DNA of 32,940 nt from NCBI GenBank assembly GCA_902523435.1, contig CABYZM010000017.1:1-32940 (forward strand), in the 5' to 3' direction. Under the pieces are notes generated by a model that was given only the letters and a program-made list of their open reading frames with translations, searched no databases and had not been told where the DNA came from. This DNA comes from an uncultured SAR116 cluster alpha proteobacterium. Its GTDB lineage: Bacteria; Pseudomonadota; Alphaproteobacteria; Puniceispirillales; Puniceispirillaceae. A program made the position numbers and the translations under genes. This document shows positions 1 to 32,940 of this stretch, one piece after another (the first letter of the stretch is position 1; each line of letters begins with the position of its first letter).

Positions 1-807
1 GTCGCCAAAATGATCGCCACCGGCACGGACAGGCAAGAAGCGCTGCAGCAGCTTGCCCGTGGCCTTGGCCAGACGTGTCTTATTGGACTGACCAATAATC
101 TATCATTTTTAAGCCGCTTATGCCAGCATGAAGCGATCAAAGACGGGCAGATGACAACCAGTTTTGTGGATCAGAATCTGCAGTACCTAACAAACCAGAG
201 CTCGCCCCCAGATGCGGTTCTGGCCGCAGCTGGAATGAGCCAGTTACAGGCAGATACAGCTCTGCCTGCATGGCGGCACTGGGGGGCGGGTAACTTGCCT
301 GTGTTACTAAAGGCTAAAGCAGGGTTAATCAGGTTGGTTCTGCAGATACAAAGTGCAGATGACATCACATTAAAAATCGACGGGCGTTCCTTATCTTATG
401 CTGTGCTTCGCTGCACCGTTCATAAATTAACAAGTTGGCAGCTGAATGGGCCGAACGGCCAGGTAACGGTTTATACCTTCACAAAAGGACAGACCATCTG
501 GGCCAGTGACGGTGCTGATATCTGGGTCTTTCATCTGGCCCACAGAATCAAACAGGATACAGAAGAACAATCTGATGGCATTATCCGCGCCCAGATGAGC
601 GCAACTGTAAGCCAGATCATCGCCCAGGATGGAGACAAAGTTACTGCAGGTGACCGGCTTATTGTTCTGGAAACGATGAAGATGGAACAGCCTGTCCTAG
701 CCCCGGCAAATGGCCAGATTGAAAAGATTGCGGTCAATGAAGGCGAATCAGTCTCTGCAGGGCAGATTTTATGCAGCTTCGTGCAGCAGAATGAGGATTT
801 GGTATGA
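1..807 (+). CDS. mccA: Methylcrotonyl-CoA carboxylase biotin-containing (alpha) subunit, 3' part
   Basis: The reading frame is open from base 1, so the gene begins outside the window. The first 45 or so residues match the end of a biotin carboxylase domain (KMIATG, then GLTNNLSFL). A poorly conserved linker follows, and the last 75 residues form a biotinyl carrier domain. The biotinylation motif is ETMKME, with the acceptor lysine codon at 679-681; most family members have AMKM, so the Thr is a mild variant. In this family the subunit carboxylates biotin with ATP and bicarbonate and passes CO2 to 3-methylcrotonyl-CoA in leucine degradation. Acyl-CoA carboxylases for propionyl- or geranyl-CoA look similar; the HMG-CoA lyase and methylglutaconyl-CoA hydratase directly downstream favour methylcrotonyl-CoA. 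It overlaps the next gene by ATGA. Confidence 0.85.
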   Translation, partial: VAKMIATGTDRQEALQQLARGLGQTCLIGLTNNLSFLSRLCQHEAIKDGQMTTSFVDQNLQYLTNQSSPPDAVLAAAGMSQLQADTALPAWRHWGAGNLPVLLKAKAGLIRLVLQIQSADDITLKIDGRSLSYAVLRCTVHKLTSWQLNGPNGQVTVYTFTKGQTIWASDGADIWVFHLAHRIKQDTEEQSDGIIRAQMSATVSQIIAQDGDKVTAGDRLIVLETMKMEQPVLAPANGQIEKIAVNEGESVSAGQILCSFVQQNEDLV

Positions 808-1670
808 ACGCCGTTGAACTAGTTGAGGTTGGCCCGCGTGATGGGCTACAAAACGAAAAGAGCCTGATCCCGACAGAGGTAAAAATCCGCTTAATAGACA
901 GCTTGTCAGAAGCGGGGTTCGGCCTCATAGAGGCCACAAGTTTTGTCTCACCTAAATGGGTGCCGCAATTAGGGGATGCAGCAGAGGTGATGGCTGGGAT
1001 CACCCGCCATCCAGAAAGTGATTATATTGTGCTGACCCCCAATCAGCGCGGGCTGGCAGGAGCACTGGCCGCACAAGTGGATGAAGTGGCCGTCTTTGGG
1101 GCCGCGACAGAGGGGTTCAGTCAACATAATATCAACTGCAGCGTGCGTGAAAGTTTGGACAGGTTCCGGCCAGTTGTGGCAGAAGCCTTGGCTGCAAGCA
1201 TACGAGTGCGCGGCTATATTTCGGTTGTTGTGCATTGCCCTTATGAAGGCATAGTTGCGCCTGAGCCTGTGCTGACACTGGCAGAAGAGCTTCTGACAAT
1301 GGGATGTTATGAAATATCGCTGGGAGACACGACAGGTCAGGGCACAAAAGACACTATTTGCACCTTGCTTGACCTGCTCTGTGCGCATCTGCCAGGGGAA
1401 AGGCTGGCCGGCCATTTTCATGATACCAACCATCAGGCGATCGCCAATGTGAAACACGCGCTGGGCTATGGGTTACGGCGGTTTGATTCAGCAATTGCCG
1501 GGCTTGGCGGCTGTCCCTATGCGCCGGGGGCCAAAGGCAATGTAAACACGCTGGCTCTGCACGATGCGCTGGAACAGGCTGGCTGGCATACTGGCTTGAA
1601 CAGAGATAAGCTTATCAGCGCGGAACAGGTTGTTAAAGACATGGGCCTGAATAGAAAGGACAACGGATGA
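804..1670 (+). CDS. hmgL: Hydroxymethylglutaryl-CoA lyase
   Basis: This 288-residue protein is close to the normal family length. It would cleave 3-hydroxy-3-methylglutaryl-CoA to acetoacetate and acetyl-CoA, the final step of leucine breakdown. The N-terminal VEVGPRDGLQNE carries the catalytic Arg-Asp pair, GHFHDTNHQA holds the metal-binding histidines, and GLGGCPYAPGAKGN near residue 230 contains the active-site loop cysteine that defines the family. The ATG at 804 overlaps the stop of the carboxylase subunit by four bases, and the stop overlaps the start of the hydratase in the same way, so the three genes are probably translationally coupled. Confidence 0.95.
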   Translation: MNAVELVEVGPRDGLQNEKSLIPTEVKIRLIDSLSEAGFGLIEATSFVSPKWVPQLGDAAEVMAGITRHPESDYIVLTPNQRGLAGALAAQVDEVAVFGAATEGFSQHNINCSVRESLDRFRPVVAEALAASIRVRGYISVVVHCPYEGIVAPEPVLTLAEELLTMGCYEISLGDTTGQGTKDTICTLLDLLCAHLPGERLAGHFHDTNHQAIANVKHALGYGLRRFDSAIAGLGGCPYAPGAKGNVNTLALHDALEQAGWHTGLNRDKLISAEQVVKDMGLNRKDNG

Positions 1671-2461
1671 GCTATAAGACGCTGAAACTAGATAAAGATA
1701 GTCGAGGCGTAGCCCGGCTGTGGTTGAACCGGCCGGATAAGCACCATGCCATGAATGCGCAGATGATCCGTGAACTCCATCAGGCGGCCCTTGCGCTAGG
1801 CAGAGATCAGGCAGTGCGTGCCGTGGTAATCGGCTCAGACGGGCCAATATTCTGTGCGGGCGCAGATTTAACCTGGATGCAGGAACAGCAGCAAAAAGAC
1901 AAAGTGAGCCGTATTGCAGAAGCCAGAACCCTTTCTGATATGCTTAATGCCATTAACAACCTGCCAAAACCTGTGATTATCCGTGTTCAAGGAAACAGCT
2001 TTGGTGGCGGTTTGGGCCTGATCAGTGCAGCCGATATCACGCTGAGCGCAGTCAGCGCAAAATTCTGTTTTTCTGAAACGCGACTGGGCCTGATCCCGGC
2101 AACTATCGGCCCGTTTATCTGGCGCCGATTGGGCGAAGCGGGTCTTCGCCGGCTGATCATCACTGCCAGAATGTTTAAGGCTGACGAGGCGGTACGCTGC
2201 GGCCTGGTGGCAGATGCAGTTGCCTCAGACAGGCTGGATGAAGCGGTGGAAGCTGAGATTAACACCGCTTTAAAGGCTGGGCCAAAGGCTATGGCGGCGG
2301 CAAAAGCGCTAATAAACGCTTTTAGTCAAACCCCTGATCACAACGCACAGAATGAAACAGCGATCGCCGCACTTGCAACAATCTGGGAAACAGATGGAGC
2401 CCGAGAGGGGATTAACGCATTCTTTGCCAAAACCCCGCCCCCCTGGTCAAACAGCGGATAA
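1667..2461 (+). CDS. liuC: Enoyl-CoA hydratase family, probable methylglutaconyl-CoA hydratase
   Basis: A 264-residue crotonase-fold protein. The two oxyanion-hole segments are FCAGADLTWM (about residue 65) and GNSFGGGLGLISAADI (about residue 110). The stretch FSETRLGLIPATIGPF is typical of the methylglutaconyl-CoA hydratase branch rather than short-chain enoyl-CoA hydratase, which usually reads FGQPEI.LG. It would hydrate 3-methylglutaconyl-CoA to HMG-CoA, the step between its two upstream neighbours. It is the last gene of the operon; no strong hairpin terminator is visible before the tRNA. The substrate is assigned from motif and context. Confidence 0.88.
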   Translation: MSYKTLKLDKDSRGVARLWLNRPDKHHAMNAQMIRELHQAALALGRDQAVRAVVIGSDGPIFCAGADLTWMQEQQQKDKVSRIAEARTLSDMLNAINNLPKPVIIRVQGNSFGGGLGLISAADITLSAVSAKFCFSETRLGLIPATIGPFIWRRLGEAGLRRLIITARMFKADEAVRCGLVADAVASDRLDEAVEAEINTALKAGPKAMAAAKALINAFSQTPDHNAQNETAIAALATIWETDGAREGINAFFAKTPPPWSNSG

Positions 2462-2568
2462 TTAAAGCAAAGCAGCATTTTACCTTTCTGCAACAGCCAG
2501 CTTGATTTTCAGAATAAAGCTGCTATACCCTTGCGGAAAGGGCGGGGATTGCATCGCCCCGAATATAG

Positions 2569-2642
2569 GCGGCTGTGGTGTAGTGGTAGCACAAGAGCCT
2601 TCCAAGCTCTTAGGGCCAGTTCGAACCTGGTCAGCCGCTCCA
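2569..2642 (+). tRNA. tRNA-Gly (anticodon TCC)
   Basis: A 74-base cloverleaf: acceptor GCGGCTG (2569-2575) pairs with CAGCCGC (2632-2638), discriminator T, and an encoded CCA at 2640-2642. The anticodon stem AGAGC/GCTCT encloses CTTCCAA, with anticodon TCC at 2601-2603. The T loop is TTCGAAC at 2620-2626. The D stem is three base pairs, GTG/CAC. Confidence 0.97.
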
Positions 2643-2715
2643 AAATTCCTGTGATAACCAGAACCCATCACCAAGCTTAAGATATTGGGGTTGATAAATA
2701 GCCTTGCCGAATTGT

Positions 2716-3657
2716 TCAGCTTTCTGCCAGCACCTGCAGATGTGCTAGAACAGATGCGCCCAGCGCGTTTAGGTCATACCCGCCTTCGAGAACAGAGACG
2801 ATTCGTCCGCTGCAACAACCTGCGGCCAGCTCAGAAATTGCGCAAGTCAGGGCATAAAAATCCTCAGTGGTCATGTTCAGCCCACCAAGTGGGTCGTCCG
2901 CATGCGCATCAAACCCTGCTGATATAACGATCAGATCTGGATGGCCAGCGGCAATAGCCGGCAGAAGCTGTTCTCGCCAGCCAGAGAGAATCTCTTCTCC
3001 ATTTGTGCCTTCCGCAAAAGGCAGATTAAAAATATTTTCATGCGCGCCGCATTCATTAGCTGCGCCTGTTCCTGGATAAAGAGGCATCTGATGGCTAGAG
3101 GCATACAGCAAATCTGGTTGATCCCAGAAGGCAGCTTGCGTGCCATTGCCATGATGAACATCAAAATCAAGCACCGCGACACGCTCTGCACCATATTCAA
3201 TCTGTGCATAGCGGGCGGCAATGGCAGCAGATGAAAACAAACAGAACCCCATCGCCCGATTAGGTTCAGCATGATGACCCGGTGGCCGCATCGCTGAAAA
3301 ACCAACACCACCATCGCGCATCACCTGATCAACAAGGACGCAGGCGCCGCCTGCCCCGCGCAAGGCAGCGTCCAGACTGTCCGGGCCAGCATAGGTATCC
3401 CCGTCTATCTGATGTAGGCGTTCGGTTGAAATGGCTTTTGTTTGCAGCTCATGCACAAGCGTTTCAACATAGGCCGGGCTATGAATAAGACACAGCTGCT
3501 CGTAGCTGGCTTCCGGGGCCTGCCGTTTTGTCCATTTTTCTTGAATATGTTCAGCACAGGCAGACATGATTGCGCTGTGTCTCAATGGCTGTTCAGGATG
3601 GCCATGGGGCGTCTGGTGACGGCTCGCGCTGTCATCTGTGATAAAAAGAGTAGACAT
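2716..3657 (-). CDS. Histone deacetylase family protein (zinc amidohydrolase)
   Basis: A 313-residue protein of the bacterial HDAC/acetoin-utilisation/acetylpolyamine amidohydrolase superfamily. Visible motifs are RPPGHHAEP (His128-His129, catalytic), LDFDVHHGNGT (zinc ligands Asp166 and His168), SAGFDAHADDPLGG (third zinc ligand Asp255) and LEGGYDL. All catalytic residues appear present, so it should be an active deacetylase of small molecules or lysines; the substrate cannot be read from sequence. The ATG at 3657 has an AAAGGAGAAT ribosome-binding site directly upstream. It stands alone: the tRNA lies downstream and the queG end upstream, with about 270 bases between. Confidence 0.9.
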   Translation of the reverse strand: MSTLFITDDSASRHQTPHGHPEQPLRHSAIMSACAEHIQEKWTKRQAPEASYEQLCLIHSPAYVETLVHELQTKAISTERLHQIDGDTYAGPDSLDAALRGAGGACVLVDQVMRDGGVGFSAMRPPGHHAEPNRAMGFCLFSSAAIAARYAQIEYGAERVAVLDFDVHHGNGTQAAFWDQPDLLYASSHQMPLYPGTGAANECGAHENIFNLPFAEGTNGEEILSGWREQLLPAIAAGHPDLIVISAGFDAHADDPLGGLNMTTEDFYALTCAISELAAGCCSGRIVSVLEGGYDLNALGASVLAHLQVLAES

Positions 3658-3881
3658 TATATTCTCCTTTCCTTAATTCCATCCTACCTTTGCAGAGTAA
3701 TTGACGGAAGAGACGCACCGCAGAGCTGTGTTAAAGTGTGACAGAAGCAGTCCTTCCAGGCTAGAAAATCTGTCATACAGCCATAAAAGGACCTACCTCA
3801 CTGAATGTGGTACTTTGTACAAAATTATCACAAGGAAGGGGTTTCATGCATGAAAACCATGGGGAGCGAAGTAATCAGTTA

Positions 3882-3902
3882 AGTTAAAAGGCCTGTAGCC
3901 TT
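3882..3902 (-). terminator. Possible weak terminator after queG
   Basis: Read on the minus strand just past the queG stop there is a perfect 5-bp hairpin, AAGGC-TACAG-GCCTT, followed by TTAACTTAA. The stem is short and the T-run weak, so this is only a candidate end for the queA-tgt-queG transcript. Confidence 0.35.
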
Positions 3903-3927
3903 GAATTAGCGATGGTCTTAACCGCTC

Positions 3928-5061
3928 TTAATCAGCCAGATTGAGGGCGGTTTTCCATTCTGCCTGGACATCAACATCCGTTTCCTCTGCAGGATGCAGT
4001 GTAGCAAGCGCACCCCCATCCAGATAACAGGACAACGCCCAGACCGCACTGGCTCGCAGGCGCGGATCATAATGAAGAAGATAAGATTTCACCCCAGGAA
4101 TTAAGTTGTTATCGCCTGCATTACCAGCAGCGATCAGGCAATTGCGCATAAACCGGATATAGCCTGTACGCTTGACAGGAGAGGCAGAGAACAAAGATTT
4201 GAATCCTGCCTCATCAAGGCTGAGCATATCCAGCAAAGTCGGCAAGGCGCGCGCCTTGGCAGCGGTGAGTTTTAAATCATGAGAGGACGAAGCAAATTTA
4301 TTCCAGGGACAGACAGCCAAACAATCATCACAGCCAAACACTCTGTTGCCTATAGCTGTTCTGAAGTCAAACGGGATTATCCCGTCAAATTCGATGGTTA
4401 GATACGAAATGCATCGCCGCGCATCCAGTTTATAAGGGGCGGGGAATGCATCTGTCGGGCAGATATCAAGACAGGCTGTACAACTCCCGCAAGAATCAGA
4501 AGCAGCCCGATCCGGCGGCAAAAGGCCATCTGTCAGAATTGTGCCTAAAAACAACCATGAGCCATAGCTGCGGGACACAAGATTAGTATGTTTGCCCTGC
4601 CAGCCCAGCCCGGCCTGTGCAGCCAGTGGTTTTTCCATCAACGGAGCAGTATCCACGAAAATTTTGACTTGCCAGCCTGTTCGTGCAGCTAAGCGCCCAG
4701 CCAACTGTTTTAAACGGCCTTTCAGAACATCATGATAATCTCGACCGCGCGCATAGACAGAAATATTGGCAGACGATCTTGCAGCCAGATTATCCATCGG
4801 GTCATGGTCCGGACCATAATTACAGCCGAAAATAACCGCTGTGCGTGCCGCATGCCACATCGCTGTCGGGGTGATGCGTCTGCTTCGTGTTTCGGCCATC
4901 CAACCCATATCTCCGTGATAGCCTGCCTGCAGATAGTTATCCAGACCAGCACCAATGATAGCAGGCAGCTCTGCGGCCGTAACCGCGCAGATATCAAAGC
5001 CTTCAGACTGGGCCGTTGCAGCCAACCAATCTTTGATATCATTTTGCTGTTTATCTATCAT
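3928..5061 (-). CDS. queG: Epoxyqueuosine reductase
   Basis: A 377-residue cobalamin and iron-sulfur enzyme that reduces epoxyqueuosine to queuosine in the wobble base of tRNA. The catalytic Asp is in FVDTAPLME (Asp137). Two 4Fe-4S cluster motifs are visible: CGSCTACLDICP (Cys191, 194, 197, 201) and GCDDCLAVCPW (Cys244, 247, 251) with Cys217 between them. The C-terminal 100 residues are HEAT-like, as usual for the full-length form. The start ATG at 5061 lies three bases past the tgt stop. It is the last gene of the queA-tgt-queG set and performs the last step of that pathway. Confidence 0.95.
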   Translation of the reverse strand: MIDKQQNDIKDWLAATAQSEGFDICAVTAAELPAIIGAGLDNYLQAGYHGDMGWMAETRSRRITPTAMWHAARTAVIFGCNYGPDHDPMDNLAARSSANISVYARGRDYHDVLKGRLKQLAGRLAARTGWQVKIFVDTAPLMEKPLAAQAGLGWQGKHTNLVSRSYGSWLFLGTILTDGLLPPDRAASDSCGSCTACLDICPTDAFPAPYKLDARRCISYLTIEFDGIIPFDFRTAIGNRVFGCDDCLAVCPWNKFASSSHDLKLTAAKARALPTLLDMLSLDEAGFKSLFSASPVKRTGYIRFMRNCLIAAGNAGDNNLIPGVKSYLLHYDPRLRASAVWALSCYLDGGALATLHPAEETDVDVQAEWKTALNLAD

Positions 5062-5064
5062 GGC

Positions 5065-6207
5065 TTAGAGGGGCGGGATATCACCGCGGGCCTGTTCTTC
5101 TGCAAAACCAGCGGCAAAATCATCCAGCAGGCCAGAGTCAATGGCCGAACGCAGCCTGGCCATTAAGTCTTGATAGTGCTGCAGATTATGCCAGGTCAGA
5201 AGCATCAACCCCTGAATTTCATCAGCCTTAAAGAGATGATGCAGGTAGGCCCGTGAAAATTTCTTACAGGCAGGGCAAGAACAGCTTGCATCCAAAGGAC
5301 GCATATCCTCTGCATGACGGGCATTTCGGATATTCACAGGCCCGCGCCGGGTAAAGCCCTGTGCTGTGCGTCCAGAGCGGGTCGGCATGACACAATCAAA
5401 CAAATCCACACCGCGCTGGACTGCCCCAACAATATCAGCCGGTTTGCCTACCCCCATCAAATAGCGCGGCTTATCTGGCGGCATCGCAGGGCAGGTCACA
5501 TTCAAGGCTGAGAACATTGCCTCCTGCCCCTCACCTACTGCCAGTCCGCCAATGGCATACCCTTCAAAACCAATATCTGTTAGCGCTTTGATAGATTGAT
5601 GCCGCAAATCCTCAAATACAGATCCCTGAACAATCCCGAACTGGCCATAGCCAGTCCGTGCCACATAAGCAGAACGTGAGCGCGCTGCCCAGCGCATGGA
5701 CAATTCCATGCTGGCTCGTGCCTCGTCATAAGTCGCTGGGAAAGGCGTGCATTCATCAAAAGCCATTGTGATAGTAGCATCCAGCATATGCTGGATCTGA
5801 GTTGAACGTTCCGGGGTCAGGTCAAAAATACTGCCATCCAGATGTGATTTAAAACTGACACCCTGTTCGCTAATATTGCGTAACGGCCCCAGTGACATGA
5901 CCTGAAAACCGCCTGAATCTGTAAGCAAGGGGCCATCCCAGCCCATTAATTTGCGCACCCCGCCCAGTCGTTCAACCCGTTCAGGTCCAGGCCTGAGCAT
6001 CAGATGATAAGTGTTTGACAGGATTATCTGGGCGCCGGTAGAGGCAACCTGCTCCGGCATCATGGCTTTTACTGATGCCGCTGTGCCCACTGGCATAAAG
6101 GCAGGCGTATCTACGACACCAAAGCCTGAGGTCACGCGGCCCCTGCGGGCAGCACCATCCTGCTGTAACACCTCAAAGCCAAAAGCAGGGCGATCATTTT
6201 TTGTCAC
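5065..6207 (-). CDS. tgt: tRNA-guanine transglycosylase
   Basis: A 380-residue enzyme that swaps guanine 34 for preQ1 in tRNAs with GUN anticodons. Key residues are visible: Asp97 in [13 protein letters not shown], nucleophile Asp271 in [11 protein letters not shown], and the zinc site Cys309, Cys311, Cys314 (CSCPAC) with His340 in TWHNLQHY. The start is GTG at 6207, chosen because an AAAAGGAGCC ribosome-binding site sits at 6211-6220 inside the 3' end of queA. The GTG overlaps the queA stop as GTGA, which suggests coupled translation. Confidence 0.96.
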
Positions 6208-7286
6208 GACGGCTCCTTTTTAACTAATAGTGGAAATCTGTTCTGACAGGACAACAAACAGGCATCACCATAGCTGAAAAATCGGTAACCGGAAACTACC
6301 GCATGTTGATAGACCATCTTTATGAAATCGTATCCGGAAAAGGCAGAAACCAGTATCAAGAGCGTTGATTTTGGCAGATGAAAGTTAGTCAGGAGCATAT
6401 CAATAACACCAAACTGATAGCCAGGCGTGATAAAGATATCAGTCTCGCCTGTGAACGGAGCCAACCGGCCATGATGCACAAAAGCAGCCTCCAAAATCCG
6501 CAGAGAAGTCGTGCCAACCGCGATCACACGGCCGCCTGTTGCCTTTGTCTTTTGGATCGCTTTCACCGTATCTACAGAAACAGTCCCCCATTCGGTATGC
6601 ATTTTATGTTCATGTATCTTCTCTGTCTTGACCGGCAAGAATGTGCCTGCTCCGACATGCAGAGTCACGGCGGTGAAATTGATACCAGCAGAAATCAATT
6701 TTTGCCGTAATTCATCTGTGAAATGAAGTCCGGCTGTCGGTGCAGCAACTGCTCCCGCATGAGTGGCGAATAAGGTCTGATAATCATACCGGTCTACCTC
6801 ATTTGCGCCATCAGGGCGCCGGATATACGGCGGCAACGGCATCTGACCATGCTGCTCAAGACAGCCATCCAGTGCGGCGCCGGACTGGTTAAACTGTAAG
6901 ATCACCTCACCGCCATCAGCTTTTTGGGTAACAACAGCTGAAAACTCGTCTGCAAAACTGATCTCAGTTCCTGGAAGGCATTTTTTTGCCGGTTTGGCAA
7001 AGGCTAGCCAGCTATCCTCTTTCAATCGGCGATGCAAATTTATCCTCACCTTTCCCTTCCCCCGGCGGCCAATCAGCGCCGCTGGTATAACAGCTGTATC
7101 ATTAACCACGAGCAGATCACCCGGGCGCAGTAACTTTGGCAGATCAGCGATAATATGATCTGAAATCCCGTCTACTTCAGCTATTAACAGCCGCGCTGAC
7201 TCACGGGGTCGTGCCGGAGTTTGAGCAATCAACTCTTCAGGAAGAAGATAGTCAAAGTCAGACAGCAAGTTGGGCAAATCAGACAT
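6204..7286 (-). CDS. queA: tRNA preQ1(34) S-adenosylmethionine ribosyltransferase-isomerase
   Basis: A 360-residue protein of normal family length. It moves the ribosyl part of SAM onto preQ1 in tRNA to form epoxyqueuosine, the substrate of QueG downstream. Family blocks are visible in order: [15 protein letters not shown] at the N-terminus, [47 protein letters not shown] and [16 protein letters not shown]. It overlaps tgt by four bases. Upstream kdsD ends 18 bases away on the same strand and may share the transcript. Confidence 0.96.
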
Positions 7287-7304
7287 CGCAATGCTCTCAA
7301 GTGT

Positions 7305-8237
7305 TCAGAAAATCTGGATGATGCCCTCGACGATTCGATCATCTGACAGTACAACAAGGGCCTGGATTTTTGCCTCAAGCATCATTTCTTCTGCCTGACC
7401 GTAGGATGTATCAGCTGAAATCGTCTGCGGGGTCGGATTCATCACCTGTTCTGCTGTCAGACTGGAAAGATCATGCCCCTCAACCAAGGTACGGCGTAGG
7501 TCACCATCTGTAATAATGCCGCGCAGATCATCAGCTGCACCGACAAGAGCCAGCCCCAGCCGGCCTTCTGTCATTACTGCGACCACTTCGCTCATTACCA
7601 TTTTCGGGTCAACAAACGGCAGATTATGACTGCGCATGTGATCTTTTGCTGTGTGAAGAAGTTTTTTACCCAACTTGCCACCAGGATGAGTCGCGGCAAA
7701 GTCAGCCGGCCGGAACCCCCTCCTCTCCATCAGCGCAACGGCTAGCGCATCCCCCAGCACTAGCGCAGCAAGAGTGGAGGTGGTTGGAGCCAGATTGAGA
7801 GGGCAAGCTTCTTTGTCAATTGCCGCATTAAGGCAGATATCTGCTGCGCGTGCCATTGTTGAATCCACATTTCCCACCAGCGCAATTATGCGAACAGCCA
7901 GGCGTTTCAGGGCAGGCAACAAGCGGGTAATTTCTTCTGTTTCACCGGAATTGGAAATCAGGATGATCACATCCCCCTTGCGCACAATACCCAGATCACC
8001 ATGCATGGCTTCTGCGGGATGCAAAAATACAGACGGCGTTCCAGTAGAGGTCAGCGTGGCGGTAACCTTCGCCCCGACGAGGCCTGATTTTCCCATACCG
8101 CAGACCACTACTGTACCGCTCATCCCTTCAAGAAGATCAACAGCATCAGAAAAAGCGCTTCCAAGTTTGCCTTCAAGACCGTCCAATAACGTCCTGTAAG
8201 CAGCGAACATTTCAGTGACAACGTCAGGTGCGGTCAT
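7305..8237 (-). CDS. kdsD: Arabinose-5-phosphate isomerase (KdsD/KpsF family)
   Basis: An SIS sugar-isomerase domain is followed by two CBS domains. The SIS part shows VVCGMGKSGLVGAKV, then HPAEAMHGDLGIV and SNSGETEE, typical of the enzymes converting ribulose 5-phosphate to arabinose 5-phosphate for KDO synthesis in lipopolysaccharide. CBS regions cover roughly residues 205-310, including TDGDLRR. The ATG at 8237 was chosen as start; a GTG two codons upstream at 8243 is also in frame. An AAAAGGGGAAAA ribosome-binding site lies about 10 bases before the ATG and about 4 before the GTG, so either is possible. No other KDO gene is adjacent. Confidence 0.93.
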   Translation of the reverse strand: MTAPDVVTEMFAAYRTLLDGLEGKLGSAFSDAVDLLEGMSGTVVVCGMGKSGLVGAKVTATLTSTGTPSVFLHPAEAMHGDLGIVRKGDVIILISNSGETEEITRLLPALKRLAVRIIALVGNVDSTMARAADICLNAAIDKEACPLNLAPTTSTLAALVLGDALAVALMERRGFRPADFAATHPGGKLGKKLLHTAKDHMRSHNLPFVDPKMVMSEVVAVMTEGRLGLALVGAADDLRGIITDGDLRRTLVEGHDLSSLTAEQVMNPTPQTISADTSYGQAEEMMLEAKIQALVVLSDDRIVEGIIQIF

Positions 8238-8351
8238 GGCCACTTTTCCCCTTTTAATCTTTGCAACTGCCGTTTTACATCAAATTTAAACACCAGAAAT
8301 ACGGTCTGTTTAGCACAAATACCCAACAAAAAGCGATGCATTTTCTGAAAA

Positions 8352-8963
8352 TCAGCTGTCAAAATAAGCTTCAGCTGCAGCTATATCATCTGGCTGATTC
8401 ACATTTGAGAACGGGTCTGGATGACCTTCAAAGTCTGCAATGGCTAAAGAAAACCGGTCCGTAAAATCATCTATTTTACGCAGACCATCCTCAATCAATG
8501 CTGTTCTGAGGTCCTGCCGAATGCTGACGGGCCAGAGTCCAAAAACAGGATGACGCCGGCCAGATGAACGCGCCTGTGCCAGCGTGGCGTTCTCAGCAGT
8601 GCGGGCCTGCAAAAGCCTGAAGGCCAGGTCAGAGGAGATAAAAGGCGCATCAGTGGCACATGATAACAACAGATCGCATTCACAGTGGGATTGCGCCAGC
8701 CAGTCAAGACAGGAGAGAATACCTGCAAGCGGACCTGGCCAGTCAGGCAGACTGTCCGGAATGACGGGCAAACCATAGCTTTCAAAGCGTGATAAATCCC
8801 CATTTGCGTTAATTACGCGCACTTTATGCAGGGCTGTCGCATCAAGCTGACGATCAAGAATTGTCTGCCCTCCAATAGACAGAAGGGGTTTATCCTTGCC
8901 GCCCATGCGCCGTGCCTGTCCCCCAGCAAGAAACCCGACAGCGACGGTGTCCAGCGCTATCAT
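8352..8963 (-). CDS. mobA: Molybdenum cofactor guanylyltransferase
   Basis: A 203-residue nucleotidyltransferase. The N-terminal LAGGQARRMGGKDKPLL (about residues 12-28) is the GTP-binding signature of MobA, which joins GMP to molybdopterin to give the guanine dinucleotide cofactor used by formate dehydrogenases and other DMSO-reductase-family enzymes. CATDAPFIS near residue 105 is the metal-binding region. The start ATG overlaps the fdhD stop as ATGA, so the two are co-translated. Confidence 0.93.
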   Translation of the reverse strand: MIALDTVAVGFLAGGQARRMGGKDKPLLSIGGQTILDRQLDATALHKVRVINANGDLSRFESYGLPVIPDSLPDWPGPLAGILSCLDWLAQSHCECDLLLSCATDAPFISSDLAFRLLQARTAENATLAQARSSGRRHPVFGLWPVSIRQDLRTALIEDGLRKIDDFTDRFSLAIADFEGHPDPFSNVNQPDDIAAAEAYFDS

Positions 8964-9850
8964 CTAGATTTATCCTGCTGGCTGGCCCGCTGGGCAGACG
9001 GCTTGTCCGCTGCCTGTGCAGCCTGTCTGTCAACTTCATTAGCATCGAAAATTATCCGCTGTTGGCCCGATAAAGCCACAAACCTCGACCCCTTAGCGCG
9101 ACCAATCAGGGTCAGGCCTGCCTGGCGAGCAAGGCGGACCCCGGCTTCAGTAAAGCCAGACCGCGATACCAACACAGAAATTCCCATCAGCACTGTTTTT
9201 ATCACCATTTCAGAGGTCAGCCGCCCTGTGGTGTAGAACAGCTTATCCTCTGAGGCAATGTTATCCATGAACATATAGCCTGCGATTTTATCAACAGCAT
9301 TGTGACGTCCAATATCCTCAACATAAATCAGCGGTTTGTCTGCGGTGCACAACACACAGCCATGTATTGCGCCCGCTGTCAGATACAGGCTGGGCGCTGT
9401 ATTAATCGCCTTTGACAAATGCATTAATTGCCGTGTTGAAATTCGAATATCTGGATTCAGCTTGATCTTGTCGAACCTCTCCATAATATCGCCAAACACA
9501 GTGCCCTGCGCACAACCTGATGTTTTGATTTTCTTCTGCAACTTAGCTTCATAATTGGTTTCATGGGCCGTACGAACAATCACAACGGACAACTCCTCAT
9601 CATAGTCAATCGCAGTTATGCGGTCGCCATGCTGCAGCATATTCTGATTATAGAGAAAACCGACGGCCATCTGTTGCGGGCGATCCCCTAGGGTCATCGC
9701 GGTGACGATTTCCTGTCGGTTGAGGTAAATAGTCAGGGGCTTTTCAGTCACCACCGGCAAATCAATAGGCTGACCAGACGCATCCACACCCTGGAGCGAG
9801 GTGGTCAGCCCAGCAGCATGCGGGTCTGGGGCAATATCAAAATCAGACAT
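8960..9850 (-). CDS. fdhD: Formate dehydrogenase accessory sulfurtransferase FdhD
   Basis: A 296-residue protein that transfers sulfur from a cysteine desulfurase to the molybdenum cofactor of formate dehydrogenase. Diagnostic blocks are VEDIGRHNAVDKIAGY, FYTTGRLTSEMVIK and VSRSGFTEAGVRLARQAG. The mobile loop that carries a CxxC in E. coli reads SGCAQGTVFGD here, so only Cys113 is present; a separate CVLC pair occurs at Cys165-Cys168. The ATG at 9850 lacks a clear ribosome-binding site, but no better start lies downstream. It heads a two-gene unit with mobA and is divergent from nadK; no formate dehydrogenase subunit is in the window. Confidence 0.93.
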   Translation of the reverse strand: MSDFDIAPDPHAAGLTTSLQGVDASGQPIDLPVVTEKPLTIYLNRQEIVTAMTLGDRPQQMAVGFLYNQNMLQHGDRITAIDYDEELSVVIVRTAHETNYEAKLQKKIKTSGCAQGTVFGDIMERFDKIKLNPDIRISTRQLMHLSKAINTAPSLYLTAGAIHGCVLCTADKPLIYVEDIGRHNAVDKIAGYMFMDNIASEDKLFYTTGRLTSEMVIKTVLMGISVLVSRSGFTEAGVRLARQAGLTLIGRAKGSRFVALSGQQRIIFDANEVDRQAAQAADKPSAQRASQQDKSR

Positions 9851-10049
9851 ATGTCGCGGGTTCCATTCTGGTCGAAAATTATCAGCTTACATCGTCCTTT
9901 TGTATGACCCTTCACTTATATGGAGCAAGAAAAAAGCCTTATGCTTTCCGCTTGGCGGGGGCTATGAAAGTCTGGTCTGAACAGATAGTTTTGCTGTATA
10001 GATAAACCAAAGAGGCCATTTTCTGGCTTAGTAAGGATAAGATTGTCCC

Positions 10050-10808
10050 ATGAAACTTCATTTTGCGGCCTCAACACATGCCGATTCGCAAAGCCGGCTG
10101 GCCCAACTAACAAAGCGTTATGGACAATGTGATGTTGAGCTTGCCGATATCATTGTTGTTCTAGGCGGCGATGGCCAAATGCTGCAGGCCATGCGGGATT
10201 CAATACGGCATAATTTGCCGCTTTTTGGCATGAATTGCGGCCGAGTCGGCTTTTTGATGAATGAGTTCAGTGTGGACAAGCTGCCAGAACGAATTGCTGC
10301 CGCAGACAGAGCCGAAGTGCATCCGCTGCGGATGTCAGCAACAACTGTATCCAGCCAGACCCATGAGGCTCTAGCGATCAATGAGGTGGCCCTGCTGCGG
10401 CAAACGCATAATGCTGCACATTGTGCTATTGACATTAACAGTAAGCGTGAGATGGAGATGCTAGTCTGTGACGGGGTTCTGGTTGCCACACCTGCTGGGT
10501 CTACAGCTTATAACCTGTCTGCACATGGGCCCATTTTGCCTATCGGGGCAGAATTGCTGGCCCTGACACCCATTTCTGCTTTCCGGCCGCGGCGCTGGCG
10601 CGGAGCTTTACTACCTGCTAACAGCCATGTTCATATTGATGTCATTGATCCAGATTTCAGGCCACAATCCGTAACTGCTGATAATATTGAATTCCGCAAT
10701 ATTGCCGCTGTGGATATCTGGCAACGCCAGGATATCTCTATTCCGCTACTCTATGACCCGGGCAGCGGCCTGCCAGAACGTATAATATCTGAACAATTCG
10801 CGCCTTAA
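10050..10808 (+). CDS. nadK: NAD kinase
   Basis: A 252-residue ATP-NAD kinase that makes NADP. The GGDG motif is at residues 39-42 (VVLGGDGQMLQAM), followed by FGMNCGRVGFLMNE, the INEV block and the conserved DGVLVATPAGSTAYNLSA. Length is typical of the short alphaproteobacterial form. AAGGAT lies about 10 bases before the ATG. The stop TAA shares the bases TTAA with the stop of the convergent hydrolase gene. Confidence 0.96.
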   Translation: MKLHFAASTHADSQSRLAQLTKRYGQCDVELADIIVVLGGDGQMLQAMRDSIRHNLPLFGMNCGRVGFLMNEFSVDKLPERIAAADRAEVHPLRMSATTVSSQTHEALAINEVALLRQTHNAAHCAIDINSKREMEMLVCDGVLVATPAGSTAYNLSAHGPILPIGAELLALTPISAFRPRRWRGALLPANSHVHIDVIDPDFRPQSVTADNIEFRNIAAVDIWQRQDISIPLLYDPGSGLPERIISEQFAP

Positions 10809-11836
10809 TCCGCCCCCAGAGCAGATGTGCAATCTCTTTTATGGTCTAGCTCGAGAAACTGATCGAGTTCATCAAACAATCGTGTTTTCACCTCTTGCAG
10901 TTCAGACAACAATTCATGTCTGGCGTCAGCTAATTCAATAATATGGCAATCTGGCAGCGCAGCCAACAAGCGACGGCTGGCAGCAGGATCGACAATATTT
11001 TCGTCACCAGGCAGAAAGGCAAGAACCGGCGCAGCAATTGCGCCCATCCAAGCCGGGTTTAAGGTGGTGGTAGCGCAGCTGGCAAACGCTGCTCTGATCC
11101 AACCAACAGAAGCATGAACCCGGCGCAACTCTGGCTGTTTTTCAAAAATCTGATATTGCTGATCATAACCTTCTGGTGACCGTGTCAACAGATTGTTTAG
11201 TTTGAATTTCCGCCGCTCTTCTATGCTGGGCATAGACACAAAAGGCAGGGCGTGATAGCGCCATCCTGCCAGAATGAGCGCAGAAGCCAGAATACGTGTC
11301 ATCCAGAGAGGCGGGGCTTTTGGTACGATCATCGGCGCAGATAAAATTAATTTTTTTGTAAACTGAGGGTAACGCCGGGCGAAGTTCAAGGCCAGATGCC
11401 CCCCAAGAGAATGGCCGAACACAGCCAGCTTTTCTGTCTGCCAACCTGCTGCTGTAAGAAGTTCGTCCAGTGCAGAGAAATAAGCAGAGAAATGATCAAG
11501 ATGAACAACCAATTGATGTGCGCCAAGCTGACCAGACCACCCCTGTCCTGGCCAATCAATTATCAGACAATCATATCCTGCACCAACAAGACGGCGCGCA
11601 AACAGGGCATATTTTTCACAAAACTCCGTAAACCCAGGCAGAACGAGAACCTGTCCCCTGGCCTGAGGCCCTGCCTGCCAGAGATGACCACGTAGGGGAT
11701 ATTGTCTGTATTCATTTTCTGGCAACAGAATGTCCCGTCCGCCAAGACAGCCCACCAAATCTGCTTCCTCTGACGGGTTAAGGGCAGAAATAAGTGATGG
11801 CCAGCCTGCCCCGTCTCCGGTTACATGATCTGTCAT
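10805..11836 (-). CDS. Alpha/beta hydrolase, lysophospholipase/monoacylglycerol lipase type
   Basis: A 343-residue soluble alpha/beta-fold hydrolase. The nucleophile elbow is FGHSLGGHLAL with Ser143; the acid is probably the Asp in FLPGDENIVD and the base the His in DARHELLSE. The FCEKYALFARRLVGAGYD region resembles PldB/monoglyceride lipases. No signal peptide is evident, so it probably acts in the cytoplasm or at the inner membrane on lysolipids or monoacylglycerols; the exact substrate is unknown. Its ATG overlaps the ABC exporter stop as ATGA, placing it at the end of the suf transcript. A functional link to iron-sulfur assembly is not evident. Confidence 0.85.
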   Translation of the reverse strand: MTDHVTGDGAGWPSLISALNPSEEADLVGCLGGRDILLPENEYRQYPLRGHLWQAGPQARGQVLVLPGFTEFCEKYALFARRLVGAGYDCLIIDWPGQGWSGQLGAHQLVVHLDHFSAYFSALDELLTAAGWQTEKLAVFGHSLGGHLALNFARRYPQFTKKLILSAPMIVPKAPPLWMTRILASALILAGWRYHALPFVSMPSIEERRKFKLNNLLTRSPEGYDQQYQIFEKQPELRRVHASVGWIRAAFASCATTTLNPAWMGAIAAPVLAFLPGDENIVDPAASRRLLAALPDCHIIELADARHELLSELQEVKTRLFDELDQFLELDHKRDCTSALGAD

Positions 11837-13680
11837 GGGCCTTGCCGTGCAGCCAGTTCAAGTGCAGCCTCGCCCCTGTCTGTTTCAAACCCTTTGGACT
11901 GGCGAGCCCACATTGAAGCATAAAGACCTTCCTGCGCCAACAAAGCATGATGTGTGCCGCGTTCAGCAATTTCGCCCTCTGCCATAACGAGAATTTCATC
12001 TGCATCAATTATTGTGGACAACCGATGCGCGATCACAAGTGTCGTTCGGCTTGCAGAAACCTGATTTAAAGCAGCCTGGATATCTTTTTCAGTCTGGCTG
12101 TCTAGTGCAGAAGTAGCTTCATCAAAAAGAAAAATCGTAGGCTGTTTAAGAATTGCCCTAGCGATTGCCACACGCTGCTTTTCACCACCAGATAGCTTAA
12201 GCCCCCTTTCCCCTACCAGCGCCTCATAACCTTCTGGCAGGCGGGATATAAGCTTGTCAATCGCCGCCAGCGTTGCGGCCTGTTCTATCTCCGCCTGACT
12301 TGCACTTTCACGGCCATAGCCGATATTGTATCCGATTGAGGCATTGAACATGACGCTGTCCTGCGGCACGACACCAATTGCCGCTCGTACACTAGATTGT
12401 TTCACCGTCTTAATATCCTGGCCGTCAATAAGCACGCGGCCTTCATCAGGATCATAAAACCGGAACAGCAGCCGAGATATTGTTGACTTTCCTGCTCCGC
12501 TTGGCCCCACAATGGCAACCCTCTTTCCAGCCGGAACCGTAAAGCTGACACCGCGTAAAATCGCTCTGTCGTTATAAGCAAAATGAACATCTTCAAAACA
12601 AACTTCACCAGAAACGAGATGAAGGTGCGGCGCATTATCCGGATCACGGACATCGGGATATTCATCCAGAAGCGTAAACATACGTTCCAAATCCACAAGA
12701 GACTGACGTATTTCGCGATATACCCAGCCTAGAAAATTTAACGGTAGATACAGCTGCAACAAATAAGTGTTCACAGTCACAAAATTGCCAACAGTCAGCT
12801 TGCCCTGATGAATATCGTGACCAGCAATGCCCATAATCAACACCAGCCCGAGGGCGATAATTGCCCCCTGGCCCACATTAACCGCTGCGAGAGATGTTCT
12901 AGACAGGACCGCCGCATCTTCATAAGCCCGCATTGAACTGTTAAAACGATGGGCCTCTGCAGTCTCAGCATTGAAATATTTCACTGTTTCATAGTTAATC
13001 AGGCTGTCGATAGCCTTCGTTGCTGCCTGTTCGTCAGCAACGTTCATCTGCCGGCGGAATTTCATCCGCCATTCTGTAACCTTTATGGTGAACAGCGCAT
13101 ACAGACAAACCGTCACAAATGTAATGGCAGCATAAGGAAAACCAAATAAGACCCATAGCAAAGCGCTGACAAAGATAACTTCCACCAGCAATGGCACAAC
13201 CTCAAAAGCTGCACTGGTCATCAGAAATTCCATGCCCTTTGCACCGCGTTCAATTGCGCGTGTGAGCCCGCCTGTCTGACGATCAAGATGAAACCGCATA
13301 GACAAGGCATGAAGATGGGTAAAAGCCGTCATTGCCGCGGCACGAACCGCCCGCTGGGCAACACGGCTGAACAAGTATTCCTTGGCCTCTGAAAAAATCT
13401 GCTGACCAAGGCGAGACAAAGCATAGGCGCCCAGCAAATACCACAACACCATCATAGAAAAGCCGTTATCACCATTCACAAGATCAACGGACCAGCCATA
13501 AATCAATGGCGTGAAAATATTGGAGGCTTTGGCCAATATAAGGCAGATGAAGGCCCCTGCAATCCGGTTACGAATTGAACGGTTGCCCCGCGGGGCGGCA
13601 AATCGGATAATTTCCCATAACAGACCGGCCACCGTCCGGCGCGACGGCCGAACAAGCGGTTGGGGCTCATGGTCAGTCAT
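11833..13680 (-). CDS. ABC exporter, Atm1/ABCB7 type
   Basis: A 615-residue half-transporter with a six-helix membrane domain (residues about 35-320) fused to one ATPase domain. Walker A is GPSGAGKST (392-400), the signature is LSGGEKQR (496-503) and Walker B is IFLFDEATSALD. The segment NYETVKYFNAE (about 229-239) is characteristic of the Atm1/HMT1 branch, whose members export glutathione-bound sulfur compounds, iron-sulfur species or metal adducts. It starts at the base after the sufA stop, with no gap. Placement at the end of the suf operon supports a role in thiol or metal homeostasis linked to cluster assembly; the cargo is inferred. Confidence 0.9.
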   Translation of the reverse strand: MTDHEPQPLVRPSRRTVAGLLWEIIRFAAPRGNRSIRNRIAGAFICLILAKASNIFTPLIYGWSVDLVNGDNGFSMMVLWYLLGAYALSRLGQQIFSEAKEYLFSRVAQRAVRAAAMTAFTHLHALSMRFHLDRQTGGLTRAIERGAKGMEFLMTSAAFEVVPLLVEVIFVSALLWVLFGFPYAAITFVTVCLYALFTIKVTEWRMKFRRQMNVADEQAATKAIDSLINYETVKYFNAETAEAHRFNSSMRAYEDAAVLSRTSLAAVNVGQGAIIALGLVLIMGIAGHDIHQGKLTVGNFVTVNTYLLQLYLPLNFLGWVYREIRQSLVDLERMFTLLDEYPDVRDPDNAPHLHLVSGEVCFEDVHFAYNDRAILRGVSFTVPAGKRVAIVGPSGAGKSTISRLLFRFYDPDEGRVLIDGQDIKTVKQSSVRAAIGVVPQDSVMFNASIGYNIGYGRESASQAEIEQAATLAAIDKLISRLPEGYEALVGERGLKLSGGEKQRVAIARAILKQPTIFLFDEATSALDSQTEKDIQAALNQVSASRTTLVIAHRLSTIIDADEILVMAEGEIAERGTHHALLAQEGLYASMWARQSKGFETDRGEAALELAARQGP

Positions 13681-14049
13681 TTAAGAAACTGTAAAGCTTT
13701 CCCCACAGCCACAACGGGCTGTTTCATTGGGGTTTTTAAAGGTGAAAGATGAGGCAAACTTATCTTCCGCCCAGTCCATTTCAGAACCCATGATGAACAT
13801 AACTGCGGCCGGGTCAATAAAAATGGTCACGCCTTTATCTTCGATCTTATCTTCGAATTGTTTTTGTTCACTTGCAAACTCAACCTGATACTGGAGCCCG
13901 GAACAACCTGCTGTTTTTATGCCAACACGCAGGCCAATTGCTGTGCTTTCAGCTTTATCCATCAGCTTGCGGGCCTGCTTGGCTGCTGCATCTGTCAGCG
14001 TAAGTATAGGCTGGCCAGTCCCAAAAGGGTTGATTTCGGTCTGTGTCAT
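13681..14049 (-). CDS. sufA: A-type iron-sulfur carrier protein
   Basis: A 122-residue HesB/IscA/SufA-fold carrier that receives clusters from the SufBCD scaffold and hands them to target proteins. The three cluster ligands are visible: Cys49 in TAGCSGLQY and Cys113 and Cys115 in ARCGCGESF. The ribosome-binding site AGGAG lies about 10 bases before the ATG at 14049. SufA and ErpA/IscA cannot be told apart by sequence alone; the suf context decides the name. Confidence 0.93.
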   Translation of the reverse strand: MTQTEINPFGTGQPILTLTDAAAKQARKLMDKAESTAIGLRVGIKTAGCSGLQYQVEFASEQKQFEDKIEDKGVTIFIDPAAVMFIMGSEMDWAEDKFASSFTFKNPNETARCGCGESFTVS

Positions 14050-14085
14050 TTCATCACACTCCTGTTATTCGTCATAGTGCGCCGT

Positions 14086-14523
14086 TCAAAAGCCATAATC
14101 AAGAGCCAGCTTTGCATCTTCGCTCATGCGCTCCGGAGTCCAAGCAGGCTCCCATACAAGGGTCACCGCGATCCGCCCTGCCCCGGAAAGCGCGGCAACA
14201 GCTTCAGCCACCTGGGCAGGCATTTCCCCGGCAACAGGACAGCCAGGTGCCGTGAGCGACATATTTATCGCCACATCCCCATTTGTGTGACAGTTGATGT
14301 CATAAATCAGGCCCAAATCATAAATATTTACAGGAATTTCTGGATCTTTTACTGTTTTCAAAGCACCAATCACCACCTCTTCATCCAGGGCGTTGCCCTT
14401 GCTATCTGTCAGCGCAGTTCCGGCATAAGCTGTATAGCCAGATGAGGTATCAGGTAAAAAATCAGCCAAGGACGGCCCATCATTATGAGCAAAATCAGCA
14501 GGGACTTTGGATATGCCGCTCAT
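14086..14523 (-). CDS. sufT: SufT-type iron-sulfur assembly protein (MIP18/DUF59)
   Basis: A 145-residue protein with an MIP18/DUF59 domain after an N-terminal extension of about 45 residues. The block DPEIPVNIYDLGLIY (about 59-73) and MSLTAPGCPV with one conserved Cys are diagnostic; the tail VWEPAWTPERMSEDAKLAL separates SufT from PaaD. SufT assists maturation of iron-sulfur proteins under high demand. AAGGAT precedes the ATG. It sits between sufS and sufA, the common arrangement in alphaproteobacteria. Confidence 0.92.
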   Translation of the reverse strand: MSGISKVPADFAHNDGPSLADFLPDTSSGYTAYAGTALTDSKGNALDEEVVIGALKTVKDPEIPVNIYDLGLIYDINCHTNGDVAINMSLTAPGCPVAGEMPAQVAEAVAALSGAGRIAVTLVWEPAWTPERMSEDAKLALDYGF

Positions 14524-14544
14524 ATCTTTGTTATCCTTATTTGC

Positions 14545-15804
14545 TCAGCCAAAAATACGGTTAACTTTTTCAAGCGCCTCAGCCAGCACGTCAAAATCTG
14601 ATTCTTGAGTGTAAACGCCGACAGATGCCCGTGCCGTCGAGCTCAGCCCGTAGAATTTCATCAGAGGCTGAGCGCAATGATGGCCAGCGCGGATCGCTAC
14701 TCCATCCTGATCAATCAGCGTTGAAATATCATGAGGATGTGCTGCATCAAGGGTAAATGAAATCACGCCTGATTTACCCGCCGAAACGCCAATGAAATTC
14801 AAGCCCTGAACAGACGCCAGACGCTGATGACCATAGCGCAGCATATCCATTTCATGATCCCGCAGATTCGCCATACCAATCTGTTGTACAAAATCTACAG
14901 CTGCCCCTAGACCAATACATTCAACAATGGGCGGTGTTCCCGCTTCAAAACGCAAAGGCGGTTCAGCATAAGTTGACTGGTCCGTTTTCACATCATCAAT
15001 CATATCCCCACCCCCTAAAAATGGCGGCAGATCGGCCCATATATCAGACCGGCCCCAGCAAACGCCTATGCCACTTGGCCCGTATAGTTTATGACCGGAG
15101 AAAACGTAAAAATCACAGCCCAGATCAGTCACATCTACTGGTAGATGCGTCACTCCCTGACAGCCATCCACTATACAGATGGACCCATTTTCATGCGCTA
15201 GGGCTGCAATTTCAGCAATCGGGAAGACTGTTCCCAAGACGTTAGAGACATGCGGGACAGAAATAATTTTGGTCCGTGGCGTTATATACGCCTTAAATTG
15301 TTCCATATTGAAGCTACCATCTGCATCAACAGGAGCGGCAACCGTCTTTGACCCAACCCGGCCACCCAAAAGATGCCAGGGGACAATATTGGCATGATGA
15401 TCAGCAACTGAAATCAGCACCTCATCGCCTTCGCCAAGGTTGGTGTTACCATAACAATGTGCGATCAAGTTAAGGGCCATAGTCGCCCCAGATGTGAACA
15501 CAATCTCTTTTTCAGAACGCGCACCAATGAGATTGGCAACCTTGCCTCGCACAGCCTCATAAGCATCTGTTGACGCTTCAGACAAATAATGCAGGCCGCG
15601 ATGAACATTGGCATAGGTCTGGCTGTAAGCAGAAGACATGGTATCCAGAACCATCTGCGGCTTCTGGGCAGATGCTGCTGAATCAAGATAAACTAGCGGT
15701 TTACCATTCACTTGTTGGTCGAGGATGGGAAACTGCGCCCGGACAACAGCAGAATCGAAGCCCATCTTTTGCCCAGTCTTATGTATAGAGGCCTGTTGTA
15801 TCAT
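14545..15804 (-). CDS. sufS: Cysteine desulfurase, SufS type
   Basis: A 419-residue pyridoxal-phosphate enzyme that takes sulfur from cysteine for cluster assembly. The PLP lysine is Lys239 in FSGHKLYGPSGIG, and the persulfide-forming Cys377 is in IRAGHHCAQPLM, the group II (SufS) form. VDGCQGVTH and SVADHHANIVPWH are further family blocks. The start at 15804 gives about 13 residues more than many homologues; MGFDSAVV at residue 14 is an alternative. No sufE or sufU activator gene is in the window, so a partner must be encoded elsewhere. Confidence 0.95.
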   Translation of the reverse strand: MIQQASIHKTGQKMGFDSAVVRAQFPILDQQVNGKPLVYLDSAASAQKPQMVLDTMSSAYSQTYANVHRGLHYLSEASTDAYEAVRGKVANLIGARSEKEIVFTSGATMALNLIAHCYGNTNLGEGDEVLISVADHHANIVPWHLLGGRVGSKTVAAPVDADGSFNMEQFKAYITPRTKIISVPHVSNVLGTVFPIAEIAALAHENGSICIVDGCQGVTHLPVDVTDLGCDFYVFSGHKLYGPSGIGVCWGRSDIWADLPPFLGGGDMIDDVKTDQSTYAEPPLRFEAGTPPIVECIGLGAAVDFVQQIGMANLRDHEMDMLRYGHQRLASVQGLNFIGVSAGKSGVISFTLDAAHPHDISTLIDQDGVAIRAGHHCAQPLMKFYGLSSTARASVGVYTQESDFDVLAEALEKVNRIFG

Positions 15805-15815
15805 CTGCTTACCTG

Positions 15816-17027
15816 TTATTCAACTCCAGTTTTACGTGCTGTCCAGCCAGATACCTGACCCCGCAAAAAGTCGGCAAATGGCTGGTAGCTGATTTCTTCT
15901 AGCGTATCGACAAGAAAGGCATCAATCAGCATGGTGCGGGCTTCTGCTTCGTCAATGCCGCGGCTTTTAAGATAAAACAGAAGCGTTTCATCCAACTCGC
16001 CAACGGTTGCGCCATGGCTACAGACCACGTCATCGGCAAAAATTTCAAGCTCTGGCTTAGCATCAGCCTCAGCGTCACGAGACAGCAATAAGGCTCTGCT
16101 CATCTGCTGGCCATCTGTTTTCTGAGCATCCGGAGCAACCCGCACTCGCCCCTGAAAGACACCACGCGCCTTGTCATCCAGCACACCGCGGATCAGCTGA
16201 CGTGAAGAACAATTAGCATATTCATGGCTGACAACTGTAGTAATGTCATGATGCTGGCTATCGCAGCCAAGATAAACAGCTGACATGGCAGCCTGTGCAT
16301 CTGGGGCGGCAAAAAAGCAATGCGTTTCCATGCGGGTTATCTGGCTACCCTTGGAAACCGAAAAACTGTTTACATTTGCCTGACCGGCAAGCCTGAATAA
16401 AGTCAGGCCAAGATGTGTTGTGTGGTCAGATTCGTCCTGAAGCTTGATATGATCAAGCGTTGCTCCCTGTCCAAGCCGCACAAAAATAAGAGGCTGCGAC
16501 AGACTGGACGCCCCTTCATGGAGTTCTGCCAAATGAAGATGCGCACCATCGGCGATATCAATGAAAACAAATGGATGAGCTGCTTCATCTGTTTTACCAT
16601 CTGTGAATTGCAGAATAAGCGGCGTATTAATCTTGGCTGGACCTGCAACCTCAATCTTCACTGCTGCCGTCTGGCGACTGGCTGACAATGCGGTTAAATG
16701 GTGGTTGTCCGGCAATAAGGCAAAAGCCTTGTGGCAGATAGCCTTGTCAGCAGAAATGTCTGTTGCGATGATGCACTTAGGAAGGCTGGCGGCCGCAAGG
16801 TCAGGCGCAAGACCAGCTGTGAAGTTCAACACTTCTCCGTCAAGCCTTGCATCGCGGGCTAATGATGCGCTCCGTTTTGGCGGGTTTAGAACAACATCAG
16901 ACAAATGCGACAGTGAAGTGAATTTCCAGGCCTCTGTCTGCCCGTTTGGCCAGTTTACAGCTTCAAGATAACTCTGCGCTGCTTCTTTTCGATCGGCCCA
17001 TGTTTCGTAAAGACGTTCAGGCTGCAT
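15816..17027 (-). CDS. sufD: Fe-S assembly scaffold protein SufD
   Basis: A SufB/SufD-family protein that forms the scaffold with SufB and SufC. The C-terminal half has the right-handed beta-helix core, including RGVLDDKARGVFQGRV, CSHGATVGELDE with the conserved His, and LKSRGIDEAEARTML. The ATG at 17027 (MQPERLYETW) was chosen: AGGG lies about 8 bases upstream and the overlap with sufC is only 11 bases. In-frame ATGs at 17042 and 17048 and an open frame up to 17102 would lengthen the overlap and are less likely. The N-terminal half is divergent, as is usual for SufD. Confidence 0.9.
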   Translation of the reverse strand: MQPERLYETWADRKEAAQSYLEAVNWPNGQTEAWKFTSLSHLSDVVLNPPKRSASLARDARLDGEVLNFTAGLAPDLAAASLPKCIIATDISADKAICHKAFALLPDNHHLTALSASRQTAAVKIEVAGPAKINTPLILQFTDGKTDEAAHPFVFIDIADGAHLHLAELHEGASSLSQPLIFVRLGQGATLDHIKLQDESDHTTHLGLTLFRLAGQANVNSFSVSKGSQITRMETHCFFAAPDAQAAMSAVYLGCDSQHHDITTVVSHEYANCSSRQLIRGVLDDKARGVFQGRVRVAPDAQKTDGQQMSRALLLSRDAEADAKPELEIFADDVVCSHGATVGELDETLLFYLKSRGIDEAEARTMLIDAFLVDTLEEISYQPFADFLRGQVSGWTARKTGVE

Positions 17028-17769
17028 CGCCAAGCCCTGCATAACCATTTTCTTCAACTTCAAGTGCCAGCGTTTTATCACCGGATTTGACAATCCGCCC
17101 ACCTGCTAAAATATGCACTTGATCCGGGACAATATGATTTAAAAGACGCTGATAATGAGTGATGACTAGCATGCCCCGCTCAGCTGAACGCAGTAGATTC
17201 ACGCCTTCTGAAACAATCTTCAGCGCGTCCACATCAAGTCCTGAGTCGGTTTCATCCAGTATCGCCAATGATGGTTTCAAGAGTGCCATCTGCAGAATCT
17301 CATAACGTTTCTTCTCACCACCAGAAAAGCCAACGTTCACAGGCCGCTTCAGCATGTCATCTTTGATGCCTAGACCTTTGGCTTCTGCGCGGACCATTTT
17401 TACAAACTCAAGCTGATCAACCTCATCTTTACCTGCTTCGCGCAGACGGGCGTTCACCGCCGCCCGCAAAAACGCCATACCACCCACACCGGGAAGTTCG
17501 ACAGGGTACTGGAAAGCCAGAAACATGCCGGCACGGCCACGTTCGTCAGCTTCCATCTCCAGCACAGACTTGCCATCGAGAAGAATATCACCACCTGTAA
17601 CCTCATAACCGTCACGACCGGATAAAACATAGGATAAAGTGGACTTACCAGATCCGTTTGGCCCCATGATGGCATGCACTTCACCCCGGCCGATTGTCAG
17701 ATCAATCCCATGCAAGATATCTGTGTCGTTGATACGGGCATGCAGATTTTTAATTTCAAGAAGAGACAT
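17017..17769 (-). CDS. sufC: Fe-S assembly ATPase SufC
   Basis: A 250-residue ABC-type ATPase that drives conformational change in the SufBCD scaffold. Walker A is GPNGSGKST (36-44), the signature FSGGEKKRYEILQ (148-160) is the SufC-specific form, and Walker B is LAILDETDSGLDVD. It is soluble and has no membrane domain. It starts 23 bases after sufB and overlaps sufD slightly. Confidence 0.97.
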   Translation of the reverse strand: MSLLEIKNLHARINDTDILHGIDLTIGRGEVHAIMGPNGSGKSTLSYVLSGRDGYEVTGGDILLDGKSVLEMEADERGRAGMFLAFQYPVELPGVGGMAFLRAAVNARLREAGKDEVDQLEFVKMVRAEAKGLGIKDDMLKRPVNVGFSGGEKKRYEILQMALLKPSLAILDETDSGLDVDALKIVSEGVNLLRSAERGMLVITHYQRLLNHIVPDQVHILAGGRIVKSGDKTLALEVEENGYAGLGDAA

Positions 17770-17792
17770 AAATCATAAGTTCCTTTTTCTAA

Positions 17793-19244
17793 TTAACCAA
17801 CAGAACCTTCAAGGCTGATCCCAATAAGCTTCTGGGCTTCAACCGCAAATTCCATAGGTAGCTCTTTCATAACTTCTTTACAAAAGCCGTTCACGATTAG
17901 AGACACAGCCTCTTCCTCGTCTAATCCACGCTGCAGGCAGTAAAACAGCTGGTCTTCAGAAATGCGTGATGTGGTAGCTTCATGTTCAATTTTGGCAGAT
18001 GGATTGCGCGACACCATATACGGGACTGTATGCGCCCCACATGTATCACCAACCAAAAGTGAGTCACACTGGGTAAAATTCCGGCTATTCTCAGCAGCCT
18101 TGTTCATCTCGACGAGACCGCGATATGTGTTGTTTGACCGCCCGGCAGAGATGCCTTTGGAGATAATGGTTGAGCGCGACCCTTCCCCCAAATGAATCAT
18201 TTTTGTACCGGTATCTGCTTGCTGCGCGCCGTTTGTTACTGCAACCGAATAAAATTCTCCCACAGAATCCTTCCCCTTTAATACACAGGATGGATATTTC
18301 CAAGTTATTGCTGATCCGGTTTCCACCTGAGTCCAGGAAATTTTTGACCTATCTCCGCGGCAGGCACCGCGCTTAGTGACAAAATTATAAATGCCACCCT
18401 TGCCGGTTTCATCACCCGGATACCAGTTCTGCACAGTTGAATATTTTATCTCAGCATCGGCCTGCGCAACAAGTTCGACAACTGCTGCATGAAGCTGGTT
18501 TTCATCACGCTGGGGGGCTGTACAGCCTTCGAGATAAGAGACGTAAGAGCTATCTTCAGCAATAATCAACGTGCGTTCAAACTGACCCGTGTTTTTCTCA
18601 TTAATCCGAAAATAAGTGGACAATTCCATCGGACAGCGCACGCCATCAGGAATGTAAACAAAAGATCCATCGGTAAACACAGCCGAATTCAGCGCAGAAA
18701 AATAATTATCCGATACTGGAACCACAGATCCCATATATTTGCGGACTAGATCTGGATATTCGCGGATAGCCTCTGAAATGGGGCAGAATATAACTCCAGC
18801 TTTAGCCAGCTCTTCACGAAACGTTGTAGCCACGGATACAGAATCAAAAACCGCGTCTACAGCCACACCAGCCAGCATTTTCTGTTCATTCAGCGGGATA
18901 CCTAATTTTTCGTACGTGCGCAGCAGCTCTGGATCCACCTCATCAAGAGATTTTGGCGCTTCAGCTGATTTCGGCGCTGCGTAATAATATATATCATCAT
19001 AATCGATTGGCGGGACATTCAGCTTGGCCCAGTCAGGCGGTGTCATCTTCAGCCAATACCGGTAGGCCTTCAGACGCCAGTCAAGCATCCATTCGGGTTC
19101 CAGCTTCTTGGCAGAAATAAAACGAATAACATCTTCTGACAGTCCCCTTGGGGCTTTTTCTGTCTCAATATCCGTCACAAAGCCGTATTTATAGGCTCCA
19201 GTCGCCTGTTCAACGGCTTCAATGGTTTCAACTGTCGCTACCAT
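17793..19244 (-). CDS. sufB: Fe-S assembly scaffold protein SufB
   Basis: A 483-residue main scaffold protein. Recognisable blocks are [56 protein letters not shown] and [11 protein letters not shown] near the C-terminus, where conserved cysteines and the cluster-assembly region lie. It is close to full length for the family. GGGTAG lies before the ATG. It is the first structural gene after the regulator, from which it is separated by 35 bases. Confidence 0.97.
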
Positions 19245-19279
19245 ATTTTGCTACCCAATCTTCACGTTCGTCATTAGTT

Positions 19280-19735
19280 TCATGTGCTTGTCTGTATATT
19301 TTGAGCTGATGCTGGATCAGGAAAAAGAGTGGCCGGATCAAATAAGTCAGCGAGACTTACAGATAAAAGCGCTTCTCTGAGGGCTGTATTCACACGGTTC
19401 CAATTGCCCCCCATAAAACAGCCCTGCTGCACAGAACATGGCTCTTCCGCCCCATCAACACAAGCTGTAAGGGCGATTGGTCCCTCAATAGCCTCAACTA
19501 CCTCTGCAATACTGATTCTGTTAACCGGTCGAGACAGCTGACAACCGCCACGAATACCACGTTGTGTTCGCACCAGATCTGCTGCCACCAACGCTTTTAT
19601 TACCTTCGCAGCTGTTGCTTGTGTGAGCTGAGCAGCCTCGGCAATCTGCCCACTGGACACCAAATTGTCCTGGCGACTGTGTAACACACCCAGCACTAGA
19701 ATGGCGTAATCTGTCATTCGGTTAAGCCGAAGCAT
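19280..19735 (-). CDS. Rrf2-family (IscR-like) SUF system regulator
   Basis: A 151-residue Rrf2 winged-helix repressor. The DNA-binding domain covers residues 1-70 (RMTDYAILVLG, then IAEAAQLTQATAAKVIKAL and RTQRGIRGGCQLSRP). Three cysteines in the cluster-binding loop, Cys92, Cys100 and Cys106, match the spacing expected for a cluster sensed by IscR-type regulators. AGGAA abuts the ATG. It leads the suf operon and would be expected to repress it when clusters are plentiful, through sites upstream of its own gene. Confidence 0.9.
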   Translation of the reverse strand: MLRLNRMTDYAILVLGVLHSRQDNLVSSGQIAEAAQLTQATAAKVIKALVAADLVRTQRGIRGGCQLSRPVNRISIAEVVEAIEGPIALTACVDGAEEPCSVQQGCFMGGNWNRVNTALREALLSVSLADLFDPATLFPDPASAQNIQTST

Positions 19736-19797
19736 TTCCTAATTAATTTTTCCCATCTGTCACAGCCCTTCACCCTCAATTACAAAACATCGTATTT

Positions 19798-19816
19798 GCG
19801 AATGATTATCATAAAC
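19798..19816 (-). promoter_or_regulatory. Fur-like operator upstream of the suf operon
   Basis: On the minus strand the 19 bases read GTTTATGATAATCATTCGC. This matches the classical Fur box GATAATGATAATCATTATC at 15 of 19 positions, with the central 12 bases (ATGATAATCATT) identical. It lies about 63 bases before the start codon of the Rrf2 regulator. Fur control of suf is known in enterobacteria; its use here is inferred. Confidence 0.6.
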
Positions 19817-19822
19817 AGGACT

Positions 19823-19847
19823 ATATTGGTCTTATTTAGTCAACATA
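19823..19847 (-). promoter_or_regulatory. IscR type-1-like operator upstream of the suf operon
   Basis: On the minus strand this 25-base site contains GACTAAATAAGAC flanked by TATGTT and CAATAT. Compared with the IscR type-1 consensus it agrees at 18 of 25 positions by my count, including the GACT half and most of the AGTC half. A possible -10 box, TATAGT, overlaps its downstream end (minus strand, about 19820-19825). It would suit autorepression by the adjacent regulator. Confidence 0.5.
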
Positions 19848-19928
19848 AGAAATGCTGCGTCAAAAGCAAGTCAACCTTTGACAATTTAGGCTTCTAATTT
19901 GATAAATTTTACAGTTTTTTCGGATGGT

Positions 19929-19946
19929 GGCAGATCTAGGTCTGCC
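19929..19946. repeat. Perfect inverted repeat downstream of hspQ
   Basis: GGCAGA-TCTAGG-TCTGCC is a perfect 6-bp stem with a 6-base loop, 14 bases beyond the hspQ stop. No T-run follows on the minus strand, so it is at best a Rho-assisted or RNA-stabilising hairpin. Confidence 0.4.
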
Positions 19947-19959
19947 ATAAGCACCAGTT

Positions 19960-20301
19960 TTAGTTAAAGGCTTCTCGCCTTAACTGATATCTGCCTTCTT
20001 CAAGGCCTGCGAACACATCTTCAATATCAGGATGCCCAACGGGCCCATTTTCATCATCAGATAAAAGATTTTGCTGTGATACATAGGCAGAATAATAACT
20101 ATCAGCATTCTCAGCCAACAAATGATAAAAAGGCTGCTCACGTGCAGGACGAACATCTTCTGGAATGGATGCGTACCATTCTTCTGTGTTATCGAATTCA
20201 GGATCAACATCGACGATTACGCCCCGGAATGGGTAATGACGATGACGTACGATATCACCAATACAGAATAAAGGCTTATGTGTCGGTTTTGTTTTTGTCA
20301 T
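19960..20301 (-). CDS. hspQ: Heat shock protein HspQ
   Basis: A 113-residue protein of the YccV/HspQ family (hemimethylated-DNA-binding domain). The blocks FCIGDIVRHRHYPFRGVIVDVDPEF and EQPFYHLLAEN, then YVSQQNLL, cover nearly the whole protein. HspQ modulates Lon protease specificity in enterobacteria. It follows rpmF by 17 bases on the same strand and may be co-transcribed with it. Confidence 0.92.
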   Translation of the reverse strand: MTKTKPTHKPLFCIGDIVRHRHYPFRGVIVDVDPEFDNTEEWYASIPEDVRPAREQPFYHLLAENADSYYSAYVSQQNLLSDDENGPVGHPDIEDVFAGLEEGRYQLRREAFN

Positions 20302-20318
20302 CAGGCAGCCTGAGGCTC

Positions 20319-20504
20319 TCAGAACCGGTCTTTGACCTTAAGAACTTGCTTACCATCGTACATACCCGTTTTGAGGTCAATGTGATGTGGCCGATGCAGT
20401 TCACCAGTTACCTTGTCTTCAACATAGGCATCACTCTTAATCGAATCATGGGCCCGGCGCATGTCCCGCTTGGATTTGCTAATTTTACTCTTTGGAACAG
20501 CCAT
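20319..20504 (-). CDS. rpmF: 50S ribosomal protein L32
   Basis: The ATG at 20504 gives the standard 61-residue protein starting [17 protein letters not shown] and containing HRPHHID. An upstream in-frame start at 20522 would add six residues and is not the family start. This form lacks zinc-ligand cysteines, as is typical of alphaproteobacterial L32. It is transcribed with hspQ. Confidence 0.96.
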
Positions 20505-20612
20505 TGTCTTTATTTCCCGCATTCAGCACTCTAGACCATCCCCAGAGCAGCTTCTATTTTCATCCGCACAAGCCTGTTTTATTCGCCTGAACAAATGGTG
20601 AAAAGATAAAAT

Positions 20613-20688
20613 TGGTGGAGCCAGACGGGATCGAACCGACGACCTCATGCTTGCAAAGCACGCGCTCTCCCAGCTGAGCTATGGCCCC
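20613..20688 (-). tRNA. tRNA-Ala (anticodon TGC)
   Basis: A 76-base tRNA on the minus strand with acceptor GGGGCCA paired to TGGCTCC. This creates the G3:U70 wobble pair that is the alanine identity element. The anticodon loop is CTTTGCAAG with anticodon TGC, the T loop is TTCGATC, and CCA is encoded at 20613-20615. Confidence 0.98.
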
Positions 20689-20810
20689 TTAACACTTTAT
20701 AACCTTACTTACCTTTAAAGTTAGGAGATAAGTGCAGGCTCTATATGGGTGAAATACCTATTAAGGTCAAGCTAAATCTCACACATGCAGACGGTTTTTG
20801 GACAAATATT

Positions 20811-21903
20811 CTATTCCGCAGCTGTAAGATAGTGAAGGGCCTCAATTACAGCTGGGTGCACCAATTTGCCTTGATGTACAATTAGACCAGCAGCCAGATG
20901 TGAGTCAGTTTCAAGAGCCGCAATGCCGTTTTCTGCAAGCGCCAACACAAACGGTAATGTCGCGTTATTTAGAGCCTCAGATGAGGTGAGCGGCACCGCA
21001 CCTGGCATATTTGCCACACAATAATGGACAATTCCATCAACCACATAGGTAGGGTCCTGATGCGTTGTCGGACGTGATGTTTCAAAACAGCCCCCCTGAT
21101 CAATCGCAACGTCAACCAGCACTGCCTCTGGCTTCATTAGCTTCAGCTGCGCACAAGAAACAAGCTGCGGTGCAGATGCCCCTGGAATGAGAACCGCGCC
21201 AATGATCACATCTGCCGATAAGAGAGCTTCAGCCAGTGCCGCATCTGTTGAATAGCGGGTCTCCACAGCTGCCCCAAAAATATCGGACAAATAACGCAGT
21301 CTCCGCAATGACTTGTCAAATATAGTCACACGTGTGCCTAAACCCACGGCCAGACGCGCCGCATTTGCCCCAACAACACCGCCACCAATAATAACAATAT
21401 CCGCAGCTTTTTTACCTGGTACACCAGAGACTAAAAGACCGCGCCCCCCTTCATGCGCTTTTAGACAGGATGCCCCTTCAATGACGGACAGGCGTCCTGC
21501 AACCTCTGACATGGGGGCCAACAAGGGCAGGCCACCCTGATCATCAGTGATGGTTTCATAGGCAATCGCGCTGCATCCAGATTCTATTAAGCCAGCTGCC
21601 TGATCGGCATCAGCTGCCAGATGAAGATAGGTAAACAGAATCTGCTCAGATGTCAGGCGTGCCCATTTTGCTGGCTGCGGCTCCTTGACTTTTACAACCA
21701 TCTGGGCCTGCTGGAATACCGCTTCAGCCATGCTAAGAATCTCTGCACCAGCTTCTACATAATCTGCATCAGATGCCGCAATACCGCGCCCGGCACCCGT
21801 TTCAACATAAACATTATAGCCTTTTGCGGTTAATTCCTTAACAGATGACGGAACCAACCCTATGTTCATTTGCTTTGCTCTCAGCAGGCACACCTATGCG
21901 CAT
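20811..21903 (-). pseudogene. ald: Alanine dehydrogenase with a frameshift near its 5' end
   Basis: Most of the gene is a normal alanine dehydrogenase (alanine + NAD to pyruvate, ammonia and NADH): VKVKEPQP, FTYLHLAADADQ with the catalytic His, VIIGGGVVGANAARLAVGLG as the NAD fold, and CVANMPGAVP. The natural start is the ATG at 21903, which has a strong AAAGGGGAGA site and encodes MRIGVPAESKANEHRVG. That frame stops at 21838 after 21 codons; the rest, LVPSSVKEL onward, lies in another frame. Exactly five bases are missing at about 21853-21863 relative to the family. A GTG at 21893 could start a shortened protein, but it would lose Arg15, which binds substrate in this family. Genuine lesion, assembly error and recoding are all possible. 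Confidence 0.85.
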
Positions 21904-21908
21904 GACAC

Positions 21909-21918
21909 TCTCCCCTTT
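21909..21918 (-). promoter_or_regulatory. Ribosome-binding site of the original ald start
   Basis: AAAGGGGAGA on the minus strand lies five bases before the ATG at 21903. It supports that ATG as the ancestral start and shows that the short out-of-frame N-terminal peptide should still be translated. Confidence 0.75.
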
Positions 21919-21939
21919 ACTGGCTTTGCTTGCAGGTTT

Positions 21940-22100
21940 GCATTCATCTCAGAATTAGAAACTTACAGGGATTTGCCAAAAATGAGATTGTGAAATTATG
22001 CGCATCAAAAATAATTTTCTAAACATTTATCAACTTTTATGATAAAAATACGATGATTATTGTGCAATTTATTATTTTATAAAAATAAATTATTTACAGC
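21940..22100. promoter_or_regulatory. AT-rich divergent control region between ald and the Lrp-type regulator
   Basis: The region is very AT-rich (for example ATTATTTTATAAAAATAAATT near 22072) and lies between two divergent genes, a common setting for Lrp/AsnC-family binding. I can see the composition but not a defined operator. Confidence 0.45.
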
Positions 22101-22110
22101 AGGAGGCGAA

Positions 22111-22569
22111 ATGGACAAATTGGACCGGTCAATACTTTCCATTCTTCAGGAAAATGCGCGGATTTCTAATGTTGATCTGGCTGACAGAATCGGTTTATCC
22201 GCATCAGCCTGTCTGCGGCGCGTCGCCCAGCTGGAAAAGGATGGCCTTATTACTGGCTACCATGCAAATCTTAGCCTGGAGAAGCTTGGCCATTCTGTTC
22301 TGGTGCTGGTGCATATTACACTGCAGGGCCAGTCAAAAGAAATGCTGCAGGATTTTGAGACTGCAGTCGGCAATATACCCCAGATTCTAGCCTGTTTTTT
22401 GCTGGCTGGCGAAAGTGACTATCTGTTGCGGGTAGCGGCAAAAGATGTGGCTGATTATGGTCGGATACATTCAGATTTTCTTGCAGCATTGCCACATGTT
22501 ATGCGCATGGAAAGTAATTTTGTGTTGCGTGAAGTCACCAACCGCGGCCTGTCTGCAGACAGTATTTAA
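22111..22569 (+). CDS. Lrp/AsnC-family regulator, probable regulator of alanine dehydrogenase
   Basis: A 152-residue regulator: N-terminal helix-turn-helix (LDRSILSILQENARISNVDLADRIGLSASACLRRV) and a C-terminal RAM ligand domain (VLVLVHITLQG, GESDYLLRV). The ATG at 22111 was chosen because AGGAGG at 22101-22106 precedes it and the family starts MDKLDR; an open frame reaches back to 22060. Its divergent position next to ald is the usual arrangement for AldR-type activators that respond to alanine or other amino acids. Its stop shares bases with the convergent selO stop. Confidence 0.9.
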   Translation: MDKLDRSILSILQENARISNVDLADRIGLSASACLRRVAQLEKDGLITGYHANLSLEKLGHSVLVLVHITLQGQSKEMLQDFETAVGNIPQILACFLLAGESDYLLRVAAKDVADYGRIHSDFLAALPHVMRMESNFVLREVTNRGLSADSI

Positions 22570-23960
22570 GCGCGCAAGCGCCGACCAAAAGCACGGATGT
22601 CCTGAAGGGATTGGGTGAATTCCGACCAATCATCTGAGGCAGCAATTGGTGCCCATATCCGCTCAACAACATCAATTTCAAGCGAGATAAGCGGGGCGGC
22701 CCGCATAGCCTGAACAGCTGTTTTGCTCTGTCGCGGCGATAATGAAGATGCGTAATCAGCGAGCTTGACCAGTTCAGCAGAATTACGCCAGGCTGGATCA
22801 GCAAACTTGTCCGGCCTGTGCCCCCCATACAACTCGTGAAACAGCTTGTCCCAACCGATTTGGCTTGCTTTGGCAGCCTCAAAGAACAGAGCTGACAATT
22901 GGCTTGCATCGTCATCATTGCCCTCTAAGCCGAGGCGCCAGCGTAACCGGCGGGCGAGATTGCGTTCCATGGAAGAATAGAAGCTTGACAGCGTTTCTGC
23001 CAATACCTCCGCGTCTACAATTTCCACAAAACAGTCTGCCAGCCGGCACAAAGCCCACATTGCTGCTGCGGGCTGGCGGCCGTAAGCATAGCGGCCTGTT
23101 TGATCGAAATAGGCGGCAGTAAAACCTGGATCGCAATAAGGCAGAAACCGCCATGGCCCGTAATCAAAACTCTCCCCTGTGATGTTGAAATTATCTGTAT
23201 TCAGCACGCCATGAACAAACCCAGCGACCATCCATCCCGCAACCATCTCAGACACACGCTCTGCTAGTTCCGGCAAAAAAGATAGGATCAGCTGTTTATA
23301 TGCCAGATCTGAGTCGAGTTCAGGATAGTAATGACGCACTGTGTGGCGCAGCAACTTTTCAAGATTGTCTGCCTGCCCCAAATAGGCAAGTCGCTGAAAA
23401 CTTCCAATTCTAATATGACTATGCAGCAGCCGAACCAAAACAGATGAGCGTGTGGGAGACGGCTCATCATGCCGCTCAAGTGCTTCACCAGTTTCAATCA
23501 GACTGAAGCTCTGTGATGTCGGCACATTTAGGGAAGCTAGCAATTCGGTCGCCAAAACCTCACGCACGCCGCCTTTCAAGGTCAGGCGTCCATCAGCAGT
23601 GCGTGCATAGGGCGTTCGCCCAGACCCTTTAGTTCCCAGATCAAGAAGGTGACCTGTCTGCTGGTCTTTATATTGCGCAAACAAAAAACCCCGCCCATCC
23701 CCCAGCTCCGGATTGTAGGTACCGAACTGATGCCCGTGATAGCGAAGCGCAAGCGGCTCAGACAAGCTGCCCTTTAAAGGTATAAACCGGCCAAAATGAT
23801 CAATGAATTGTTCGTCTGAAAGGTCCTGAAGGCCAATTTGCTCTGCAGCCCGCTGATTGCGATAACGGAGAATATACTGGGGAAAGCGCGCCGGGGTAAC
23901 GACGTCATAAAAGGCCGGGCCAAGCCGGGTATGTATAGTTTGTGGCTCTGCTGTCGACAT
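22566..23960 (-). CDS. selO: Protein adenylyltransferase SelO (YdiU)
   Basis: A 464-residue pseudokinase-fold enzyme that transfers AMP to Ser, Thr or Tyr of target proteins. Conserved blocks are YHGHQFGTYNPELGDGRG, DLGTKGSGRTPYARTADG, LKGGVREVLATELL, HGVLNTDNFNITG and DYGPWRFLPYCDPGF. AGGTGA lies before the ATG at 23960; a TTG one codon upstream is less likely. The length is slightly shorter than the E. coli protein, with no sign of a C-terminal selenocysteine motif. In known members it is linked to redox stress and S-glutathionylation. Confidence 0.95.
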   Translation of the reverse strand: MSTAEPQTIHTRLGPAFYDVVTPARFPQYILRYRNQRAAEQIGLQDLSDEQFIDHFGRFIPLKGSLSEPLALRYHGHQFGTYNPELGDGRGFLFAQYKDQQTGHLLDLGTKGSGRTPYARTADGRLTLKGGVREVLATELLASLNVPTSQSFSLIETGEALERHDEPSPTRSSVLVRLLHSHIRIGSFQRLAYLGQADNLEKLLRHTVRHYYPELDSDLAYKQLILSFLPELAERVSEMVAGWMVAGFVHGVLNTDNFNITGESFDYGPWRFLPYCDPGFTAAYFDQTGRYAYGRQPAAAMWALCRLADCFVEIVDAEVLAETLSSFYSSMERNLARRLRWRLGLEGNDDDASQLSALFFEAAKASQIGWDKLFHELYGGHRPDKFADPAWRNSAELVKLADYASSLSPRQSKTAVQAMRAAPLISLEIDVVERIWAPIAASDDWSEFTQSLQDIRAFGRRLRA

Positions 23961-24107
23961 CAATTGTCACCTAACACGGATTTTCAGTCGACTTTCGCAA
24001 TTTCGACTTTGGAAGCGTGGGCAGAATAGACAAGCAAAATTTACCTGCCTAGCCTATTTTTCATAAAAGGAGTAATCCACTTCTAATCCAACCAGGAGAA
24101 TAGTGAT

Positions 24108-24424
24108 ATGGATGCATTTGTTTCAGCTCTGCAGCCAATTGAAACCGCACAAGGCCTACCAAACAGCTGTTACACTGACCCAGCTATGTTTCAAATTGAA
24201 AAAAGCAGCCTCGCTCCAAACCAGATGGGCTGAGTTTGAGCAGGAACTATATTTCGGCGGCGATGTGGAAAGATGTGTTAATGGAAGATATCGCGGTTTT
24301 AGAAGGTATGCAAGCTGGACGTATGGCCCCGTCTTATGACGGTGGAAAATTTTCTGCAGTTATGGACTTTCCAACACATCATTTTTATAAATGGGTGGCG
24401 CAACGTTTGATACAGACAGGCTAA
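24108..24424 (+). pseudogene. Remnant of a Rieske ring-hydroxylating oxygenase alpha subunit
   Basis: The ATG at 24108 has a good ribosome-binding site (CCAGGAGAA) and encodes an N-terminus like family members (GLPNSCYTDPAMFQIEKSSL), but a TGA occurs at 24231. In a second frame from about 24260 the family C-terminus is recognisable (EDIAVLEGMQAGRMAPSY, then FPTHHFYKWVAQRL) and ends at TAA 24424. The whole middle is missing, including the Rieske Cys/His cluster and the mononuclear iron site. About 320 bases remain of a gene that is usually above 1,100. The function would have been oxygenation of an aromatic or quaternary-amine substrate. It cannot be active. Confidence 0.75.
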
Positions 24425-24463
24425 GGTAATTTGCTGATTTAGATGGAGCAGTTCGAGAGTTAA

Positions 24464-25189
24464 TTAAATAGAGCCGCTGTTCTGCAGCTCAGCTTCGAAC
24501 ATTTGGCTAAGCTTACCTGACAAAACATAGTCACGGATAAAATCACCAAGCCGCTCAAATTCAGTGTAAAAACGAGTTCCTTTTGCCTCTCCTAGACCTT
24601 TGAATTCAGCAGACATTTGGCGGACAAGCGACAAATCAGATAGAGGCGGGGCAAGAACAACATTTAGCCCCTCAAGAATTTGAGAAATAGCAGACAGGTC
24701 GCGTTGTGCAGGAGGAATGCGGTTGGGAACGATGATAAGGTGGGGGGTAACAGACCCACTGCTTTCTTTCCGCTCATCCATCTCGCGCACAAATTCAACA
24801 GTTGGCCGTAAATCAGCCCAGGACAGTGAAGTTGGGATGATAATACATTCACACATCATCGCGATTTGCCAAACATTACCCGGCCACCCTGCGCCAGTAT
24901 CCACAATGGTCAGAGACTCTGCATTCGAGCGCATGCGGCGCATGATACTGTCCAGCGTAACAAGACTAAGACCATCAAACCGATCGCTGACAGGAACATG
25001 ACGGATATCACGTTCGTCAGCAACAGAACCAAGCAGTTCAAAGGATGTACCTTGACGATCTGTATCCAACATCTGAATCGAGCGTTTAGGAAAACATGTC
25101 CTAAAATAATCATATAGAAAAGCCGAAATCGTGCTTTTCCCCACACCGCCTTTGATGTTACCCACAAAAATGGACTGGCCTTGTTCCAT
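24464..25189 (-). CDS. Orphan ParA/MinD-like P-loop ATPase
   Basis: A 241-residue protein with a deviant Walker A motif GNIKGGVGKST (residues 10-20), the second conserved aspartate region MLDTDRQGTSFELLG (about 40-54) and a switch-like TIVDTGAGWPG (about 93-103). These place it with ParA/MinD/MipZ ATPases, which position DNA or protein assemblies. No parB or minE-like gene is adjacent and the window is not near a visible replication origin, so it is not an ordinary chromosome ParA. AGGAT precedes the ATG. It is the third gene of a same-strand group with two single-pass membrane proteins (gaps 114 and 132 bases). Confidence 0.75.
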   Translation of the reverse strand: MEQGQSIFVGNIKGGVGKSTISAFLYDYFRTCFPKRSIQMLDTDRQGTSFELLGSVADERDIRHVPVSDRFDGLSLVTLDSIMRRMRSNAESLTIVDTGAGWPGNVWQIAMMCECIIIPTSLSWADLRPTVEFVREMDERKESSGSVTPHLIIVPNRIPPAQRDLSAISQILEGLNVVLAPPLSDLSLVRQMSAEFKGLGEAKGTRFYTEFERLGDFIRDYVLSGKLSQMFEAELQNSGSI

Positions 25190-25303
25190 TTTTTATCCTG
25201 TCTTTATATTTAAAGTTCATAACTCTGCAAAATAACTGCCAATGTATCATAAACGCCATAATTAGGACAGTTTAAAGCTCTACCTTACCATTTTAAGGCA
25301 ATC

Positions 25304-25930
25304 TTAAAAAGAAACAGGAGAACCCACCCAAACCAGCCTTTGTTTTCTGTCACAATAACCCACAGACAGACTGTTGGCCACTGAAGACAGATTATCTAAC
25401 AAAGTAGCCGGCTGGACAATAATCACGCCTGTCCAATTTTCTAGCCGACCCTCCCAGCTCTGTCCAGGAGCAGAGATATAAATAGGCGAAGGTAAACCGC
25501 GGCAACTTGCCAGCAAGTCACCCGAATGCGGCACATCCACAAAGGCAAAAGCAGGGGCGGTTGCATGATCAGCCGAATAAATATTTTTTAAACCTTCGAG
25601 AGGTTGTCCAGGAGCAACCATATCCTGGAAACAAGTGGATAAAGGCTTCTGAGCACGCTGACAACGTTCAGGGGTAAGTCCTGCATTCCGTATTCGCACT
25701 TTATGAGACGCTGCGATCCAGTCAGCAACAGACTGGGCCCGGCTGGTCATTTGAACAGTATGGTTTTTCATTATCTGGTTATTAAAAAACACAGCCCCAA
25801 AAACAAACAGGCAAAACAGACCTGTAATAAAAATACTGACTTCGAGTTGGGATAAGCGCCGATCTAGAATGGCTTGTTCATGCAGGTTTGTATGAGCAGT
25901 TCCTTTGCTTGCCTGTTGTTCTTTTGCCAT
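25304..25930 (-). CDS. Single-pass membrane protein with cysteine-containing exported domain, unknown function
   Basis: A 208-residue protein not recognised as a known family. Residues 1-30 are cytoplasmic and charged. A transmembrane segment follows (about 31-52, SIFITGLFCLFVFGAVFF), then an exported domain with four cysteines (ERCQRA, STCFQD, ASCRGL, GYCDRK) that could form two disulfides. The segment before the helix, RRLSQLEVSIF, has a Glu at the fifth place after the arginines and loosely recalls type IV pilin-like signals, but the usual Gly before the cut site is missing. It lies between the ParA-like gene and another membrane protein, all on the minus strand. Confidence 0.6.
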   Translation of the reverse strand: MAKEQQASKGTAHTNLHEQAILDRRLSQLEVSIFITGLFCLFVFGAVFFNNQIMKNHTVQMTSRAQSVADWIAASHKVRIRNAGLTPERCQRAQKPLSTCFQDMVAPGQPLEGLKNIYSADHATAPAFAFVDVPHSGDLLASCRGLPSPIYISAPGQSWEGRLENWTGVIIVQPATLLDNLSSVANSLSVGYCDRKQRLVWVGSPVSF

Positions 25931-25967
25931 CAGCTAAACTTCATCATCCTCTAATTTACCAATATAA

Positions 25968-25980
25968 TTGCCTCAGGCAA
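25968..25980. repeat. Short perfect palindrome between two membrane-protein genes
   Basis: TTGCCTCAGGCAA is symmetric about a single central base. It lies in the 132-base gap between the two membrane-protein genes and could be an operator half-pair or the base of a small hairpin. Evidence is limited to the symmetry. Confidence 0.3.
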
Positions 25981-26062
25981 AGAGCATAATCAACTGCGAT
26001 GACCTTTACTATGGTCAGTCTTGTCGGTTATTTGACATTGGAAAAGACTTGGAAAAATCAGA

Positions 26063-26617
26063 TCAGGATATAGATGATAATTCGCGCGCCTGAAGATATA
26101 ATGAACGGGTTTCGTCGATATAGATGTCGCGGGTGATTTGACCACCCTGATAGAGGCCGCGTAGTCTAACCATCTCCTGCTCAATAAGCCGAAGGTGGTC
26201 CGCTGTAGAAATTGGGTCTTTTACATCCAAAGAGGGTGCTATCTGGTCTGCAGGAGTTGATTTTTGTCTTGGGCGTTTGAAAATCTGAAAATCTTCAACT
26301 TGCTCTGATAACAATTCAGAATTTTCTATTATATTTGCGCTCTGTGCAGCTAAGGCGTCACTCTCTTCAGGCTGAGTGGATTTGGAAATGATAGATTCAG
26401 GCGCTAGCGTTTTAGCTCTAGATGAGTCAGTAGCCTCTCCTTCCTTATAAGATAAGTTGCTTCCGTATGATCGGCCACGAAAAGCAATTAGCATAATAAG
26501 AACTAATAATATCCCGAGAACCAAGCTTAGCAGTATAATCAACATCTGCGCCGGATCGGTTACCCCGAACATGGAGAAAAGGTCAGTAACAGAAACTGGA
26601 AGCTGTATGTTAGTCAT
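26063..26617 (-). CDS. Membrane-anchored protein with charged, helical C-terminal tail, unknown function
   Basis: A protein of about 184 residues from the ATG at 26617; a TTG at 26653 would add 12. After a short N-terminus (residues 1-24) it has one transmembrane helix (about 25-48, MLIILLSLVLGILLVLIMLI). A low-complexity Ser/Glu-rich linker follows, then a C-terminal helical segment (STADHLRLIEQEMVRLRGLYQGG, then DIYIDETRSLYLQARE) resembling a SHOCT-like or coiled-coil dimerisation tail. The topology suggests a cytoplasmic tail. No known family is recognised. It is first of the three-gene group ending with the ParA-like ATPase. Confidence 0.55.
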   Translation of the reverse strand: MTNIQLPVSVTDLFSMFGVTDPAQMLIILLSLVLGILLVLIMLIAFRGRSYGSNLSYKEGEATDSSRAKTLAPESIISKSTQPEESDALAAQSANIIENSELLSEQVEDFQIFKRPRQKSTPADQIAPSLDVKDPISTADHLRLIEQEMVRLRGLYQGGQITRDIYIDETRSLYLQARELSSIS

Positions 26618-26811
26618 AGCTACCGTTGTGCATGAAACACCCGCAAATATCAACTATCAATCGCGGCTAAATTGGTGCAGAACAAATAAAAAACAGAAGA
26701 AATAAACAACAAGATTTTCGTTTGATAGGCGGCATAAAATGCTCGCCATGTACAACCTTTGATGCCTGAAGTGACTAATAAAAGCTTTGATGATGGACAG
26801 ACCACTGATAG

Positions 26812-27294
26812 TTTTTTTCTCACGACATGGGCCAAGGTTCGGTTGAAAATTATGAATTCTTGTATAAGTTCAGAGCGAGATCAAATTCGCAGCCTGCCAA
26901 ACCACAACTTGGCTACTCTCAAAGGGCTAAAAGGTAGCCTGACTAGCCGCCTAATCAATAGACTTGACTATTCTCCGCAGAAAGCTATGCGCGCAGGGTG
27001 AGATGGAGCAGATATTGAACTCATCATTGCCGCATTAATCCATGATGTTAACAAAACACTGCACCAGAAAATCATTCCCAGATGTCCGCAATAATTATTC
27101 GGCCCTTTCCCTTTGATAAGTAAGCATACATTCTGCAAATGCATAGTCTGTTCCAGATGTATTATTATGCAGATAAGTTAGGTTTGGAAAAAGATGTTAG
27201 AAATATCCACAGCGAGCATGAATTATTCAATGCGGCTGTGAAATTCTGTCAAAAATGGAACCAGATACCTTCTGTTCATGAATATATAAAATAA
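26812..27294 (+). pseudogene. Degraded HD-domain phosphohydrolase (COG4341-like)
   Basis: Pieces of one protein appear in order but in changing frames. At about 26818 a segment reads FSHDMGQG then SVENYEFLYKF, like the family N-terminus. In a second frame comes INRLDYSPQKAMRAG, then an in-frame TGA at 26999-27001, then DGADIELIIAALIHDVNKTL with the HD dyad. Back in the first frame are LQMHSLFQMYYYADKLGLEKDV and a C-terminal FCQKWNQIPSVHEYIK ending at 27294. At least two frame changes and one nonsense codon are needed, so it is inactive. Identification rests on remembered family patterns rather than an alignment. Confidence 0.6.
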
Positions 27295-27347
27295 ACTAAG
27301 TTATTTTGAGCCCCCAAAAAATACAACAACCCAGCTAGTAAAAAACG

Positions 27348-28034
27348 ATGTTTAGACGCCTGAGCCAATCCTTGTTTGAATCTTCTATTAAGTCTGCCTA
27401 TGCCCGTCGTTTTAAAGAAAAGGGCGCACATGCAGAGGGGGTATTCTGGTCCTCACGGGTCAGTCAGATAGCCCGCTTTGAGCAGGTGCTGGCAAATATG
27501 AGGGCTGAGTTTGGATCAACTAGCTTCTGCCTTGCAGATATTGGCTGTGGTTATGGGGCGCTGTTTCACTATATCCAGAGTAAGCCTGCCTGGCATCAAA
27601 TAGACTACAGCGGAGTGGATATAACGCCTGAGATGGTGAGCTATTGCAAACGCAAACATGCCTCTCATAAACATCGCTTTTCACTGGGCCGACAGCCCAA
27701 ACACCCTGTTGATTTTGCTGTCTTTGTAGGCACGTTTAACCTCTGTCATACTGATGATTATGAGCTTTGGGAAGATTATATTTTGCGTCATTTAGCTGTT
27801 AGCTGGGCGCGCGTCCGATATGGGCTAATCCTCAACATCACCAGCCTTGAAACAGCCAAAATCAACAATCATATCTTCTATGTGAACCCAGAAGCATTTG
27901 CAGAAAAGCTCGCCAGCCGATTTGGCGCGGTAAGCGCAGCACCTACCCAATTTGTTCCCCAAGACACAACCTTCATCATTTGCAAAGAAAAACATGAACG
28001 CCATATTAAAAAATTGCTCAAAGCTCAGCGATAA
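27348..28034 (+). CDS. Class I SAM-dependent methyltransferase
   Basis: A 228-residue Rossmann-fold methyltransferase. Motif I is LADIGCGYGALF (62-73); the acidic residue after the second strand is in YSGVDITPEMV; and DFAVFVGTFNL resembles motif IV. Substrate cannot be inferred; small-molecule methylation is likeliest by size. The ribosome-binding site is weak. Its 3' end overlaps the following transporter gene, suggesting one transcript. Confidence 0.8.
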   Translation: MFRRLSQSLFESSIKSAYARRFKEKGAHAEGVFWSSRVSQIARFEQVLANMRAEFGSTSFCLADIGCGYGALFHYIQSKPAWHQIDYSGVDITPEMVSYCKRKHASHKHRFSLGRQPKHPVDFAVFVGTFNLCHTDDYELWEDYILRHLAVSWARVRYGLILNITSLETAKINNHIFYVNPEAFAEKLASRFGAVSAAPTQFVPQDTTFIICKEKHERHIKKLLKAQR

Positions 28035-28890
28035 TAACAAGGGAGCCGCTTTGATGACAGGCGCTTCACTTGCCTTCGTTTTGAATGATTTTATGATGAA
28101 GCTTGTTTTTACAGAACTGTCTGTCGTTCAGGGTGTTTTTCTGCGAGGGCTACTTGTTTGTCCCATGCTTATGCTGATCTGCCTTCAGCGGCATCAACTT
28201 TTTGCAGCTGTGCCGCGCAGCGACCGCGGTATCATTGCCTGCCGAACAGCAATGGAAATTACAATCACGTTTCTGTTTCTGCTAGCGCTGTCACAACTGT
28301 CACTGGCTCACGTGACAGCTGTTTTACAGGCGGTTCCGTTAATTCTGACTGCATTTGGTGCAATCATCCTGCGAGAAAAAGTCGGCTGGCGGCGATGGAT
28401 GGCAGTTATCACCGGTTTTATTGGCGTGATGTTTATCATTAAGCCAGGGCTGGATAGTTTTTCTGTATTTTCCTTGTCTGTGCTGATGGCGGCAATCCTA
28501 ATCGCAGCCCGTGATGTTTTGACACGCCAGTTAAGTGTTCAAACCCCCTCATTGCTTGTTGCATTGGTCACGGCGCTCGCAGTTACGGTTGCAGGCGGCA
28601 TGGCCACTGCCGCCGCTGGCTGGCAGGCACCATCACCATCCAGCTGGTTCTTAATGGGCGGCGCAGCCCTAGCAATACCTGCGGCATATGTGCTGAGCAT
28701 TGCCACAATGCGTGTTGGGGATGTCAGCTTTGTTACCCCCTTTCGATATACAGCGGTTGTGTTTGCAACTATATTAAGTTGCCTGCTTACAGGACACCTG
28801 CCTGACGGACTGTCTTTTTTGGGTACAATCCTGGTAATTGCAGCTGGGATCTATTGCTTACATCGTGAACATTTGCTGGCTTCACAATAA
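27994..28890 (+). CDS. EamA/DMT-family membrane transporter
   Basis: A 298-residue protein with about ten transmembrane helices in two EamA repeats, starting MNAILKNCSKLSDNNKGAAL. The first repeat contains FVLNDFMMKLVFTELS and the junction IILREKVGWRRWMAVITGFIGV, both typical of the drug/metabolite transporter superfamily. The start at 27994 is preferred to 28054 because family members begin with a short lead before the first helix; it overlaps the methyltransferase by 41 bases. The direction is probably export; the substrate is unknown. Confidence 0.85.
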   Translation: MNAILKNCSKLSDNNKGAALMTGASLAFVLNDFMMKLVFTELSVVQGVFLRGLLVCPMLMLICLQRHQLFAAVPRSDRGIIACRTAMEITITFLFLLALSQLSLAHVTAVLQAVPLILTAFGAIILREKVGWRRWMAVITGFIGVMFIIKPGLDSFSVFSLSVLMAAILIAARDVLTRQLSVQTPSLLVALVTALAVTVAGGMATAAAGWQAPSPSSWFLMGGAALAIPAAYVLSIATMRVGDVSFVTPFRYTAVVFATILSCLLTGHLPDGLSFLGTILVIAAGIYCLHREHLLASQ

Positions 28891-28908
28891 TTAGGCTATT
28901 AGTTCCAC

Positions 28909-29361
28909 CTATGCAGACAGCCGCGTCATCGCTGCAAAGGCAAGCCGGCGGATAAGATGAATGCGACGTTGTGTAGGCAATTTATGCAATGGCGCCTCAC
29001 GCAGGATATGCGTATCAAACCCATCTGTAATTAGAATCCCGCAGCGCATTTCATTTGCCAAACGCTCGACCGGAAAATTCTCCGCAACAGCGAAATAAAA
29101 TTGGTCTGCCCAGTCCAGATAATTCTGCCATTTCTTGTCACTGGAAAAATCAGGTAGAGAGGATTTTACCTCAACAATGGTTATATGCTGGCCGCGACTA
29201 AGTACAATCAGATCGACCCGGCGTCCAGTTTTCAAGGTAAATTCAGACAAGGTAGCATCACCCATCTCCTGAAAAAAATTGGCGACAGCTTTTGTAATTC
29301 TTTCTGCAGAAAGACAATTAGTAATTCGCTTATCTTCCGGTGTGGCTGAAATGTTAGACAT
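28909..29361 (-). CDS. mmcB: MmcB-family DNA repair protein (putative nuclease)
   Basis: A 150-residue protein of the MmcB family, found mainly in alphaproteobacteria and SOS-induced in Caulobacter, where its loss raises mitomycin C sensitivity. A PD-(D/E)XK-like core is visible: GRRVDLIVLSRGQHITIVEVK supplies the Asp and Glu-x-Lys, followed by WADQFYFAVAENFP. I looked for an alphaproteobacterial SOS box upstream (GTTC spaced by seven) and found only an imperfect match at 29447-29460, so SOS control is not shown. Confidence 0.88.
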   Translation of the reverse strand: MSNISATPEDKRITNCLSAERITKAVANFFQEMGDATLSEFTLKTGRRVDLIVLSRGQHITIVEVKSSLPDFSSDKKWQNYLDWADQFYFAVAENFPVERLANEMRCGILITDGFDTHILREAPLHKLPTQRRIHLIRRLAFAAMTRLSA

Positions 29362-29465
29362 GACAAGCTGCCCTGCGGATCCATTCTAATACAAAGACTA
29401 AAAATAGATATTAGCCTAATTAGGTTCTGGTTAAATTAACATCAGAAAACAAGAATGAACCAGCT

Positions 29466-30059
29466 TTATTCGACAGGTTTATATTCACCTATCGCTTGAA
29501 GAAGCTTAGCAACATAGCGTTTCTGCTGTGACATTGGCGGAGCAGGTTGCGGAGGTGGTCGCCTCCGCGGATTCATTAGTTCTTCATTCTTTTCTGCCGT
29601 CCTAGTTTTGTTTTGTAGCCCCATCTTGCTGTAAATTGTCTCCAGCAGTCCCCAAAGCTGAAAATCAAATGGGCGTACCTCAAGCTGCTTCTCTGCCATC
29701 TGCCTGGCTCGCAAATATTGACCATCGGCCATGAATTGTCTGATAAGCCCGAAGTTTCTAACACCAGCGCCTGCAGATGACGGGTCCTGTTGTTCGTAGG
29801 AATCTGAGGAATAGAGCAGAGGCTGCGCTTCTTCTGGCACATCTGGAACAGTTTTGCTGTCGTCACCCCCCTGATCCAACAGGTCATCAGTCGGTGGTTG
29901 TGCCTGCTCTGCTCTATCGGCGTATTCTGGCGGATCATAACAGCAGGCAGATGACGGCGGCGCTGTAAGGCCTGTTAGACTCAGTTCTAACAGAACAATA
30001 AACAGGCAAAAAGGCAGCGCTGAAATCAGCTTTGTCAGGTTTCGCGCGAAACAGGTCAT
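29466..30059 (-). CDS. Exported protein with TPR-like segment, unknown function
   Basis: A 197-residue protein with an N-terminal hydrophobic segment (about 11-31) that could be a signal peptide or anchor, ending near SSACC. A Pro, Asp and Gln-rich linker runs to about residue 100. A helical pair like a tetratricopeptide repeat follows (FGLIRQFMADGQYLRARQMA, then VRPFDFQLWGLLETIYSKMG), then a proline-rich stretch and a basic tail. AAGG lies close before the ATG. The composition suggests an envelope scaffold or pilus/secretion accessory protein, but no family is recognised. Confidence 0.6.
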   Translation of the reverse strand: MTCFARNLTKLISALPFCLFIVLLELSLTGLTAPPSSACCYDPPEYADRAEQAQPPTDDLLDQGGDDSKTVPDVPEEAQPLLYSSDSYEQQDPSSAGAGVRNFGLIRQFMADGQYLRARQMAEKQLEVRPFDFQLWGLLETIYSKMGLQNKTRTAEKNEELMNPRRRPPPQPAPPMSQQKRYVAKLLQAIGEYKPVE

Positions 30060-30260
30060 ATACCTTCATCCAATCGAAAATAAGAACACAGCCTCGTGAG
30101 GTTTTCACATTTACCTCATAACGACAGACAAACCACTAAGTTTATCCACATACATTTAAGTTTCGTTAACATCCATAAGCAATAGAATAGGGTATCAATT
30201 TAGTTCAATTTCATGCTAATCAACAGTAAGGTCTCATGTATCAGTTGCGGAAAAATTAAA

Positions 30261-30437
30261 ATGAGTGCAAAACCACCTTTTAAAAACGATGATTTGGAAA
30301 GAAAAAAAGCTCTTGAAACTCTATTAGAAGAAACAAAAACAAGTGTGGAAGACAAAGTTGCTGCGCTAAAAACCATTCATGCTGTTGACAGACAAAAAAT
30401 TAATGCGGCTTTGTCCAGCATGATGAAGAAAGATTAG
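30261..30437 (+). CDS. Small charged helical protein, unknown
   Basis: A 58-residue lysine/glutamate-rich protein (starts MSAKPPFKNDDLERKKALE). The frame is open upstream to 30213, but the ATG at 30261 has a weak GGAAAA site in front and a more protein-like N-terminus. No motif is recognised. Its TAG stop shares the bases TTAG with the stop of the convergent DUF1330 gene, a pattern also seen for annotated gene pairs in this window, which supports it being real. Confidence 0.5.
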   Translation: MSAKPPFKNDDLERKKALETLLEETKTSVEDKVAALKTIHAVDRQKINAALSSMMKKD

Positions 30438-30730
30438 TCAGCTGCCTCAATGATGCGGACCTCACGCACAACACCCCCTTCCAGCGCGGCCAAAGCCTCA
30501 GCATAGCCAGCGCTTTTATAGGCTGCATTTGCTGCCTCAACACTCTCAAATTCAATTAGGACTGTGCGCTGCATCTGTCCATGTTCATACAAAGTAGCCG
30601 GCATGCCGCGGGCGAGAATTCGCCCTCCAGCTGCAGTGAGTGCTGGTCCAGCAAGGGCCGCATAAGCGTCCAACTTATCGGAATCAAGCACTTCATTATA
30701 AATCGAAATCCAGTAAGCTTTTTTACTCAT
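30434..30730 (-). CDS. DUF1330 family protein (dimeric alpha-beta barrel)
   Basis: A 98-residue protein of the DUF1330 group in the dimeric alpha-beta barrel superfamily. Recognisable features are AYWISIYNEVLDSDKLDAYAALAGPALTAAGG compressed into the first half, then LIEFESVEAANAAYKSAGYAEAL. Members may bind or isomerise small molecules, but no reaction is established. The next gene upstream on the same strand (ArsC/Spx-like) ends 18 bases away. Confidence 0.85.
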   Translation of the reverse strand: MSKKAYWISIYNEVLDSDKLDAYAALAGPALTAAGGRILARGMPATLYEHGQMQRTVLIEFESVEAANAAYKSAGYAEALAALEGGVVREVRIIEAAD

Positions 30731-30748
30731 TTAATTATGTGCATTTGG

Positions 30749-31090
30749 TCAGGCTTTATTAAGCTCAGCACGCGTTTCTTGCGACCAGCCAATAAAACTG
30801 ACACCTTCATCGATTACAAGTACCGGCCGTTTCATGAGAGATGGATGTTTCGACAGGAGTGTGTAAGCTTTTTGGCCCCTATCATCTTCAGATAGTTCGC
30901 GCCATGTTGTTGAATTTCTATTGAGTAGAACTTCGTCGCCATGTTTGGCTAAAAGCCCGGCTAGAAGCCCTGGGTCCATGCCATCTTCACGCACATCAAT
31001 TAACGTTACATTATGACCATCACCCTCAATCTCTCTCAGGGCTTTGCGGCAGGTGTCACAATTTTTTAACCCATAAAGTGTCACATTCAT
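30749..31090 (-). CDS. ArsC/Spx/YffB-family thioredoxin-fold reductase
   Basis: A protein of about 113 residues with an ArsC-like thioredoxin fold. The N-terminus VTLYGLKNCDTCRKAL has a CxxC where YffB-type proteins have one Cys, and LMKRPVLVIDEG is the family cis-Pro region. The ATG at 31090 was preferred to 31099 because AGGGG lies about 9 bases upstream of it and directly abuts the other. There are no ars genes nearby, so a general thiol-redox or Spx-like role is likelier than arsenate resistance. Confidence 0.82.
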   Translation of the reverse strand: MNVTLYGLKNCDTCRKALREIEGDGHNVTLIDVREDGMDPGLLAGLLAKHGDEVLLNRNSTTWRELSEDDRGQKAYTLLSKHPSLMKRPVLVIDEGVSFIGWSQETRAELNKA

Positions 31091-31099
31091 TATCGGCAT

Positions 31100-31595
31100 C
31101 CCCTCACTCAGTGCAGGTGTTGCAGCATTCCTTTACGGCCTGTTATGGATAACAGTATGAAAGAGTTGCAGATTTAGCAAGTCTCAAGCCACTTTATTAC
31201 CTTACAGAACCTCAAAAATAGTCTTTTTATGCTATTTTTGGCTCAAACTTATCACTTTTCTATGACTTGTTTCCTGAAAACGAATTATTTTTGGCTTTAA
31301 AATCACCCTCTAAGCAGGTAGGTTTTAGTGATTTAGCATTATAAAGGCAGACAGTTTCATTTTAGCTAGTATCAAAAAGCTGATACGCAATAAGACTGCA
31401 ACACTCCACTTGAATTACAGAGCATTCCAGTTGCAAGTTGAAAAATCCATCCTGTCTTTTGCAAAGGTAACCTGTAAAAGGCAGAGGTGTGGTAATTTAG
31501 ACGATTTGGCAAGCAATGTTAAAACGTAGAGAATATCAACAGGCTCGACACAAAACCTTATTCATTGCTGGCCCAATTAGCGAAGCATAATACTT
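31100..31595. other. Intergenic stretch without a recognisable gene
   Basis: About 500 AT-rich bases between the reductase start and the lipoprotein end. No ORF with family resemblance, tRNA or known riboswitch was seen. The only clear structure is the inverted repeat at 31213-31240. Given the decayed genes nearby it may be the residue of a lost gene, which I cannot identify. Confidence 0.5.
31213..31240. repeat. Perfect 9-bp inverted repeat in the intergenic stretch
   Basis: CAAAAATAG (31213-31221) and CTATTTTTG (31232-31240) are exact reverse complements separated by 10 bases. The AT-rich arms could be a protein-binding site or a weak hairpin; there is no clear terminator T-run. Confidence 0.5.
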
Positions 31596-32309
31596 CTATT
31601 TAGTGATAAAGCTTGGTGAATCGTTGACATTTTTGACTTCAATAGCGTAACTCTGCTCAGCAGTCAGTTTGCCTTTATCAATCGCCTGCACAACCAACTC
31701 ATGAACACCAACATCAGCATTTGAAGGTGTACCTGTCAATAATCCTTCTGGTGTAAGCTTTAACCACTCAGGCAAATTTACAGCAGAGAATCGTAAATTA
31801 TCTCCATGGATGAGATCAATGTCTTCATACTTAAGCTGCTGCTCGTACAACATATCTTGTGTTGCGAAGCCCAGTGGTCCAGCTAATACAATGGGAGCGT
31901 CATTTGTATTCTTGACGACAATAGTCAGACTCAATTCGTCAGACTCGCCGGATAGGTCCGTAACCCGCACCTGTACCTCATGCGTTCCTACATCACCATT
32001 TTCAGGCGTTCCCTCCAAAACACCATCAAGTGTGAGATATAGCCAACTTGGTAGCTGAACCGCTGAAAATGTCAGCTTATCGCCATATTGAAGGTCATCG
32101 TCAGCAACATGCAGTTGCAGGCTGAACGGGCTGTCTTCGTTTGCTGAAAGATTGTCAGAAGAAGAAACAGACATCTCGGGATCTTTATTGATTATGGGTG
32201 CCGCATCTTCAGCTATCGAAATGACAAATGAAGTAACCTTTTCCACAGCGGCGCAGGATGTAAGCATCACTAACGCCATAACACCCGCTAAAATCTGTAA
32301 CATCCGCAT
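31596..32309 (-). CDS. Lipoprotein with two Ig-like (cadherin/He_PIG type) repeats
   Basis: A 237-residue protein. The ATG at 32309 follows a GAGGG site and gives a lipoprotein signal with lipobox LTSC (Cys19). An open frame extends to 32423 but would place 38 residues before the signal. After a short linker come two homologous repeats of about 90 residues: FSAVQLPSWLYLTLDGVLEG then NTNDAP, and FSAVNLPEWLKLTPEGLLTG then NVNDSP. The shared EGTP/TGTP and DVG.HE motifs mark putative Ig-domain modules common in large surface adhesins. It ends right after the second repeat's NDSP, so it may be a shortened relative of a longer repeat protein. Confidence 0.75.
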   Translation of the reverse strand: MRMLQILAGVMALVMLTSCAAVEKVTSFVISIAEDAAPIINKDPEMSVSSSDNLSANEDSPFSLQLHVADDDLQYGDKLTFSAVQLPSWLYLTLDGVLEGTPENGDVGTHEVQVRVTDLSGESDELSLTIVVKNTNDAPIVLAGPLGFATQDMLYEQQLKYEDIDLIHGDNLRFSAVNLPEWLKLTPEGLLTGTPSNADVGVHELVVQAIDKGKLTAEQSYAIEVKNVNDSPSFITK

Positions 32310-32523
32310 AATGCCCTCACCAGCCCTTTGCCTTTGAAATACGGAGAGATTAATGGTTTTTTTAACAAAAGGCCAACAGTATATTGCTGGAAATTTAACT
32401 CCATAAGTATTAATTTGCTCCATGTATAGCCCTTGCGATGAGTTGTTTCAGATTGACCTGGCGCATACGCTTGGTACCTCTTAGCTCAACAAACACTCAT
32501 CTGCTTTCATTCGGCCGTTCTTC

Positions 32524-32940
32524 ATGTAAACTATTTTAATCAACGATATTTTGCCTTTATTTGCGGTTCTTTTGTTGGGCTTCGTCCTGAGTAAAACAAA
32601 TCTGGTGTCCCACAGTGAGGCCACCACACTCAACCGAGTAGCCTTCATTCTAATTAAACACGCTCTAATATTTTTGCTCTTGGGCCAGGTCAATCTCGAC
32701 ACACTACAATATCTTGCGATTTTTATTTATGGCGCTGGGCAAGCCTTAAACTTTACCATGGCATATTTACTCTGCCGTCACGTTTTAAGACATGATGTTC
32801 TTGAATCTTGACTACTGGGTATGACCACCATATTTGTGAATTCGCTTTTATATACCTGGCCGATCTCTGCACTAATTTATGGGCCAACAGGCAATGTTCC
32901 GATTGTTGAAATTGTTGCATGGGATGCGTCGCTCATTTTT
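32524..32940 (+). pseudogene. AEC-family (auxin efflux carrier/malate permease-like) transporter with in-frame stops
   Basis: An AEC-type N-terminus is readable in one frame: ILINDILPLFAVLLLGFVL, then TTLNRVAFILIKHALIFLLL, and FTMAYLLCRHVLRHD. The ATG at 32524 is followed at once by TAA, and a TGA at 32809-32811 interrupts the frame where homologous sequence goes on as LLGMTTIFVNSLLYTWPIS to the window edge. No ribosome-binding site is seen. TTG at 32551 is the only way to begin after the first stop. UGA is a normal stop in this genome (many genes in the window end with it), so recoding is unlikely. The gene continues past the window. Confidence 0.6.

Follow-up and report, generated by a model that had tools for sequence, protein, structure and literature searches.

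Three minus-strand genes of a SAR116 bacterium survive from a collapsed type IV pilus locus and include a putative ParA-type positioning pair

Three adjacent genes of an uncultured SAR116 bacterium are what is left of a type IV pilus locus that collapsed; they did not evolve as a three-gene unit. With a probability of about 0.6, two of the survivors, a ParA-family ATPase and a membrane protein (P3), form a working membrane-anchored positioning pair, and the third (P2) is a former pilin on its way out. The window, i.e., the whole stretch of 32,940 nucleotides that was analysed, is one contig of a 1.5-Mb assembly (a SAR116-family MAG, 64% complete). The genes and the neighbouring features are as follows.

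selO, 22566..23963, minus strand: Pfam SelO, E 1.3e-134; marks the ATPase end of the ancestral locus
Rieske oxygenase 3' remnant, 24224..24409, plus strand: tblastn match to residues 333-399 of 401
ATPase, 24464..25189, minus strand: 241 aa; ParA-family, ParF-like fold
P2, 25304..25930, minus strand: 208 aa; pilin-derived membrane protein
P3, 26063..26617, minus strand: 184 aa; single-pass membrane protein, predicted N-out/C-in
HD8 remnant in two frames, 26873..27267, plus strand: tblastn pieces covering residues 34-96 and 95-165 of 203

The initial annotation had described three minus-strand genes in a row, and both the coordinates and the single hydrophobic segments of P2 and P3 were confirmed. 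Homologues of all three genes occupy the equivalent syntenic position in related genomes; since, in addition, dN/dS of the ATPase is well below 1, the genes are not chance ORFs. For P3 a longer TTG start exists at 26653, and the homologues align from near the ATG. The number of promoter-like sites (9) showed no excess over the shuffle mean of 7.0; terminator-like sites numbered 6, with a shuffle mean of 2.9. The selO gene is the same neighbour in relatives, and according to the tblastn mapping the Rieske gene is full length at the corresponding place in relatives. The gene at the other boundary of the pilus locus, HD8, bears a name referring to an HD domain, which we take as a presumptive label. 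As a separate observation, both boundary genes of the ancestral locus are broken in the window, whereas many relatives have them at full length.

A single-contig genome of the window's family, G014, was used as the reference for the intact locus. Its cluster comprises PilC (T2SSF), PilB (T2SSE with MshEN), two genes without a Pfam match, a PilM-PilN fusion and P3, followed by a secretin (PilQ), a prepilin peptidase (PilD), a Sel1-repeat gene, PilT (T2SSE) and a prepilin, so that the P3 homologue lies between pilMN and pilQ. The prepilin, which carries the Pfam N_methyl motif and adjoins pilT, is the relative of P2. Beyond it lie STAS-, PP2C- and ATPase-like genes and an Mla-like set, and the cluster ends with the ATPase, a Rieske-type gene and selO (the STAS-, PP2C-, ATPase-, Mla- and Rieske-type labels were given by sequence reading). 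The initial annotation had named scattering of the three genes among relatives as evidence against its proposal; in the literal sense such scattering is seen in G014, where the intervening pilus genes and others push the homologues apart to a span of about 13 kb. In the pilus-bearing genomes the STAS- and PP2C-like genes and the Mla-like set separate the ATPase from the pilus genes, and the tie between ATPase and pilus is therefore one of cluster and not of operon.

Among the 61 genomes of the family, a full or nearly full pilMN was found only in G014, G044, G045, G046, G052, G053 and G059. T2SSE scored over the Pfam cut-off in 8 of the 61, none of them in the window's genus. G034, which has 7% contamination, was excluded from the pilus-bearing set: a 3.5-kb contig carries its pilus-type ATPase, 38% identical to that of G014, together with a peptidase.

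Several other features of these loci were recorded. A 1035-aa Cas9-like protein (L047:10992-14099; Pfam RuvC_III, HNH_4, Cas9_a) is encoded in G014 about 6.6 kb from the ATPase gene. In pilus-bearing genomes, the STAS/PP2C/ATPase-like set by the pilus cluster (L046:15466-17873, L064:6958-8962, L065:6677-7722) resembles a partner-switching regulator, the names being given by reading, and parts of it persist beside P3 in G009 and G053. The Mla-like transporter set adjoins the ATPase in G014, G043-G046 and G059 (L047:86-3428, L064:2461-5840) and is missing at the corresponding place in the mapped pilus-less loci.

The loci of relatives, most of which are draft MAGs, were mapped by comparing 48 fetched stretches with the G014 proteins and with profiles. 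A locus was counted as contiguous and pilus-less when one contig spans it and no pilus gene is present there save pilMN, pilC or pilQ stumps. There are 21 such loci: G000-G006, G031, G009, G012, G015, G019, G021, G024, G029, G034, G040, G041, G047, G054 and G056; in three of them, the g7 genomes G034, G040 and G041, no HD8 boundary gene was observed next to P3. P3 is present in 21/21 and a full-length ATPase in 19/21; G019 has a truncated gene, and in G021 none was detected. Eight loci (G009, G012, G015, G019, G024, G029, G054, G056) retain stumps of pilMN, pilC or pilQ next to P3, which indicates that the pilus genes were lost and not inserted later. In the ATPase tree (33 rows, 8 labelled pilus-bearing, with a long-branch warning for G059 and g7), pilus presence and absence needs five changes, at least four of them forced by well-supported branches; gain and loss are undecidable from this tree, and it is the stumps that argue for loss. 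In G009 (L050:9749-10930), the first 133 residues of pilMN now adjoin the last two thirds of pilC; a 404-aa open frame is present at the pilMN part, and a deletion may thus have created a chimeric gene. In the eight genomes of the window's genus, neither a T2SS/T4P ATPase over the Pfam cut-off nor PilMN, PilB or a secretin was detected (0/8 each). An unsampled pilus elsewhere in the genus was considered and rejected, as none was seen in these eight genomes, four of which are at least 96% complete.

P2 had been described as a membrane protein with a four-cysteine exported domain. Its exported cysteines C90, C100, C143 and C193 are indeed all invariant in a ten-row alignment; a further cysteine is seen within the hydrophobic segment. 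Over nearly the whole mature length the window P2 aligns with the canonical prepilins of G045 (E 4e-16) and G014 (E 5e-13), and glutamate at the pilin +5 position (E30) is invariant in the 10 rows. Like type IV pilins, P2 thus keeps Glu+5 and the four cysteines along with similarity over most of its length, and by homology and this glutamate it is a derived type IV pilin. Unlike them, the window P2 has lost Gly-1 from the prepilin leader, and the search of its genus turned up no prepilin peptidase. Gly-1 of the cleavage site is replaced by Arg in the window and by Ala in G006, and is kept in G004 and G005. The prepilin peptidase (Peptidase_A24) was found in 0/8 genomes of the genus, G004 and G005 included; a control search gave a match in 12 of 14 well-known genomes. 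Since Arg stands for Gly-1 and no genome of the genus yielded the peptidase, the window P2 is most likely a membrane protein that is left uncleaved.

The structural model of P2 (pLDDT 79, pTM 0.70) contains a 53-residue N-terminal helix followed by strands. Foldseek and VIA-align gave no convincing match with a PDB pilin, which does not imply a different fold; a P2 profile that included the canonical relatives matches pilin chains across the N-terminal helix. A single-sequence search found P2 in 9/61 family genomes, and profile searches on the fetched loci added G005, G059 and G047, the last with a copy interrupted by an assembly gap. Six of the seven g1 genomes carry an intact P2, and G047 has the gene apart from this gap; in G002 it is interrupted by stops. 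A candidate P3-P2 fusion in G047 (a 424-aa frame) was rejected, as the frame runs across a stretch of N. P2 is therefore expendable, being broken in G002 and absent from most relatives, and the functional trio proposed in the initial annotation is not supported.

The ATPase matches Pfam CbiA/ParA with a score over the gathering cut-off (E 3.9e-8). The deviant Walker A motif KGGVGKS (K13-S19) is invariant in 31 aligned sequences, and this alignment contains 46 invariant columns, the nucleotide site included. According to the predicted structure (pLDDT 85, pTM 0.87), the nearest fold is that of ParF/TP228 ParA (Z 23.6, rmsd 2.2, 203 residues), followed by MipZ, FleN, MinD and Soj (Z 20-21). The deviant Walker A motif and the ParA fold place the protein in the ParA/MinD superfamily. 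As the initial annotation had it, the ATPase stands without ParB, MinC or MinE: no match to these families was found among ten scanned proteins (the trio and seven neighbours). Homologues, with fragments counted, are present in 45/61 genomes of the window's family. Of 385 genomes of the class, 5 contained a homologue at E 1e-15, all belonging to the same family, so in the samples searched (61 family and 385 class genomes) the ATPase was found only there.

The resemblance to ParF/TP228 ParA, a small partition ATPase with the same fold and the deviant Walker A motif, raises the question of whether the protein is a conventional partition ATPase of plasmid or chromosome type. The match to NCBIfam ParA_partition (47 bits) is far under the 180-bit cut-off, and PHROG 164 'ParA-like partition protein' is matched with E 2.4e-17. 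Such a role is nevertheless highly improbable: there is no ParB- or ParG-type partner among the scanned neighbours, no iteron-like array near the ATPase beyond two-copy short repeats, and no match at E 1e-5 in 72,556 plasmid records, while the chromosomal place near selO is fixed in relatives. The phage search gave a single weak match (29% identity over 75%). A plasmid origin of the gene was rejected on the plasmid, phage and repeat results, and the conventional plasmid ParA with a nearby centromere, one of the two counter-cases named in the initial annotation, found no support in the repeat scan or the plasmid records.

Selection on the three genes differs. For the ATPase, dN/dS was 0.015-0.14 in the 18 pairs, out of 20, that allowed a finite estimate, and in all five pairs shared with selO the ATPase was lower (0.03-0.05 vs 0.09-0.23). 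No ratio was obtained where synonymous sites were saturated. P2 gave 0.20 and 0.27 in the two estimable pairs of five. Whole P3 gave 0.16-0.62 in the pairs with an estimate; across eight pairs the C-terminal 41-47 residues gave 0.01-0.27 and the linker 0.20-1.05. A slow C-terminus joined to a faster linker is the pattern that a tether with a docking end would show.

These values bear on the reading in which ATPase, P2 and P3 are all non-functional leftovers awaiting loss. It is consistent with the broken P2 of G002, the ATPase truncated in G019 and undetected in G021, the broken Rieske and HD8 genes flanking the trio in the window, and the 14/61 family genomes that yielded neither ATPase nor P3. 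For P2 alone this explanation holds well. For the ATPase it is disfavoured by the strong purifying selection and the invariant nucleotide site, and for P3 the constrained C-terminal segment speaks against it; as an account of all three genes it is unlikely.

P3 has one hydrophobic segment, the C-flank of which is net positive and carries a charge at least equal to that of the N-flank in 37/37 homologues (a tie in G014). From this positive flank the long tail is predicted to be cytoplasmic, with the N-terminus outside, in line with the charged cytoplasmic tail noted initially. The tail contains a short hydrophobic-basic motif (DFQIFKR in the window) and terminates in a conserved segment, which in the window reads IEQEMVRLRGLYQGGQITRDIYIDETRSLY. 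By profile, P3 was found in 43/61 family genomes. The basic pair of the motif is kept in 36/37 homologues, counting the variants recognised by inspection in G020, G023, G026, G044, G045 and G046; G015 passed the strict expression only. The exception is G021 (Gln-Gln), which is also the sole contiguous locus without a detected ATPase, a single case; G019, in which just the final third of the ATPase is left, retains the motif. Pfam SHOCT gave no match in 15 P3 members. The P3 C-terminus showed a weak likeness to SHOCT, with an hhalign probability of 68% over 20 columns in local mode and 6% in global mode, and a best score of 10.9 bits vs 6.9 for the best shuffled control.

The ATPase and P3 agree in status in 55/61 family genomes (both present in 41, neither in 14), a concordance partly inflated by adjacency and MAG incompleteness. 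P3 occurs without the ATPase in G021 and G053, and the ATPase without P3 in G025, G043, G055 and G057; each of these last four genomes has either an assembly break close to the locus or an ATPase match that is itself fragmentary. The synteny comparison suggested in the initial annotation thus yields a mixed result: ATPase and P3 are mostly kept or lost together, and P2 is lacking in most relatives. In pilus-less loci of groups g1, g3, g5, g6, g7 and g9, P3 adjoins the ATPase or lies within about 2 kb of it. The pair is dispensable, since the searches of G018, G030 and G060, each with a completeness of 93% or more, yielded neither gene.

The two proteins could also act separately, the ATPase performing a pilus-independent task with an unlinked partner, for example nucleoid-based placement of another complex, and P3 being a minor pilus-locus protein kept for a reason of its own. 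Persistence of P3 in G019 and G021, where no full ATPase was found, fits this possibility, as do the place of the ATPase outside the pilus-gene operon in G014 and its position beside the Rieske gene or selO irrespective of whether a genome has the pilus. It is rendered rather doubtful by the joint presence or absence in most genomes, by the proximity of the two genes in pilus-less loci of six groups, and by the decay of the P3 motif in the one contiguous locus that lacks the ATPase. Being co-kept, membrane-anchored and provided with a fast-evolving tail that has a conserved end, P3 is a natural candidate for the partner of the ATPase. Preservation of the ATPase after pilus loss suggests that the pair is still used for something besides the pilus.

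The pilus locus was lost from between the flanking genes, and three of its genes survive. Under the preferred reading of a positioning pair, P3 would be an inner-membrane protein whose tail extends into the cytoplasm, where the conserved tail end, the basic motif or both would dock the ATPase, and the ATP cycle would place P3, plus whatever it holds, within the cell. In pilus-bearing relatives, where the P3 gene is flanked by pilMN and pilQ, the pilus machine would be this cargo. As the pilus is gone in the window's genus and the ATPase is tightly conserved, the cargo would have changed to another envelope target, or P3 itself would be the target. P2, a former pilin probably no longer maturable, would be on its way out. 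Of the proposal that the trio positions an envelope structure, the ancestral tie of ATPase and P3 to a type IV pilus locus is supported; a role of P2 is not supported, and the contact of the two proteins, their positioning activity and their present cargo are inferred.

Comparison with known systems places the pair as follows. PMC10241942 states that ParA-family ATPases place their cargo via a linking partner protein, that these partners are very diverse, and that many ParA/MinD ATPases are termed orphans because the partner has not been identified. In the partners described there, a positively charged disordered N-terminus meets the ATPase; P3 differs, as its N-terminus is predicted to be outside. 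PMC13170226 describes CpaE as placing the pilus machine in Tad pili and as carrying, like TadZ, a receiver-like domain. According to the Pfam scan and the model, the window protein is the 241-aa ATPase domain alone; unlike CpaE/TadZ, it belongs to a PilB/C/MN/Q/T-type locus and persists after pilus loss. By description, P3 can be likened to FipA (PMC11620751), a small membrane protein with a conserved cytoplasmic domain that serves a nucleotide-binding placement factor. The partner of FipA, FlhF, is a pole factor and an SRP-type GTPase for flagella, whereas the candidate partner of P3 is a ParA-family ATPase.

Among the open-access papers found on SAR116 and type IV pili, and on ATPases of ParA-like or MinD-like type in connection with such pili or with positioning, no title or displayed abstract describes the locus, and words beginning with 'pili' or 'pilus' were absent from the main text of the SAR116 papers searched. 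PMC12262181 calls SAR116 bacteria ubiquitous in surface waters.

It is a tentative idea, possible though not favoured, that the ATPase and its membrane partner, having once placed a type IV pilus, were re-used independently in several lineages for positioning some other envelope structure. What an orphan ParA/MinD ATPase carries is difficult to guess; in these loci the presumed ancestral cargo was stripped away several times, and the ATPase was kept with one membrane protein. The stripped loci thus name a likely partner of the ATPase, and the pilus-bearing and pilus-less relatives form a test set for cargo change in ParA systems. If re-use for another cargo is true, SAR116 would offer a natural series in which ParA systems switch their cargo.
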